Assembly (NCBI RefSeq): GCF_017948675.1
Contig: NZ_JAGFBU010000002.1
Location: 186,001-250,000, forward strand
Length of the DNA stretch: 64,000 bases
Source: Flavobacterium flabelliforme
Lineage (GTDB): Bacteria > Bacteroidota > Bacteroidia > Flavobacteriales > Flavobacteriaceae
Reading direction: 5' to 3'
The position numbers and the translations under genes are program-made. The notes under the pieces were generated by a model. It was not told where the DNA came from. It did not search any database and saw only the letters and a list, made by a program, of their open reading frames with translations. Positions 1 through 64,000 of this stretch are shown here, piece by piece (positions within the stretch are counted from its first letter, which is position 1; every line of letters begins with the position of its first letter).

Positions 1-302
1 TTTTTTCTTCTTGATAAATAGTTACATTTTTTAAAGACAGTACGGATTGTGACATAATTTGCTTTTGTTTATGGGGTAAAAGTAATAAGATAACGGTTCT
101 ATTCAAAATAAATTCTATTGTATTCTATAGAATTTAAAAAATTAAAAGTATTATTTGTTAGGCAGGATATTTGATACTAAGAATGCTATGCTTAAAAACG
201 CAAAAAAGCCATCTGTAAAATTTGGTATCATAATAAAAGTTAATTTTGATTCGTTATAGAGTGTGGAATATAATATATTTGAATTATTAAAATAAAATCA
301 CA
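1..302. other. gene-free left edge / upstream region
   Basis: No reading frame here looks like a gene on either strand. The stretch is very AT-rich and contains the candidate promoter of the TPR gene at its right end. A gene lying further left, outside the window, may use part of it as upstream or downstream sequence; that cannot be judged from here. Confidence 0.5.
274..281 (+). promoter_or_regulatory. Bacteroidota -7 element (TATATTTG)
   Basis: TATATTTG matches the TAnnTTTG consensus exactly. A TTTG lies at 245-248, 25 bases upstream, which is longer than the usual 17-23 spacing. The ATG of the TPR gene follows 21 bases downstream, so the leader would be short. Confidence 0.5.
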
Positions 303-3300
303 ATGCGTAAATTTTCCTGGTTGTACTTCTTTTCTTGTTTTATTATAACCGTTGCTGTTTCGGCACAAAAATCAACTATTTATACCCATGAATTAAAAGA
401 TTTTAACAAAGCAGTTTATTTGTTCAAAGATCAACAATATGCTTCGGCTCAATTAATTTTTGATAAAGTAAAAGAAACCGCAACTACCGAAGAATTAAAA
501 TCAGATTGTGCCTATTATGCTGCAAATTGCGCCATTCGTACCAATCAGTCTAACGCTGATGAATTGATGGAGCGATTTGTATCGGATTATCCAACAAGTG
601 TTAAGCAAAATCAAGCCTATATAGAGGTAGCGCATTATCATTTTAGCCAAGGTAATTATCCTCAAGCCCTACAGTGGTTTGATAAAGTAGATGAGAGCAG
701 TTTGAGTTCTAGTGACCGAGATCAGTTTAATTTTCAAAAAGGATATAGCTTCTTCAACGCCAAAAAGAAAAAAGAGGCAACTACCTATTTTAATAAAGTA
801 GTAAACTCTAAGGAATATGGATCTCAAGCCAAATATTACTTAGGTTTTATGGCTTATGAAGGAGACGATTACAAGCAAGCAACCAAGTATTTTGATGAAG
901 TTTCGGGCGAGGAGAAATACAAGGAGAAACTTTCGTATTATCAGGCAGATATGAATTTTAAATTGGGTAATTTTCAGAAAGCAATAGATTTAGGTCAAAA
1001 AGCGATGGCAAACTCAAACGCCATGGAAAAATCTGAATTAAATAAAATCATTGGGGAAAGTTATTTTAATCTTAAAAAATATGATGCTTCTATTCCTTAT
1101 TTAGTAGCCTATAAAGGTAAAAAAGGAAAATGGAACAATACCGATTATTACCAGTTAGGATATGCTTATTACCAACAAAAAGAGTATGAAAATGCTATTT
1201 CTCAATTCAATAAAATCATTGGAGGAAAAGATTTTGTTGCGCAAAATGCCTATTATCATTTAGCCGAAAGCTATTTAAATACGGATAAAAAGCCACAAGC
1301 ATTAAATGCTTTTAAAAATGCATCCGAAATGGATTATGATTTAGCAATTCAAGAAGACGCTGCTTTAAATTATGCAAAGCTGAGTTATGAATTGGGTAAT
1401 TCGTATCAAAGTGTGCCTTCAATCTTACAAGCTTTTTTAACTAAATATCCCAATAATGCCAATCGTTCAGAGGTGGAGAAATTAGTAATTGACTCTTATA
1501 TTTCATCAAAAAATTATAAAGAAGCACTCGTTTTATTAGAAAAAAATAAAGCAGCAGAAAATAAATTAGCTTATCAAAAAGTATTGTTTTACAGAGGATT
1601 AGAATTATATAATGATGGTGACTATAATGATGCTTTAAAGATGTTTGTTAAGGCTACAACAGAGCAAAAAGATCCTGTTTTTACAACTAGAGCTCTTTTT
1701 TGGAAAGGAGAAACGGAATATGTTCTGAATGATTTTAAAGAAGCTTTACTAAGTTACAAACAGTTTGCTGGATCAACTCAAGCATCAAAAACACCAGAAT
1801 TTAAAAATTACAATTACAATATTGCTTACACTTATTTTAAACTAAAAGAGTACGATCAGGCGGGAAATTATTTTCAAACTCAGATCGAAAAATCCTCATC
1901 TGATAAAGTTCGTTTGAGTGATTCTTATTTGCGTTTGGCAGATTGTCGTTTTGTAACTTCAAAATACAGTCAAGCTGTGGATGCTTACAATAAGGTAATA
2001 GAATCAAAAAGTATTGATGCTGATTATGCTTATTTTCAAAAAGCTATTTCTTATGGATTTATGTCAAAAATGGATAAAAAAATTGAGGAGTTGAATTCCT
2101 TTATTCAATTATATCCAAAATCAGAGTACAAAGATGATGCACTTTTTGAATTGGCTAATACCTATGTTGCTGAAAATAAAAACGATTTGGCAATAAAAAC
2201 CTATGAAAGATTAAATGTCGAATTTAAAAAAGGATCTTTTACATCAAGAGCAGTTTTGCGTCAAGGATTAGTTTATTACAATACTGATAAATATGAGCAA
2301 GCATTATTGAAATTCAAGAATGTTGCTGCAAATTTTCCGCGTACACCAGAAGCTTTAGAAGCTGTTGCTACAGCCCGTTTGATTTATGTAGACAGCGGTA
2401 GAGTAGACGAATATGCCAATTGGGTTCGAACTTTAGATTTTGTTGCAGTAACAGATGTTGAACTCGATAATGATACTTATGAAGCTGCTGAAAAACAATT
2501 TCAGCAAAATAATGTCAAACAAGCAATTACTGGCTTTACCAGTTATATCAATCAGTTTCCTAAAGGAATTCATGCTTTAAAAGCGAATTATTTTCTAGCT
2601 CAATCTTATTTTGGTGAAGGTTCTGAAAGTAAAGCAATTCCTTATTATGAATATGTAATAGCGCAATCGACTACCGAATTTACAGAACAATCGTTATCCC
2701 GATTAGCTCAAGTTTTTCTAAAAAATAAACAAACAGACAAAGCCATTCCTGTTTTATTGCGTTTAGAAAGTGAAGGAGATGTAGCGCAGAATGTCACGTA
2801 TGCACAATCAAATTTGATGAAATCGTATTATGCGATGAAGGATTATCCAAAATCAGTCTTATATGCTGAAAAAGTTTTGACGAATCCTAAAACCGATGAT
2901 AAAGTAAAAAGTGATGCCCAAATTATTGTTGCAAGAGCTGCTATAGAAAGTGGTGATGAAGCAAAAGCAAAAGTAGCTTATGCTAAATTAATGACTATTG
3001 CCAAAGGAGAACTAGCGGCAGAGGCTTTGTATTATGATGCTTATTTTAAAAATAAAGAAGGAAATTATGATGCCTCTAATACAGCAGTTCAAAAATTAGC
3101 TAAAAATTATTCTAGTTATAAATATTTTGGTGCAAAAGGCTTGGTTTTAATGGCGAAAAATTTCTACGGATTAAAAGATAGTTTTCAGGCAACTTATATA
3201 TTAGAGAATGTGATTAAAAACTTTACTGATTATTCTGATGTGGTTGCTGATGCTAAAACAACATTAGATTTTATTAAAACAGAAGAATCTAAAACGAATT

Positions 3301-3317
3301 CGTCAGTAGGAAAGTAA
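303..3317 (+). CDS. large exported tetratricopeptide-repeat protein
   Basis: This 1004-residue protein starts with a signal peptide (hydrophobic segment at about residues 5-20, cleavage near VSA/QKS). The rest is a long run of TPR-like helical hairpins. The typical A-x-x-Y-F and Y-x-x-A spacing recurs throughout, for example YASAQLIFDKV, YPQALQWFDKV, YENAISQFNKI and YEQALLKFKNV. Such proteins are periplasmic or outer-membrane-associated scaffolds, and no enzymatic domain is visible. It lies upstream of a PhzF-family gene and an outer-membrane barrel gene on the same strand. The three may be co-transcribed, since the gaps are only 71 and 43 bases. A role in assembling or partnering the barrel is an inference from this neighbourhood. 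The exact TPR count was not computed. Confidence 0.85.
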   Translation: MRKFSWLYFFSCFIITVAVSAQKSTIYTHELKDFNKAVYLFKDQQYASAQLIFDKVKETATTEELKSDCAYYAANCAIRTNQSNADELMERFVSDYPTSVKQNQAYIEVAHYHFSQGNYPQALQWFDKVDESSLSSSDRDQFNFQKGYSFFNAKKKKEATTYFNKVVNSKEYGSQAKYYLGFMAYEGDDYKQATKYFDEVSGEEKYKEKLSYYQADMNFKLGNFQKAIDLGQKAMANSNAMEKSELNKIIGESYFNLKKYDASIPYLVAYKGKKGKWNNTDYYQLGYAYYQQKEYENAISQFNKIIGGKDFVAQNAYYHLAESYLNTDKKPQALNAFKNASEMDYDLAIQEDAALNYAKLSYELGNSYQSVPSILQAFLTKYPNNANRSEVEKLVIDSYISSKNYKEALVLLEKNKAAENKLAYQKVLFYRGLELYNDGDYNDALKMFVKATTEQKDPVFTTRALFWKGETEYVLNDFKEALLSYKQFAGSTQASKTPEFKNYNYNIAYTYFKLKEYDQAGNYFQTQIEKSSSDKVRLSDSYLRLADCRFVTSKYSQAVDAYNKVIESKSIDADYAYFQKAISYGFMSKMDKKIEELNSFIQLYPKSEYKDDALFELANTYVAENKNDLAIKTYERLNVEFKKGSFTSRAVLRQGLVYYNTDKYEQALLKFKNVAANFPRTPEALEAVATARLIYVDSGRVDEYANWVRTLDFVAVTDVELDNDTYEAAEKQFQQNNVKQAITGFTSYINQFPKGIHALKANYFLAQSYFGEGSESKAIPYYEYVIAQSTTEFTEQSLSRLAQVFLKNKQTDKAIPVLLRLESEGDVAQNVTYAQSNLMKSYYAMKDYPKSVLYAEKVLTNPKTDDKVKSDAQIIVARAAIESGDEAKAKVAYAKLMTIAKGELAAEALYYDAYFKNKEGNYDASNTAVQKLAKNYSSYKYFGAKGLVLMAKNFYGLKDSFQATYILENVIKNFTDYSDVVADAKTTLDFIKTEESKTNSSVGK

Positions 3318-3388
3318 TTTCTAATCTATTGATGATGTTTAAAATTTAGTATTTGTTTCAACCTAATTAAAGTCAAAATAATCCTCTA

Positions 3389-4246
3389 ATGACAATACCT
3401 TTTTACATAGTAGATGTTTTTGCAGAAGAAAAATATAAAGGAAATCAATTGGCCGTTTTCTTAGATGCGGAGAGTTTAACTGACGCTCAGATGTTGCAGA
3501 TTGCACGTGAAACAAATTTTGCAGAGAGTACTTTTATTACTGCTATAAAAGATGAAATAGCAACGATTAGAATTTTTACGCCACAACATGAAATGCAATT
3601 TGCTGGTCATCCCATAATTGGTACTTCGTGGTTACTGATGAATAAGATAATAGATAACTGCGGTCAAGATATTACTGTTTTGGTTCCTGTTGGGCCCATT
3701 TCTGTTCGACAAGAAGAAGATTTAGTTTGGTTGCAAGCAGCACAGCCCGAGTTTCTAGCAACATTTTCAGCAAAGGATTTTCTGTCATTTACTAATTTAA
3801 GTTCAGCTGATTTAGATACAGAATTTCCTATTCAAGAAGTAACAACAGGAAGTGCATTTGTACTTGTTCCAGTTAGAAATATACAAGCATTAAAAAATCT
3901 AGTTCTTAATCAGGACAAAATGGATAAATGGTTGCGTGAAAATTGTCAAACGGATCACCGAGCATTTTACTTTTTTTGTGTAGAAGATAATAAAATTAGT
4001 AGCAGAATGCTGTGTGTAGAGAACAATAGACTTATTGAGGATGCTGCCACAGGAAGTGCTAGCTCTTGTTTGCAAGCTTTTCTTTTAAAGTATCATCAAT
4101 CAGAAATTAATACCATCAATTATCAAGGTGATTTTATTAATAGACCTTCACAGATTCATTTCAAGGGGAGTTTAGCAGATAATCAGTATGATATAAATAT
4201 TGGCGGCAAAACAAAATTTGTTGCCAAGGGAGAATGGGAAGTTTAA
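3389..4246 (+). CDS. PhzF family isomerase/epimerase-like protein
   Basis: The 285-residue length is typical of the PhzF/diaminopimelate-epimerase-fold family. Family motifs are present in order: GNQLAVF near residue 18, NFAESTFI with the presumed catalytic Glu46, FTPQHEMQFAGHP near 65-77, and DAATGSASS in the C-terminal half. No signal peptide is visible, so the protein is probably cytoplasmic. The family includes the phenazine enzyme PhzF, but most members outside phenazine clusters have no assigned substrate. No phenazine genes are present here, so the substrate is unknown. It sits between the TPR gene and the barrel gene on the same strand. Confidence 0.88.
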   Translation: MTIPFYIVDVFAEEKYKGNQLAVFLDAESLTDAQMLQIARETNFAESTFITAIKDEIATIRIFTPQHEMQFAGHPIIGTSWLLMNKIIDNCGQDITVLVPVGPISVRQEEDLVWLQAAQPEFLATFSAKDFLSFTNLSSADLDTEFPIQEVTTGSAFVLVPVRNIQALKNLVLNQDKMDKWLRENCQTDHRAFYFFCVEDNKISSRMLCVENNRLIEDAATGSASSCLQAFLLKYHQSEINTINYQGDFINRPSQIHFKGSLADNQYDINIGGKTKFVAKGEWEV

Positions 4247-4289
4247 AATAAAGTATAAAAATTATACTTAAAATAAAAAAAAATAAAAG

Positions 4290-6098
4290 ATGACATTTAA
4301 AGATTTAAAAATTAAAATGGTACCAAATAATACATTAACATTTTTAGCACCTTGTATTTCAAGTAGAGTTGGATTAGGGATTTTATTTTTATTGATTTCT
4401 CAATTTTCATTTGCTCAAAAGAAAGAACAGATTGGAAATGAAACTGTAAATGTCGTAAAACCTTATACTCCAAAAATTTCAGATGCTTCTAAAGTGAAGG
4501 AAGTGGGAGAGTTAGATGATGAGGGGAATACTAAGAAAGAAGTGGTAAAATATACTATTTTTTCTTTTCCTGTTGCTTCAACATTTACTCCATCAAAAGG
4601 AAAAGCAGAAGGTGTTGAAAAAGAAAAACAAGCACATTTATTCAAGAATTACGCTACTTTAGGTTTGGGTAATTACGGAACTTTAATAGGAGAATTATTC
4701 GTGAACCACGATCTGAGTAATACGGATTATGTTGGTGGTATGTTTAGACATCACTCTTCGCAAGGAGGCATTAAAGAAGCTCGATTAGACGATCGATTTT
4801 ACGATACTTCACTCGATTTAATGTACGGTTCGAATCAAAAAGATATATCTTGGAATTTAGATTTAGGAATGCAAAACCAAATATATAATTGGTACGGACT
4901 GCCAGTTAATTTTGCTAATACACTTTCGTTGGATGATAGAAGAAGTCTGATAAACAGTATTGATCCAAAACAAGCTTACACTACTATTTCATTAGGTGGT
5001 AATGTTGCGTTTAGTGACGGTATTGTAAATAAAGTAAGCTTGAAGTACAATCATTTTACAGATATGTTTAATTCTTCCGAGAATAGATTTTTTATTAAGC
5101 CAACGGTAGCTTTTGATGTAATGGATAGTGCTGTTAAGACAGATTTTATTGTGGATTATGTTGGTGGAAGTTTTGAAAAAAACTACCTCAATAATGTACA
5201 GCCTTTAAAATATGGTTTTACTAATTTTGGAGTTTCTCCAAGTTTTGTAATGCTAGAACAAGACTGGACACTTACCATTGGTGCTGCTATTTTTTACAGC
5301 CTAGATAATCAAAATAGTAATAATAAGTTTTTAGTATATCCAAAGTTCAATGCTTCCTATAAAGTCGTGGGAGATTTAATGATTTTTTACGCTGGGGCTG
5401 AAGGTGATTTAAAACAAAATTCATATCAAGATTTTGTGGGTGTAAATCCGTTTTTATCACCAACATTATTTGTTGCCCCTACAGACCAGCAATATGATAT
5501 TTTTGCAGGGTTAAAAGGTAAATTATCTAATAATGTTAGTTACAATGTTAGAGGTTCTTATACAAACGAGAGAAATAAAGCGTTGTTTAAAAGTAATATT
5601 CATGATGAAAACCCAAGTAATGAGAATTATGAATATGGAAACTCCTTTCAGGTAGTTTATGATGACATGAGAACTTTGCGTTTTTATGGCGAATTGAAAG
5701 CTGATTTTTCAGATAATGTGACCTTTGGTGTCAACGGAAGTTTTAGCAGTTTTAAAAATGCTTCACAAAATGAAGCTTGGAATTTGCCAACAGTAAAAGT
5801 AAATTCAAATCTTGATTTTAATATTACTAAAAAATGGTTCGCTGGTGTAAATGTTTTTTATGTTGGAGAGAGAAAAGATTTTACAGTAATAGATTTTCAA
5901 CCAATGTATAAGGAAGGTATTGTAACTTTAAAATCTTACTTTGATTTAAATGCTAATTTAGGGTACAATTATAGTGATCGATTAACAGGATTTATTAGAG
6001 CAAATAACATTACAAATAGTGGTTACCAAAAATGGCAAAATTATCCTGTACAAGGTTTTCAATTGGTTTTGGGTGCTAATTATAAATTTGATTTTTAG
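4290..6098 (+). CDS. outer-membrane beta-barrel protein (TonB-receptor-like barrel)
   Basis: The 602-residue protein has an N-terminal hydrophobic signal at about residues 28-43 ending SFA/QKK. After it comes a short region with VNVVKPYTPKISDAS, then a long series of alternating hydrophobic/polar strands with aromatic girdles. The chain ends in KFDF, the C-terminal aromatic expected of an outer-membrane barrel. No canonical plug domain or TonB box is visible, so it resembles the barrel part of Bacteroidota TonB-dependent receptors. An alternative ATG at 4317 would shorten the unusually long n-region before the signal and is quite possible. A strong bidirectional terminator follows. The cargo is unknown. 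Confidence 0.8.
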   Translation: MTFKDLKIKMVPNNTLTFLAPCISSRVGLGILFLLISQFSFAQKKEQIGNETVNVVKPYTPKISDASKVKEVGELDDEGNTKKEVVKYTIFSFPVASTFTPSKGKAEGVEKEKQAHLFKNYATLGLGNYGTLIGELFVNHDLSNTDYVGGMFRHHSSQGGIKEARLDDRFYDTSLDLMYGSNQKDISWNLDLGMQNQIYNWYGLPVNFANTLSLDDRRSLINSIDPKQAYTTISLGGNVAFSDGIVNKVSLKYNHFTDMFNSSENRFFIKPTVAFDVMDSAVKTDFIVDYVGGSFEKNYLNNVQPLKYGFTNFGVSPSFVMLEQDWTLTIGAAIFYSLDNQNSNNKFLVYPKFNASYKVVGDLMIFYAGAEGDLKQNSYQDFVGVNPFLSPTLFVAPTDQQYDIFAGLKGKLSNNVSYNVRGSYTNERNKALFKSNIHDENPSNENYEYGNSFQVVYDDMRTLRFYGELKADFSDNVTFGVNGSFSSFKNASQNEAWNLPTVKVNSNLDFNITKKWFAGVNVFYVGERKDFTVIDFQPMYKEGIVTLKSYFDLNANLGYNYSDRLTGFIRANNITNSGYQKWQNYPVQGFQLVLGANYKFDF

Positions 6099-6122
6099 AG
6101 TAATTATTTTTTAAACAGCATA

Positions 6123-6163
6123 AAAACAAAACAGGCTACCTTTTGGGTAGCCTGTTTTGTTTT
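6123..6163. terminator. bidirectional intrinsic terminator
   Basis: A perfect 18-bp stem (6123-6140 with 6146-6163) closes a 5-base loop. It has an A-rich left flank and a T-rich right flank. It lies between the barrel gene and the convergent DUF2911 gene and can serve both. Confidence 0.9.
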
Positions 6164-6173
6164 AGAGTAGTCT

Positions 6174-6719
6174 TTATTTTGTAAAAGGAATAGCGACTCT
6201 CATTTTGTCCCATCCTAAATTAAGTACGATCTCTTTATCCGTTTTAGTAAAAACCATGGCAAATGCATCAATATAATCATCTGCTATTGTTACAGGAATG
6301 TTTAACCGAGCGACATCATTTTTTGCATTGTAGGTATAAGCACCCCAAACATTTTTGTCTTTATTTATAATCACGGTCCATTCTTTTTCACCTGGAATCG
6401 TATAAAGAGTATAAACTCCCGCTTTTATTTTAGTTTTTCCAAGATACATATCTGTGTAAAAGTTTATTTCAGCAGCTTCGTTAGCTCCCGTTCTCCACAC
6501 TTTTCCATTAGGAGCTAGTTCGCTAAGACTACGTCCTTTTAGTTGAGGTCGGCTGTATAGCACTCGTACAGTTTTGTTTGCATCTTTGTAATCATTAGGG
6601 AACCAAGCAGCATCCAGAGGGCTTTTGTCTAAGTCTGGAAATTTTTGTGCATTTATAGAATTAGATAAAAGCATCATAAGTGCGCAGATTGCCGTGGCAA
6701 TAATTCTAGATTTTCTCAT
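6174..6719 (-). CDS. DUF2911 domain secreted protein
   Basis: The 181-residue protein has a clear signal peptide (hydrophobic core IIATAICALMMLLS, cleavage near INA/QKF). The DUF2911 signature follows, including VLYSRPQLKGR, GKVWRTGANEA and AGVYTLYTIPGEKEWTVI. The family is widespread in Bacteroidota and found in the envelope; no biochemical function is established. It is a single gene, converging on the barrel gene. Confidence 0.88.
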   Translation of the reverse strand: MRKSRIIATAICALMMLLSNSINAQKFPDLDKSPLDAAWFPNDYKDANKTVRVLYSRPQLKGRSLSELAPNGKVWRTGANEAAEINFYTDMYLGKTKIKAGVYTLYTIPGEKEWTVIINKDKNVWGAYTYNAKNDVARLNIPVTIADDYIDAFAMVFTKTDKEIVLNLGWDKMRVAIPFTK

Positions 6720-6805
6720 AGTCTTTTTGATAAGTTAATAGTTATTTGTAAAGTTAGAGATTCTTATTCAAGTTTCATAATGAAGCAGACTCGGTTTTAG
6801 AAAAA

Positions 6806-6837
6806 TTGTGTACCTCTCAAATAATAGGCTAACTTTG
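6806..6837 (+). promoter_or_regulatory. candidate promoter of the GreA-like gene
   Basis: TTG at 6806-6808 and TAACTTTG at 6830-6837 are separated by 21 bases, which fits the Bacteroidota -33/-7 pattern. The next ATG is at 6911, giving a leader of about 65 bases. Confidence 0.55.
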
Positions 6838-6910
6838 TTTTTTAGAGTTAAGAAGAGAAAAAAAAAATCCGATAGTTCTTGATTTGTATTAAAATTTTAA
6901 TGTAAAAAGT

Positions 6911-7360
6911 ATGACATTCAAACAAAAAATTTATAATTATTATGTACAATTGGTACAAGACAAAATAGATGCTTTTAGAGACATGATTGCAGCATTAACG
7001 GAAGATTCTAAAAATGACGCTAAAGGTTCTGCTGGAGATAAACACGAAACAGCTTTGTCTATGATGCATATTGAACAAGAAAAACTTAATTCTAAATTAC
7101 GAGAAGTACTCACTCAAAAATCAGTTTTAGATAAAATAGATGCGCTAACTATTGCTGAAAATATTATTGTTGGAAGTTTAGTCAAAGCCAACGGAATTTA
7201 CTTGTATCTTAGTTTGGCTTTACCAAAAATCACTATTGACGGAATCAATGTTATTGCGCTATCACCTCAATCTCCGCTAGGAAAACATCTGATGGGGAAT
7301 AAGGTTGGTTTTGAATTTGAAATAAATAATACAAAATACACGATACAAGAAATAGCATAA
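6911..7360 (+). CDS. GreA/GreB C-terminal-domain-like protein
   Basis: The 149-residue protein has a charged helical N-terminal half (about residues 1-80, coiled-coil-like, with EQEKLNSKLREVL). Its compact C-terminal half contains SPQSPLGKHLMGNKVG followed by FEFEINNTKYTIQEI. That pattern matches the FKBP-like C-terminal domain of GreA/GreB transcript-cleavage factors (SP-x-G-x-x-LxGKKxGD, then a beta-strand pair). Members of this type are sometimes labelled 3-oxoacyl-ACP synthase in databases, but no thiolase-fold motif is present. It probably contacts RNA polymerase or is a divergent relative; this is an inference. It precedes the amidohydrolase gene by 35 bases. Confidence 0.65.
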   Translation: MTFKQKIYNYYVQLVQDKIDAFRDMIAALTEDSKNDAKGSAGDKHETALSMMHIEQEKLNSKLREVLTQKSVLDKIDALTIAENIIVGSLVKANGIYLYLSLALPKITIDGINVIALSPQSPLGKHLMGNKVGFEFEINNTKYTIQEIA

Positions 7361-7395
7361 GTTCCTTATTTTTTAAACTCAAAAAAATCAAATCA

Positions 7396-9021
7396 ATGAA
7401 ACAAATTACACTACTTCTTTCTTTATTTTTAGTTTTTTCTTGTAATCAAAACCAAAAAAAAACTGTAGATACCATAATTACACATGCCACAATTTATACC
7501 GTTGATAAAACGTTTAGTACCGCTACAGCGATGGCAATTAGTGAAGGGAAAATTGTAGCCATTGGAACGGACTCTGAAATTCAAAACGTGTATGAATCTA
7601 AAAATACAATTGATGCAAAAGGAAAGTTTATTTATCCAGGACTAATAGATGCCCATTGTCATTTTTATGGTTTTGGTTTAAGTTTACAAGAAGTAGATTT
7701 GCGAGGTACTCGAAGTATGAAAGAAGTAATTGCTCGCATAAAGGCTTTTCAAAAAGTAAAAAAATCAGACTTTATTGTTGGTAATGGCTGGGACCAAAAC
7801 AATTGGGTAGAAAAACAATTTCCTACAAAAGAAGAGTTAGACGCAGAATTCCCTGATATTCCTGTAGTATTAAATAGAATTGATGGGCATGCTATAATTG
7901 TGAATAGTAAAGTATTAAAATTGGCAGGAATTACTAAAGATACGAAAGCAGTGGGTGGTCAAATTGAAATTAAAAATGGAGAACCAACTGGTATTTTAAT
8001 CGATAATCCCATGGATTTGGTTTTTAAAATAATACCAAAACCAAATCGTAAAACTCAAATTGCAGCTTTAGTAGATGCTGAAAAAAACATGTTTCATTAT
8101 GGATTAACTACCGTGAATGATGCCGGTTTAGACCCTGATGTTATTCACTTGATTGATAGTTTACAAAAAGTAAAGGTTTTGAAAATTAATGTTTATGCCA
8201 TGATTTCTGCCAATCAAAAAAATATTGATCTGTATTTGAAAAAAGGAATTTACAAAACCAATTCTTTAGATGTGCGTTCTTTTAAGCTTTTTGGTGATGG
8301 TGCTTTAGGTTCTCGTGGCGCTTGTCTTCATAAAGAATATTCGGATATGGCTAAACAATATGGTGCTTTGTTATCGTCTCCTTCAGAGTTAAAAGGAATT
8401 GCAAAACAAATTGCAGCATCAGATTTTCAATTGAATTCGCACGCGATAGGAGATTCTGCCAATACTGTTTTATTGAAAATTTATAAAGAAGTTTTGAGAG
8501 GAAAAAAAGACCGCCGTTGGAAAATTGAACACGCTCAGATTATAAGAGAGCAAGATTTTGATTATTTTAAATTAGGTATTATTCCTTCAGTACAACCTAC
8601 TCATGCTACCTCTGACATGTATTGGGCCGGAGAAAGATTAGGAAAAGAAAGATTGAAAAATGCTTATGCTTATAAAAAGCTACTACAAAAAGCAGGAATT
8701 ATAGCATTAGGAACTGACTTCCCTGTAGAACAAGTAAATCCTATGCTGACATTTCATGCGGCTGTGGCTAGAAAAGACAGCAAAAATTATCCTAAAGGAG
8801 GATTCCAAATAGAAAACGCTCTGAGCAGAGAAGAAACATTGAAAGGGATGACAATATGGGCTGCTTATTCAAACTTTGAAGAAAAAGAAAAAGGAAGCTT
8901 AGAAGTAGGAAAGTGGGCTGATTTTGTAATTTTCGATCAGGACTTAATGAAGGTAAATGAAGATCAAATTGTTAAAATACTTCCTAAAGCAACTTACTTA
9001 AAAGGAGCTAAAGTAAACTAG
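7396..9021 (+). CDS. amidohydrolase family 3 (YtcJ-like) lipoprotein
   Basis: The 541-residue protein begins with a lipoprotein signal whose lipobox Cys is residue 16 (LFLVFSC). The metal-dependent amidohydrolase motifs follow: GKFIYPGLIDAHCHF for the first His pair, FGDGALGSRGACL, KIEHAQI, and ALGTDFPVE for the conserved Asp. YtcJ-like enzymes hydrolyse amide or related bonds with bound metal; the substrate cannot be read from sequence. The lipobox predicts anchoring in the envelope, probably facing the periplasm. It is likely transcribed together with the short gene upstream. Confidence 0.88.
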   Translation: MKQITLLLSLFLVFSCNQNQKKTVDTIITHATIYTVDKTFSTATAMAISEGKIVAIGTDSEIQNVYESKNTIDAKGKFIYPGLIDAHCHFYGFGLSLQEVDLRGTRSMKEVIARIKAFQKVKKSDFIVGNGWDQNNWVEKQFPTKEELDAEFPDIPVVLNRIDGHAIIVNSKVLKLAGITKDTKAVGGQIEIKNGEPTGILIDNPMDLVFKIIPKPNRKTQIAALVDAEKNMFHYGLTTVNDAGLDPDVIHLIDSLQKVKVLKINVYAMISANQKNIDLYLKKGIYKTNSLDVRSFKLFGDGALGSRGACLHKEYSDMAKQYGALLSSPSELKGIAKQIAASDFQLNSHAIGDSANTVLLKIYKEVLRGKKDRRWKIEHAQIIREQDFDYFKLGIIPSVQPTHATSDMYWAGERLGKERLKNAYAYKKLLQKAGIIALGTDFPVEQVNPMLTFHAAVARKDSKNYPKGGFQIENALSREETLKGMTIWAAYSNFEEKEKGSLEVGKWADFVIFDQDLMKVNEDQIVKILPKATYLKGAKVN

Positions 9022-9131
9022 ATAAATTGTTAAAAATGATAGTTTATAATTTGCAGAGGCGTTTTCGTAGGTTGTAAATTATATATACTGCGTTAATTAG
9101 TATTTTTTGTTTCAATTTATAACTGAAATAG

Positions 9132-9171
9132 GTATTTGTGTTTTGTAATTATAAGTGTAATTGCATCTTTG
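9132..9171 (+). promoter_or_regulatory. promoter of the first asnB
   Basis: TTTTG (9141-9145) and CATCTTTG (9164-9171) are 18 bases apart and form a near-consensus Bacteroidota promoter. The block GTATTTG, 23 bases, TGCATnTTTG is repeated with identical spacing before the second asnB. The ATG lies 39 bases downstream. Confidence 0.6.
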
Positions 9172-9210
9172 CCTTATCAAAATAAATAAAACATTTAAAA
9201 ATATATAGTT

Positions 9211-10887
9211 ATGTGCGGAATAGTATGTGCCTTCGATTTAAAACAAAAAGCAGAAACCTTAAGACCACAAGTGTTGGAGATGTCTAAAATTATTCGCCAT
9301 CGCGGACCAGACTGGAGTGGAGTTTTTAGCAACAAAAAAGCAATTTTATCTCACGAACGATTGGCAATTGTTGATCCAGCTTCTGGGAAACAACCTTTGT
9401 TAAGTCAAGATGGCAAACTAGTTTTAGCTGCCAATGGTGAAATTTATAACCACAGAGAATTGCGCAAACAATTTGAAGGGAAATACAACTTTCAGACCGA
9501 AAGTGACTGCGAAGTTATCTTGGCACTTTACAAAGAAAAAGGACCTCATTTTATAGATGAGATGAATGGTATCTTCGGATTTGCTATTTATGATGTTGAT
9601 AAAGATGAATACTTTGTGGCGCGTGATCACATGGGAATTATACCATTGTATATTGGTTGGGACCAACACGGAACTTTTTATGTAGCTTCAGAGTTGAAGG
9701 CGTTAGAAGGCTATTGTACTAAAATAGAATTGTTTCCTCCGGGACATTATATGTCAAGCAAAGACGGAGAATTTGTACAATGGTACAAAAGAGACTGGGT
9801 TGATTATGATGCCGTAAAAGATAACGAAACTAATATTTCAGATATTAAAGTGGCGCTTGAGGCCGCTGTTCACAGACAGTTGATGAGCGATGTGCCTTAC
9901 GGTGTTTTACTTTCAGGAGGTTTAGATTCTTCTATTACTTCGGCTGTAGCCAAAAAATATGCTCAAAAACGTATTGAGTCAGGTGATGTTGCTGATGCTT
10001 GGTATCCACAATTGCACTCTTTTTCTGTAGGATTAGATGGCTCGCCTGATTTAGCGGCAGCTCAAATAGTTGCTGATCATATTGGCACCATTCACCACGA
10101 AATAAAATTTACAATTCAAGAAGGTTTAGATGCCATTCGAGATGTAATTTACAACTTAGAAACTTACGATGTGACTACTGTTAGAGCGTCAACTCCTATG
10201 TGGTTAATGGCAAGAGTTATTAAATCAATGGGAATCAAAATGGTTCTTTCAGGCGAAGGAGCCGACGAGTTGTTTGGAGGTTATCTTTATTTTCATAAAG
10301 CGCCCAATGCAAGGGAATTTCACGAAGAAAACGTACGTAAATTAGGAAAACTGCACATGTATGACTGTTTGCGTGCTAACAAAAGTTTAGCAGCTTGGGG
10401 AATAGAAGGGCGTGTTCCGTTTTTAGATAAAGAATTTATGGATGTAGCGATGCGTATCAATCCACAAGATAAAATGATCAACAAAGAACATCCCATGGAA
10501 AAATGGGTAGTTCGTAAAGCATTTGAAGATATGTTGCCACCAAGTGTGGCATGGAGACAAAAAGAGCAATTTAGTGATGGAGTTGGCTATAGTTGGATAG
10601 ATACTTTAAAAGAAGTGGTATCTAAGGAAGTGTCTGATGAGCAATTAGCCAATGCGAAATATAAATTCCCATTACAAACACCAACTTCTAAGGAAGAATA
10701 TTACTATCGTTCTATTTTTGCAGAACATTTTCCAAGTGATGCTGCTGCTTTATGTGTGCCTCAGGAAGCAAGTGTTGCTTGTAGTACGAAAATCGCTTTA
10801 GAATGGGATGAAGCTTTCAAAAATATGAATGATCCTTCTGGGAGAGCGGTTGCCAGTGTGCATGATGATGCTTATGCAAAAGCATAA
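9211..10887 (+). CDS. asnB: asparagine synthase B, glutamine-hydrolysing (first copy)
   Basis: The 558-residue protein starts MCGIV, so Cys2 becomes the N-terminal nucleophile after Met removal. The class II glutaminase domain carries HRGPDWSG, SHERLAIVDP, NGEIYNH (near residue 75) and ESDCEVI. The synthetase domain has the PP-loop LLSGGLDSS (near 235) and SGEGADELFGGY. The enzyme transfers ammonia from glutamine to AMP-activated aspartate in the cytoplasm. A second full-length homologue follows 309 bases downstream with its own promoter and after a terminator, so the two are separate transcription units. This copy has a C-terminal tail rich in Ala and Cys (VPQEASVACSTK) that the second lacks. 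Confidence 0.95.
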   Translation: MCGIVCAFDLKQKAETLRPQVLEMSKIIRHRGPDWSGVFSNKKAILSHERLAIVDPASGKQPLLSQDGKLVLAANGEIYNHRELRKQFEGKYNFQTESDCEVILALYKEKGPHFIDEMNGIFGFAIYDVDKDEYFVARDHMGIIPLYIGWDQHGTFYVASELKALEGYCTKIELFPPGHYMSSKDGEFVQWYKRDWVDYDAVKDNETNISDIKVALEAAVHRQLMSDVPYGVLLSGGLDSSITSAVAKKYAQKRIESGDVADAWYPQLHSFSVGLDGSPDLAAAQIVADHIGTIHHEIKFTIQEGLDAIRDVIYNLETYDVTTVRASTPMWLMARVIKSMGIKMVLSGEGADELFGGYLYFHKAPNAREFHEENVRKLGKLHMYDCLRANKSLAAWGIEGRVPFLDKEFMDVAMRINPQDKMINKEHPMEKWVVRKAFEDMLPPSVAWRQKEQFSDGVGYSWIDTLKEVVSKEVSDEQLANAKYKFPLQTPTSKEEYYYRSIFAEHFPSDAAALCVPQEASVACSTKIALEWDEAFKNMNDPSGRAVASVHDDAYAKA

Positions 10888-10912
10888 TTTACTTTTGAAA
10901 TATATAATTTAG

Positions 10913-10944
10913 AAAACGCTTTCCTTAATGGGAGCGTTTTTTTT
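10913..10944 (+). terminator. intrinsic terminator after the first asnB
   Basis: AAAACGCT (10913-10920) pairs with AGCGTTTT (10933-10940), extended by G-T pairs, and is followed by a run of eight T in all. It separates the two asnB transcription units. Confidence 0.8.
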
Positions 10945-11116
10945 ATTAAAATAATTTCTTCAATATATTTTAATAATTACATTTATATTTCTTTCGTTTT
11001 AGTAAATAATGTTTGTGATAAAAGTTTTAAGTTTAAATGATAAAAAGAATCTAACATTGTTAATTTCATTTTTCACTTAAATTTATGATTTTAATTGTTA
11101 ATTATAAGTAAAATAA

Positions 11117-11156
11117 GTATTTGTATTTGTTTATTGTAGTTGATAATGCATATTTG
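11117..11156 (+). promoter_or_regulatory. promoter of the second asnB
   Basis: TTTG (11126-11129) and CATATTTG (11149-11156) are 19 bases apart. GTATTTG at 11117-11123 and TGCAT at 11147 repeat the layout seen before the first asnB. The element lies downstream of an in-frame upstream ATG at 11140, which therefore cannot be the start when this promoter is used. Confidence 0.6.
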
Positions 11157-11196
11157 TGTAATAAAAATAAGTGGAGTTATTAATAAAGATTTAATT

Positions 11197-12798
11197 ATGT
11201 GTGGAATTTTAGTAGTTATTGGGAAGGGAAAAGATGGGGAACTTGTTAAAGAACTTTCCAAACGAATGTCACATCGTGGGCCAGACGAAAGTGATATTTA
11301 TATTACAGAAAACGGACACGTATTAAGTCATGAACGTTTGTCTATTATTGATTTGCAATCCGGAAAACAACCCATAAAAGGTTCTGGAAAAGCATATATG
11401 GTTCATAATGGCGAAATATACAATCACCAGCAATTAAGAGATGGTGTTTTAAAAGACCATGTTTTTAGAACTAAGTCAGATTCTGAAGTAATTGTTCATT
11501 TATATGAAAAATTTGGATATGATTTCTGCAACATGTTAGATGGTGATTGGGCATTTGTAGTAGTTGATGGTAATGATTTTATTGCCGGCAGAGATCCTTT
11601 GGGTGTCAAACCTTTGTATTATGGTTTAGATGAAAGAGGGCGAATTTATTTTTCTTCTGAAATGAAACCCATTGCAGATCACTGTAAAACATTTTCGACC
11701 TTTCCTCCAGGACATTATTATACACCAAAAACCGGTTTCGTAAAATATTACAAACCGGATTATGAAGATTATTTACAGGCTGATCAAGATTTAAATTTAA
11801 ATCTTATTAGAGAAACTCTCATCGAAGCTACTCGAAAGCGTTTAATGAGTGATGTTCCGGTAGGAGTTTTGCTTTCAGGAGGATTAGACTCATCACTTAC
11901 GTCAGCAATTGCTTCGAGATTATTAGCGGAATCGGGAAAAAAATTACAATCTTTTTCAATAGGATTAGATGCTGAAGCGCCGGATGCAAAGGCAGCCAGA
12001 AAAGTAGCTGATTTTTTAGGTACAGAACATCATGAGGTTTATTTCTCTGTACAAGAAGGAATAGAAATCTTGGATAAATTAATTTGGCATCTGGAAACCT
12101 ATGACGTAACGTCTATTCGCGCTAGTGTTCCTATGTATTTTTTGTCAAAAGCGATTGCGGATTTAGGAATAAAAGTAGTGCTTTCTGGTGAAGGAGCCGA
12201 TGAAATTTTTGGAGGATATTTGTATTTTAGAAATGCGCCAACAGCAATAGATTTTCAAAAAGAAACAATAGAAAGAGTTCAGAAATTATTTACTGCTGAT
12301 CTTTTAAGAGCGGATAAAGCGACTATGGCTCACGGTATAGAAACAAGAGTGCCTTTTTTAGACAAAGCATTCTTGGATATGGCTATTCGTATCAAGGCAG
12401 AAGAAAAAATGCCTAAAACCTACGCTGATAAAGAAAAATATATTTTAAGAAAAGCATTTGATACTCCTGAAGATCCCTATTTGCCACAAGAGGTACTTTG
12501 GAGGCAAAAAGAACAGTTTTCGGATGGCGTAGGATACAATTGGATTGATGAGTTGATAACGTATTGTTCTTCGCAAGTTACAGATGAGCAATTATCAGGA
12601 GCGGCAGTTGAATTTTTATATAATGCACCAACCACCAAGGAAGCTTATTTGTATCGTTGTATTTTTAATAAACATTTTCCACAAACGAGTGCTGCTCAAA
12701 CGGTGAGAAAGTGGATTCCGAAATGGCAAGAAAATCTAGATCCAAGTGGTAGAGCTAATGCAGCTCACGTAAAATCAGAGCTTACAACAGCTAAATAA
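11197..12798 (+). CDS. asnB: asparagine synthase B, glutamine-hydrolysing (second copy)
   Basis: The start was set at the ATG of MCGIL (11197), giving 533 residues. The family needs Cys as residue 2 for the glutaminase nucleophile, and the open frame beginning 19 codons earlier overlaps the promoter. Motifs are HRGPDES, SHERLSIIDL, NGEIYNH, TKSDSEVI and GRDPLGVKPLYYG, then the PP-loop LLSGGLDSS (near residue 226) and SGEGADEIFGGY. It is clearly homologous to the preceding gene along the whole length, sharing for example WRQKEQFSDGVGY, but diverged enough that the duplication is not recent. Both copies retain all key catalytic residues that can be seen. Confidence 0.95.
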   Translation: MCGILVVIGKGKDGELVKELSKRMSHRGPDESDIYITENGHVLSHERLSIIDLQSGKQPIKGSGKAYMVHNGEIYNHQQLRDGVLKDHVFRTKSDSEVIVHLYEKFGYDFCNMLDGDWAFVVVDGNDFIAGRDPLGVKPLYYGLDERGRIYFSSEMKPIADHCKTFSTFPPGHYYTPKTGFVKYYKPDYEDYLQADQDLNLNLIRETLIEATRKRLMSDVPVGVLLSGGLDSSLTSAIASRLLAESGKKLQSFSIGLDAEAPDAKAARKVADFLGTEHHEVYFSVQEGIEILDKLIWHLETYDVTSIRASVPMYFLSKAIADLGIKVVLSGEGADEIFGGYLYFRNAPTAIDFQKETIERVQKLFTADLLRADKATMAHGIETRVPFLDKAFLDMAIRIKAEEKMPKTYADKEKYILRKAFDTPEDPYLPQEVLWRQKEQFSDGVGYNWIDELITYCSSQVTDEQLSGAAVEFLYNAPTTKEAYLYRCIFNKHFPQTSAAQTVRKWIPKWQENLDPSGRANAAHVKSELTTAK

Positions 12799-12881
12799 AT
12801 CAATCTGGTTTTCTATCTAGACTTGTGTCTAATTTAAAGATTTTTTTATTGCTTTTTTATATTTTAAATCTCAATCGATTA

Positions 12882-13340
12882 TTAAGACCTAGGTTTGTTT
12901 ATGCCTCTGTCATAAAGAACAATGCTCCCGGCTACAGATACATTTAAGCTTTTTTGGGATTTAAATTTTACTAAAAAATGACATTTTTCAATCGCTTGTT
13001 TGGTGAGTCCATTATCTTCTGCGCCAAGCAAGTAAACACAGCGTCTTGGATGTTCAAAAGTTTCTAAATCTTCTGCGTTTTCGTCTAATTCAACGCCTAC
13101 TAAACGAGCTCCTTTAGGAAGGTTTTTGTAAAAGTCTTCAAAATTTTCATAATGAAAATAGGGCATAGATTTTACAGCATTATGAGTGTCACAAGCCTGC
13201 TTTGCATATCTATTTCCGATGGTGAAAATATAACTCGCTCCTAAGTTTTGCGCAGATCGCCATAGAACGCCTAAATTTTCTGGAGTTTTACCGTTTTGTA
13301 TGCCTATTCCGAAATATTCAGTGGTGAAGTTATCATTCAT
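12882..13340 (-). CDS. TrmH/SpoU family RNA methyltransferase
   Basis: The ATG at 13340 (MNDNFTTEYF) is preferred over a TTG five codons upstream, giving 152 residues. The three SpoU motifs are present: KTPENLGVLWRSAQNLGA (motif 1), YLLGAEDNGLT (motif 2) and SLNVSVAGSIVLYDR (motif 3). This knotted SAM-dependent fold methylates ribose 2'-OH groups of tRNA or rRNA; the target base is not evident. No extra RNA-binding domain is present, so it is a minimal single-domain member. It is transcribed divergently from gyrB. Confidence 0.88.
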   Translation of the reverse strand: MNDNFTTEYFGIGIQNGKTPENLGVLWRSAQNLGASYIFTIGNRYAKQACDTHNAVKSMPYFHYENFEDFYKNLPKGARLVGVELDENAEDLETFEHPRRCVYLLGAEDNGLTKQAIEKCHFLVKFKSQKSLNVSVAGSIVLYDRGINKPRS

Positions 13341-13444
13341 GTAGCAAAAATACAAACAGTTATTTGTAATGTCAAAATTTTAATTTTATTAGAAAGCTTT
13401 AATTTCGGGTATTTAGTGAAAACAAATTGATAAAATGTTAATAA

Positions 13445-15484
<2,040 letters not shown>

Positions 15485-15496
15485 CAAATGAGATAG

Positions 15497-15527
15497 ACCT
15501 ACTTTATTTTAGAATAAAGTAGGTTTT
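15497..15527 (+). terminator. intrinsic terminator after gyrB
   Basis: A perfect 12-bp stem (15497-15508 with 15513-15524), a 4-base loop and a T-rich 3' side. It lies just after the gyrB stop and before mdh. Confidence 0.8.
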
Positions 15528-15571
15528 ATATAATATTAACTAGAGTAACAAACAACCAAAAAACTTAAAAA

Positions 15572-16507
15572 ATGAAAGTTACCATTGTAGGAGCAGGAAA
15601 TGTAGGGGCGACATGTGCAGATGTGATTTCTTATAGAGGAATTGCTAGCGAAGTAGTATTGTTAGATATAAAAGAAGGTTTTGCTGAGGGTAAAGCACTT
15701 GATATTATGCAGTGTGCTACAAATACAGGTTTTAATACCAAAGTAACTGGAGTTACAAATGATTATTCTAAAACAGCAGGGAGTGATGTAGTGGTAATTA
15801 CTTCTGGAATTCCTAGAAAACCAGGAATGACTCGTGAGGAATTAATAGGGATCAATGCAGGAATTGTAAAAACGGTAGCAGAAAATGTATTAAAGCATTC
15901 TCCAGATACTATTATTGTAGTTGTTTCTAATCCTATGGATACAATGACATACTTGGCGCTAAAATCTACAGGATTGCCAAAAAATAGAATTATAGGTATG
16001 GGTGGTGCTTTGGATAGTTCTCGTTTTAGAACTTATTTATCTTTGGCTTTAGACAAACCAGCAAATGATATTTCAGCAATGGTTATTGGTGGGCATGGTG
16101 ATACAACTATGATTCCTTTAACACGTTTGGCTTCGTATAATGGAATTCCAGTTTCACAATTTCTTTCGGAAGAACAATTGCAAAAAGTGGCAGCCGATAC
16201 AATGGTTGGTGGAGCAACTCTTACTGGTCTTTTAGGAACATCTGCTTGGTATGCGCCTGGAGCATCAGTTGCTTTTTTAGTAGATAGTATTTTAAATGAT
16301 CAAAAGAAAATGATCGCTTGTTCTGTTTTTGTAGAAGGAGAATATGGTCAAAATGATATTTGTATCGGAGTACCTTGTATTATTGGTAAAAATGGTGTAG
16401 ATGAAATTCTTTCTATTGAACTTAATGATGCTGAGAAAACTTTATTTGCTAAAAGTGCAGATGCTGTTAGACAAATGAATGACGCTTTAAAATCGATTTT
16501 GGTATAA
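15572..16507 (+). CDS. mdh: malate dehydrogenase
   Basis: The 311-residue NAD-dependent dehydrogenase has the Rossmann motif GAGNVGATCAD at the N-terminus, VVVITSGIPRKPGMTREEL with the substrate-binding arginines, VVSNPMDTMTYLA, and the catalytic histidine in VIGGHGDTTMIPL. The residue pattern around RKPGMTR is that of malate rather than lactate dehydrogenases. It interconverts malate and oxaloacetate in the TCA cycle, in the cytoplasm. Terminators lie on both sides, so it is probably monocistronic. Confidence 0.95.
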   Translation: MKVTIVGAGNVGATCADVISYRGIASEVVLLDIKEGFAEGKALDIMQCATNTGFNTKVTGVTNDYSKTAGSDVVVITSGIPRKPGMTREELIGINAGIVKTVAENVLKHSPDTIIVVVSNPMDTMTYLALKSTGLPKNRIIGMGGALDSSRFRTYLSLALDKPANDISAMVIGGHGDTTMIPLTRLASYNGIPVSQFLSEEQLQKVAADTMVGGATLTGLLGTSAWYAPGASVAFLVDSILNDQKKMIACSVFVEGEYGQNDICIGVPCIIGKNGVDEILSIELNDAEKTLFAKSADAVRQMNDALKSILV

Positions 16508-16527
16508 AAATTACATAAAAGAAATAC

Positions 16528-16554
16528 AAGACTGCAACTTTGCAGTCTTTTTTC
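16528..16554 (+). terminator. intrinsic terminator after mdh
   Basis: AAGACTGCA (16528-16536) pairs with TGCAGTCTT (16541-16549) around a 4-base loop, followed by T residues. Confidence 0.88.
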
Positions 16555-16576
16555 TTGAGATTAATTAATAAATAAA

Positions 16577-16607
16577 TTGGTTAATCTTGTCGTTAATTAT
16601 ATATTTG
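16577..16607 (+). promoter_or_regulatory. promoter of secDF
   Basis: TTG (16577-16579) and an exact TATATTTG (16600-16607) are 20 bases apart. The leader to the ATG at 16734 is about 120 bases, unusually long for this window. No clear leader structure was recognised. Confidence 0.6.
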
Positions 16608-16733
16608 CTCGGTTTAAAAAAAATGAAGCAACATTTTAGATAGTTTTTTAATTTAAGAAAGTAATCTAAGTTGTTGCTATATAGGGTTTAAAGCAAAAAT
16701 AAATAAATAAAAAATAATTAATTTTTAGTAATA

Positions 16734-19706
16734 ATGCAGAATAAAGGACTTATTAAATTTTTCGCAATTCTATTTGCATTGGTAAGTATTTACCAACTTT
16801 CTTTCACTTTTGTGGCAAGTAAAGTAAAAAACGATGCAAAATCTTTTGCTAATGGTGATTCTGAGAAAGAAGTTAAATATTTAGACTCTATTGGTAAGGA
16901 GAAAGTATTTAATCTTGGTTTTACCAATTTCACTTTCAATGAAGTTAGTGACAAACAAATCAATAAAGGTCTTGACTTAGAAGGAGGAATTAACGTTATT
17001 CTTCAAATATCAGTTAAAGATATTTTAAAAGGATTATCAAATAATTCTAAAAACCCAGTTTTCAATAAGTCTTTAGCTGATGCAACTGCAAATAAAAAAG
17101 GGAACCAAACCTATTTAGATGCATTCTTTGATGCTTTTGATGCCAATTCAAATGGAACTGTAAAACTAGCCTCTCCTGATATTTTTGCAAACAGAAGTTT
17201 ACAAGGTGAAGGTGGAGTAGATTTTCAAATGACAGATGCGCAAGTAAAGAAAATTATTTCTAGAAAAGTAGACGAGTCTGTAGAAAGCGCTTTTGGAGTT
17301 TTAAGAAAACGTATTGATAAATTTGGTGTTACACAACCTAATATTCAAAAATTAGGAAATTCAGGACAAATTTTAGTTGAATTGCCTGGAGCAAAAGATG
17401 TAGACAGAATTAAAAAATTATTACAAAGTACTGCTCAATTAGAGTTTTGGGAAACGTATAAAATAGAAGAAATTGGTAATTTTATAATGGCTGCTAATGA
17501 GTCATTGAAAAAAACTGAAATCAAAACTACTGAAGTAAAACCTGTTGTTAAGGATTCATTAAGCGCTTTATTAGCTGATGCAAAAGACACAGCAGTTGCT
17601 AAAAAAGGAAATAATCCTTTACTAGACAAAATTATCGCTCAAGGTGGTGGTCCAGTTTTAGGTCTTTTCTCACCAAAAGATACTGCTGTTATCAATGGTT
17701 ACTTTAAAAGAGCTGATATTAGAATTTTATTAGCTGGAGATCAACGTTATGCTAAATTTGTTTGGGGTATAACATCTACGATTAAAGATGAAAAAGGAAA
17801 AGCAGTAGATGCTGTAGAATTATACGCTTTAAGAGGAAATAGAGATAATATTCCTGCAATGAGTGGTGGTGTTGTTACGGATGCTAAAGATACTTTTGAT
17901 CAATTAGGTAAACCAGCTGTTTCTATGCAAATGGACGGTCAAGGTGCTAAATCTTGGGAAGAATTAACAGGAAGAGCTTACACTCAAAAAAGTAATATTG
18001 CTATTGTACTTGATGATGTAGTTTATTCTGCACCTGGAGTTTCTAGCGGACCTATATCAGGTGGAAGATCTGAAATCTCTGGAGCTTTTGATGTTACACA
18101 AACTAAAGATTTAGCGAATGTTTTAAGAGCAGGTAAATTACCAGCTGCTGCTGATATTGTTCAGTCAGAAGTGGTAGGGCCATCCTTAGGACAAGAGGCA
18201 ATTGATAATGGTACAAACTCAGCTATTTTAGGTTTGTTTATTGTATCACTTTGGATGATGATTTATTATGGTAAAGCAGGTTGGTTTGCAAATATTGCAT
18301 TAGCGGTTAACTTACTTTTCTTATTTGGTATTCTTGCAAGTATTGGAGCTGTATTAACTTTGCCTGGTATTGCTGGTATTGTATTGACAATGGGTACTGC
18401 AGTAGATGCGAATATTATTATCTATGAAAGAGCAAAAGAAGAATTAAGAGCTGGTAGAACACTCGAGGAAGCGATTAAGACATCTTACAGCTGGAGAGGT
18501 GCAATGTCATCTATTACTGATGCGAATGTTACACACATTTTAACTGGAGCTGTTTTATTTATTTTTGGTTCTGGACCAATTAAAGGTTTTGCTACTACAT
18601 TATTAATTGGTATTATAACATCGTTATTTACTTCTATTTTTATCGCACGTATCTTTATTGATTGGAATATTAACAGAAAGAATGATCTGACATTTGTTAC
18701 TAAATTCTCAAAAAATATTTTCACAAACTTCCATTTCAACTTCTTAGGAATGAAAAAATGGACGTACTTAATCTCAATTTGTATTGTTATCATCAGTTTT
18801 ACTTCATTAGCAATTAATGGTCTTGATGAAGGAACAGACTTTGTAGGAGGAAGAACATTCCAAATCCGTTTTGAGAAACCAATTGAAACAGAAACGGTAA
18901 AAGCAGAACTAGAAAAAGTTTTTGATGGTAGTGCCGAAGTAAAAGTTTTTGGTAGTGATAATCAATTAAAAATTACAACAAAATACAAAGTTCAAGAGCC
19001 AGGTATTCAAGCTGACGAAGAGGTAAATAAATTATTGTTTGAAAATCTAAAACAACATTATTCTGCTGGATTAACTTATGATAAATTCGTTAACGCTTAT
19101 GATGGAAAAAAAGTAGGTATTTTACAAGCTTCTAAAGTTGGTCCTACTGTTGCAGAAGATATCAAAACAAATGCTTATTGGGCTGTTCTTGGAGCAATGG
19201 CAATTGTATTTTTATACTTAATGATTAGTTATAGAAAATGGCAATATAGTTTAGGTGCTATTGCTGCTGTTGCGCATGATGTTATCTTTGTACTTGGAAT
19301 CTATTCGTTATGCTACAAATTTATGCCTTTTGGTATGGAGATTGACCAGCATTTTATCGCTGCTATTCTTACGGTAATTGGATATTCTATGAATGATACT
19401 GTTATTGTATTTGATAGGGTTCGTGAATATTTAGCTGGTAAAACTAAAGGTACATTTGCTGAAATAGTTAATCAATCTATTAATACAACGATGTCAAGAA
19501 CAATCAATACATCGTTGACTATGATTGTTGTATTATTAATCATGTTTGTTTTTGGAGGAGAATCAATTAGAGGATTTATATTTGCTATGTTGATCGGTAT
19601 TATAGTAGGAACTTATTCTTCATTATTTATTGCAACTCCAATCCTTGTTGATACGATCTCTAAAGAAGATAAAGAAAAGGTTGAAATTACACATAAAGAA
19701 GCTTAA
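16734..19706 (+). CDS. secDF: fused protein translocase subunit SecDF
   Basis: At 990 residues, this is one chain containing both SecD and SecF. The first transmembrane helix is at about residues 7-27. The SecD motif GLDLEGGINVIL lies near residue 80, followed by the periplasmic domain and the transmembrane set with TVGTAVDAN-like sequence (here TMGTAVDANIIIYERAKEEL). The SecF half begins near residue 665 (FNFLGMKKW) and contains VGPTVAEDIK and IGYSMNDTVIVFDRVREYL. SecDF sits in the inner membrane and uses the proton gradient to pull proteins through SecYEG. The fused form is normal in Bacteroidota. The region near residues 255-300 is low-complexity and rich in Lys and Asp. Confidence 0.95.
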   Translation: MQNKGLIKFFAILFALVSIYQLSFTFVASKVKNDAKSFANGDSEKEVKYLDSIGKEKVFNLGFTNFTFNEVSDKQINKGLDLEGGINVILQISVKDILKGLSNNSKNPVFNKSLADATANKKGNQTYLDAFFDAFDANSNGTVKLASPDIFANRSLQGEGGVDFQMTDAQVKKIISRKVDESVESAFGVLRKRIDKFGVTQPNIQKLGNSGQILVELPGAKDVDRIKKLLQSTAQLEFWETYKIEEIGNFIMAANESLKKTEIKTTEVKPVVKDSLSALLADAKDTAVAKKGNNPLLDKIIAQGGGPVLGLFSPKDTAVINGYFKRADIRILLAGDQRYAKFVWGITSTIKDEKGKAVDAVELYALRGNRDNIPAMSGGVVTDAKDTFDQLGKPAVSMQMDGQGAKSWEELTGRAYTQKSNIAIVLDDVVYSAPGVSSGPISGGRSEISGAFDVTQTKDLANVLRAGKLPAAADIVQSEVVGPSLGQEAIDNGTNSAILGLFIVSLWMMIYYGKAGWFANIALAVNLLFLFGILASIGAVLTLPGIAGIVLTMGTAVDANIIIYERAKEELRAGRTLEEAIKTSYSWRGAMSSITDANVTHILTGAVLFIFGSGPIKGFATTLLIGIITSLFTSIFIARIFIDWNINRKNDLTFVTKFSKNIFTNFHFNFLGMKKWTYLISICIVIISFTSLAINGLDEGTDFVGGRTFQIRFEKPIETETVKAELEKVFDGSAEVKVFGSDNQLKITTKYKVQEPGIQADEEVNKLLFENLKQHYSAGLTYDKFVNAYDGKKVGILQASKVGPTVAEDIKTNAYWAVLGAMAIVFLYLMISYRKWQYSLGAIAAVAHDVIFVLGIYSLCYKFMPFGMEIDQHFIAAILTVIGYSMNDTVIVFDRVREYLAGKTKGTFAEIVNQSINTTMSRTINTSLTMIVVLLIMFVFGGESIRGFIFAMLIGIIVGTYSSLFIATPILVDTISKEDKEKVEITHKEA

Positions 19707-19730
19707 TTAGTTTTTTACATAGATTTTAAA

Positions 19731-19766
19731 AAAGAGATTCAACGAAAGTTGAATCTCTTTTTTTTT
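19731..19766 (+). terminator. intrinsic terminator after secDF
   Basis: A 13-bp perfect stem (19731-19743 with 19748-19760) is capped by a GAAA tetraloop and followed by an uninterrupted T run. Confidence 0.95.
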
Positions 19767-20125
19767 GGCTTAAATAGATACAAATTATTCATTTTAATGT
19801 TTCTCTTAACGAAATAATAATGCTGATCTTAAATAGAATACTTTTCTTTTAAGAGGTATTGTTAGTTAAAAATAGATTGATGAATAATTATAGGATTATT
19901 TACGAAGATGTGCGTTGCATAATGTTTACTGTTTTGCTATGCTACAATTGTGTCTATTTAATGCTGTTCAGTATCACGAAATTTCTTTCTTGACTAGATT
20001 ATTACTATCAGTATTCTATTATTTAATTGTTGTAAACCACAATTAAGAACGTTAAGATTTATGTGAGTATAAGTAAACTAAATTGATGCTAAAGTTTAAT
20101 GTTGATCAGAAAGATTTCAATCATA
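19767..20125. other. gene-free stretch
   Basis: About 360 bases between two terminators, downstream of both convergent operons, with no convincing reading frame, promoter pair or hairpin. It may be decayed sequence. I see nothing I can name in it. Confidence 0.5.
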
Positions 20126-20160
20126 AAAAAAACGCTATCTGTTTCCAGATAACGCTTTTT
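20125..20160. terminator. terminator of the cysS-yidD-lgt operon
   Basis: TATCTG (20136-20141) pairs with CAGATA (20146-20151) around a 4-base loop. The stem continues with mismatches through the CG/CG steps. An A run on the left gives U residues on the minus-strand transcript, and a T run on the right would serve the plus strand. Confidence 0.7.
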
Positions 20161-20178
20161 TATATTGTGAATATATGT

Positions 20179-21132
20179 TTAATTAGTGACTTCCTTCTGT
20201 GCTGTAAAGATAAAATACAGTCCTACAAGTATAAAAGGTATACTTAACCATTGGCCAGTTGATAATAAGCCCAAAGCACTCTCAAAACCGCCTTGACTTT
20301 CTTTTACGGATTCAACTATTACGCGAACGGTAAACAACAATACTAAAAACATTCCAAAAATATATCCTGTATATTTTCTTTTTTCTGTCTTCCAATACAA
20401 GAAAAATAATATGGCAAAAACGAAGATATAACAAAAACCTTCATAAAGTTGAGTTGGATGTTTTGCAGGAACTTGATCAAGCAAAGCAGAAAACTTAGGA
20501 TCATTTGCTATTGCAGCATAAGCCGCAGTTGGATTGGGTATTTGCGTAGCATTGACTGCATCCATGGGACTAAAATGATCTCTAATGAACTTTATTCCAA
20601 AAGGTGATTTGGTAACGTGACCTATAATTTCTGAATTAAAAAAATTACCTAAACGCACAAAAATTGCTCCACTAGCAACTGCTAAAACAACACGATCTAA
20701 AATCCACAATTGTGGTTTTTTTAGAACGTTTTTACTGTAAAAATACATTGCAATTATGATCGAAATAGCTGCGCCATGACTTGCTAGTCCTTGAAATCCA
20801 GTAAATTCCCAACCTTGAATAATATTAAATAAAGATTCATTTGGATTTTCTCTAATCGGTAAAAGAATTTCTACTAAATGATTGCGATAATATTCCCAAT
20901 CGTAAAAAAAAACGTGACCTAATCGAGCTCCTATTAAGGTAGCTAAAACGGTCCAGATAAATAACGAATCTAGTTTTTCTATCGATTCACCTTCACGTTC
21001 AAAGATGTTTTTCATGATGTACCAGCCTAATCCAAAAGCAATTACAAACATTAAACTGTAATAACGAATCATAAAAAAGCCTAAATCTATTCCTTCTGAA
21101 GGATTCCAAACGATATTCAAAGCATGTGTCAT
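20179..21132 (-). CDS. lgt: prolipoprotein diacylglyceryl transferase
   Basis: The ATG at 21132 (MTHALNIVW) was chosen, giving 317 residues. The longer open frame would run through yidD and has no matching N-terminal family sequence. The protein has several membrane helices. The Lgt signature is RLGNFFNSEIIG, with SHGAAISI, ARLGHVFFYDW and HPTQLYEG. It moves diacylglycerol from phosphatidylglycerol to the lipobox Cys of prolipoproteins in the inner membrane. Several lipoproteins in this window are presumed substrates. It is the last gene of a likely cysS-yidD-lgt operon with 50-70 base gaps. Confidence 0.93.
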   Translation of the reverse strand: MTHALNIVWNPSEGIDLGFFMIRYYSLMFVIAFGLGWYIMKNIFEREGESIEKLDSLFIWTVLATLIGARLGHVFFYDWEYYRNHLVEILLPIRENPNESLFNIIQGWEFTGFQGLASHGAAISIIIAMYFYSKNVLKKPQLWILDRVVLAVASGAIFVRLGNFFNSEIIGHVTKSPFGIKFIRDHFSPMDAVNATQIPNPTAAYAAIANDPKFSALLDQVPAKHPTQLYEGFCYIFVFAILFFLYWKTEKRKYTGYIFGMFLVLLFTVRVIVESVKESQGGFESALGLLSTGQWLSIPFILVGLYFIFTAQKEVTN

Positions 21133-21200
21133 GTAAGGTTGTTTTTTTTTAATCTGGTGTAAAAATAAAAAATAAAAGAAAAGTTCGTACCAATAAAAGG

Positions 21201-21449
21201 TTAATGTTCGTGCTTGCACTTCTTTTCTGGAACGGGATCGTAACCGGTTCTTCCCCATGGATTGCAACTTACAATCCTTTTTAAGCCTAGAAATCCACCA
21301 TATAACAAACCATGTTTTTGTAACGCTTGTATCATATAACTGGAGCAAGTAGGTTCAAATCTACAAGAAGCCGGAGTAAAAGGAGAAATAGCTGTTTGGT
21401 AAAACCGAACTAACAATACAAAAGGAAAAATAAGAATTTTTGAAATCAT
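21201..21449 (-). CDS. yidD: membrane protein insertion efficiency factor YidD
   Basis: The 82-residue protein has the family core [32 protein letters not shown] and [20 protein letters not shown]. It is a small amphipathic membrane-associated protein thought to help YidC insert inner-membrane proteins. In many genomes it sits next to rnpA and yidC; here it lies between cysS and lgt. The His-rich end (CKHEH) is a short tail. Confidence 0.93.
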
Positions 21450-21500
21450 ATATCAGATAATTGCCTTTAGTATTTTAGATTTAATCTTATAAAAGAAGTT

Positions 21501-22979
21501 TTAAACACTAAAAGTAGTTCCTTCTTTACCATCTTTCAATTGAATTCCTAACGCTATCAATTGATCTCTAATTTGATCAGACAAAGCAAAATTCTTATTG
21601 TCTCTTGCTTGTTTTCTCATTTCGATTAGGATATTTACTGTTCCTTCTAATTTGTCGTTATTGCTATCGGATACTTTTTCATCTTCCAGTCCTAATACAT
21701 CAAATACAAACGCATTCATTGCTTTAGAAAATAGCTCTAAATCGGCTAGATTTAAACTTTCTTTGCCATCGTTTAATAAGTTGATATATTTTACACCTTC
21801 AAATAATTGTGCAATTAAGATTGGCGAGTTAAAATCGTCATTCATGGCATCATAACAAGACTGTTTCCATGCTGCTATATCAATAGTACTTTTTGTATTT
21901 GCGTTTATTTCTTTTAGCAAACTAATTGCTTCCATCAAACGTTTGTACCCTTTTTCTGCAGCAACAATTGCATCGTCAGAGAAATCAAGAATGCTTCTAT
22001 AATGAGCTTGCAACATAAAAAAACGTGCTACTGAAGCTGAAAAAGCTTTGCTTAAAATAGTATTATCTCCAGTCAATATTTCCCTTGGTAAAATATTGTT
22101 ACCAGTAGATTTAGCCATTTTTTTACCATTTAAGGTAAGCATATTGGCATGCATCCAATAATTTACCGGAGTTTGCCCAGTACAAGCTTCATTTTGAGCA
22201 ATTTCACATTCATGATGAGGGAATTTCAAATCCATTCCGCCACCATGAATGTCAAAATGATTGCCTAAATATTTAGTGCTCATAGCAGTACATTCCAAAT
22301 GCCAACCCGGAAAACCATCGCTCCAAGGCGAAGGCCAACGCATGATGTGTTGTGGTTCTGCTTTTTTCCAAAGTGCAAAATCCTGTGGATTTCTCTTGTC
22401 ACTTTGACCATCAAGATCGCGGGTGTTTGCCAACATATCCTCAATATTACGACCACTTAAGCGTCCGTAATGATTGGTTTTGTTGAATTTTACCACATCA
22501 AAATATACCGATCCGTTCGCTTCATATCCAATTCCATTATCAATAATTTTTTTGATAATTTCAATTTGTTCAATTATGTGTCCAGTTGCTGTTGGCTCAA
22601 TACTGGGTGGCAAAAAGTTAAAAGCATTTAAGATATCATGAAAATCTACCGTATAACGCTGTACAACTTCCATGGGTTCTAGTTGCTCTAAACGTGCTTT
22701 TTTAGCAATTTTATCCTCACCTTCATCCACATCATCTACAATATGACCAACATCAGTAATGTTACGCACATAACGAGTTTTATAGTCCAAGTGTAGTAAA
22801 TACCTAAAGATCACATCAAAAGACATAAAAGTTCGAACGTTTCCTAGGTGAACATTGCTGTAAACGGTAGGTCCACAAACATACATTCCCACATTTCCTT
22901 CATGAATTGGTTTAAATACTTCTTTTTCTCCCGAAAGAGAATTGTATATTTTGAGTGTTTGCGTTTCGTATAAAGGCAT
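21501..22979 (-). CDS. cysS: cysteine-tRNA ligase
   Basis: The 492-residue class I synthetase has zinc ligand Cys35 in CGPTVYSN, the HIGH-type motif HLGN at 44-47, [10 protein letters not shown] and [13 protein letters not shown] for the remaining zinc ligands, and the KMSKS-type loop KMAKSTGN near residue 290. It charges tRNA-Cys in the cytoplasm. It is the first gene of the cysS-yidD-lgt cluster. A structured repeat element (22990-23073) ends about ten bases before its ATG and would lie in its leader if transcription starts further upstream. Confidence 0.96.
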
Positions 22980-22989
22980 TTAGTTTGTT

Positions 22990-23073
22990 TTTTAGGAGCT
23001 AATTCCTGCTTTGCGTTACAATCTTTTTATTTTTAAGAAAAAAAAAAAAGGATTTCCACTACAATCAGGGCTA
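22990..23073 (-). repeat. structured flavobacterial element, copy 1 (candidate small RNA or leader)
   Basis: Read on the minus strand it starts TAGCCCTGATT and ends AGCAGGAATTAGCTCCTAAAA-like. In between is a stem made by AATCCTTTTT pairing with AAAAAGATT, and an outer CCTG/CAGG pairing. The same start, end and pairing layout recurs at 43437-43535 on the plus strand. It lies between folE and cysS with cysS orientation. It may correspond to a known Flavobacteria RNA motif such as Flavo-1; that match is from memory and unverified. Confidence 0.6.
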
Positions 23074-23104
23074 GGGTTTATTGTTTAATGACGAATAAAG
23101 TAAT

Positions 23105-23776
23105 TTAGAACTTAGTCTCTAGTTTAATATAATCTAAAAACTCTCTTCGAGTAACGCTGTCTTTAAATTTTCCACCAAATTCTGATGTTACAGTACTACT
23201 TTCGATATCGCTGATTCCTCTTGAGTTTACGCAAAGGTGTTTGGCATCAATCACACAAGCAACATCTTCGGTTCCTAATGCTTGTTGTAACTCTTGTACA
23301 ATTTGCATCGTCAAACGCTCTTGAACCTGAGGTCTTTTAGAGTAATATTCTACAATTCGGTTCATTTTTGATAAACCAATTACACTTCCATTAGAAATGT
23401 AAGCCACATGTGCTCTTCCTATTATAGGTAATAAATGGTGCTCGCAAGTAGAATATACAATGATATTTTTCTCTACAAGCATTTCGCCGTATTTGTAGTT
23501 GTTGTCAAAAGTAGATGCTTTTGGTTTTCTTTCCGGATTCAAACCTCCAAAAATTTCTTTTACAAACATCTTGGCAACACGATTGGGCGTGCCTTTTAAA
23601 CTATCGTCTGTCAAGTCCATTCCTAGTGTAAGCAAAATACTCTCAACGTCTTTTTTTATTTTTTCAATTTTCTCATCATCTGAAATGGCAAAAGCATCAT
23701 CTCTCACTGGGTTTTTTGCGGATAAACTAATGTGATTATCTCCTATTTCGTCTTGAAATTCTTCTTTATTTATCAT
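23105..23776 (-). CDS. folE: GTP cyclohydrolase I
   Basis: The 223-residue protein has the full FolE core. STCEHHLLPIIG supplies the zinc Cys and His, followed by GLSKMNRIVEYYSKRPQVQE, and AKHLCVNSRGISD gives the second zinc Cys. It makes 7,8-dihydroneopterin triphosphate from GTP, the first step of folate and pterin synthesis, in the cytoplasm. An N-terminal extension of about 25 residues, rich in acidic residues, precedes the conserved domain. It lies upstream of cysS on the same strand, with the structured element in the 125-base gap. Confidence 0.95.
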   Translation of the reverse strand: MINKEEFQDEIGDNHISLSAKNPVRDDAFAISDDEKIEKIKKDVESILLTLGMDLTDDSLKGTPNRVAKMFVKEIFGGLNPERKPKASTFDNNYKYGEMLVEKNIIVYSTCEHHLLPIIGRAHVAYISNGSVIGLSKMNRIVEYYSKRPQVQERLTMQIVQELQQALGTEDVACVIDAKHLCVNSRGISDIESSTVTSEFGGKFKDSVTRREFLDYIKLETKF

Positions 23777-23954
23777 TAAAAGGAACTATTATATTGGGTA
23801 AATTTATTTAAAGCGTAAAGGTAAATAATAAAAATTAAAGAATTTCTATAGGTTGAATTATTTAATGGCAAACCTATTTTTGTTTTATTAAAATGCAGAA
23901 TGAAATAAACAACAAATCAAACAAAAATATTCTTGTGCTAGTTTTATTTTTGAA

Positions 23955-23992
23955 TTAAAAATAAAGGCAATAACCTTGCGATTATTGCCTTT
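23955..23992 (-). terminator. terminator of the aminotransferase gene
   Basis: AAAGGCAATAA (23963-23973) pairs perfectly with TTATTGCCTTT (23982-23992) around an 8-base loop. The A-rich left flank supplies U residues for the minus-strand transcript, which ends about 50 bases after the stop. Confidence 0.8.
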
Positions 23993-24044
23993 GTAATAAT
24001 TTATTCTCCTTTCTAATTAGTAGGAATTGAGAATTTTTAATCTA

Positions 24045-25250
24045 TTATGCTTTAGTTTGTAATGCATTATAAACAGGAATCGCTGCTTTTAATATTCTTA
24101 CGGCACTAATTAAATCGTCTTTCTTTAAAACATAAGCAATTCGAACTTGATTTAATCCCATTCCAGGAGTAGAGTAAAAGCCAGCAGCTGGAGCAACCAT
24201 TACAGTCTCGCCATTCAAATCATAGCTTTCTAGAAGCCATTGTGCAAAAGCATCTGCATTGTCAATTGGTAATTGTGCAATGCAATAAAAAGCTCCTTTT
24301 GGTTTGCTTACAATAACACCTTCAATTTTATTTAGTTCTTCAACTAAAGTATCTCTTCGTTCTCTGTATTCTGAAATTACTTCATCAAAATAAGCTTGTG
24401 GCGTTTCTAAAGCTGCTTCACTTGCAATTTGCTCAATTGTAGGTGGACTTAATCTTGCTTGTGCAAATTTCATTGCCGTAGCCATTAATTCCTTATTTTT
24501 AGAAACTATACATCCTATTCTAGCGCCACACATGCTGTATCTTTTTGATACCGAATCTATCATAATTGCATGTTCTTCAAGTCCTGGAACATTCATCACT
24601 GAATAATGAATATCACCATCGTAAGTGAACTCACGATAAACTTCGTCAGAAATTAAAAATAAATCATGCTTTTTGACTAATGCTGCCAATTGCATAATTT
24701 CTTCTTTAGAATATAAATATCCGGTTGGATTTCCAGGATTACAAATAAGAATAGCTTTAGTTTTAGGTGTAATCAGTTTTTCAAAATCTGCAACTGCTGG
24801 TAATGCAAATCCAGTATCAATTGTTGAGATTACAGGGATTACATTAATTCCTGACGCAGTAGAAAAACCATTGTAATTAGCATAAAATGGTTCAGGAATA
24901 ATAATTTCATCCCCTTGATCCATTGTGCTTCCCATTGCAAACATTAATGCTTCTGATCCACCTGTTGTAACAATAATATCTTCTGTATTTACAGGAATAC
25001 CTTGATTGGTGTAATAAGCAGCTAATTTCTTTCTGTAACTTTCATTACCAGCAGAATGACTGTATTCAAGAATCGTTAAATCTATGTTCTTGACAGCTGC
25101 CATGGCAACTTCAGGAGTTTTGATATCCGGTTGTCCAATGTTTAGATGATATACTTTATTCCCTTTTTTCTTAGCTATTTCTGAATACGGAACTAATTTA
25201 CGTATTGGCGATTCTGGCATTAATTTGCCTTTGTTAGATATTTTTGGCAT
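24045..25250 (-). CDS. pyridoxal-phosphate aminotransferase, class I (aspartate-type)
   Basis: The 401-residue fold-type I enzyme shows LNIGQPDIKTPE near the N-terminus, VTTGGSEALMFAMG for the cofactor-phosphate region, CNPGNPTGYLYS, ISDEVYREF for the pyridine-contacting Asp and Tyr, and DSVSKRYSMCGARIG containing the Schiff-base Lys and the carboxylate-binding Arg. Close relatives transaminate aspartate or other amino acids, but specificity cannot be fixed from sequence. It is a single gene with its own terminator. Confidence 0.92.
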   Translation of the reverse strand: MPKISNKGKLMPESPIRKLVPYSEIAKKKGNKVYHLNIGQPDIKTPEVAMAAVKNIDLTILEYSHSAGNESYRKKLAAYYTNQGIPVNTEDIIVTTGGSEALMFAMGSTMDQGDEIIIPEPFYANYNGFSTASGINVIPVISTIDTGFALPAVADFEKLITPKTKAILICNPGNPTGYLYSKEEIMQLAALVKKHDLFLISDEVYREFTYDGDIHYSVMNVPGLEEHAIMIDSVSKRYSMCGARIGCIVSKNKELMATAMKFAQARLSPPTIEQIASEAALETPQAYFDEVISEYRERRDTLVEELNKIEGVIVSKPKGAFYCIAQLPIDNADAFAQWLLESYDLNGETVMVAPAAGFYSTPGMGLNQVRIAYVLKKDDLISAVRILKAAIPVYNALQTKA

Positions 25251-25377
25251 AGTCTTGATTATTGAATTGCAAATTTGCGATTTTTTTTCGGAATTTATTG
25301 CAAATAAAAAGTGTATATATTGTTAAATCTACATTTTTGAATCAATTAATTTCCTATTTTTATGTAAATGAATCACA

Positions 25378-26706
25378 ATGCTTAAAGTGCTTTTTTTAGT
25401 TCTAATTTCTTTATTAATTGTTCCGATCTACGGGCAACAAGGTTTTTTGTTTGAAGAAGGAGTTAATAGAGTAAAAATACCTTTTAAAATAATAAATAAT
25501 TTAATTTTTGTGCCTATCAAAGTAAATGGGACTGAACTCAATTTTTTGCTAGACACGGGAGTTTCTGAAACTATACTTTTTAGTTTAGAAGAAAAAAAAG
25601 ATTTTCGGTTTATAAACGTAGAGAAAGTGATTTTGCGTGGACTTGGAAATCAAACGGCTGTTGAAGGATTAAAATCGCAAAACAATGTTTTAGAATGTGG
25701 TGGCTTAAAAATGAGTAGTCATTTGCTATATATAGTTTTAGATCCTGAGTTCAATTTATCTTCTCACATAGGGATTCCGGTAAACGGTATAATTGGAAAT
25801 CCTTTTTTTAGGAATAATTTAGTCGAAATCAATTATCGAAAAAAACACATAATTGTTTACAGGGACATTCAGAAAAATCAAAATAAGATTCAGAAAAAGT
25901 TTAGCACAATTCCAATCACCATAGAGAAATCAAAACCATACTTAAAAAGTAAAATCACGTTGAATGCTCAAGAGAGTGAAGTCAAATTATTAATTGATAT
26001 TGGTAATAGTGATGCCGTCTGGTTGTTTGAAGATTCTTCAAAAAATATTGCTATTCCTCAGAAAAATTTTGACGATTTCTTAGGGAAAGGATTTAGTGGT
26101 GATATTGAAGGTAAGCGAGGTAAAATTGAAAAATTTAATTTGGCAGAGTTTGAATTTAAAAACCTTATTGCTGCTTTTCCTGATTCTATTTCAATCAAAA
26201 ACGTTACCATGGTTACAGATAGAATGGGTTCTGTAGGCGGTGAAGTGATGAAGAGATTTAATGTCGTTTTTGATTATAAAAATCAAAAGCTATTTTTAAA
26301 AAAGAATGGTAATTTTTCTAGCAATTTCAGTTATAATAAAAGTGGAATTGAAGTGCAACACAACGGATTGCAATGGGTTCAAGAAACAGTACCAATGGAA
26401 ACCATTCCATTAGCATCAAAGTTTAATGAATCTGAGGTTTATACAACAAAATCTGATTTCAAATATAAATTTCAATTGAAACCTGTTTATGAAATTGCAC
26501 ATGTTCGTAAGAATTCTTCGGCGGCAAAAGCAGGACTTCTAAAAGGAGATGTAATTATTAAGATTAATCACGAGACAGTTTATAAACTGACCTTAGAACA
26601 TATAAATGCCATTTTTAGATCGGAAACCGATAAATGGATCAATTTAGAAATTGAAAGAGAAGATAAAGTATTGAAATTCAGATTCCAATTAGAAGATGTT
26701 TTATAA
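25378..26706 (+). CDS. retropepsin-like aspartyl protease with PDZ domain
   Basis: The 442-residue exported protein has a signal peptide in residues 1-20 (LIVPIYG/QQG). A first retropepsin-like half has the catalytic-type motif FLLDTGVSETILF with Asp59. A second half has LLIDIGNSDAVWLF near residue 206, where DTG has become DIG. A C-terminal PDZ domain spans about 365-442 (KNSSAAKAGLLKGDVIIKIN). This arrangement is typical of Bacteroidota periplasmic aspartyl-protease/PDZ proteins; substrates are unknown. It converges with the DUF1573 gene at a shared terminator. Confidence 0.87.
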   Translation: MLKVLFLVLISLLIVPIYGQQGFLFEEGVNRVKIPFKIINNLIFVPIKVNGTELNFLLDTGVSETILFSLEEKKDFRFINVEKVILRGLGNQTAVEGLKSQNNVLECGGLKMSSHLLYIVLDPEFNLSSHIGIPVNGIIGNPFFRNNLVEINYRKKHIIVYRDIQKNQNKIQKKFSTIPITIEKSKPYLKSKITLNAQESEVKLLIDIGNSDAVWLFEDSSKNIAIPQKNFDDFLGKGFSGDIEGKRGKIEKFNLAEFEFKNLIAAFPDSISIKNVTMVTDRMGSVGGEVMKRFNVVFDYKNQKLFLKKNGNFSSNFSYNKSGIEVQHNGLQWVQETVPMETIPLASKFNESEVYTTKSDFKYKFQLKPVYEIAHVRKNSSAAKAGLLKGDVIIKINHETVYKLTLEHINAIFRSETDKWINLEIEREDKVLKFRFQLEDVL

Positions 26707-26707
26707 A

Positions 26708-26742
26708 AAAAAATGCTTCTGAAAATTTTCAGAAGCATTTTT
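26708..26742. terminator. bidirectional terminator
   Basis: Positions 26711-26740 form a perfect 30-base palindrome centred on AAAATTTT, flanked by A on the left and T on the right. It serves the convergent protease and DUF1573 genes. Confidence 0.9.
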
Positions 26743-26762
26743 GGTTGGATAAATTTTAAAAA

Positions 26763-27149
26763 TTAATTAGAAATTACTTCTCCTTTTATTTTTATAGCCA
26801 CTCTTCCTTCATCATAATTTACGGCATTAGATTCAACAGTTATTGTTTTTCTAATAGGTCCGGGAGCCATATTGTATTTTACTGTAATTTTTCCTGTTTT
26901 ACCGGACATTATTGGCTCATCTGGTTTTGTTGGAACCGTACATCCACACGTAGAAAGTACATTGGTGATGATTAATGGAGCGTTGCCTGTGTTTGTAAAA
27001 ATGAAATCACGTGTGCCATTTTCGGACTTGGTAACTCGGCCATAATCAATTGTGTTGTCTGGCGCAGAGAATACGATTTTAGGTCCATTTTGAGCAAAAC
27101 CAATACTACTTATTAATGCTAATGCGAATAAAATTATTGTTTTTTTCAT
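26763..27149 (-). CDS. DUF1573 domain secreted protein
   Basis: The 128-residue protein has a signal peptide (ILFALALISSIGFA/QNG) and one DUF1573 Ig-like domain. Visible motifs are DYGRV, RDFIFTNTGNAPLIITNV, STCGCTVP and GKTGKITVKYN. The Cys-x-Cys pair in STCGCT is the family hallmark. It is an abundant envelope family in Bacteroidota with no defined function. Confidence 0.9.
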   Translation of the reverse strand: MKKTIILFALALISSIGFAQNGPKIVFSAPDNTIDYGRVTKSENGTRDFIFTNTGNAPLIITNVLSTCGCTVPTKPDEPIMSGKTGKITVKYNMAPGPIRKTITVESNAVNYDEGRVAIKIKGEVISN

Positions 27150-27239
27150 TTTTATTTGTTTTGAATCATTTAGTAAAAATAGTTTCTTTTAATTAATGCA
27201 CAAATTTTTATTTATCTTTTTATAGTGTACATAATTATT

Positions 27240-27247
27240 TACTTTTG
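27240..27247 (+). promoter_or_regulatory. -7 element before valS (TACTTTTG)
   Basis: Exact TAnnTTTG match, 62 bases before the valS ATG. No good -33 element at the right distance. Confidence 0.4.
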
Positions 27248-27309
27248 TTCCCTATCTAAATTACAAATATCAGACCAAAGTATAATTTTGGTTTTAACAG
27301 TTGCTTTAT

Positions 27310-29943
27310 ATGACTATCCCTGCACAATTTGACGCTAAAAATATAGAAAATAAATGGTATGACTATTGGATGAAAAACAATTATTTTCATTCGGAGCCAG
27401 ATCATAGAACACCTTATACCATTGTAATTCCTCCACCAAACGTAACTGGAGTCTTGCACATGGGTCACATGTTGAACAATACCATTCAAGATGTATTGAT
27501 TAGAAGAGCACGTCTAAAAGGATTCAACGCTTGTTGGGTTCCTGGAACGGATCACGCATCAATTGCTACTGAGGCAAAAGTGGTAGCCAAATTAAAAGCA
27601 GAAGGAATCAATAAAAATGATTTAACTCGCGAAGAGTTTTTGGCGCACGCCTGGGAATGGACCGATAAATACGGTGGTGTTATCCTAGATCAACTTAAAA
27701 AGCTAGGTGCTTCATGCGATTGGGAGAGAACCAAGTTTACAATGGATCCAGATATGTCAGCATCTGTTATAAAATCTTTTGTGGATTTATACAACAAAGG
27801 ATTAATTTATCGCGGCTACAGAATGGTAAACTGGGATCCAGAAGCGAAAACGACTTTGTCTGACGAAGAAGTTATTTATGAAGAACAACAAGGGAAATTG
27901 TATTTCCTAAAATATAAAATTGAAGGAACCGAAGACTTTTTGACAATTGCTACAACGCGGCCAGAAACCATTTTTGGAGATACTGCGATTTGTATCAATC
28001 CTAATGACGAGCGTTTTGCTCATTTGAAAGGAAAAAAAGCCATCGTTCCGATTTGCGGAAGAATTATTCCTATTATCGAAGACGAGTATGTAGATATCGA
28101 ATTTGGAACAGGTTGCCTAAAAGTAACGCCTGCTCACGATATGAATGACAAGGCTTTGGGTGAAAAACACAATTTGGAAATAGTAGACATCTTTAATGAA
28201 GATGCTACACTAAATAGTTTTGGTTTGCATTACCAAGGAAAAGACCGTTTTGTAGTTCGTGAAGAAGTTTCAAAAGAATTAGAAACGATTGGTGCTTTGG
28301 CAAAAACGGAAATTCACTTGAATAAAGTAGGAACTTCTGAAAGAACAAAAGCGGTGATCGAACCTCGTTTGTCAGACCAATGGTTCTTGAAAATGGAGGA
28401 TTTAGTAAAACCAGCGATACAATCTGTTTTGGTAGATGGCGATATTAAATTACATCCAGCGCGTTTTAATAATACCTATGCGCATTGGTTGAATAATATT
28501 CGCGATTGGAATATTTCTCGCCAATTGTGGTGGGGACAACAAATTCCTGCTTATTTCTACGGCGACGGAAAAGAAGATTTTGTAGTGGCTGAATCTGTTG
28601 AAGAAGCTTTGGCATTAGCCAAAGAAAAAACGGCTAACCATGAACTTCAAATTTCTGATCTTACACAAGACGTAGATGCTTTAGACACTTGGTTCTCTTC
28701 TTGGTTATGGCCAATGTCTGTTTTTGGAGGAATTATGGATCCAGAAAGCGAAGATTTTAAATATTATTATCCTACGAATGATTTAGTAACTGGTCCAGAT
28801 ATTTTGTTTTTCTGGGTGGCTCGTATGATTATTGCAGGGTATGAATATACCGATAAAAAACCGTTTACAAATGTATATTTAACAGGTTTAGTTCGGGACA
28901 AACAAAGGCGTAAAATGTCTAAATCATTGGGGAATTCACCAGATCCATTAGATTTAATTGAGAAATTTGGTGCCGATGGAGTTCGTGTAGGTTTGCTTTT
29001 GAGCGCTTCTGCTGGAAACGATATTATGTTTGATGAAGACTTGTGTAACCAAGGAAAAGCGTTTACCAATAAAATTTGGAATGCATTCAAATTAATTAAA
29101 GGTTGGGAAGTTTCAGATGTTATTGCGCAACCGGAATCTTCTAAAGTAGCAATAGAATGGTATGAAGCCAAATTGCAACAAACACTTTTAGAAATTGAAG
29201 ATAATTTTGAGAAATATAGAATTTCTGATGCTTTAATGGCAATTTATAAATTGGTTTGGGATGATTTCTGTTCTTGGTTCCTAGAAATGATAAAACCAGC
29301 TTACCAGCAACCAATTGACAGCGTAACTTTTGCGAAAGCGATTGAAATGTTGGAAAACAACTTGAAGTTATTGCATCCATTTATGCCTTTCTTGACAGAA
29401 GAAATTTGGCAAATTTTAGCTGAAAGAACGACCGAGGAAGCTTTAATCGTTTCTACTTGGCCAGAAATGAAACCATTTAACGCCAATCTAATTACAGATT
29501 TTGATAATACAATTGAAGTAATTTCAGGTATTAGAACAATTCGTAAAGACAAGAATATTCCTTTCAAAGATGCAATTGAATTGAAAGCGATTAATAATGA
29601 TAAAACTTCGACTTATTTTGATTCGGTTGTAACCAAATTAGGCAATATTACTACATTAGAATATGTCTCAGACAAAGTGGATGGCGCTTTATCGTTCCGA
29701 GTAAAATCAAATGAATATTTTATTCCAATTACCGGAAGTATAGATGTAGAGGCTGAAATAGCAAAACTAACTGCAGAGTTGGTTTACACGCAAGGTTTCT
29801 TGAAATCAGTTCAAAATAAACTGGCAAATGAGAAATTTGTAGCTGGTGCACCAGAAAAAGTTTTGGCAAACGAAAGACAAAAAGAAGCGGATGCACTTGC
29901 TAAAATTGAAACGATCGAGCAAAGTTTAGCTGGATTGAAATAG
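27310..29943 (+). CDS. valS: valine-tRNA ligase
   Basis: The ATG at 27310 (MTIPAQFDAKN) is used, giving 877 residues; the longer frame begins with a TTG three codons earlier. The class I HIGH-type motif is in PPPNVTGVLHMGHML near residue 50. The editing domain includes TTRPETIFGDTA. KMSKSLGNSPDP lies near residue 534. The C-terminal coiled coil of ValRS spans about the last 65 residues. It charges and proofreads tRNA-Val in the cytoplasm. A strong terminator follows, and the gene appears monocistronic. Confidence 0.96.
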   Translation: MTIPAQFDAKNIENKWYDYWMKNNYFHSEPDHRTPYTIVIPPPNVTGVLHMGHMLNNTIQDVLIRRARLKGFNACWVPGTDHASIATEAKVVAKLKAEGINKNDLTREEFLAHAWEWTDKYGGVILDQLKKLGASCDWERTKFTMDPDMSASVIKSFVDLYNKGLIYRGYRMVNWDPEAKTTLSDEEVIYEEQQGKLYFLKYKIEGTEDFLTIATTRPETIFGDTAICINPNDERFAHLKGKKAIVPICGRIIPIIEDEYVDIEFGTGCLKVTPAHDMNDKALGEKHNLEIVDIFNEDATLNSFGLHYQGKDRFVVREEVSKELETIGALAKTEIHLNKVGTSERTKAVIEPRLSDQWFLKMEDLVKPAIQSVLVDGDIKLHPARFNNTYAHWLNNIRDWNISRQLWWGQQIPAYFYGDGKEDFVVAESVEEALALAKEKTANHELQISDLTQDVDALDTWFSSWLWPMSVFGGIMDPESEDFKYYYPTNDLVTGPDILFFWVARMIIAGYEYTDKKPFTNVYLTGLVRDKQRRKMSKSLGNSPDPLDLIEKFGADGVRVGLLLSASAGNDIMFDEDLCNQGKAFTNKIWNAFKLIKGWEVSDVIAQPESSKVAIEWYEAKLQQTLLEIEDNFEKYRISDALMAIYKLVWDDFCSWFLEMIKPAYQQPIDSVTFAKAIEMLENNLKLLHPFMPFLTEEIWQILAERTTEEALIVSTWPEMKPFNANLITDFDNTIEVISGIRTIRKDKNIPFKDAIELKAINNDKTSTYFDSVVTKLGNITTLEYVSDKVDGALSFRVKSNEYFIPITGSIDVEAEIAKLTAELVYTQGFLKSVQNKLANEKFVAGAPEKVLANERQKEADALAKIETIEQSLAGLK

Positions 29944-29964
29944 ATTTTGGACATTTTAGATATT

Positions 29965-30004
29965 AAAAAATCCCAATTCTGATTATTCAGAATTGGGATT
30001 TTTT
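29965..30004. terminator. bidirectional terminator after valS
   Basis: A perfect 18-bp stem (29965-29982 with 29987-30004) has a TTAT loop. It is flanked by A and T runs and shared with the convergent lipoprotein gene. Confidence 0.93.
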
Positions 30005-30032
30005 ATTTTTATTTGAAAGGTATAGTAAAAAA

Positions 30033-30584
30033 TTACTTTTTCTTTAAAAAGTAGATAACTTGACTGTAATAATCTTCACCATAAAATTTCATGAAATCTC
30101 CATTAGATTTGAGAATAAAGAAAGCAGCACAATTTTCGTGAAGCGTAAATACTTTATTATAGAAAAATCCTGAGTCTAAAATAAAATTTACTTTCTCTTT
30201 ATCAAAGTTATCTTCCATATAAACGAAGAAATCAATAGTATTGTTTTGGGCACTGATTGATTGGGAAATTTTTATTTTATTGTCAATTTGAATTGATTTT
30301 TTTCTTTTATTTATTTCTGGTGAAATACAATTTTCTGCTTTCTGACTGTAATTTATTAATATGTTTTTATCTTGGGGCAAAGTAGTGTTTAATTCCTTTT
30401 CAAATAAAGCTCTAATTTCTTTGTATTGGGTGGCGTCTAATGTTCCTGTGAAAGATTTTACGCTTTCTTTATATTTCTCATTGAATTGGTTGTTCGTCCT
30501 AAGTTTGCTATTTTTTTTAGAAATACAAGAAGTAGATAATAATAACACAAAAAGGCAAAGTAAATTTTTTAGAGAGAGCTTCAT
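30033..30584 (-). CDS. hypothetical lipoprotein
   Basis: The 183-residue protein has a lipoprotein signal with lipobox Cys20 (LLLSTSC). No family was recognised in the rest. It contains a Lys-rich middle segment, FVYMEDNFDKEKVNFILDSG and a C-terminal YYSQVIYFLKKK. It is the last gene in a minus-strand group with the PepSY protein and the TonB receptor. A role in the same uptake process is possible but is only inferred from position. Confidence 0.6.
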   Translation of the reverse strand: MKLSLKNLLCLFVLLLSTSCISKKNSKLRTNNQFNEKYKESVKSFTGTLDATQYKEIRALFEKELNTTLPQDKNILINYSQKAENCISPEINKRKKSIQIDNKIKISQSISAQNNTIDFFVYMEDNFDKEKVNFILDSGFFYNKVFTLHENCAAFFILKSNGDFMKFYGEDYYSQVIYFLKKK

Positions 30585-30650
30585 ATTTCAATGTAGATAA
30601 TTGTTTTCTATTTGTAATTTGGCAAATTATTTTAGCAGTACTTGTTTCTA

Positions 30651-31199
30651 CTAAGATAATAAAAATAAGAATAGTAAGGGAAATAAAACTCCAGCTAAAG
30701 CTAGTTTCCAACCCCGTTCTTTAAAGCTGAATTTTCCGCCTTTAATCATTATAGTTCCAGTTAATGCTATTGCGATTAAACTCAACGCAAAAATATCAGA
30801 ATAATATATCCAAAAATTAGAAGTGCTCTTATGCAATTTCATCGCTTGACTAATAATTGGTGTTTTTATAAAAGTTACCATTTCCCCTTTTCCTGTTTTT
30901 AGGTCAATTTCTAGATCATGATTTTCAAACGAAATTTTCAAACTCCCTTTTTTAATGCTGTGTTTTCGGAGTTTATCATCGATTCCTAATTTTACACCCA
31001 ACGCTTCAGCAAATTTTTCATTTATTTGGTTCTCCTTTGGAAGTTGCACCTGAATCATTTTAGTTTCCGTTGTATATTTTTCCGGATGCCAAGAATCTCT
31101 ATGATTCATCATCAATCCAGAAAAGGCAAAGGAAATTATAAGACCAATATAAAAATAGCCTAAATCTCTATGTAAATTACGGAAGTTTTTCTTTTTCAT
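30651..31199 (-). CDS. PepSY-associated transmembrane protein
   Basis: The 182-residue protein has a helix at about residues 13-30 (LGYFYIGLIISFAFSGLMM), a soluble region of about 90 residues, then two C-terminal helices near 130-150 and 163-181. HRDLGYF, MNHRDSWHPEKY and AMKLHKS place His residues near the membrane boundaries, as in PepSY-TM proteins. Relatives are encoded beside siderophore receptors and are thought to help reduce or release iron. It lies downstream of such a receptor here, so iron use is a reasonable inference. Confidence 0.75.
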   Translation of the reverse strand: MKKKNFRNLHRDLGYFYIGLIISFAFSGLMMNHRDSWHPEKYTTETKMIQVQLPKENQINEKFAEALGVKLGIDDKLRKHSIKKGSLKISFENHDLEIDLKTGKGEMVTFIKTPIISQAMKLHKSTSNFWIYYSDIFALSLIAIALTGTIMIKGGKFSFKERGWKLALAGVLFPLLFLFLLS

Positions 31200-31251
31200 T
31201 TTATGTGTTCGATTTCTATTTGCGAAAATAACTTATTCTGATATAAAAAAT

Positions 31252-31303
31252 AAAAACTTTTTTCTGCAAGATCAATTTGTGACCTTACAGAAAAAAGTTT
31301 TTT
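31252..31303 (-). terminator. long-loop hairpin between TonB receptor and PepSY gene
   Basis: AAAAACTTTTTTCTG (31252-31266) pairs perfectly with its complement at 31288-31302, leaving a 21-base loop. The flank is A-rich on the left, so a minus-strand transcript would gain a U tract. It could end or attenuate the receptor transcript. Confidence 0.5.
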
Positions 31304-31324
31304 ATAATTCTATTTTAAGTTTTC

Positions 31325-33718
31325 TTAAAATTTATATTTTAATGAAGTCATTACTTGACGAGGAGCAATTGGATTTACACTGTAGTTTTCATGCACCGTA
31401 TAATTTAACTCATCTGTAATATTAGATAATTTGCATAAGATTGAAAATTTCCCCCATTGGTAACCAGCAGAAATATCGATTGTTGTGTAACCATCTAAAG
31501 GAATTTCTCTATCAAATATACCATTTGGTTCGCTTGATTTATATTGGTTGTTCCATCCGCCAACACGTTTCCCGATATAATTTGCAGAAGAACCAATTGA
31601 TAATCCTTTTAATATTCCGGAAGGCAATGTGTAAAAGAAACTTAAATTAGCTGTATTTGCAGGTGTTCTTGTCAAACGATCACCTTCAATAGCACTTCCT
31701 TGAAGACCTGAAGTTTTAGTATAACGCATGTCATTGTAGCTGTATCCTGCCATAATGCTTAAACCTTCTGTAGGTCTTGCTGTAATATCTAGTTCAACTC
31801 CTTTACTTTTTGTTGCACCACTTAATACTTTTATAGAGGAATCAGTATTGCTTGATCCGTCTGCTTTAAACTCAGCAGTTTGTGCTAAATTACTGTTCTC
31901 AATTTGGTATAAAGTAACATTTGTACTCAAGAAACCTCTCCAGAAATCTTTCTTAATTCCCAATTCATATTGGTCAATTATAGATGGTTTAATTACTTTT
32001 AGATCTACTGTTGTTCCTGAGTTTGGTGTAAACGAGTTGGAATAACTAGCAAACAACGACATGTCTTTAGTAGGTTGGTATACTAAACCAATTTTTGGAG
32101 TAAAGGCTTGATCAATACGTTTTGCATCTTCCTTTATTACTATAGGAGTTTTAGTTAAATCTTGACTAGTTGCTTGCGCTTCTTGCCATGACCAACGAAT
32201 TCCTGCAAGTACTTTAAATTTTTCAGTAAGAGAAATTAAATCTTGTGCATAGATTCCGAAACGGTTGGTATCTGTTTTTACAATTTTAGTATTTGTCCCT
32301 TCTGGTATTGCTCCGCCTTGATTGAAATTATCAAGGTCAAATATATTTCCACTACCATAAGTATTTGGTGTAAAAGTGTATGTATATCCTTGAGAAAAAG
32401 AATTTTCAAAATCAATTCCAGTAAACAATTGATGCTTTACGCTACCAGTTTGAAAATTACCTTGTACGCTAAATTGTTCTCCAATAATTTGTTCTGAATT
32501 TTTATTTTGACCTAATGGACGACCCCAGTCACCGTTTGCTGCTGGTTGAACACGTTCTGTTCCTTTTGATGTTCTTTCAAAGTTTTGAAATGAACTATTA
32601 AAATTCAATTTCCAATTTTCATTGAACTCATGTTTTACTAATCCAGAAACACTCGCTTGTCTAGTTTGCCCATTAGACCAATCAGCACCTAAGTAAGTAT
32701 TTCTTGGAATATCAACAATAGTTTTTCCAATAATACCTGTTCCAAAATCGGGAGTCCAATTGTCATGTAAATAATCTCCTTGTAATACAATTTCTGTTTT
32801 ATCACTCGCTTTAAAAAGCACAGATGGATTTATATAGTAACGTTCTTTTTTCACCACGTCTCTAAAACTTTCAGAGTTCTCGTAAGAACCGGTAAAACGG
32901 TATGCAATATGTTTGTCTAAAGGACCATAAATATCAATTGATGGCTTATAGAAAGAATTACTTCCAATTTGCATGCTAATTTCACCACCACTTTTAAATG
33001 AAGGTTTTTTGGTAACCATGTTTACGATACCACCTGGAGCAACGTTACCAAATAATAAGGCAGCACTTCCTTTAAGTACTTCCACTCTTTCAAGCGAAGA
33101 AACTTCCGGCATCGAACCGCTATTCAAACGGAATCCATTTTTAAACATATTGTTCGAAGACATATCATATCCTCTAGACCAGAAGGTTTCTGATGCGCCT
33201 CCACGTGCTGAACCAACATAAACACCATTTATATTTTTGATTACATCGCTCAATCGTACCGACTGTTGTTGTTCAATAACATGATGTCCTATAATTTGAA
33301 GACTCTGTGGCAAATCAATTGGTTTAATATTCAAACCAGATAAAACAGTTTCTTTTTTCTTATTTGGGGTTTGTTTAATTCTAATTACCAATTCTTTTAA
33401 AGCGGTAATTTCTTCGATTAATTTAAACTCCACAAAATTAGTTTGATTTGGTAAAACTTTAATCTCTTTAGATTGTCTCTTCATTCCGATACCATCTAAT
33501 GTAATAGTATGGCTTCCTATTGGAAAATTTTTGAAACTAAACTCACCATTATCATTAGTTTCAGTAGTTTTTGCTTCTTTGCCTAATTTAATAGCAATTC
33601 CTTTTAGCGGAAATCCATCGGCAGAAAGTATTCTACCTTCGATAATTCCGGTTTCTTGTGCTTGTATGTAAAATGATGTTAATAATAAGATGAAAAGGAC
33701 TTTAATTTGATTGCTCAT
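31325..33718 (-). CDS. TonB-dependent siderophore-type receptor
   Basis: The 797-residue protein has a signal peptide (LLLTSFYIQA/QET). A carboxypeptidase-regulatory-like domain covers about residues 24-110 (GIIEGRILSADGFPLKG). The plug covers about 120-260 (LPQSLQIIGHHVIEQ, VEVLKGSAALLFGNVAPGGIVNMVTKKP). A large barrel follows, ending SLKYKF. The plug sequence places it with ferrichrome/catecholate siderophore receptors of the FhuA/FpvA type; the ligand is unknown. It uses TonB energy to import its cargo across the outer membrane. A near-consensus promoter and an inverted repeat lie upstream. The PepSY gene follows. Confidence 0.92.
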   Translation of the reverse strand: MSNQIKVLFILLLTSFYIQAQETGIIEGRILSADGFPLKGIAIKLGKEAKTTETNDNGEFSFKNFPIGSHTITLDGIGMKRQSKEIKVLPNQTNFVEFKLIEEITALKELVIRIKQTPNKKKETVLSGLNIKPIDLPQSLQIIGHHVIEQQQSVRLSDVIKNINGVYVGSARGGASETFWSRGYDMSSNNMFKNGFRLNSGSMPEVSSLERVEVLKGSAALLFGNVAPGGIVNMVTKKPSFKSGGEISMQIGSNSFYKPSIDIYGPLDKHIAYRFTGSYENSESFRDVVKKERYYINPSVLFKASDKTEIVLQGDYLHDNWTPDFGTGIIGKTIVDIPRNTYLGADWSNGQTRQASVSGLVKHEFNENWKLNFNSSFQNFERTSKGTERVQPAANGDWGRPLGQNKNSEQIIGEQFSVQGNFQTGSVKHQLFTGIDFENSFSQGYTYTFTPNTYGSGNIFDLDNFNQGGAIPEGTNTKIVKTDTNRFGIYAQDLISLTEKFKVLAGIRWSWQEAQATSQDLTKTPIVIKEDAKRIDQAFTPKIGLVYQPTKDMSLFASYSNSFTPNSGTTVDLKVIKPSIIDQYELGIKKDFWRGFLSTNVTLYQIENSNLAQTAEFKADGSSNTDSSIKVLSGATKSKGVELDITARPTEGLSIMAGYSYNDMRYTKTSGLQGSAIEGDRLTRTPANTANLSFFYTLPSGILKGLSIGSSANYIGKRVGGWNNQYKSSEPNGIFDREIPLDGYTTIDISAGYQWGKFSILCKLSNITDELNYTVHENYSVNPIAPRQVMTSLKYKF

Positions 33719-33752
33719 GATTCTTTATTTGGAATAATTAAAAATAACGATG

Positions 33753-33783
33753 CAAATATAAAACCTCATTTTGAATCCACAAA
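33753..33783 (-). promoter_or_regulatory. promoter of the TonB receptor
   Basis: On the minus strand TTTG (33783-33780) and an exact TATATTTG (33760-33753) are 19 bases apart, the best promoter match in the window. The ATG follows about 34 bases downstream. Confidence 0.72.
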
Positions 33784-33800
33784 GCTTATTTAGATTAAAT

Positions 33801-33822
33801 ATCAATAATAAATCTTATTGAT
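33801..33822. promoter_or_regulatory. inverted repeat upstream of the TonB receptor promoter
   Basis: ATCAATAA (33801-33808) and TTATTGAT (33815-33822) are perfect inverted 8-mers with a 6-base spacer. They lie 17 bases beyond the -33 element. The layout suits a dimeric regulator, but the sequence does not resemble a Fur box that I can name. Confidence 0.4.
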
Positions 33823-33964
33823 TGTTAATTATATGAAAATCAGTGTTTTGTTTTAAATATTTAACATTTGTAGAGATTATTAAAGGTCTTTATTAACTTC
33901 AATTCACTCTAATAATCTGAGAAGTATAAAAATTTATAGGAGCATAAAACTTACTTGGAGTCAG

Positions 33965-36295
33965 TTATTTAGCACTATTTTTTAGGATTGTATGAACAAT
34001 TTCTTTTGTAGGTTTTTGATCTTTTAGTTTTGACCTGACTTCATCAAAAGTTACTTTAAAATCGCATCCCAACTTATATTGGCTACAGCCATAAGCAGTT
34101 TTGCCTTTTAAAATACTTCCTTTTGCACACTTTGGACAAATCAATACATCCGAAGCAGATTTGGATTGATCTGCTGGACTAGAAGCAATTGTTTTTTTAG
34201 GTTCTAATTTAATTTGGAAGTTTTCATCAAAACGGAGTAAACCCTCAACAACTCCAGTTTCAGTTTTAAAGTCTTTTAAATTTACTGTAGCCCCTTTTTG
34301 AATCAATCTTAAATATTGATTCTCGGAGATTTTTTTATCAGCAAATATATAAGGTAGCACAAACGTACATCCCGATTTATAGTTGCTGCAACCGTAAGCT
34401 GATTTTCCTTTTATAAGAGAACCGTTTTTACATTTCGGACAAATTTCTGCCAAAATTCCTGCCGCTTTCTTTTTCTCTGCTTTGACGACTTCTTTCTGAG
34501 GAGCTTGTGCGTGAGAAATATTGGCGTGTCGCTTTTCACTACGCACTTCATCGACCAAGACTTCAATCATGCGTTTCATATTATTGATAAAAGAACCAGC
34601 GCTATAGTTTCCTTTCTCTATATCTTTTAATTGCTTTTCCCAAGAACCCGTAAGTTCAGCCGATTTGACTAATTCATTCTGAATCGTATCAATCAATTGA
34701 ATACCAGTAGGTGTTGGCAATACTTGTTTTTTATTACGAATAATGTATTGTCTCCTAAAAAGAGTTTCTATAATATTAGCTCGCGTTGATGGACGTCCGA
34801 TACCGTTTTCTTTCATCAATTCGCGTAAATCTTCATCATCCACTTGTTTTCCGGCTGTTTCCATGGCGCGAAGTAAAGTAGCTTCTGTAAACTGATTGGG
34901 TGGTTTTGTTTCCTTTTCTAAAAAGGAAGGTTGGTGCGGGCCTTTTTCGCCCACAATAAAACTAGGAAGTATATCAGCCTCTTTTTCCTTTGAGTTAGTA
35001 CTGAGCGGAGTCGAAGTATCAAAAACAACACGAAATCCTTTTTTTAAGATCTCTTTTCCAGTGGTTTTAAAAGTTACATCGGCTGCTTTTCCCAAAACGG
35101 TGGTATTGGCTACCAAACAATCATCATAAAAAACGGCAATAAAACGTCTTGTAATAATATCATAAACCTGTTGCTGATTGTATTGCAACTTATTTTGAAC
35201 TCCTGTTGGAATAATTGCGTGGTGATCTGTTACTTTTTTGTCATTAAAAACCTTAGGTGATTTTTTAATTTTTTTTCCTAATAATGGTTGTGTCAATTCG
35301 CCATAATTAGTTAAATTCTGTAAAATACCAGACACTTTCGGATAAATATCGCTTGGTAAAAAAGTGGTGTCTACTCTAGGATACGTAACTACTTTTTGTT
35401 CATATAAGGTTTGTACAATTTTTAAAGTTTCATCTGCTGTAAACCCAAATTTGGTATTGCAATAGACCTGTAATCCAGTTAAATCAAATAACTTAGGAGC
35501 AAACTCATTTCCGTTCTTTTTTTCGACAGCAATAATTTCAAAATCACTTTCCTTGACTTTATTGGCTAAAAGTTCCCCGTCTTCTTTGTTTGTAAAACGA
35601 CCTTCTTCATAACTAAAAAGTGTTTCTCTATATAAAGTTTGTAATTCCCAGTAGGGTTGTGGTTTAAAATTTTCAATTTCCTTAAACCGATCTACTACCA
35701 TGGCTAATGTTGGCGTTTGTACGCGACCAATAGATAAAACTTGTTTGTAACCACCATGTTTTACGGTGTACAAACGCGTCGCATTCATACCCAGCAACCA
35801 ATCGCCAATGGCTCTAGAAAATCCAGCATAATATAAATTATCGTATAAAGCAGATGGCTTTAAGTTTTGAAAACCTTCTTTAATGGCTTCGGTTGTCAAG
35901 GATGAAATCCACAAGCGTTGCACTTCGCCTTTGTATTGCGCTTCATTCATCACCCAGCGCTGTATGAGTTCTCCTTCTTGTCCAGCATCACCGCAGTTGA
36001 TAACTAATGTGGCTTTGTCAAATAAAGATTTTATAATTTTAAACTGCTTTTGAATTCCAGAGTTTTCTACTACTTTGGTCTCAAATTTTTCAGGTAGCAT
36101 GGGCAAATTATTCAAATCCCAACTTTTCCAATGTGGTTTATAATCGTTGGGTTCTTTTAAGGTGCATAAATGTCCAAAAGTGTAGGTCACCGCATAACCA
36201 TTCCCTTCATAATAGCCATCGTGTTTGGTATTGGCACCTAATACAGATGCTATTTCTCTTGCTACACTTGGTTTTTCGGCAATACAGACCTTCAT
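33965..36295 (-). CDS. topB: DNA topoisomerase III
   Basis: The 776-residue type IA topoisomerase starts MKVCIAEKPSVA (TOPRIM Glu). The acidic TOPRIM motif reads NCGDAGQEGELIQRW. The QVLSIGRVQTPTLA block follows, and the active-site Tyr lies in TYPRVDTTFLPS near residue 305. The C-terminus holds two copies of a Cys4-type module, CPKCKNGSLIKGKSAYGCSN and CPKCAKGSILKGKTAYGCSQ, each about 45 residues. The enzyme passes and decatenates single strands in the cytoplasm. A GC-rich 18-base sequence of dispersed-repeat type is read in frame near residue 427. Confidence 0.94.
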   Translation of the reverse strand: MKVCIAEKPSVAREIASVLGANTKHDGYYEGNGYAVTYTFGHLCTLKEPNDYKPHWKSWDLNNLPMLPEKFETKVVENSGIQKQFKIIKSLFDKATLVINCGDAGQEGELIQRWVMNEAQYKGEVQRLWISSLTTEAIKEGFQNLKPSALYDNLYYAGFSRAIGDWLLGMNATRLYTVKHGGYKQVLSIGRVQTPTLAMVVDRFKEIENFKPQPYWELQTLYRETLFSYEEGRFTNKEDGELLANKVKESDFEIIAVEKKNGNEFAPKLFDLTGLQVYCNTKFGFTADETLKIVQTLYEQKVVTYPRVDTTFLPSDIYPKVSGILQNLTNYGELTQPLLGKKIKKSPKVFNDKKVTDHHAIIPTGVQNKLQYNQQQVYDIITRRFIAVFYDDCLVANTTVLGKAADVTFKTTGKEILKKGFRVVFDTSTPLSTNSKEKEADILPSFIVGEKGPHQPSFLEKETKPPNQFTEATLLRAMETAGKQVDDEDLRELMKENGIGRPSTRANIIETLFRRQYIIRNKKQVLPTPTGIQLIDTIQNELVKSAELTGSWEKQLKDIEKGNYSAGSFINNMKRMIEVLVDEVRSEKRHANISHAQAPQKEVVKAEKKKAAGILAEICPKCKNGSLIKGKSAYGCSNYKSGCTFVLPYIFADKKISENQYLRLIQKGATVNLKDFKTETGVVEGLLRFDENFQIKLEPKKTIASSPADQSKSASDVLICPKCAKGSILKGKTAYGCSQYKLGCDFKVTFDEVRSKLKDQKPTKEIVHTILKNSAK
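35000..35017. repeat. GC-rich dispersed-repeat-like 18-mer inside topB
   Basis: ACTGAGCGGAGTCGAAGT stands out from the AT-rich surroundings and matches, from memory, a short sequence dispersed in many bacterial genomes. On the coding strand it encodes part of DTSTPLST in a loop between conserved topoisomerase blocks, without breaking the frame. Confidence 0.5.
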
Positions 36296-36811
36296 TTGAT
36301 ACTAATTATTTGAAGCCGCAAATTAGGAATTTAGAACTTGGTATCGAAATGAAATTTTAGAGAGTTATACACGAATTAATGATTGCTAGGAACGCGCTTC
36401 ATCACATTTGCTATATCGGTTCTGATAATTTGCTGGGTTTACTTTTGTTAGCCACATCGCTCTATTTCTGGTAATGAATTGGATTGTGTATTTATGTTGT
36501 TTGCCCAGCGTTTGTAGCAAATTTTGGGGTATTCAAGCAGCAGGATTACAATATTTTATCTAAAATATAGATTTTTAGTTTGTAACTAAAAAAAGCTACA
36601 AGAAATATTTTCTTGTAGCTTTTTTGTTTTAGTGTAGTTTATTATTGTTTTCACGCATTGCAAATCCTCTTATTGTGGGATATCAAAACACCATTATGTG
36701 ATAGCGTTACATTTTTAAAACTCATCTTTCTAGTTTTTAATTTGAAATAATTATTAAATTGAAAAAAGAAGGGATTGAGTAATTACAAATCCGTTTTTGG
36801 AGTCTATTTTT
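36296..36811. other. gene-free stretch with a less AT-rich island
   Basis: No good gene. Positions about 36385-36540 are visibly less AT-rich than the flanks and contain alternative inverted pairs (AATTTGCT 36427-36434 with AGCAAATT 36516-36523; GCTGGG 36432-36437 with CCCAGC 36504-36509). Short peptide frames on the minus strand are all interrupted by stops. It could be a decayed interspersed repeat or an RNA; neither is proven. Confidence 0.4.
36590..36630. terminator. bidirectional intrinsic terminator
   Basis: A perfect 15-bp stem (36590-36604 with 36610-36624) has a 5-base loop with A and T runs on the two sides. It lies about 190 bases past the oleate hydratase stop and may also end anything transcribed rightward from the 36.4 kb island. 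Confidence 0.8.
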
Positions 36812-38752
36812 TTAAACTTTTAATTCTTTCATCCAATCTTGAAATTTGTTTAATTGTTCTGCGAAAAAAGATTCGTGTTCTTCTTTTTCTTCATCGGTAT
36901 TCACCAAAATATGTTCGTAATAAGTTCCTTTTAACACTCTTCTTAGGATTCCTTCTCCGAAAATAGGTTCGTAATCATTTAACGATTGAGTTGCTTTTAA
37001 TATTTGTCGGATATCATATTGTAGTGGATTGATATCAGGAACTTGTTTGTTTAAATTCAATAATTTATAAACCGCTATTCTTGCTGTTCTTACCGAACTT
37101 TCCATCGTGAAAACAATATCGTTGTTTGTTTCTACAAATTGTCCTACTAAACCTAAATTGCTACAACCTTCGGGAACAACTCTTGGACGATCACCTTGGG
37201 CTCTTGGCATAAACATAGAGGTAATGTACGGTAAATAAGAAGATCTAACAATTGTGTTTTCTACTACGTTATCTAGCTGATTTATAATTCCTAAATGATA
37301 AGATAGCTCCGCTAAAATTTCATCTCCTGTGCACTGTGGCATTGTTTTTTTAATGTAATTACCTTCCTTATCCATAAACAAAGAATATACCCAAACTACT
37401 AAAATATCATCGGGTTGCGTAGGAAAATGAGGCTGTCTGTTGCAAGTAAAACTCATTAACCAATTAGAATCTGTAATGGTGATAATTCCGCCACTTGCTG
37501 TTTTTCCTGAGTAGGGATCGTTAACGCAAAGTTCTTTTAATTTCTCTGTAAAAGCGGATGGTTTGCAAGTTAATGTTGCAGATTCCCAACCAGATTTTTC
37601 AATATTGGAACAGAATTTTTCTGGTTTACCGAATACTGGAGATTTTGCAGCTAAATTTTTCCAAAGTTTCCAGCCGCCACTTTGTCCGCTAGTGCTGTTG
37701 TCAATTGCAATTACGGGTGCTGTTTTGTTATCACCATAAAAAGTGTCTTCTGTCATAGAACCTGTGGTTACAATCACATAATCTTTTTTGCCTACTGGGA
37801 TCTTTACTTCATTACCATCTCTTTCAGCAATAATTCCTTCCACTACTTTTCCTTCTGTATCAATATGAATATCTAAGTCTTTTACTAATGTATTCAACTC
37901 AATTTTAACTCCTTTTCCTTCAAGAAATTTTCTCAATGGCGTTATGTAGGTGTCGTATTGGTTATACTTTGGAAAAACCAGGCAAGAGAAATCTTTCATA
38001 CCATCTATAGCATGTAAAAAGCGATGCATGTAAAGCTTACATTCTAACAAACTATGCCAGTTCTCAAAGGCAAACATAGTACGCCAAAAAAACCAAAAAT
38101 TACTATTTAAAAACGATTCGCTAAAATAATCTTGAATAGTTAAATCATCCAATTCTTCTTTTTTCTTCATCAATAACTTGACGATTGCCAATTGGTCTTT
38201 TTTTTCTAAACCAAACTTGCTAAAATCTTTTATTTGTCCTTGATTATGAATTAAACGGGCTTTTGAATAATTAGGATCGTTATCGTTCACTAATCGATAT
38301 TCGTCTAAAACACTGTAAGGTTCTGGCAATTCTAGAGCAGGAATATCTTGAAAAATATCCCACAGATTTTCATAGGTCATATCCATTTCACGTCCACCAC
38401 GTATAATATATCCATCTTTGGCATTTCCAGCACCATCCATAGAGCCACCGTCAACAGACAATTGGTCTAGGAAAACAATATTTTCCCCAGGAATACGTCC
38501 ATCGCGGATAAAATAATAAGCTGCAGACATTCCTGCAATTCCACTTCCCACAATATATACTTTGCTTTTGTCGAAAGATGCGGAGGGAATGCCTTTGTTT
38601 CGTTGGTAATTTCCGATTTGATCAGAAAAAGGCATCGTTTTTTGTTGGCTGTTCACTTGTACTTCTTTACTGGAATCGGGTTCGTGGTTTACTTTCCCAA
38701 ATTGTTCTGAAGCATTTAGTATTTTATCAAATTTTGAAGTATTTGGTTTCAT
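36812..38752 (-). CDS. ohyA: oleate hydratase
   Basis: The 646-residue length equals, as I recall, that of the characterised Elizabethkingia enzyme. The FAD-binding motif is [16 protein letters not shown] near residue 67. [11 protein letters not shown] and [14 protein letters not shown] carry the flexible loop and catalytic acid region, followed by [16 protein letters not shown] and [11 protein letters not shown]. The enzyme adds water to the cis-9 double bond of oleic acid to give 10-hydroxystearate; known homologues detoxify unsaturated fatty acids. An AraC-type regulator lies 90 bases upstream on the same strand and is a likely local regulator. Confidence 0.94.
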
Positions 38753-38779
38753 GTTCTTTAATTTTTTTATTGATTAGAA

Positions 38780-38787
38780 CAAATTTA
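38780..38787 (-). promoter_or_regulatory. -7 element before oleate hydratase (TAAATTTG)
   Basis: Exact TAnnTTTG match on the minus strand, 27 bases before the ATG. The nearest TTTG upstream is 28 bases away, which is too far, so promoter use is tentative. It would allow the gene to be expressed apart from the AraC gene. Confidence 0.4.
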
Positions 38788-38842
38788 CCGTTATGTTTAA
38801 ATTAACTTATATCCCCAAATTCATCATATCTAACCTTAAATT

Positions 38843-39745
38843 CTAAACGTCTTCTCGGATTCTATATTCAGAAGGCGAAATGGTAGTATACCTTTTAAAG
38901 AATCGTCCGAAAGCAGAATTGGAATTAAACTGAAGACGGTAAGCAATTTCTGAGACCGTGAGTTCTGGTGTGCTTAATAAAACAAAAGCCTCTTTTAATA
39001 AAGCTTCATCTATAATTTGATGTGGTGTTTTCCCAGTTGCTTTTTTTGACAAAACAATCAAGTGTTTGTTGCTGATGAATAATTGATTGGCATAAAAGTC
39101 AACTTCTTTATGTTTACTACTATTTTCATTTACTAATGTCATAAATTTATAAAACAAACTGTTGTTTAAGGGATGATTTTCCGTAGATTGAGTTTTATAT
39201 TGATCTATAATATGGGCGGCTTCCAATAACAGATTTACAATGATTGTGCGTATAATATCCTCTACAAATTTTCCGTTCCTTTTAGACTGTTCCTTTAAGT
39301 AATTAAGAATATTATGCAATTTTTCGGCTTCTACTTCATTCGAATTAATTACACTGTAATAGGAGTGTTGGAACAGTGATAGTTTTTCTATAAAAAATGG
39401 ATTAGCCATATTTTTAAGTAAAAAATTATTTTCGAAAAACAGTAATTTAATTTCAAGATCTATACTTACAGCTTTAAAACGAACTATGGTTGATGGGGCA
39501 GAAATGAAAAAACTATTTTTTGTTATCGTATAGAGTTTATTATTTATTTCGATAGTGATTTCTCCATTGATACAGATACAAATGGAATAAAAATCCATCC
39601 GAAAGCTTTTGTCAGGAAATTCAAAAATGGTGTTACCAGAAGATACATAATAGGGTTGGTGACAATCAACTCCATAAAATAAAAGAGTATCGCGTAAGTT
39701 TTCGTAATTTTTCAATTTGATTTCATTTTTGAATCTGCGGCGCAA
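38843..39745 (-). CDS. AraC family transcriptional regulator
   Basis: The protein is about 300 residues: an N-terminal sensing domain (cupin-like strands such as GEITIEINNKLYTITKNSFF) and a C-terminal AraC HTH pair (about residues 215-298). The second helix-turn-helix region reads LTVSEIAYRLQFNSNSAFGRFFKRYTT, split here as LTVSEIAYRLQF plus SAFGRFFKRYTTISPSEYR. No ATG is available: the frame opens right after a stop with TTG at 39745, and another TTG lies at 39715. It is adjacent to and codirectional with oleate hydratase. Direct repeats nested in an inverted repeat lie at its start, suggesting self-regulation. Confidence 0.85.
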   Translation of the reverse strand: MRRRFKNEIKLKNYENLRDTLLFYGVDCHQPYYVSSGNTIFEFPDKSFRMDFYSICICINGEITIEINNKLYTITKNSFFISAPSTIVRFKAVSIDLEIKLLFFENNFLLKNMANPFFIEKLSLFQHSYYSVINSNEVEAEKLHNILNYLKEQSKRNGKFVEDIIRTIIVNLLLEAAHIIDQYKTQSTENHPLNNSLFYKFMTLVNENSSKHKEVDFYANQLFISNKHLIVLSKKATGKTPHQIIDEALLKEAFVLLSTPELTVSEIAYRLQFNSNSAFGRFFKRYTTISPSEYRIREDV

Positions 39746-39799
39746 TTACAGCCTTAAGTCTTGATGCTTGCCAATGCTTGCGATTTAAGAGGCGTAATT
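39744..39799. promoter_or_regulatory. inverted repeat with nested direct repeats at the AraC gene start
   Basis: AATTAC-GCC-TTAA (39744-39757) pairs, with small bulges, with TTAA-GGC-GTAATT (39785-39799). Between the arms ATGCTTGC occurs twice, at 39764-39771 and 39774-39781, exactly ten bases apart. The left arm covers the TTG start of the regulator. Tandem sites one helical turn apart suit AraC-type binding. Confidence 0.45.
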
Positions 39800-40081
39800 T
39801 TTAAATTATTAACAAATTTTCTAACTACGAAACTAGTTGTACATAAAGTATAAAATCCCAATCAATGTAAACGGCTTATGCTTCCTGTTTTTCTATTAAT
39901 TGAGAATAGGATTCCAATATAATTATTAGGAGATTAAACACCATATTGCAGATTTTTAATCTATCCTGAAAAGTTCGTCTTATTTATTTAAGTGCTTTAT
40001 TCACTGTTGTTAACAAGGTTTTTAATATTAATTAAATTTAAGGAAGGCAAAAGTAAAAAGATATGATTCAAAGTCGATACG
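39800..40081. other. gene-free upstream region of the AraC gene
   Basis: No reading frame or recognisable RNA. The stretch from 39746 to 40081 is gene-free, and apart from the nested repeats at its left end I see nothing distinctive. Confidence 0.4.
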
Positions 40082-40567
40082 TTACTTACGTTTACCCATT
40101 TTATATTTCTCGCTACTTGCTTTTCCTTGCTGTATTCCAGAAATTTCAGCAACTAAACTGTCTTTTGAAATGTGAGTGTAGCTAATTTTTTGTGGATAAT
40201 CATTTTTTAGATTTTCGAAAACCAATTGTTTATCGGTAGCTGTTATTAGATTGAAAGCAACAGGCTTGTCATCATTTTGTCCTTGTACAGTTGCTATATA
40301 GGTTAGTGTTTCGCCTTTTTGTTGCAAGCGAATGGTTTCATAGTGCAAGGTATCTTTTAGTTTTATAAAGTGAGAAGTAGCTTGATACGTACTGTCATTT
40401 ACTTTTGACCAATTTTCAGTGAGTGAACCATCTACTGATTTGTCTTCCCAATTTCCTAAAAGCCAATGCGCTAATTTGATTTTATCTTTTTCATTTGCTT
40501 CAGAATCTACTTTTTTACAAGCACTAAAAGCTACAAGAAATACGAGTAATGCAATTTTATTTTTCAT
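40082..40567 (-). CDS. DUF6265-type lipoprotein
   Basis: The ATG at 40567 (MKNKIALLVFLVAFSAC) was chosen because it begins directly with a lipoprotein signal; the longer frame adds 17 residues in front of it. The protein is 161 residues with lipobox Cys17. The remainder fits DUF6265: HWLLGNWEDKS, LTENWSKVNDSTYQATS, LTYIATVQGQND, and FENLKNDYPQKISY. The fold is lipocalin-like and the ligand is unknown. Confidence 0.75.
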   Translation of the reverse strand: MKNKIALLVFLVAFSACKKVDSEANEKDKIKLAHWLLGNWEDKSVDGSLTENWSKVNDSTYQATSHFIKLKDTLHYETIRLQQKGETLTYIATVQGQNDDKPVAFNLITATDKQLVFENLKNDYPQKISYTHISKDSLVAEISGIQQGKASSEKYKMGKRK

Positions 40568-40673
40568 AGATTTGAAATTAGAAGGTTTAAAGTGAAAACA
40601 AAAATAGGAAAAAGACATCGTCCAGCCTATCTAAATTGCAAACTAGAGCTTATAAGCTCGCAGTAATGTTATT

Positions 40674-41267
40674 TTAAAATAAGGAAATTAGTAGTCCAGA
40701 GGTCACTATAACTAAAACTAATAAACATCCATATCCTTGAAAATTCTTTTGACTCTTATCTTGTAATACTATTTTAAAATAGGGTCTAGTCGTATTTTTT
40801 AAATTCTTTGACATCAAATTGTAATTCGTTATTTCCATAGAATTAATTACAATTTTTTTAGAGTCAAAAAATTCAATAGTGATTTTTAGACCGCTATATA
40901 TATCTATTTGACTAAAATTATGAGAGCTTTTTATTTTATAATTGTCTTCAGTTACTTTTTTTATATTTTTAAATTCTATCTTTTTAGAGTAGAATAGTAA
41001 CGGATACGATAGTATTAAATTTTTATTTGTAAGCACAATCTTTTTTGAACGCAAAAGCATATAAGTACAAGCCAGTACCATGGACAAGAATATAAATACT
41101 ATAACGCCTTTTACAACCTCATTTTGACCCTCATTAGGATTTGTTTTTGAACTGTATATCAAATAAGTTAGTCCTAAGGAGAATAAAATTCCAAATAAAT
41201 AGTAGCCAATTTGAAGTAAGCTTGGCACTGAAATTATTTTATGATCTTCGTTTACTTTTTCTTTCAA
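40674..41267 (-). CDS. hypothetical membrane protein (PH-like)
   Basis: The frame of 197 residues opens with TTG right after a stop, and no nearby ATG exists. Two helices lie at about residues 20-40 and 52-72, followed by a strand-rich soluble part (KKIVLTNKNLILSYP, KITIEFFDSKKIVINS) resembling bacterial PH-like membrane proteins. A final helix ends at the C-terminus (GCLLVLVIVTSGLLISLF). The function is unknown. Confidence 0.6.
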   Translation of the reverse strand: MKEKVNEDHKIISVPSLLQIGYYLFGILFSLGLTYLIYSSKTNPNEGQNEVVKGVIVFIFLSMVLACTYMLLRSKKIVLTNKNLILSYPLLFYSKKIEFKNIKKVTEDNYKIKSSHNFSQIDIYSGLKITIEFFDSKKIVINSMEITNYNLMSKNLKNTTRPYFKIVLQDKSQKNFQGYGCLLVLVIVTSGLLISLF

Positions 41268-41520
41268 TTTTTTTGACTAATTAGTAAATCTAAATACTTC
41301 TCTTTTCTCTAAATTGAGAAATATATAATACCACTATAATTTTCAAAAATAATACTAATACAATTTTCTCTATTAATAAACATTTCAAAATACGGAGTCT
41401 CAAAATTACTATTTATTTAAATTCAAATTATAAAATTTATAAGATAAAAATTACAATCGATATAACTAAACTAATTTTAGAACTAGAATTAAGTAAGTTG
41501 GTTAGTTTTATTTTAAATAA

Positions 41521-43182
41521 TTACTGTTGAGCAGGAATGTAAATGTCAAATTGTGCGCCTTCATTGATTTTTCCTTCAGCAGTGATAAGTCCATGGTGAT
41601 TTTCAATTATTTTTCTTGCGATCGTTAGTCCAATTCCTGTTCCTGGGTATTCTTTTCTATCGTGTAAACGTTGAAATATTTCGAAAATTTTATCTTTATA
41701 TTCTGCTTCAAATCCTATTCCATTATCTTTTATAGTGATATGGTAGTAATCTTTTTTTAATATATAATCAATAGCAGTTGTTGGATCATATTTGATGAAA
41801 TTGCACATGATTACAATATGTGGTTTTTTTCCTGGAATTGAAAATTTAAGGGAGTTACTTATTAAATTTTGAATCAGTTGTCTAAATTGAAACGGAATGA
41901 TATTTATCTCACACAAATCTTTAATCTCTATCGTAGCGTCTTTATCTTGTAGCTCTTCTTTGAGCATTTCTAACGCTTCATTCACTACTTGATTTAAATC
42001 GCTATTTACAAATTTTCTTTGTGTTGTATTTGTTCTTGAATAGGCAAGTAGGTCATTTATAAGCGTTTGCATGTGCAAGGCAGAAAGCTTTGTTCTTTCT
42101 ACATAATATTTACCCATTGCAGATAAATTGTCATACTCTTCTACAAAGATTCTTCCAGAAAAAGACTGGATTTTTCGTAAAGGTTCTTGCAAGTCATGAC
42201 TAGAAATATAGGTAAACGATTCTATTTCCTTATTGGCAATTAATAATTCGTTAGCACGCTTTTCTTTTTCTTTATTTTGAAATTCTAGCTCCTCGTTGGC
42301 AATGATTAGCTCTTCAGCTCGTTTCTGCTTTTCCTGATTTTGATACGCTAATTCTTCATTGGCAATTATTAACTCGGCGGCACGTTTCTCTTTTTCTTTA
42401 TTTTGAAATTCTAGTTCGGTGTTGGCTACAATTAATTCTTCCGCTCGTTTTTGTTTTTCTTGATTTTGGTAGGCAAGTTCAAGATTTGCAATAATTAATT
42501 CGGCTGCACGTTTTTCTTTTTCTTTATTTTGAAACCCTAATTCCGTGTTGGCTACAATTAATTCTTCTGCTCGTTTTTGCTTTTCTTGATTTTGGAAGGC
42601 TAGTTCTTGATTAGCAATAATTAATTCAGCAGCACGTTTTTCTTTTTCTTTGTTTTGATACTTAAGTTCGGTGTTGGCTATAATTAATTCTTCCGCTCTT
42701 TTTTGCTTTTCTTCATTTTGATAAGCTAGTTCTTGATTAGCAATAATTAATTCGGCGGCACGGTTTTCCTTTTCAATATTCTGAAACTTAAGTTCGGTGT
42801 TGGCTACAATTAGTTCTTCCGCTCGTTTTTGCTTTTCTTTATTTTGATACGCTAATTCTTGATTAGCAATGATTAATTCAGCGGCACGATCTTCCTTTTC
42901 ATTATTTTGAAACTCAAGTTGCGTGTTAGCTACAATTAGTTCTTCTGCTAGATTCTGCTTTTCTTGATTCTGAAAAGCTAATTCTTGATTAGCAATGACT
43001 AATTCAGCGGCGCGATTTTCTTTTTCTTTATTTTGAAAAACAAGTTTAGCATTAGCTATAACTAACTGCGCTTCACGTGTTTTTGTTTCAATAATTTGTA
43101 ACGCTAGATTTTTATTTGCTGTTAATAATTGAGAGGAATAGTTCTCTTCATCGTCATTCTTAGAAGTAATTACTGTAGGCAT
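41521..43182 (-). CDS. soluble sensor histidine kinase with long 21-residue repeat coiled coil
   Basis: The 553-residue protein has no signal peptide or membrane helix. Residues 16-309 are fourteen 21-residue repeats, alternating between a version with ANQELAYQ and one with ANTELEFQ. Each is exactly three heptads, so a continuous parallel coiled coil is expected. The kinase core follows without a break: SSHDLQEPLRKIQSF with His329, QLIQNLISNSLKFS (N box), DNGIGFE and GTGIGLTIARKI. No PAS, GAF or receiver domain is present, so the coiled coil itself must be the input or must receive it from a partner. No response regulator is adjacent. The kinase core resembles that of the CHASE3 kinase about 3 kb away. 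Confidence 0.92.
   Translation of the reverse strand: MPTVITSKNDDEENYSSQLLTANKNLALQIIETKTREAQLVIANAKLVFQNKEKENRAAELVIANQELAFQNQEKQNLAEELIVANTQLEFQNNEKEDRAAELIIANQELAYQNKEKQKRAEELIVANTELKFQNIEKENRAAELIIANQELAYQNEEKQKRAEELIIANTELKYQNKEKEKRAAELIIANQELAFQNQEKQKRAEELIVANTELGFQNKEKEKRAAELIIANLELAYQNQEKQKRAEELIVANTELEFQNKEKEKRAAELIIANEELAYQNQEKQKRAEELIIANEELEFQNKEKEKRANELLIANKEIESFTYISSHDLQEPLRKIQSFSGRIFVEEYDNLSAMGKYYVERTKLSALHMQTLINDLLAYSRTNTTQRKFVNSDLNQVVNEALEMLKEELQDKDATIEIKDLCEINIIPFQFRQLIQNLISNSLKFSIPGKKPHIVIMCNFIKYDPTTAIDYILKKDYYHITIKDNGIGFEAEYKDKIFEIFQRLHDRKEYPGTGIGLTIARKIIENHHGLITAEGKINEGAQFDIYIPAQQ
42256..43137 (-). repeat. 14 x 63-bp in-frame tandem repeat in the histidine kinase
   Basis: Fourteen consecutive 63-base units encode residues 16-309 of the kinase. 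Units alternate in two types, giving a 126-base super-period; the outer N-terminal units are more diverged (SSQLLTANKNLALQ). Each unit keeps the frame, so gain or loss of units would change only coiled-coil length. Confidence 0.93.
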
Positions 43183-43223
43183 AGGAACTATTTTTTTACT
43201 TATTTATTTTTTTAAAAGCAAAC

Positions 43224-43257
43224 CAAAGGTAGTATAAGAACTTACTTTATTTTTCAA
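43224..43257 (-). promoter_or_regulatory. promoter of the repeat histidine kinase
   Basis: On the minus strand TTG (43257-43255) and an exact TACCTTTG (43231-43224) are 23 bases apart. The ATG follows about 41 bases downstream. Confidence 0.5.
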
Positions 43258-43436
43258 TTTCATTTATCTTTTAATAATTAAATTGTAAGGAATGTATTTT
43301 TCTTAAAAATGGAGAATAAATTATTGTTTATCGTAGACTATTTTTACACCACTATAATTAAATATTAAAATGAAAACTCTTGTTAGAAATTAACAAGTAC
43401 TCCCCATTTGATACTAGTTTAGTTATTATAAAACCT

Positions 43437-43535
43437 TAGCCCTGATTACAGCGATATCCTTTTATTTTAGTTTGGAGCGCTAGCGTAAAACTATAATAAA
43501 AGATACAAGCGGAAAGCAGGAAATAGCTCCTAAAA
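43437..43535 (+). repeat. structured flavobacterial element, copy 2 (candidate small RNA)
   Basis: It starts TAGCCCTGATT and ends GCAGGAAATAGCTCCTAAAA-like, as does copy 1 near cysS. A stem of about 17 pairs runs from TATCCTTTTATT (from 43455) to AATAAAAGATA (to 43505), with one bulge and one mismatch. CCTG (43441-43444) pairs with CAGG (43517-43520) outside it, and a GC-rich apex (43474-43487) holds CGCTAGCG. It lies between the divergent histidine kinase and prfA genes, before the prfA -7 element. Confidence 0.62.
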
Positions 43536-43629
43536 CTGCATTTATAGTAAAGGAGAAAAATTGAAAAGAGCAAGTATCGAACTATAAATAAAAATTTCGT
43601 AATTTTGCACTCCAATAAAAGAACAGAAA
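43536..43629 (+). promoter_or_regulatory. prfA upstream region with -7 element
   Basis: TAATTTTG at 43600-43607 is an exact TAnnTTTG match 22 bases before the prfA ATG. No good -33 was seen. Because this element lies downstream of the structured repeat, the repeat would not be part of a transcript starting here. The whole gap 43183-43629 has no protein gene. Confidence 0.45.
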
Positions 43630-44706
43630 ATGTTAGATAGACTTCAAATAGTAAAACAACGTTTCGATGAGATCTCGGATTTAATCATTCAACCAGATGT
43701 AATCTCGGATCAGAAACGTTATGTGCAATTGAATCAAGAGTATAAAAGTTTAAAAGCTTTGGCAGAAAAACGCGATGAATACGTGGTTTTGATGGCCAAT
43801 ATTGATGAAGCAAACGAAATAATTGCTGATAATAGTGATGCAGATATGACCGAAATGGCCAAAATGCAACTGGATGAAGCCAAAGACAGATTGCCAACTC
43901 TAGAGGAGGAAATCAAATTTATGTTGATTCCTAAGGATGCTGAGGATGCAAAAAATGTTATGGTGGAGATTCGTGCCGGAACGGGTGGGGATGAAGCTAG
44001 TATTTTTGCAGGAGATCTATTTCGTATGTATACCAAATATTGTGAAAATAGAGGCTGGAGAACTTCGGTTGTAGATATGAATGAAGGAACTTCTGGCGGA
44101 TTCAAAGAGGTTATTTTTGAAGTAACTGGTGAAGATGTATATGGAACTTTGAAATTTGAAGCTGGTGTTCACCGCGTACAACGTGTTCCTCAAACGGAAA
44201 CACAAGGACGTGTACATACTTCGGCAGCGACTGTGATGGTGCTTCCTGAAGCGGAAGAGTTTGATGTACAAATTGATATGAATGATGTGCGTGTCGATTT
44301 TTTCTGTTCGTCAGGACCAGGAGGACAATCGGTAAATACAACTAAATCGGCAGTTCGTTTGACGCATATTCCTACAGGATTAGTGGCACAATGTCAAGAT
44401 CAAAAATCGCAACACAAGAATAAGGATAAAGCTTTTGGTGTTTTACGTTCTCGTTTGTACGAACAAGAATTAGCAAAAAAACAAGCCGAAGACGCTGTAA
44501 AACGTACATCGCAAGTAAGCTCGGGTGACCGTTCTGCAAAAATTCGTACCTATAATTATTCACAAGGTCGTGTAACGGATCACAGAGTTGGTATGGATGT
44601 TTTTGATATGGATGGTGTAATGAACGGAAAAATCCAGAAACTAATTGACGAGTTGCAATTAGTGAACAACATGGAAAAATTAAAGGAAGCCAGCGAAGTT
44701 TTCTAA
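43630..44706 (+). CDS. prfA: peptide chain release factor 1
   Basis: The 358-residue class I release factor has the GGQ peptidyl-hydrolysis motif in [20 protein letters not shown]. The codon-reading tripeptide is of the RF1 PxT type ([14 protein letters not shown]), so UAA and UAG are expected to be read. It acts on the ribosome at termination. A terminator follows, and the structured element lies about 95 bases upstream. Confidence 0.95.
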
Positions 44707-44733
44707 ATAAAATATTGAAATATAATATAAATA

Positions 44734-44770
44734 AAAAACCAGCGGAAATGAGTTCTCGCTGGTTTTTTTT
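44734..44770. terminator. bidirectional terminator after prfA
   Basis: AAAAACCAGCG (44734-44744) pairs with CGCTGGTTTTT (44757-44767) around a 12-base loop. T and A runs flank it. It also lies just past the stop of the convergent lipoprotein gene. Confidence 0.85.
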
Positions 44771-44788
44771 GGATAACTAACTAATTCT

Positions 44789-45130
44789 TTATTTTGATGG
44801 GGAATCTTTTTTTTGCTCTAACTTCTTTTCAAAAGCTAGATTTCTAAAATTTTCATATTTTGCGGTAGCTGGATTTATTTTTTTATCATAAATAGTAACG
44901 TCTTCCAGTTTGTCAATTTCAATATTGAGTTCGTTTGATTTTTTATCATAACTCTTTGCAATTGCATTCCAATTCTCAATAGCATTAATTCTGCCAATGT
45001 TCGTAACAGAGTCTACAAATCGAACGTAATTATTGGTAACTATTTCCGCTTTTTTTTGTTGATCACTTTTGCAAGAACTAAAACTAAGTGTAATTATAGC
45101 AAGGCTTAATAGTATTTTAATTGTTTTCAT
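44789..45130 (-). CDS. small hypothetical lipoprotein
   Basis: The 113-residue protein has lipobox Cys20 (LSFSSC). The mature part is helical and charged (NYVRFVDSVTNIG, ENWNAIAKSYDKK, FEKKLEQKKDS). No family was recognised. It starts 11 bases after the stop of the small exported protein gene upstream, so the two are probably one transcript. Confidence 0.65.
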   Translation of the reverse strand: MKTIKILLSLAIITLSFSSCKSDQQKKAEIVTNNYVRFVDSVTNIGRINAIENWNAIAKSYDKKSNELNIEIDKLEDVTIYDKKINPATAKYENFRNLAFEKKLEQKKDSPSK

Positions 45131-45141
45131 TTAAGATGGTG

Positions 45142-45393
45142 TTATAATTTAAATCTGTAAGCTAATTTCAGCGAAACTTGACTTAATCCCTCTTTAACGT
45201 TTTGATTTGTAAGCACTGCATAATTATTAAAATGTTCGTAACCTAAACTTATGTCTGTATTGCTTGTTGCCAAACCAATTTCATAGAGAAATGTTTGATC
45301 CTGTTTTTCTATTTCCTGAGCATCAACTATTACTATTCCTGAAAATATTGCTAATGCAGTGAATACTTTTTTGATATTCAATATGTTTTTCAT
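45142..45393 (-). CDS. small exported protein, barrel-strand-like
   Basis: The 83-residue protein has a signal peptide (ALAIFSGIVIVDA/QEI). Its mature part of about 58 residues has amphipathic strands and ends VSLKLAYRFKL, like the last strand of an outer-membrane barrel. It is too short for a full barrel on its own, so it may be a remnant, an oligomer-forming strand or something unrelated. It forms a probable operon with the lipoprotein downstream. A 21-base-period direct repeat lies about 90 bases upstream. Confidence 0.55.
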   Translation of the reverse strand: MKNILNIKKVFTALAIFSGIVIVDAQEIEKQDQTFLYEIGLATSNTDISLGYEHFNNYAVLTNQNVKEGLSQVSLKLAYRFKL

Positions 45394-45481
45394 GTTTGTT
45401 TTTTAAATCAAATGGATGATTTAATGAGATATTATACTTTTTATTTTATAAAAAAGTATGATGCAAAGTTCCGTTTAGATC

Positions 45482-45519
45482 TTTAAAAATATGTTACATC
45501 CATTTAAAAATATCTTACA
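45482..45519. promoter_or_regulatory. direct repeat with 21-base period
   Basis: TTTAAAAATATGTTACA (45482-45498) recurs as TTTAAAAATATCTTACA (45503-45519), with one mismatch in 17 and two helical turns apart. It lies 90-125 bases upstream of the small exported protein gene, in a 397-base gap (45394-45790) without other features. It could be an operator. Confidence 0.4.
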
Positions 45520-45790
45520 GAATTTAAAGGTTTTATTCTTTCAAAACTGAAATAAGAATTTTTTGAAGACTACAATAGTTCAAAAATGCTATTATAAGTT
45601 AGGTAGTTGTAGGTTTAGAAAAAATATAAATGATTTTTGTTTAAGAAAGGTAGATTTGTGATCAAAAAAGCGAAAGTATAAGATTCTTATTTAATTACAA
45701 AAAAACTAATTGCAACGACAATAAGAACGGAACATAAATGAAACTCAATGTTTTCCTTTTCCTTAAAATCTAAGAAACTAATCCTTTTTT

Positions 45791-46243
45791 CTACACTCCA
45801 AACTGTCTTAAATGATGGTCGTAATGTTTCCATTGTACAATTGCCCATTCTTCTGCAGTTAAGTGGCCAAAAAAGGGATGCGGTTTTGTAGTCCATTTTG
45901 ATATTCCACCTTTGTAAAATTGATTTAGCAAATCAATGGATCTTATTTTTTCTTTTTGAAAATCTCTTACATCCGAAAATTTGTAATTCTTGTGTGTTTT
46001 AGAATTTTTAGAAAATTGTTTTTCACTTATATATCTTGCTTTAAAAAATGTTCCAATTACTTTTCCAATAAACATTCTTTTGGGATTGTTAATATCTAAT
46101 GCTGTTTCAAGAAATGCGTTTAAATGTGCTACCATTTGTTCGACATTCATTTTTCCCCAAAGTGGTTTAGAATCGGAAGATAATTTTTCAATTCTATATA
46201 AAATCTCTTGAAAATCAAAGTTATTATGCAAATTGTGTCTCAT
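45791..46243 (-). CDS. DUF1569 (DinB-like) protein
   Basis: The 150-residue cytoplasmic protein contains WGKMNVEQMVAHLNAF near the N-terminus and HPFFGHLTAEEWAIVQWKHY with DHHLRQFG at the end. These are the histidine-containing helices of DUF1569 in the DinB/YfiT four-helix fold, which probably binds a metal. The substrate is unknown. It is a single gene downstream of nothing obvious on its strand, 62 bases from the CHASE3 kinase gene stop. Confidence 0.82.
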   Translation of the reverse strand: MRHNLHNNFDFQEILYRIEKLSSDSKPLWGKMNVEQMVAHLNAFLETALDINNPKRMFIGKVIGTFFKARYISEKQFSKNSKTHKNYKFSDVRDFQKEKIRSIDLLNQFYKGGISKWTTKPHPFFGHLTAEEWAIVQWKHYDHHLRQFGV

Positions 46244-46305
46244 TTATAAAACAGTTTTTTGTTTGTTAAAGATTATTTGCAATTATAAATGATGTTGCTA
46301 AGTAC

Positions 46306-48090
46306 TTATTCTGCGGGTAAATAAATAATGAAATCAGATCCCTTATCAACAATTCCTTTTGCAAAAATAAATCCTTTATGGTTTTCTACTATTTTTTTGC
46401 AAATGGCTAAACCAATCCCAGTTCCTTGATATTCATTTTTATTATGAAGTCTATTAAAAAGCACAAAAATATTTTTAGCGTATTCTTGATCAAAACCAAT
46501 TCCGTTATCTTTAATGATGATGCGATGGTATTTATGATGCGTTTCTGGAAGCAATTCTTCTTCGTTAGCAATTACTTTAGAATAGTCTATTTTTATTATT
46601 GGTGTTCTGTCTTGCGAGCTGTATTTTAATGAATTCCCAATCAAATTGATCAATAATTGTTGCATTTGGAACGGAATTACTTTTAAAATTGGTAAGGCAC
46701 TATTTTCTATTTTCGCCTTTTTATCTTCAATAATTTGTGCGAGTTCCTGTTTTGCATTTTCAAGAAGAGTATTCAAATCTACTTCTTCAAATGTTTTTTC
46801 CATCTTATTGGTTCTAGAAAACTGTAGTAAATCTTCTATAAGAACTCGCATTCTATTGGTTGATTTTTGAATACTAGAAATGTATTGTTGACCAGAACTG
46901 GATAAATTGTCGTAGTCTTTACTTACTAAACGGGAAATAAAAGTTTCTATTTTACGTAAAGGTTCTTGTAAATCATGACTGGCAATGTAATTGAAAGCAC
47001 TAAGCTCTTTATTATTACTTTCTAACTCTCTGTTGCGTTCTTCAGTAGTAATGCGATCATTAATCTCAGAAGTAATGTCTCTAGTCGTACCGATGAAAGT
47101 TTTTTTATCTGAAGAAAAGGAAACAATTTGTCCTTTGTCTTTAAAATATCTTACTTCACCATCTTTTCTAATTATGCGGTAGGTTATGGGTATGAAAGCA
47201 TTATTGATACTAACATTTTTTACACTTTCTTTAACTGATTCTAAATCATCGGGGTGAATGAATTTAAAATATTCCTCTTTACTGGCTTCAAAAGACTGAG
47301 GTTCACACCCTAAAAGTCGATACTCGTTATCAGAAAAAGAATATTTAAAGGTTTCGATGTCCAATTGCCAACTGCCAAAATTGCCCACTATTTCAGAAAG
47401 TTTATTGGCTTCTATTGCAATTGTAAGAGTGTCAATTGTGTTTTTAAGCAGTATCAGATCTCGATTCATTTTGACAAATGCAATCGTGATCAAAATTAAA
47501 GTTATAATAAGTGTTAAATAGATTAATAGCGGAGTATAATTCATCGTTGATTCATAATCCTTTTGTCTATTTTTTAATAGAATTTTTTGGGTAATTATCA
47601 TAGATTGTATCCTATATCGAATAGAATCCATTGCTTTTTGCCCCGTTACAAAATTAGAATCCAGTGTCTTAATCTTATAATTTTTTTGCTCAATTAAATA
47701 TAGATTTTTAGATAAATAATTTAGCCTTCTATTAATATGGTATTGAAGTTTTTTTAAGTTGCTTTGTTGCGTCCTGCTATTGGCAGTTAACTCTGAAATG
47801 CGTTGATAAGACTTTTTGATTAATGCGCCAGAATTGTGATACGGTCTAAGGAATTTTTTATCTCTCGTCAATAAATAACCCCTTTGACCGGTTTCCGCAT
47901 CCTTAATACAAGACAATAAGCGCTCAAGTTCAATATTTACCTCATAACTATTACTTACATAAGCAGACGATTTTTTTAATACCGTAATATGCTTGAAAGT
48001 AATACCACCAATAAAAAATATAATTGCTACCGAAATGACAAAAATAATTTTTAGAAATAGAGGTGATTTATGAAGTTGGATATGTTTCAT
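46306..48090 (-). CDS. CHASE3-PAS sensor histidine kinase
   Basis: The 594-residue protein has transmembrane helix 1 at about 13-35. A CHASE3-type periplasmic helical domain spans about 40-180 (DAETGQRGYLLTRDKKFL), with helix 2 near 186-207. A PAS fold covers about 235-345 (YRLLGCEPQSF, HPDDLESVKESV, GTTRDIT). The kinase core has His372 in ASHDLQEPLRKIE, then LLINLIGNSLKYS, DNGIGFD and GTGIGLAICKKI. It senses an unknown envelope signal. Its start directly abuts the stop of the receiver gene, and an AraC-like gene precedes both, so the three form an operon. Confidence 0.94.
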   Translation of the reverse strand: MKHIQLHKSPLFLKIIFVISVAIIFFIGGITFKHITVLKKSSAYVSNSYEVNIELERLLSCIKDAETGQRGYLLTRDKKFLRPYHNSGALIKKSYQRISELTANSRTQQSNLKKLQYHINRRLNYLSKNLYLIEQKNYKIKTLDSNFVTGQKAMDSIRYRIQSMIITQKILLKNRQKDYESTMNYTPLLIYLTLIITLILITIAFVKMNRDLILLKNTIDTLTIAIEANKLSEIVGNFGSWQLDIETFKYSFSDNEYRLLGCEPQSFEASKEEYFKFIHPDDLESVKESVKNVSINNAFIPITYRIIRKDGEVRYFKDKGQIVSFSSDKKTFIGTTRDITSEINDRITTEERNRELESNNKELSAFNYIASHDLQEPLRKIETFISRLVSKDYDNLSSSGQQYISSIQKSTNRMRVLIEDLLQFSRTNKMEKTFEEVDLNTLLENAKQELAQIIEDKKAKIENSALPILKVIPFQMQQLLINLIGNSLKYSSQDRTPIIKIDYSKVIANEEELLPETHHKYHRIIIKDNGIGFDQEYAKNIFVLFNRLHNKNEYQGTGIGLAICKKIVENHKGFIFAKGIVDKGSDFIIYLPAE

Positions 48091-48537
48091 TTACATTCTC
48101 ATTAAGAAATTTTCTTTGTTTAAACCAGAAGTATGGTATTGCCAATTAATAGTTACAACCTCAGAAAGAATCTTTTTTAAATTCTCGAAGTCATTTGGTT
48201 TTTTGATGTAGATATTAGCACCATTGATAAAGGTTTCCTCTATATGCTCTTCAGAGGAAGAGGTAGAATAAATAGCGATTGCAATATCATTTAGCTTTTC
48301 ATTTTTCTTAATTTCTAACAAACATTCAACACCATTCTTTTTTGGCATGTTTAAATCTAAGAATAATACGTTTGGCAAAACGGAATCTTCATCATTTAAA
48401 TAATCCATCAGTTCTACACCGTCATTGAAAGTGGTAACTTTAGTGTTAATTTTTAATTCATCAAATGCATCTGTAAAAAACAATCTATCGTCTTCATCAT
48501 CGTCAGCAAGGCAAATGTTTATATAATCAGTAGTCAT
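48091..48537 (-). CDS. stand-alone response regulator receiver
   Basis: The 148-residue single receiver domain has acid-pocket residues in LADDDEDDRLFF, phosphoacceptor Asp61 in LFLDLNMPKKNG, and the conserved Lys in IYIKKPNDF. It has no output domain. It is encoded with no gap before the histidine kinase and 17 bases after the AraC-like gene. This is the Rcp1/CheY-like type that often works with light- or CHASE-type kinases. The output partner could be the AraC-like regulator or another protein; this is an inference. Confidence 0.92.
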   Translation of the reverse strand: MTTDYINICLADDDEDDRLFFTDAFDELKINTKVTTFNDGVELMDYLNDEDSVLPNVLFLDLNMPKKNGVECLLEIKKNEKLNDIAIAIYSTSSSEEHIEETFINGANIYIKKPNDFENLKKILSEVVTINWQYHTSGLNKENFLMRM

Positions 48538-48554
48538 ATTTGTAATTAGTTTAG

Positions 48555-49115
48555 CTATTGTTTTTTGTTGGATAATTCTCTTCGTTTTAGGATGATTTTT
48601 TGAAATGACGAAGGTGTCATTCCAGTCATATTCTTGAATTGCGTACTTAAATGGGCTACACTAGAATAATTTAATTGAATAGAAATTTCGGTTAAATTAA
48701 GTGGTGTATTAATCATTAACTGTTTTGCCAATTCTATTTTTTGAATGATAATAAAGTTTTCAATAGAAGTATAGGTTACTTCCGAAAAAACATTCGATAA
48801 ATAGGCGTAACTAAGATTTAATTTATCGGCAATATAAACAGAGCTTTTGATGTTTAAAGGAGTTTCGCTGTGAACCATTTCAACTATAGCATCTTTTATT
48901 TTTTGAACTAAAACACTTTTTTGACTTTCTACTATTTCAATTCCATATTCGCGAAAGGTAGTAGTAAGCTCTTCTATTTTTGCAGAAGGTACTTTTTCTA
49001 AAAAATTGAATTCGCCAAAACCAATAAAATTATACTTATAACCTAGTTCAGATAATTTTTCTTGAACAATTTTTTTCGTCAGTTGGACGTAATCAAATTT
49101 TAAATAGATCTTCAT
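48555..49115 (-). CDS. AraC-like helix-turn-helix regulator
   Basis: The ATG at 49115 (MKIYLKFDYVQL) was chosen, giving 186 residues; the longer frame adds 32 AT-rich-encoded residues unlike the family. The C-terminal half is an AraC HTH pair (YIADKLNLSYAYLSNVF, LNLTEISIQLNYSSVAHLST, FKNMTGMTPSSFQK). The N-terminal half of about 75 residues is small and has no known sensor domain, which makes control through the neighbouring receiver plausible. It is the first gene of the operon with the receiver and the CHASE3 kinase. Confidence 0.85.
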   Translation of the reverse strand: MKIYLKFDYVQLTKKIVQEKLSELGYKYNFIGFGEFNFLEKVPSAKIEELTTTFREYGIEIVESQKSVLVQKIKDAIVEMVHSETPLNIKSSVYIADKLNLSYAYLSNVFSEVTYTSIENFIIIQKIELAKQLMINTPLNLTEISIQLNYSSVAHLSTQFKNMTGMTPSSFQKIILKRRELSNKKQ

Positions 49116-49601
49116 AAAATAGTAATTAATGAGTAAAGATATAAAAATGTTACATCTAATTTCATTTTTACAATCATTCTGATTCAATATTTGTATGAAT
49201 TTACACTTCAAAAGGTTTTGTTTTGAATTATTTATGTCTTTTTACAAAATGATATCTTTTGATTTTTAGTATCTTATACTTTATGCTTCTCTTATTTGCG
49301 TGTTTTTTTGATTTAATCAACAACTGTTAATTTTACGTTTTTTTAACATTAATTTTCTTTTTAAATTCAATAGATTTTAACTCAAATAAATCAAAATAAA
49401 GAAGTGCCTTAAATTGATTTTTATTTTAGGCACTTTCTACGATTGAGCGATTCAGGTTATTGCTTTTTTATACACAATCTTTTTTAACTAAGACAGATAA
49501 GTCAGTCAGGAATTAACCTAGTAATTTTGAGTTAGGTTGCAGCGTGGTGTTTCTAACTGAAAATTTATTTTAATATTTATAGGTTATCCATACTATGTTT
49601 G
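49116..49601. other. gene-free stretch before pyrF
   Basis: There is no protein gene. It contains one hairpin, AAGTGCCT (49402-49409) with AGGCACTT (49428-49435) and an 18-base loop. The hairpin has no strong T run on either side, so it is not a clear terminator. The rest is very AT-rich. Confidence 0.45.
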
Positions 49602-49609
49602 TAATTTTG
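49594..49609 (+). promoter_or_regulatory. overlapping -7 elements before pyrF
   Basis: TATGTTTG (49594-49601) and TAATTTTG (49602-49609) both match TAnnTTTG. The ATG at 49595 of the longer frame lies inside the first one, which supports the later start at 49628. Confidence 0.5.
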
Positions 49610-49627
49610 CAGCACAACTACATAAAA

Positions 49628-50467
49628 ATGACAACACAACAATTAATAGATCAAATTAAACGTAAAAAATCATTTCTAACCATAGGATTAGATGTTGATT
49701 TAAGTAAAATACCAACTCATTTATTAGAATTAGAAGATCCTATTTTCGAATTTAATAAAGGAATAATAGATGCAACGTACGACTTGTGCGTTTCCTATAA
49801 ACCCAACACTGCTTTTTATGAAGCTTATGGTATAAAAGGATGGATTTCTTTACAGAAAACAATCAATTATATTAATGAAAAGTACCCAGAACTGTTTACA
49901 ATTGCCGATGCAAAAAGAGGTGATATTGGAAATACCTCTTCCATGTATGCCAAAGCTTTTTTTGAAGATTTAAATTTTGATAGTGTAACAGTTGCGCCTT
50001 ATATGGGCAAAGATTCCGTAGAACCTTTTTTAGCTTTCAAAAACAAGCATACCATTATGTTAGCGTTAACTTCTAATGAAGGTGCTTTTGATTTTCAGAC
50101 TTTGACTGTTTCTGATGATTCACAACCTAAAGAATTGTATAAAAAAGTGCTTGAAGTATCTAAATCTTGGAAAAATTCAGAAAATTTGATGTACGTTGTG
50201 GGCGCTACAAAAGCAGAATATTTTACTGAAATTAGAAAAATTGTACCAGACAGTTTTTTACTAGTTCCAGGAGTAGGAGCACAAGGAGGAAGTCTTTCTG
50301 AAGTTTGTAAATACGGACTAAATAAAAATGTGGGTTTGCTTATAAATTCTTCTAGAGGAATTATTTATGCTTCAAACGGTTTAGATTATGCAGAAAAAGC
50401 AAGAGTAGAAGCGCTAAAAATGCAACAGGAAATGGAAGAGATAATGAACAGCAATTTTACATTTTAG
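49628..50467 (+). CDS. pyrF: orotidine 5'-phosphate decarboxylase
   Basis: The ATG at 49628 ([10 protein letters not shown]) gives 279 residues; the longer frame starts inside the promoter. Motifs of the long-type OMP decarboxylase are [42 protein letters not shown] with the catalytic Asp-Lys pair, [10 protein letters not shown], and [10 protein letters not shown]. It makes UMP from OMP in the cytoplasm. It is probably a single gene; the BtuF-like gene follows after 102 bases with its own -7 element. Confidence 0.95.
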
Positions 50468-50510
50468 TATAAAAATAAGATTTGAAAGAATGAATTAAAC
50501 GTCATCTTTT

Positions 50511-50518
50511 TAATTTTG
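50511..50518 (+). promoter_or_regulatory. -7 element before the BtuF-like gene (TAATTTTG)
   Basis: Exact TAnnTTTG match, about 52 bases before the presumed TTG start. A TTTG at 50481-50484 is 26 bases away, slightly too far. Confidence 0.4.
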
Positions 50519-50569
50519 CATTCGATTCAATTTCGAAAAAAAATAACTTCTTTCTAAAACAGCAATAAA

Positions 50570-51361
50570 TTGACACCAAAAATATTTGTTGACCAATTGG
50601 GAACTTCACATTCCTTTGTAACTTCGCCTAAGCGAATCATTTCACTTGTTCCCTCGCAAACGGAGTTGTTGTGTGATTTAGGTTTAGAAAGTAAAATTGT
50701 CGGAATTACTAAATTTTGTGTGCATCCTTATTCTCTTAAATCGACTATAAAAGCAGTTGGTGGAACTAAAAAAGTGCATTATGAAAAAATCCGATTGTTA
50801 CAACCGGATATCATCATTTGTAATAAAGAGGAGAATACAAAAGAAATTGTAGCGGAATTGCAAAAAATTTGCCCAGTTTGGGTAACAGATATTATTACAA
50901 TTGAAGATAATTTTAAGATGATTTCAGATTTTGGACAACTCTTTAATTGCAGAACAGAAGCAAAAAAATGGAATGATAAAATTGCTTTTGCTTGGAATGA
51001 TTTTAAGTTGTTTATCAAAGATTTTCCCGTAAAAAAAGTAGCTTATTTTATTTGGAAAGATCCTTTTATGGTTGCTGGATCAGGTACTTTTATTGATGAA
51101 TTATTAAAATTAAATCATTTTGAAAATTGCTACAGTAATAGAGCACGATATCCAGAAATAAAACTTCAAAATATGGCCTTGGAAAACAATCCAGATCTGG
51201 TATTTCTTTCTTCAGAACCTTATCCTTTTCAAGAAAAGCATGTAGATGAAATAAATGAAAATGCGCCTCAGGCCAAGACTATTCTCGTAGATGGAGAGAT
51301 GTTCTCCTGGCATGGCAGTAGGTTGCTGAAAGCTTTTGCGTATTTTAAGCAATTACATTAA
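50570..51361 (+). CDS. BtuF-like substrate-binding fold protein, no signal peptide
   Basis: The 263-residue protein of the helical-backbone metal-receptor type has RIISLVPSQTELLCDLGL near the start, VGGTKKVHYEKI, LQPDIIICNKEEN, and MVAGSGTFIDELLKLNHFENC. These match vitamin B12/haem binding proteins of ABC importers. The frame begins with TTG and contains no signal peptide or lipobox, so it is expected to stay in the cytoplasm, unlike true BtuF. No permease or ATPase gene is next to it. The start codon is uncertain because no nearby ATG exists. Confidence 0.78.
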   Translation: MTPKIFVDQLGTSHSFVTSPKRIISLVPSQTELLCDLGLESKIVGITKFCVHPYSLKSTIKAVGGTKKVHYEKIRLLQPDIIICNKEENTKEIVAELQKICPVWVTDIITIEDNFKMISDFGQLFNCRTEAKKWNDKIAFAWNDFKLFIKDFPVKKVAYFIWKDPFMVAGSGTFIDELLKLNHFENCYSNRARYPEIKLQNMALENNPDLVFLSSEPYPFQEKHVDEINENAPQAKTILVDGEMFSWHGSRLLKAFAYFKQLH

Positions 51362-51430
51362 AAAATATAATTCTGATTTACATGTAATACTTTCTTTTTG
51401 GACATGTAAGAAGCAATGTTTTAAGGAGAA

Positions 51431-52258
51431 TTGGGATTTAAAATTAAAGTCCTATTTTTACAAAAAAAAGACGTGATTAATTATACCATATATGAGAATA
51501 AAAAAAGTGACCAATGGGTTACTTTTGTTCATGGCGCTGGTGGAAGTTCGTCTATCTGGTTCAAGCAAATTCGTGACTTCAAAAAACAATTTAATGTATT
51601 GTTACTAGACTTAAGAGGACATGGTGAATCGAAAACTACTTTAAAAACGGCTTTCAAACAAAAATATACTTTTACGGCCTTAGCTAATGATATTTTAGAG
51701 GTTTTGGACTTTTTGAAAATTCAGAAATCACATTTTGTTGGAATTTCTTTGGGTACTATTCTAATCAGACATTTAGCAGAAATGTATCCCGAACGTGTGC
51801 AAAGTATGATTTTAGGAGGAGCCATTTTAAAAATGAATTTTCGTTCCCAAGTTTTAATGCGTTTAGGCAATGTTTTTAAATATGTATTGCCCTATTTAGT
51901 TTTATATCGATTGTTTGCTTTTGTAATAATGCCAAAAAAAAATCACAAACAATCGCGCTTACTTTTTATTAATGAAGCTAAAAAATTATATCAAAAAGAA
52001 TTTATCAAATGGTTTAAGTTAACTGCAGAGATCAATCCAATATTAAAATGGTTTCGCCAAGTTGAATTAAATATTCCTACGCTTTATGTAATGGGAGAAG
52101 AGGACTATATGTTTTTACCTTCGGTTCGAAAAGTAGTAGAGAGTCACTATAAATCCTCTAAACTTTTTGTTATAGAGAATTGTGGTCATGTGGTCAATGT
52201 AGAGCAACCTAATGCTTTTAATGCTACAGTATTGTCATTTATAAATACTACTAAATAA
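51431..52258 (+). CDS. alpha/beta hydrolase
   Basis: The protein is up to 275 residues. The oxyanion motif is FVHGAGGSSSIW, followed by LLLDLRGHGES. The nucleophile elbow is FVGISLGT (Ser), the acid lies in VMGEEDYMF and the catalytic His in NCGHVVNVEQP. It is a soluble serine hydrolase of unknown substrate. The frame opens with TTG at 51431, very close behind an AAGGAG; a GTG at 51473 (VINYTIYE) is a reasonable alternative. A hairpin follows the stop. Confidence 0.85.
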   Translation: MGFKIKVLFLQKKDVINYTIYENKKSDQWVTFVHGAGGSSSIWFKQIRDFKKQFNVLLLDLRGHGESKTTLKTAFKQKYTFTALANDILEVLDFLKIQKSHFVGISLGTILIRHLAEMYPERVQSMILGGAILKMNFRSQVLMRLGNVFKYVLPYLVLYRLFAFVIMPKKNHKQSRLLFINEAKKLYQKEFIKWFKLTAEINPILKWFRQVELNIPTLYVMGEEDYMFLPSVRKVVESHYKSSKLFVIENCGHVVNVEQPNAFNATVLSFINTTK

Positions 52259-52262
52259 AAAA

Positions 52263-52287
52263 TGCCTGCATTTAAAAAATGCAGGCA
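52263..52287 (+). terminator. hairpin after the hydrolase gene
   Basis: A perfect 11-bp stem (52263-52273 with 52277-52287) has a 3-base loop. Only a broken T stretch follows. Confidence 0.65.
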
Positions 52288-52470
52288 ATTCTTTAACTAA
52301 CCAAAACCAAAAATAATAAATAACCAGTTTATTACATGGCAAAGATCATACATAATAGAATCTCTTGCTGTTAAGATTATGTTATTAGTTTGTTGTACAT
52401 ACGTTAAGTTTTTTTAAGGTAAATTAACTTTAATACGGTGTTTCCTGCATCAGTTTGAATTCATTGTAAA

Positions 52471-53181
52471 TTACCTATTAGAATCTTGCATTGCAAAGAC
52501 TTTTTGTAACAACACAGATGTTCTAGAATTGATATTGGTTCTAATATTTTTTTCCTCAACAGCGACCATTTTAAAAACGCCATTCATTGCCTGATTAGTT
52601 ACATAATCCGTTAAATCTGGGTTTACTTTATTAACCAACGGAATGCTATTGTATTTGTTAATAATATTTGACCAAACTTTGTCTGCGCCTACTTTTGTAA
52701 ATGAATTTTTTATCACCGGACTAAATTTGCCATACAAAGCCGTCGAAGTGCTGTTTTGTAAATAATTTGTCGCAGAGTTTTGACTTCCCATTAATATTGT
52801 TTTAGCATCCATGAAAGTCATGTTTCTGACTGCATCAACAAAAATTGGAGTTGCTTCTTTTACGGCATCTTCCGCAGCGCGATTTAAAACTTTTAGTCCT
52901 TCATCTGCTAACGAGCTAAGTCCTAATTTTCTTAACCCAGCATCCACTTTTCTTAACTCTTCCGGAAGTAAAATTTTTACAGCTTCATTTCTGTAAAAAC
53001 CATCCGTAGCGGTAAGTTTTGTAACTTGTTTTGTAATTCCGTTATTCAACGCTTCCTTTAATCCTCCAGCTATATCAATTCCGTTTATTCCTTGTGTTTG
53101 CGGAAGTTGGTTCATCACTTGTTGCATCTCAGCGCAACTCGAAAGAGAAACAGCCACCATTAAAATCAAAACTTTTTTCAT
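52471..53181 (-). CDS. DUF4197 lipoprotein
   Basis: The 236-residue protein has a lipoprotein signal (VAVSLSSC, Cys16). DUF4197 follows over most of its length: GLKEALNNGITKQV, AVKILLPEELRKV, DAVRNMTFMDAKTILMG, and YGKFSPVIKNSF. It is found in the envelopes of many Gram-negatives without a known activity. It is a single gene, converging on the hydrolase gene. Confidence 0.88.
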   Translation of the reverse strand: MKKVLILMVAVSLSSCAEMQQVMNQLPQTQGINGIDIAGGLKEALNNGITKQVTKLTATDGFYRNEAVKILLPEELRKVDAGLRKLGLSSLADEGLKVLNRAAEDAVKEATPIFVDAVRNMTFMDAKTILMGSQNSATNYLQNSTSTALYGKFSPVIKNSFTKVGADKVWSNIINKYNSIPLVNKVNPDLTDYVTNQAMNGVFKMVAVEEKNIRTNINSRTSVLLQKVFAMQDSNR

Positions 53182-53340
53182 CGTAAAATTATTTATTTCA
53201 TTAATATTGCCTTCTGGCGTTTGTAAAAATACTACTTATTCAAAAATAAAGCCATTAAAAGTTTTTATAGCATTTTTAATGATACTAACGGTTTATAATC
53301 TGAGTTTAATTCTTTTTTTGTAAATATTAAATGTCTTATA

Positions 53341-53374
53341 AAAAGAAAGGGATTTAACGAAGTTAAATCCCTTT
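53341..53374 (-). terminator. terminator of the unknown exported protein gene
   Basis: A perfect 13-bp stem (53346-53358 with 53362-53374) has a 3-base loop. The A-rich left flank supplies the minus-strand U tract, about 35 bases after the stop. Confidence 0.85.
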
Positions 53375-53407
53375 TATCAAGTTGCTAATGATTTTATGAA
53401 ATATATA

Positions 53408-54667
53408 TTATTTCTTTATTACATATTTGTCACCTTGCTTGCAATAGATTATTGCAGAACTAGATTCAAATTTTTTGTAGCAAGAATCGTTTGTCTTTTC
53501 TACTAGAATAAATTTATTATTATAAGGTATAAAGATTAACTCAACACCATCATTGGTTTTTATAGAAGTTTTGTCATCCACTTTAATAAAGTCAACTTCG
53601 CCATTATCCTTATAAATCCAAACTTTAGCTTCTGTGGGATCATTATCATTTAAAATGCTTCCTTCAGCAAGATTAGGAAAGCGATCTACTTTAAGTTTAC
53701 CAGTTTGGGTTCTTCCACTTTGCGTTACAGTACCATCTATGTTAATCTGGTATGCAGAATCATAAGATAAATTAGCCACTTTTGCTCCGCTTATAGAAGA
53801 ATTTACAGTAACAAAACCATCAATAATTTCTTTGGTATAGGTTGGCCACATACTCATCATTCCGGCGCCTTGTTTTGCGTTTTCTAGATACTCTATTGAT
53901 TTATCAAAGTTGGATAGAAATAAAGCTGTAAGTGATAAATTAAGATATACAACTTTGTTATAATCCTTTACTTTTAATTTTTTATATTCTTTACCTATAT
54001 ATCCTAAATAAAATTTCTCTAAATCGGTTAAGTAATTTTTGTCTAAAGTATTAGCTTCTATTTTACCAAGAAATTCTGTTGTTTTAGTATTAAATTCAAC
54101 TAATTCTGGAAATTCTTCTACTTTTTCAAAAATACCATAATTTATAGAGTACTCTTTCTCAACTGAAATAATATTATTGTCATTTAAGTATTTGTAGGCT
54201 ATATTATTTAAATCATTCGTCAAACTCTGATATGCTTTTCCATTAAAAGTAGGCGAATACATGGTAGCATTAGCTCCTTTTTCATAAATAATTTCATTAT
54301 TTTTTCCTAAAACAAGATATTTAAAATCACCATCTAAAACAAATTGTCCATTGCTTGATTTTTTATAAGTGGGTCCTTTGTAACCCATTAAAACACGTAC
54401 GTCAGGATTTATAGTGTCTTTTTTGGTATAATCTTCTATTGTGTTTTTTGTTGTGTTTTTTTCATAAGTCATTTTATTCTTGTCTGCGTATTTCTTGTCC
54501 CAAGTATCGTCGCCTTGAATAATGATATTATAGGTTTTGATGTTTTTGTAAAAGTCTGATTTCGGAATAGTGATTTTTACTTTTTTCTTTTCTGTATCTG
54601 CTTTTTGAGCAAAAGAATTACTAGTAATAACATTTAGTAAAAGAATTATAAGGAAGATTTTCTTCAT
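53408..54667 (-). CDS. hypothetical exported protein
   Basis: The 419-residue protein has a signal peptide (IILLLNVITSNSFA/QKA). No family was recognised. A Lys/Asp-rich N-terminal region contains YNIIIQGDDTWDKKYADK. The middle (about residues 190-290) is helical with TPR-like spacing (YNKVVYLNLSLTALFLSNF, DKSIEYLENAKQG). The C-terminal part is strand-rich and repeats VKVWIYKDNGEVDF-like patterns. The predicted location is the periplasm or outer surface. It has its own terminator and lies divergent to icmF. Confidence 0.65.
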   Translation of the reverse strand: MKKIFLIILLLNVITSNSFAQKADTEKKKVKITIPKSDFYKNIKTYNIIIQGDDTWDKKYADKNKMTYEKNTTKNTIEDYTKKDTINPDVRVLMGYKGPTYKKSSNGQFVLDGDFKYLVLGKNNEIIYEKGANATMYSPTFNGKAYQSLTNDLNNIAYKYLNDNNIISVEKEYSINYGIFEKVEEFPELVEFNTKTTEFLGKIEANTLDKNYLTDLEKFYLGYIGKEYKKLKVKDYNKVVYLNLSLTALFLSNFDKSIEYLENAKQGAGMMSMWPTYTKEIIDGFVTVNSSISGAKVANLSYDSAYQINIDGTVTQSGRTQTGKLKVDRFPNLAEGSILNDNDPTEAKVWIYKDNGEVDFIKVDDKTSIKTNDGVELIFIPYNNKFILVEKTNDSCYKKFESSSAIIYCKQGDKYVIKK

Positions 54668-54936
54668 ATTTTTAAAATTTAAATAGGTTTAATATTTTTC
54701 AAATTTATAAAACAATTCTTGTTTAAAAAAACTATATTTTTAAAGTAACATTCCTATTATTATAGCTATCTAGTGACGATTGTTTTCTACTGTATTCCTT
54801 TTATAATCTTATAATAAGAAAGATAGCCCATTTTAGTAGAACAAAAAAGAATTGATTTATGAACAAGCATGCAATAGTTCAGATAATCTTTAAAATAAAA
54901 TTGTAAATTGCGGACTTAAATTATCATATTCATAAA

Positions 54937-57900
54937 ATGGAACAACAAAAACCATATATCCCCATTAATAAAGTAAGAATTGTAACTGCAGCCGCTCTTT
55001 TTGATGGTCACGATGCAGCAATCAACATCATGCGTAGAATTATACAATCTACAGGTGTTGAAGTCATTCATTTAGGACACGACAGAAGTGTAGAAGAGGT
55101 AGTAAATACTGCAATTCAAGAAGATGCAAATGCTATTGCTATTACTTCCTATCAAGGAGGACACAATGAATATTTTAAATATATGTACGATTTGCTTCAA
55201 GAAAAAGGAGCACCTCAAATAAAAATATTTGGTGGCGGAGGCGGAGTGATTTTACCCTCAGAAATCGCTGAATTACAAGATTATGGGATTACTCGTATTT
55301 ATGCGCCAGATGATGGTCGGGCAATGGGATTGCAAGGAATGATCAACGATTTAGTGCAACAATCTGATTTTCCTACGGGTGATAAATTGACAAATGAGTT
55401 GGATGAATTAGCGTCTAAGAATCCAACCGCAATTGCAAGAATAATCTCTGCCGCAGAAAATTTTCCTGAGGTCGCTAAACCAGCTTTAGAAGCGATTATA
55501 AAAATGAACGAAGATTGCAAAACCCCAGTTCTTGGAATTACAGGAACAGGTGGAGCAGGAAAATCTTCTTTGGTTGATGAATTAGTGCGTCGTTTTCTTA
55601 TTGATTTTCCAGAAAAAACAATTGGTTTAATTTCTGTAGATCCCTCTAAACGTAAAACGGGAGGTGCTTTATTAGGAGACAGAATCCGAATGAATGCTAT
55701 TAATAATCCTAGAGTTTATATGCGCTCTTTGGCAACGCGTCAATCCAATTTGGCTTTGTCTAAATATGTTGCCGATGCAATTCAAGTTATTAAAGCGGCC
55801 AAATATGATATTATAATCCTTGAAACTTCTGGTATTGGTCAATCGGACACCGAAATTATGGATCACTCTGATGTTTCATTATATGTAATGACTCCGGAAT
55901 TTGGTGCTGCAACACAATTAGAAAAAATCGATATGCTTGATTTTGCTGATTTAGTAGCACTAAATAAATTTGACAAAAGAGGTGCTTTAGATGCGATTAG
56001 AGATGTTAAAAAACAATACCAACGCAACCATAATTTGTGGGATGTAAATCCAGATGAAATGCCAGTTTTTGGAACAATAGCTTCACAGTTTAATGATCCT
56101 GGAATGAATACGTTGTACAAATCGATTATGGATAAAGTCCATGAGAAAACAAATTCTGATTTGAAATCTACGTTCCAAATTACGCGTGAAATGAGTGAGA
56201 AAATATATGTTATTCCTCCACATAGAACGCGTTATTTATCTGAAATTGCTGAAAGCAATCGCAAATATGATGTAACAGCAGTAAGTCAAGAGCAAGTTGC
56301 TCAAAAGTTATACGGTATTTTTAAAACATTAGAGACCGTTTCTGGAAAAGTTCCTACAATCAATAAAGCAGGAATCGATGATGAATCTGTTTTACCAAGC
56401 GCGCTAGAATCAGAAAAACAAGGAGTTGCAGAAAATAAAATTTTCCTAAATCTATTACTAAATCAATTTGAGAAAGTAAAAATGGATTTAGATCCTTACA
56501 ATTGGGAAATTATATTGACTTGGAATGAAAAAGTAAATAAATACAAAAATCCAGTTTATACCTTTAAAGTTCGAGATCGAGAAATAAAAATGGCGACACA
56601 TACCGAGTCCCTTTCGCATTCTCAAATTCCGAAAATTGCCTTACCAAAGTATCAAGCTTGGGGCGATATTTTACGCTGGTGTCTGCAAGAAAATGTTCCT
56701 GGAGAATTTCCTTTTACTGCAGGTTTATATCCTTTTAAGCGTGAAGGCGAGGATCCGTCTCGTATGTTTGCCGGTGAAGGTGGACCAGAAAGAACCAATA
56801 AACGTTTTCATTATGTAAGTGCTGGATTACCAGCCAAACGATTGTCAACCGCTTTTGATAGTGTGACTTTATACGGAAATGATCCTCATGTGCGTCCTGA
56901 TATTTACGGAAAAATTGGAAATGCAGGAGTTTCTATCTGTTGTTTAGATGATGCCAAAAAATTATATTCTGGCTTTGATTTAGTGCATGCAATGACTTCG
57001 GTAAGTATGACGATTAATGGGCCAGCTCCTATGTTGTTAGGATTTTTTATGAATGCAGCCATAGACCAGCAATGTGAGTACTATATTAAGGAAAATGCAT
57101 TAGAAAAAGAAGTTGAGCAAAAAATAAATAAAATATACAAAGAAAAAGGAGTAGTTAGGCCTCATTATCAAGGAGATTTGCCAGCAGGAAATAATGGTTT
57201 AGGTTTATTTCTTTTAGGAGTAACAGGAGATCAAGTTTTACCTTTGGAAGTGTATAATGAAATAAAAGCAAGAACACTTTCGCAAGTTCGTGGAACAGTT
57301 CAGGCGGATATTCTAAAAGAAGATCAAGCGCAAAACACTTGTATATTTTCAACAGAATTTGCTTTGCGATTAATGGGAGACGTACAAGAATATTTCATTA
57401 CTAAAAATGTAAGAAATTTTTATTCGGTTTCTATTTCGGGTTATCATATTGCCGAAGCAGGAGCGAATCCTATTACGCAGTTGGCTTTTACGCTTTCTAA
57501 TGGTTTTACTTACGTAGAATACTATTTGAGTCGCGGAATGAATATCAACGATTTTGGACCTAATTTGTCCTTCTTCTTTTCTAACGGAGTAGATCCAGAA
57601 TATGCTGTTATTGGTCGTGTAGCGCGCAAAATTTGGGCGAAAGCCATGAAAAATAAATATGGAGCTAATGAAAGAGCGCAAATGTTGAAATATCATATTC
57701 AAACATCTGGACGTTCTTTGCACGCACAAGAAATTGACTTTAATGACATTCGTACAACTTTGCAAGCGTTATATGCAATTTATGACAATTGTAATTCATT
57801 ACATACCAATGCGTATGACGAAGCAATTACAACGCCAACAGAAGAATCAGTGCGTCGTGCAATGGCAATTCAATTGATTATAAATAAAGAATTAGGATTA

Positions 57901-58389
57901 GCCAAAAACGAAAATCCAATTCAAGGTGCTTTTATCATCGAAGAATTGACAGATCTTGTAGAAGCGGCAGTTTTAGCAGAATTTGATAGAATTACAGAAC
58001 GTGGTGGAGTTCTTGGTGCCATGGAAACGATGTACCAAAGAAGTAAAATTCAAGAAGAATCCTTGTATTATGAAACTTTAAAACATACAGGAGAATTTCC
58101 AATTATTGGTGTGAATACTTTCTTAAGTTCTAAAGGTTCTCCAACGGTTATTCCTGCGGAAGTTATTCGTGCTACTGAGGAAGAAAAACAATATCAAATT
58201 ACGATGTTGAATAATTTGCATCAGTCTAATCAAGATAAAGTGAAGCAACAGTTGAATGATATTCAAGAAGCGGCCATCAAAAATGAAAACTTATTTGAAC
58301 ATTTGATGGAAGCAACTAAAGTTTGCTCATTAGGACAAATTACTTCTGCTTTATTTGAAGTAGGTGGACAATATAGAAGGAATATGTAA
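54937..58389 (+). CDS. icmF: fused isobutyryl-CoA mutase (B12 mutase with GTPase chaperone)
   Basis: The single 1150-residue chain has an N-terminal B12-binding domain ([14 protein letters not shown] near residue 24, [23 protein letters not shown]). A MeaB/ArgK-like GTPase follows with P-loop [17 protein letters not shown] near 199, then the mutase barrel with [28 protein letters not shown] and GGQYRRNM at the end. The order B12-GTPase-mutase is that of IcmF, and PFKREGED resembles the IcmF rather than the methylmalonyl-CoA mutase substrate region. It interconverts isobutyryl- and butyryl-CoA using adenosylcobalamin. Terminators lie after the gene; it stands alone. Confidence 0.93.
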
Positions 58390-58432
58390 GGAGAGAATTA
58401 TTCTCTTCCTGTTTTAATAAAATTTATAAAAC

Positions 58433-58461
58433 AAAAATCCCGATCTGTGTCGGGATTTTTT
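58433..58461 (+). terminator. intrinsic terminator after icmF
   Basis: AAAAATCCCGA (58433-58443) pairs with TCGGGATTTTT (58450-58460) around a 6-base loop, followed by T. A second weak hairpin (AGAGAA/TTCTCT) lies directly after the stop. Confidence 0.9.
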
Positions 58462-58589
58462 GTTTTAAAATATTCTCGTAATTTTTGAATTGATTTAAAA
58501 GTCAAATCCAAAAGAACTTAGATTATTGCAATGTTGTTAAATAATTCCAAATTCTCGACTATAAGAATACCAACAGATCACTTTTTAAT

Positions 58590-58597
58590 TATTTTTG
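58590..58597 (+). promoter_or_regulatory. -7 element touching a start codon (TATTTTTG)
   Basis: Exact TAnnTTTG match ending five bases before the ATG at 58602, so a transcript from it would be leaderless or nearly so. Confidence 0.4.
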
Positions 58598-58601
58598 CCG
58601 C

Positions 58602-58901
58602 ATGAAAATTAATCGAAAAAAAATATTTGCCGCTATCGTACTCTTAATGAGTGTGCTCTTGTGTTTTGATATTTGTTTTCAAGAAAATTCTAATACTTCA
58701 TTGATAGAGTGTAGTGCAGAGGATACTTTGCATTCAGACACAATCGACTTTGATAATGAAGTTAATGAAGAACACCAGATTGTTTTTGTAATGGAGTTTT
58801 CTTCTATGGTTGGACATCTTACAGATCACAATCATTTCTATTTTAGTAAAGGATTACAAAAACCTTTCTTTTCTGTTTGGCAACCGCCAAAGCTTAGTTA
58901 A
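58602..58901 (+). CDS. small hypothetical exported or anchored protein
   Basis: The 99-residue protein has an N-terminal hydrophobic segment (IFAAIVLLMSVLLCFDICF) after a basic start. An acidic middle follows (CSAEDTLHSDTIDFDNEVNEEH), then a segment with HLTDHNHFYF and a short C-terminus QPPKLS. Cys and His residues in the mature part would allow metal binding, but there is no family match that I recognise. It is on the same strand as the TerC group 100 bases further on. Confidence 0.55.
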   Translation: MKINRKKIFAAIVLLMSVLLCFDICFQENSNTSLIECSAEDTLHSDTIDFDNEVNEEHQIVFVMEFSSMVGHLTDHNHFYFSKGLQKPFFSVWQPPKLS

Positions 58902-59003
58902 TACACGCTGATTTTTAAAATAGTGGTTGATTTTTTCAATCACTTAAACTGCATTATACTTTGTAATGCTAAATAACTGTGTTTATTAACTAAAATACTA
59001 CTC

Positions 59004-59339
59004 ATGGATTTTAATGACTTTTTTAAAAAAAGGAACAACTATTATAAAAATGAGAAACACCAAAACTATTATAAAAAGAATCGTTATAAGTATAAATTCT
59101 ATACTGATGAAAAAGTGGTTTTTAACAAACAAGCGTTTATAACAAGTCTAATAAACAATAAAAAACTCAAGCTGTTTTTAATATTTATAGCGTTTGTTTT
59201 AATAGTTCTTATAATTGGTTTTTTGGCCGTTTTATTGCCGTTGCTCTCGTATCTGATAGATTTTATTTCTCAAAAAGGATTTTCTGGGTTGTTGGATGAG
59301 CTAATTGGTTTTCTTAATAAACTATGGAGTGGCGCTTAG
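59004..59339 (+). CDS. small hypothetical membrane protein
   Basis: The 111-residue protein has a strikingly Lys/Asn/Tyr-rich N-terminus (about residues 8-35, with KNEKHQNYYKKNRYKYKF) that should face the cytoplasm. One long or two short helices cover about 57-88 (LFLIFIAFVLIVLIIGF), followed by an amphipathic tail. No family was recognised. It ends 36 bases before the terC gene and is probably in its operon. Confidence 0.55.
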   Translation: MDFNDFFKKRNNYYKNEKHQNYYKKNRYKYKFYTDEKVVFNKQAFITSLINNKKLKLFLIFIAFVLIVLIIGFLAVLLPLLSYLIDFISQKGFSGLLDELIGFLNKLWSGA

Positions 59340-59375
59340 CGTCTAAAATTTAATTAAAATTTTTAAAAAAAAGAT

Positions 59376-60305
59376 ATGGTAATTGATAGTTTTGTTTGGA
59401 TATGTTTTCTAGGCTTTGTTTTTTTTATGTTAGCCTTAGATTTAGGCGTTTTTCATCGTAAATCACATGAAGTAAAAATAAAAGAAGCGCTAATTTGGAG
59501 TGCCGTTTGGATAGGACTCGCCTTAATTTTTAATTACGGCATTTATGTTTTCATGGGAGAGCAAAAGGCAGTAGAGTTTCTTACAGGATATGTGATAGAA
59601 AAATCACTCAGCATTGATAATCTCTTTGTGTTTATAATGCTTTTTACTTATTTTAAAGTAGATGTAAAGTACCAACACAAAGTTTTATTTTGGGGAATCT
59701 TGGGTGCTTTGGCAATGCGTGCTATTTTTATTTTTGCAGGTGTTGCTCTAATTAATAAGTTTCATTGGATAATCTATTTTTTTGGAGCACTACTTGTGGT
59801 TACAGGGATTAAAATGCTTTTTCATAAAGATGAAGATATTCAGCCGGATAAAAATCCTTTGGTACGATTATTTAAAAAAATATATCCTGTAACTGAAGAA
59901 TCTCACGGAGGTAAATTTTTTGTTAAACTGCAAGGCAAAACTTTTGCGACACCACTTTTTGTAGTGCTTCTAATTGTCGAATTTACAGATTTAATTTTTG
60001 CAGTAGATTCGATACCCGCAATTCTTGCCATTACAAATGATACTTTTATCATTTTCACCTCTAATGTTTTTGCAATATTAGGCTTGCGAGCCTTGTATTT
60101 TGCATTAGCTGGAATCACTAAATATTTCTATTACCTAAAATATGGTTTATCTGCAATTTTAGTTTTTGTAGGGATCAAAATGACTATTGTAGATCTTTAT
60201 AAAATACCAATTAGCTACTCGCTATTGGTAATAACAGGAATCTTGCTTATTTCTGTTTTAATTTCTGTTGCTTTTCCAAAAAAGAATGATTTAATAAACA
60301 ACTAA
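59376..60305 (+). CDS. TerC family membrane protein (first)
   Basis: The 309-residue protein has about seven to nine helices and TerC/Alx signatures: LALDLGVFHRKSHEV, the acidic transmembrane motif EKSLSIDNLFVFI, and EFTDLIFAVDSIPAI in the second half. The Asp residues inside helices are thought to handle metal ions. Relatives include the manganese exporter-like Alx and tellurite-resistance TerC. Metal export, perhaps of manganese, is an inference. The zinc-ribbon gene follows 12 bases downstream, and a second TerC gene lies on the opposite strand 1.2 kb away. Confidence 0.92.
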   Translation: MVIDSFVWICFLGFVFFMLALDLGVFHRKSHEVKIKEALIWSAVWIGLALIFNYGIYVFMGEQKAVEFLTGYVIEKSLSIDNLFVFIMLFTYFKVDVKYQHKVLFWGILGALAMRAIFIFAGVALINKFHWIIYFFGALLVVTGIKMLFHKDEDIQPDKNPLVRLFKKIYPVTEESHGGKFFVKLQGKTFATPLFVVLLIVEFTDLIFAVDSIPAILAITNDTFIIFTSNVFAILGLRALYFALAGITKYFYYLKYGLSAILVFVGIKMTIVDLYKIPISYSLLVITGILLISVLISVAFPKKNDLINN

Positions 60306-60317
60306 AATAAAATTACT

Positions 60318-60563
60318 ATGAATTGTCCAACTTGTAAAGTTCCTCTTGTAATGTCAGAGAGACAAGGGATTGAAATTGATTATTGTTCAGAATGTAGAGG
60401 TATTTGGCTGGATCGAGGCGAGCTAGATAAAATAATAGAGCGTTCTATAAATGAGCCGCACAGTACTACTCAAGTCAGTCAGCCCTCTTTTGGCAATCAG
60501 TCTCAACAAAACTATTATAGAGAGCAAAAGAAAAAACATTGGCTAAACGAATTGTTTGATTAA
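60318..60563 (+). CDS. TFIIB-type zinc-ribbon protein
   Basis: The 81-residue protein contains one zinc ribbon, CPTCKVPLVMSERQGI then YCSECRGIWLDRGELDKII. It has four zinc Cys and the GIWLDRGEL helix typical of zf-TFIIB (PF13453) proteins. A Gln/Ser-rich linker and a basic tail (REQKKKHWLNELFD) follow. The function is unknown. It is tightly linked (12 bases) to the TerC gene, so a regulatory or metal-related role together with it is plausible. Confidence 0.88.
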   Translation: MNCPTCKVPLVMSERQGIEIDYCSECRGIWLDRGELDKIIERSINEPHSTTQVSQPSFGNQSQQNYYREQKKKHWLNELFD

Positions 60564-60580
60564 GAATTTAGACTACAACA

Positions 60581-60616
60581 GCCGCATTCATCTAATGATC
60601 ATGCGGCCTTTTTTTT
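60581..60616 (+). terminator. terminator of the TerC/zinc-ribbon operon
   Basis: GCCGCAT (60581-60587) pairs with ATGCGGC (60601-60607), followed by CTTTTTTTT-like sequence. The remaining gap up to 60904 is very AT-rich and shows no gene. Confidence 0.8.
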
Positions 60617-60904
60617 GATTTTAAATCAAAAATATATTCTAGTTAATTGAGCTTGGATTCTATTTCTTACACATAACTAAATATGTTGCTGTAGTGATTA
60701 AAAATATTATAAAATTAATCCCTTTAATTTGTTATTATTCCATTTTAAAAATAATTTTTCAGAATAGGTTTTTGTTTTTAAATTACTGTATTTTAATTAT
60801 TTATGTTTTTATTTTTCTTGATTTTAATATCGGCTTTTTATTCGGAATAATTTTTGGCACAGTTCGTGAATAGAGTTTTAAAGAATAAATAAAAACTACA
60901 AATT

Positions 60905-61408
60905 ATGAAAAAAATTACCTTATTTTTAGTTTTCATCGGGATGATGACACTACAAAGTTGTGAAGTTACAGAAGTATATGATGCTCCAATTGTTAATACG
61001 CCAAGAACAGAAGTTTTTGAGGTTACAACCTCTTTTAATTCTAGTAATAATTTTAGTAGTTTGGTTGTGTTTGATCCACCAATATTTAATTCGGATTCTG
61101 TTTTAATTTATCACTTGTATGATGTTGTGAATGGTCAGGATGTTTGGAAATTAATGCCTCAAACCTATTATTTTAATGATGGTGGTTCTCTTAATTACAA
61201 CTTTGACTATACTAAATTTGATGCTAAAATTTATCTTTCTGCTAATTTTAATTTAAAAACCTTAGACGCAAGTTGGACTAAGAATCAAACCTTCAGAATT
61301 GTAATAGTACCAAATGGCTATGCTAAGACCATGAATAAAAATGATATTAACTCAGTACTTTCAGCATTAAATATTTCTAAAGGAGAAATAAAAAAAATAG
61401 ATATGTAG
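60905..61408 (+). CDS. hypothetical lipoprotein
   Basis: The 167-residue protein has a lipoprotein signal (GMMTLQSC, Cys19). The mature part is strand-rich with FEVTTSFNSSNNFSSLVVF, VLIYHLYDVVNGQDVWKLMP and FRIVIVPNGYAKTM. It looks like a conserved Flavobacteria envelope protein that I cannot place in a named family. It converges on the second TerC gene at a shared terminator. Confidence 0.68.
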   Translation: MKKITLFLVFIGMMTLQSCEVTEVYDAPIVNTPRTEVFEVTTSFNSSNNFSSLVVFDPPIFNSDSVLIYHLYDVVNGQDVWKLMPQTYYFNDGGSLNYNFDYTKFDAKIYLSANFNLKTLDASWTKNQTFRIVIVPNGYAKTMNKNDINSVLSALNISKGEIKKIDM

Positions 61409-61427
61409 TTGTCATTGACAATATAAT

Positions 61428-61459
61428 AAAAAAGGGAAATCGCAAGATTTCCCTTTTTT
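61428..61459. terminator. bidirectional terminator with GCAA tetraloop
   Basis: A perfect 14-bp stem (61428-61441 with 61446-61459) is capped by GCAA, with A and T runs at the two sides. It ends the lipoprotein gene and the convergent TerC gene. Confidence 0.95.
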
Positions 61460-61468
61460 ATTATAGAT

Positions 61469-62419
61469 CTATTCGATACTTTCTTTACTGCTTTTTTGTA
61501 AAGAAATTACGATTCCGAGAATTAGCGAAACGGCTATAAAAGCTAATGACACCCATTCTGGTAATTTAATGAATTCATGCAGTAACATTTTAAGTCCTAC
61601 AAAACTCAAAATAGCAATGAGACTGTATTCTAAATAACTGAATTTTGCCAGCATATTCGCCAAGAAAAAGTACATTGATCGCAATCCCAAAATCGCAAAT
61701 ATATTAGAACTAAAAACTAAAAAAGGATCGTTGGTTATCGCTAAAATTGCAGGAACACTATCAATTGCAAAAACGACATCCATTACTTCTATAACAACTA
61801 GAGCTACAAAAAGTGGTGTTGCCGCAGTAATATGTCTTCTTTTTACAAAAAAATGTTCTTTATCCATATGGTTAGATATGGGCATTACTTTCTTTAGGCT
61901 TTTATACACAAATGATTTTTTTGGCTGAAATTGTTCGTCTTCTCCGCTAAACAACATTTTCATAGCAGTATAGATCAAGAAGGCACCAAAAATATAGGTC
62001 ATCCAAGAAAATTTATTGATCAACATTACGCCAAAAAATATCATTAAACCTCTAAATATGATTGCACCTAATATTCCCCAAAACAAAACACGATGTTGGT
62101 ATTTTTGGGGTATTTTGAAAGCTGCAAATATTATCGCAATGACAAATATGTTGTCAATGCTTAAAGATAATTCAATCAAATATCCTGTTATGAATTTTAT
62201 AGAGGCGGTTGCGGGTTTTAATCCATCAGGATTGGCGATTAAATCACTTCCGTATAACCAATATATTACACCAGAGAACATAAAGGACAAAGCTACCCAA
62301 ATAGCAGTCCACTTTCCAGCTTCTTTTGTGCTGATAACATGTGGTGTTTTATTAAAAACTCCTAAATCAAGTGCTAAAAAAATTAAAACAGCGATTAAAA
62401 AACAAATCCAGACAATCAT
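61469..62419 (-). CDS. TerC family membrane protein (second)
   Basis: The 316-residue homologue of the TerC protein encoded on the plus strand nearby has FLALDLGVFNKTPHV, ELSLSIDNIFVIAII and VMDVVFAIDSVPAILAITND. It shares YQHRVLFWGILGA with the first copy (YQHKVLFWGILGA). The loop after the second helix is longer (YGSDLIANPDGLKP). Two TerC proteins of slightly different build in one locus suggest separate expression or metal preference; this is inferred. Confidence 0.92.
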   Translation of the reverse strand: MIVWICFLIAVLIFLALDLGVFNKTPHVISTKEAGKWTAIWVALSFMFSGVIYWLYGSDLIANPDGLKPATASIKFITGYLIELSLSIDNIFVIAIIFAAFKIPQKYQHRVLFWGILGAIIFRGLMIFFGVMLINKFSWMTYIFGAFLIYTAMKMLFSGEDEQFQPKKSFVYKSLKKVMPISNHMDKEHFFVKRRHITAATPLFVALVVIEVMDVVFAIDSVPAILAITNDPFLVFSSNIFAILGLRSMYFFLANMLAKFSYLEYSLIAILSFVGLKMLLHEFIKLPEWVSLAFIAVSLILGIVISLQKSSKESIE

Positions 62420-62658
62420 AATTTACAGGTATTTAAATATCTTGTGTAAAGATACTTTTTGCTTTTTTAATTCTGATACATATTTTAGGAAAGTTGAGCC
62501 TGAATATTTTTGCTGTATTTTAGATAATTGTGCAAAAAAAATAGCTTCAACTTTATATAAAGAGACAAAATAGAGAAGTTTTTTTTATGAATTTAATAAA
62601 AATTCAATTTCAACCCTAAAAAAAAGGAGGTATGGAGTTATAAAAGTGATAAATAAAT

Positions 62659-62666
62659 TATATTTG
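62659..62666 (+). promoter_or_regulatory. -7 element of the glutamine synthetase gene (TATATTTG)
   Basis: Exact TAnnTTTG match, 39 bases before the ATG; no good -33 found. A GGAGG at 62626-62631 lies upstream of the promoter and is not a ribosome site for this gene. Confidence 0.5.
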
Positions 62667-62705
62667 CATCAAATAACAGGGGTATAACAAAATAAAATCA
62701 ATTTT

Positions 62706-64000
62706 ATGTCAACATTACGTTTCCAAGCTTTGAGAGAAGCATCTACGAGAAAACCAGTTAAATTTGAAGAATCAGATAGAAAATCAACTCTATTTGGATC
62801 TAATGTTTTTAATGACAAAGCAATGAAGCAATACTTAACTTCGGATGCTTTTAAAGGAGTTCAAGGTGCTGTTCAGCATGGAACTAAAATTGATAGAAAA
62901 TTAGCCGATTATATTGCCATGGGTATGAAAGAATGGGCACTTTCTAAAGGAGTAACTCATTATACACACTGGTTTCAACCCTTAACAGGTATAACTGCTG
63001 AAAAGCATGATGCTTTTTTTGAAACTTTTCCTGACGGAAGTGATCCTGTTGAAAAATTTGGCGGAGCACAATTAGTGCAACAAGAACCCGATGCCTCTAG
63101 TTTTCCAAATGGTGGAATTAGAAATACGTTTGAAGCCAGAGGATATACCGCATGGGATCCTACTTCACCTGCATTTATTTTTGGAACGACATTGTGTATA
63201 CCAACTGTTTTTATTTCTTATACTGGAGAAGCTTTAGATTTTAAAACGCCACTTTTAAGAGCATTAACCGTTATGGATGAAGCAGCTACAGAAGTGTGCA
63301 AATATTTTGATAAAAATGTAAAAAAAGTTACTGCAACTTTAGGATGGGAGCAAGAATACTTCTTGATTGATAGTGCTTTAGCTAATTCTCGTCCAGATCT
63401 TATGATGACTGGTAGAACTTTATTGGGTCATACTTCTGCAAAAGGACAACAATTAGACGATCATTATTTTGGTTCTATTCCAACGCGTGCTCTTGTATAC
63501 ATGAGAGATTTGGAGCAAGAATGTATGTTATTAGGAATTCCTGTAAAAACACGTCATAATGAGGTGGCACCAAATCAATTTGAGTTAGCTCCAATTTTTG
63601 AAGAGACCAATCTTGCAGTTGACCACAATTGCTTATTGATGGATGTGATGCAAAAAGTGGCAGAACGTCACTTTTTTAAAGTATTGTTTCATGAAAAACC
63701 TTTTAAAGGCGTAAATGGTTCTGGTAAACATAATAATTGGTCATTAGCTACTGATACAGGTATAAACTTGTTGAGTCCAAGTAAAACTCCAATGAGTAAT
63801 TTACAATTTTTAACTTTTTTCATTAATACCATTAAAGCAGTTCATGATAATGAATCTTTGCTAAGAGCAGCTATTGCATCGGCAAGTAATGATCATAGAT
63901 TAGGAGCGAATGAAGCACCACCAGCAATTATTTCTGTTTTTATTGGTGGACAATTAACGAAAGTTTTAGAAGAATTAGAAGGTGTAACTGCTGGAAAATT
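62706..64000 (+). CDS. glutamine synthetase type III (partial, runs off the right edge)
   Basis: An uninterrupted frame of 431 codons starts at ATG 62706 ([16 protein letters not shown]) and runs past the window end. GSIII/GlnN features are [39 protein letters not shown] (near residue 213), [20 protein letters not shown] (near 282), [14 protein letters not shown] (near 336) and [12 protein letters not shown]. Full-length members have about 720-730 residues, so roughly 60 percent is visible. The enzyme makes glutamine from glutamate, ammonia and ATP; GSIII is the common form in Bacteroidota. It has no relation in position to the two asnB genes. Confidence 0.95.

Follow-up and report, generated by a model that had tools for sequence, protein, structure and literature searches.

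The ERIC elements of enterobacteria are intergenic imperfect palindromes of about 80-130 bases, for which to our knowledge no mover is known. They are also named in passages of a study on BOX of Streptococcus pneumoniae, an element with many intergenic, structured copies that are internally modular and variable (PMC3049150). According to the same passages the spread of BOX lies in the past and new insertions are few, and its mobilisation is ascribed to an insertion sequence. For REP elements in Flavobacterium, passages of PMC12306157 give counts in two Flavobacterium species. Flavo-1 was described as a candidate RNA by Weinberg et al. 2010 in the pertinent passage of that paper (PMC2864571), and Rfam classes it as an sRNA gene (RF01705; gene; sRNA) with a model of 76 positions. 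A passage of a transcriptome study of F. psychrophilum reports that matches to Flavo-1 were sense or antisense to transcribed regions alike and that many were outside of them; because of this indifference to the direction of transcription the passage offers no clue to the function (PMC9723704). While the family itself is already known, its natural history and a second form are added here; no description of either was found in the literature searched, which had most subscription journals outside it.

The window, i.e. the whole stretch of 64,000 nucleotides of Flavobacterium flabelliforme that was analysed, contains two copies of Flavo-1, both of type A as defined below. One is located 5' of prfA at 43434..43535 on the plus strand, the other in the gap between folE and cysS at 22990..23076 on the minus strand. 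Both were recognised by the Rfam model, by sequence and by fold; the Rfam cores found by cmscan spanned 43434-43527 (+, 55.8 bits) and 22998-23076 (-, 79.1 bits) and exceeded the curated gathering score of 42 bits. The lower score of the prfA-side copy fits with its core departing from the type A consensus at GATTACAGC and GATACAAGCGG. A preliminary description of this DNA had proposed two structured copies at essentially these positions, with a common end and with cysS and prfA as neighbours. The data agree: the conserved 3' end TAGCTCCT is common to both copies and runs beyond the Rfam model to 43531, and NCBIfam matches identified prfA (peptide chain release factor 1, 43630..44706, +; TIGR00019, NF001859) and cysS (cysteine--tRNA ligase, 21501..22979, -; TIGR00435), with folE (GTP cyclohydrolase I, 23105..23776, -; NF006824, TIGR00063) adjoining as well. 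Between the prfA-side element and its gene lies a promoter-like motif, TAATTTTG, at 43600..43607 (+), which follows the consensus TAnnTTTG. No Rfam family besides Flavo-1 was detected in 43300-43700 at E <= 1, and a search for intrinsic terminators (a G+C-rich hairpin followed by a T run) gave no terminator-like site on either strand of 43183-43640. On its other side the element is flanked by a histidine-kinase-like gene (ORF 41521-43182, -), within which a 126-base tandem repeat of 6.5 copies with a sub-period of 63 bases occupies 42232-43046.

Folding of the plus strand of the prfA-side copy is predicted to pair TATCCTTTTATT with AATAAAAGATA. The z-score of this fold was -2.08, with 8 of 200 shuffles folding equally well, and the minus strand of the same stretch was unremarkable (z = -0.17). 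The copy at 22990-23076 alone folded weakly (z = -0.63).

A genome-wide search with the Rfam covariance model of Flavo-1 yielded at least 85 matches in the genome of the window, 77 of them above the cut-off. Similar sequences in other Flavobacterium genomes, mentioned in the preliminary description, were indeed abundant, as at least one copy of Flavo-1 was present in 140 of 150 genomes of the genus. A survey of 40 genomes including that of the window had matches in 26, namely 23 of 25 within the genus and 3 of 15 outside. All copy numbers are lower bounds, the candidates scored being at most 150 in the searches of a single genome, at most 89 in the survey of 40 genomes and at most 29 in that of 150.

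Type A, defined by the presence of TAGCC, comprises 58 of the 85 copies in the genome of the window. Its layout is TAGCCC-N1-GAT-N2, a tip of variable length, and N2'-AGC-N1'-GG with an end similar to AAATAGCTCC. Parsing by regular expression captured 72 of the 85 copies and missed 13; the N2-N2' pair was AT in 34, TA in 21, GC in 9, CG in 3 and something else in 5. For an analysis of covariation we aligned 25 of the 85 copies; they all belong to type A, score at least 60 bits and mostly have short tips. In this alignment 97.5% of the cells were paired compared to 86.1% in shuffles, 37 cells had two-sided changes compared to 8.9, and the covariation score was 0.383 compared to 0.143; none of 500 shuffles reached any of these values. 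On the other hand, neither the pairs with a two-sided change nor the types of pairs were more numerous than in shuffles (146 and 314 of 500). In a set of 160 distinct copies two of the pairs were Watson-Crick in 94% and 89%, compared to 31% and 38% in shuffles. Thus the earlier observation that changes in the stem keep pairing holds in many copies. The selection for structure deduced from it was not provable from two copies alone, while the alignment of 25 copies does surpass its shuffles.

The deviations from perfect pairing differ between the strands. The internal mismatches are mostly G-A on the plus strand, which would be T-C if read on the opposite strand. Among the four pairs of the 160 distinct copies, which are related and thus not independent, the exceptions to pairing were 40 G-T and 9 A-C. 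Column shuffles gave about 109 G-T to 78 A-C, from which the observed ratio differs with p = 7e-4. The excess of G-T was not uniform: two pairs had 10 to 1 and 27 to 3 and N1 had 3 to 0, while N2 ran in the opposite direction with 0 G-T to 5 A-C. The genome of the window alone had 19 G-T to 4 A-C. Because the exceptions favor G-T over A-C, one strand seems to be kept foldable. With these reservations the plus strand of the family appears to be under this constraint, either as RNA or as single-stranded DNA.

The tip occasionally contains a different hairpin. In the relative G132 a hairpin containing TTGCGAGGAACGAAGCAATC replaces the tip at G132:C2:169548 (site 16) and G132:C6:119591 (site 27), with core and flanks kept. 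With up to 3 substitutions TTGCGAGGAACGAAGCAATC had two matches in 486 kb of pieces from the genome of the window, one of them within a Flavo-1 tip. We also considered TTGCGAGGAACGAAGCAATC as a REP flanking RAYT genes and rejected this, as there was no match with up to 4 errors at 11 loci (ten Y1/RAYT loci and L076).

The remaining 27 copies in the genome of the window lack TAGCC. Most of them read GCGTGAGGGAT ... AGCCCGACC, followed by a hairpin of very variable length and then GGTCACGCCC. The predicted plan of this form, type B, has a third arm and an outer stem in addition to the shared core. The outer stem covaries: an exact downstream partner was present in 10 of the 16 parsed copies whose 5' strand departs from the consensus, compared to 1.8 of 16 expected with strands from other copies, the 16 including two misread copies (nos. 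67 and 85) and the 10 including no. 45, whose exact partner is distant with a 4-base partner in place. The exact type B pattern occurred in at least 118 stretches of species genomes, among others from Flavobacterium, Aquimarina, Mesonia, Chryseobacterium, Kaistella, Empedobacter, Chitinophagaceae and Labilibaculum, and CACGC was found further along in 107 of the 118 stretches listed. When seven type B loci were scanned at curated cut-offs, Flavo-1 was the sole matching family. As far as sequence comparison goes, the Rfam model spans only a core of the element, and a three-way-junction form of it is found across Bacteroidota. The prfA site of genome G062 (L132) carries type B in unchanged orientation where relatives carry type A, so the two forms can replace each other in place.

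Two further observations concern type B. The third arm of nos. 57 (C10:1407533, L085), 83 (C21:542462, L104) and 84 (C21:5161, L105) in the genome of the window contains a hairpin of an A-run and a T-run that resembles a bidirectional terminator, as though this arm could accommodate different hairpins. In viral contigs, L337, L338 and L339 each have an exact match to one type B pattern, and there was no match to one type A pattern.

The persistence of individual copies was examined in the relative G132. It is syntenic with the window, the main blocks being 72-88% identical, and shares both window copies. We compared 34 of its at least 66 copies, a non-random sample chosen by clustering, score and synteny. 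The same flanking genes as those of a copy in the genome of the window were present at 24 of the 34. Three matched on one side, six matched no element site of the genome of the window, and one had both flanks there with a difference of 3.7 kb and without a copy. Orientation agreed at 23 of the 24 shared sites; at the remaining one two copies are located between the flanks in the genome of the window, and the G132 copy matches the second by eye and has its orientation. At the nrd site, one of the six, G132 has the element, while in the genome of the window the flanking genes are 96-97% identical and other sequence without an Rfam match lies between them; neither a clean empty site nor a target duplication of the kind expected for a MITE was seen at this site, the one that was read. 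Judged from these comparisons most of the examined Flavo-1 sites are inherited and the element is not actively jumping, because persistence at sites argues against active transposition. Thus the earlier proposal of a mobile element holds with respect to dispersal and some differences in presence or absence, and it does not hold for most of the examined sites, which are inherited.

Within orthologous copies the arms were 0.90 and 0.94 identical, the tips 0.76 and the flanks 0.60 and 0.80 (medians; 19 of 23 pairs could be parsed). When site 14 was left out, because its misparsing accounted for 3 of 5 'broken' cells, the 72 pair cells of orthologues comprised 57 identical ones, 5 with both partners changed, 8 with one partner changed and 2 in which the pair was broken. 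Among 25 sites compared there were four (12, 14, 21 and 49) where both arms had been altered jointly as a module; the interior of site 49 differs between nearly identical flanks. Such joint changes of both arms at a fixed site would be explained by occasional copying or conversion between copies.

Taken together, we see about an even chance that Flavo-1 is a miniature dispersed repeat of Bacteroidota similar to ERIC and BOX, which spread anciently and of which each copy is kept foldable on one strand. It would have spread between genes in the past, with most copies now being inherited in place. Each copy would be kept as a core helix with conserved G-A mismatches on one strand, while the tip would be free to change provided that pairing holds. 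A trans-acting factor may recognise the folded single strand, either as single-stranded DNA during replication or recombination or, at copies that lie in a transcribed region by chance, as RNA, and occasional copying or conversion may take place between copies. A bolder version is speculative and in our view rather improbable: Flavo-1 would be the visible core of a phylum-wide element with a simple form and a three-way junction, each able to take the place of the other at a fixed site. Its long-term maintenance would be due to conversion from copy to copy and to selection for a single-stranded DNA fold of one strand, via a recombination or chromosome-maintenance machinery not yet described.

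A tentative alternative, to which we assign a limited probability, is a functional RNA family. Transcription of its plus strand would start at an atypical or weak promoter or come from read-through, and the RNA, once folded, would act in trans or bind a protein. The covariation, the tolerance of G-T on one strand and the conserved internal G-A mismatches are in line with this, as is the description as a candidate RNA in the passage from 2010 (PMC2864571). Our data on gene context, which rely on ORF calls of at least 80 amino acids, point in another direction. By this measure 82 of the 85 copies in the genome of the window are intergenic. Both flanking genes were antisense to the element in 37 cases and sense in 25, 15 gaps were divergent and 4 convergent, and one copy lay at a contig end; the antisense context (37 of 81) thus exceeds the sense context (25 of 81), and antisense copies scored no worse than sense copies (type A, p = 0.16). 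Type B was examined in 106 copies from named genomes, 19 of which overlapped an ORF and 15 were at an edge; the 72 usable ones were flanked antisense-antisense in 30, sense-sense in 14, divergently in 23 and convergently in 5 cases. TAnnTTTG is a promoter element of Bacteroidetes. It was located upstream of 10 of 85 copies compared to 10-13 of 85 in three control stretches, i.e. without enrichment. The sequence AGTTCT preceded 8 of 85 copies compared to 1-3 in controls, at scattered places. The independence from gene direction and the lack of promoter enrichment argue against leaders and against dedicated sRNA genes. The passage on the F. psychrophilum transcriptome points away from such genes, too (PMC9723704), and the independently transcribed RNA considered in the preliminary description is not supported.

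It appears unlikely that Flavo-1 is a DNA element of chromosome organisation, i.e. a hairpin or cruciform near gene starts which binds a protein or absorbs supercoiling. Of 153 copies whose context was usable, 105 had their 5' side towards a gene start (52 of 81 in the genome of the window, p = 0.051; 53 of 72 type B copies in named genomes, p = 3e-4), and convergent gaps were under-used with 9 of 153 copies compared to 53 of 366 background gaps (p = 0.005), both in favor of such an element. Yet, a double-stranded or cruciform site should show no strand preference. Regular spacing was looked for and rejected, as the 37 copies on contig C10 had a random-like coefficient of variation of 0.99. 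There was also no clear relation to the direction of replication in the one complete genome sampled, G060 (16 windows, 86 copies).

A RAYT (Y1 transposase) that moves or maintains Flavo-1 as a REP-like element is quite improbable. Flavo-1 is a hairpin, it is intergenic and one strand is distinguishable, all of which would suit a RAYT. We searched 40 genomes for Y1_Tnp, compared a five-sequence RAYT alignment with 150 genomes of the genus and ran Rfam on 10 loci. RAYT-like genes were present in 86 of 140 genomes of the genus with Flavo-1 and in 1 of 10 without it (p = 0.002, kinship ignored), and in three genomes such a gene was close to a copy, at 0.6 kb (genome of the window), 1.5 kb (G060) and 2.4 kb (G132). 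However, none of the ten Y1/RAYT loci from ten genomes contained Flavo-1 in flanks of up to 1.5 kb per side, G004 with at least 88 copies and G011 with at least 44 matched neither Y1_Tnp nor RAYT, and conservation of sites was high (24 of 34 G132 copies). A RAYT link is not supported by these searches: the gene appears to be neither generally adjacent nor required, while the association by presence remains. Two RAYT-like genes in the genome of the window, at G000:C10:254811-255353 about 0.6 kb from a Flavo-1 copy and at G000:C53:151665-152213, have in-frame stops.

The prfA site was compared in 70 of the 150 genomes, the 30 best matches and 40 picked by hand. A copy fitting a strict pattern was located upstream of prfA in 35 of the 70, with 37 pattern matches which were all on the prfA strand; two of them (L120 and L123) were farther out than the others. 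Five further loci had the 3' end of the element only, and other loci looked degraded or were without the element. TAnnTTTG occurred at most 90 nt from the prfA start in 68 of the 70 genomes, and the core of the element ended upstream of it in all 34 genomes that have both. Because the core ends upstream of the promoter-like motif, the prfA transcript probably does not include the element, barring a distal promoter. A cis-regulatory leader of prfA and cysS is therefore highly improbable, even though each window copy has the orientation of the gene that follows it, the Rfam core of the cysS copy ends 18 nt ahead of the start codon and the orientation before prfA is constant, as the element is also missing or degraded at prfA in many relatives and other copies are situated beside many genes in either orientation. 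The conservation of sites and the steady orientation at prfA could alternatively signify a cis function.

Flavo-1 has been a candidate RNA lacking an assigned function since 2010. With its persistence, its indifference to gene direction, the one-sided exceptions to pairing and the junction form it can now be tested in a genus amenable to experiment. The same features are a warning that a family of covarying 'RNAs' may turn out to be a dispersed repeat, and matter for the annotation of such families.

The likeness of our copies to Flavo-1 in Rfam is one of sequence and structure above the cut-off within the same phylum. Rfam treats the family as an sRNA gene of 76 positions, whereas we find a dispersed repeat with 3' sequence beyond the model and a second form. 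With REP elements and their RAYT transposases Flavo-1 has in common that it forms short intergenic hairpins in many copies; unlike REP it has no general adjacency to RAYT genes and is present in many copies in genomes without a RAYT. ERIC elements, which belong to another phylum and differ in sequence, are likened to Flavo-1 by description, both being intergenic and in either orientation. BOX has an insertion sequence ascribed as its mover in the passages cited (PMC3049150), while Flavo-1 is without a known mover. By description, not by sequence, BOX and Flavo-1 are alike in behaviour, and we consider these small interspersed repeats its nearest counterparts.
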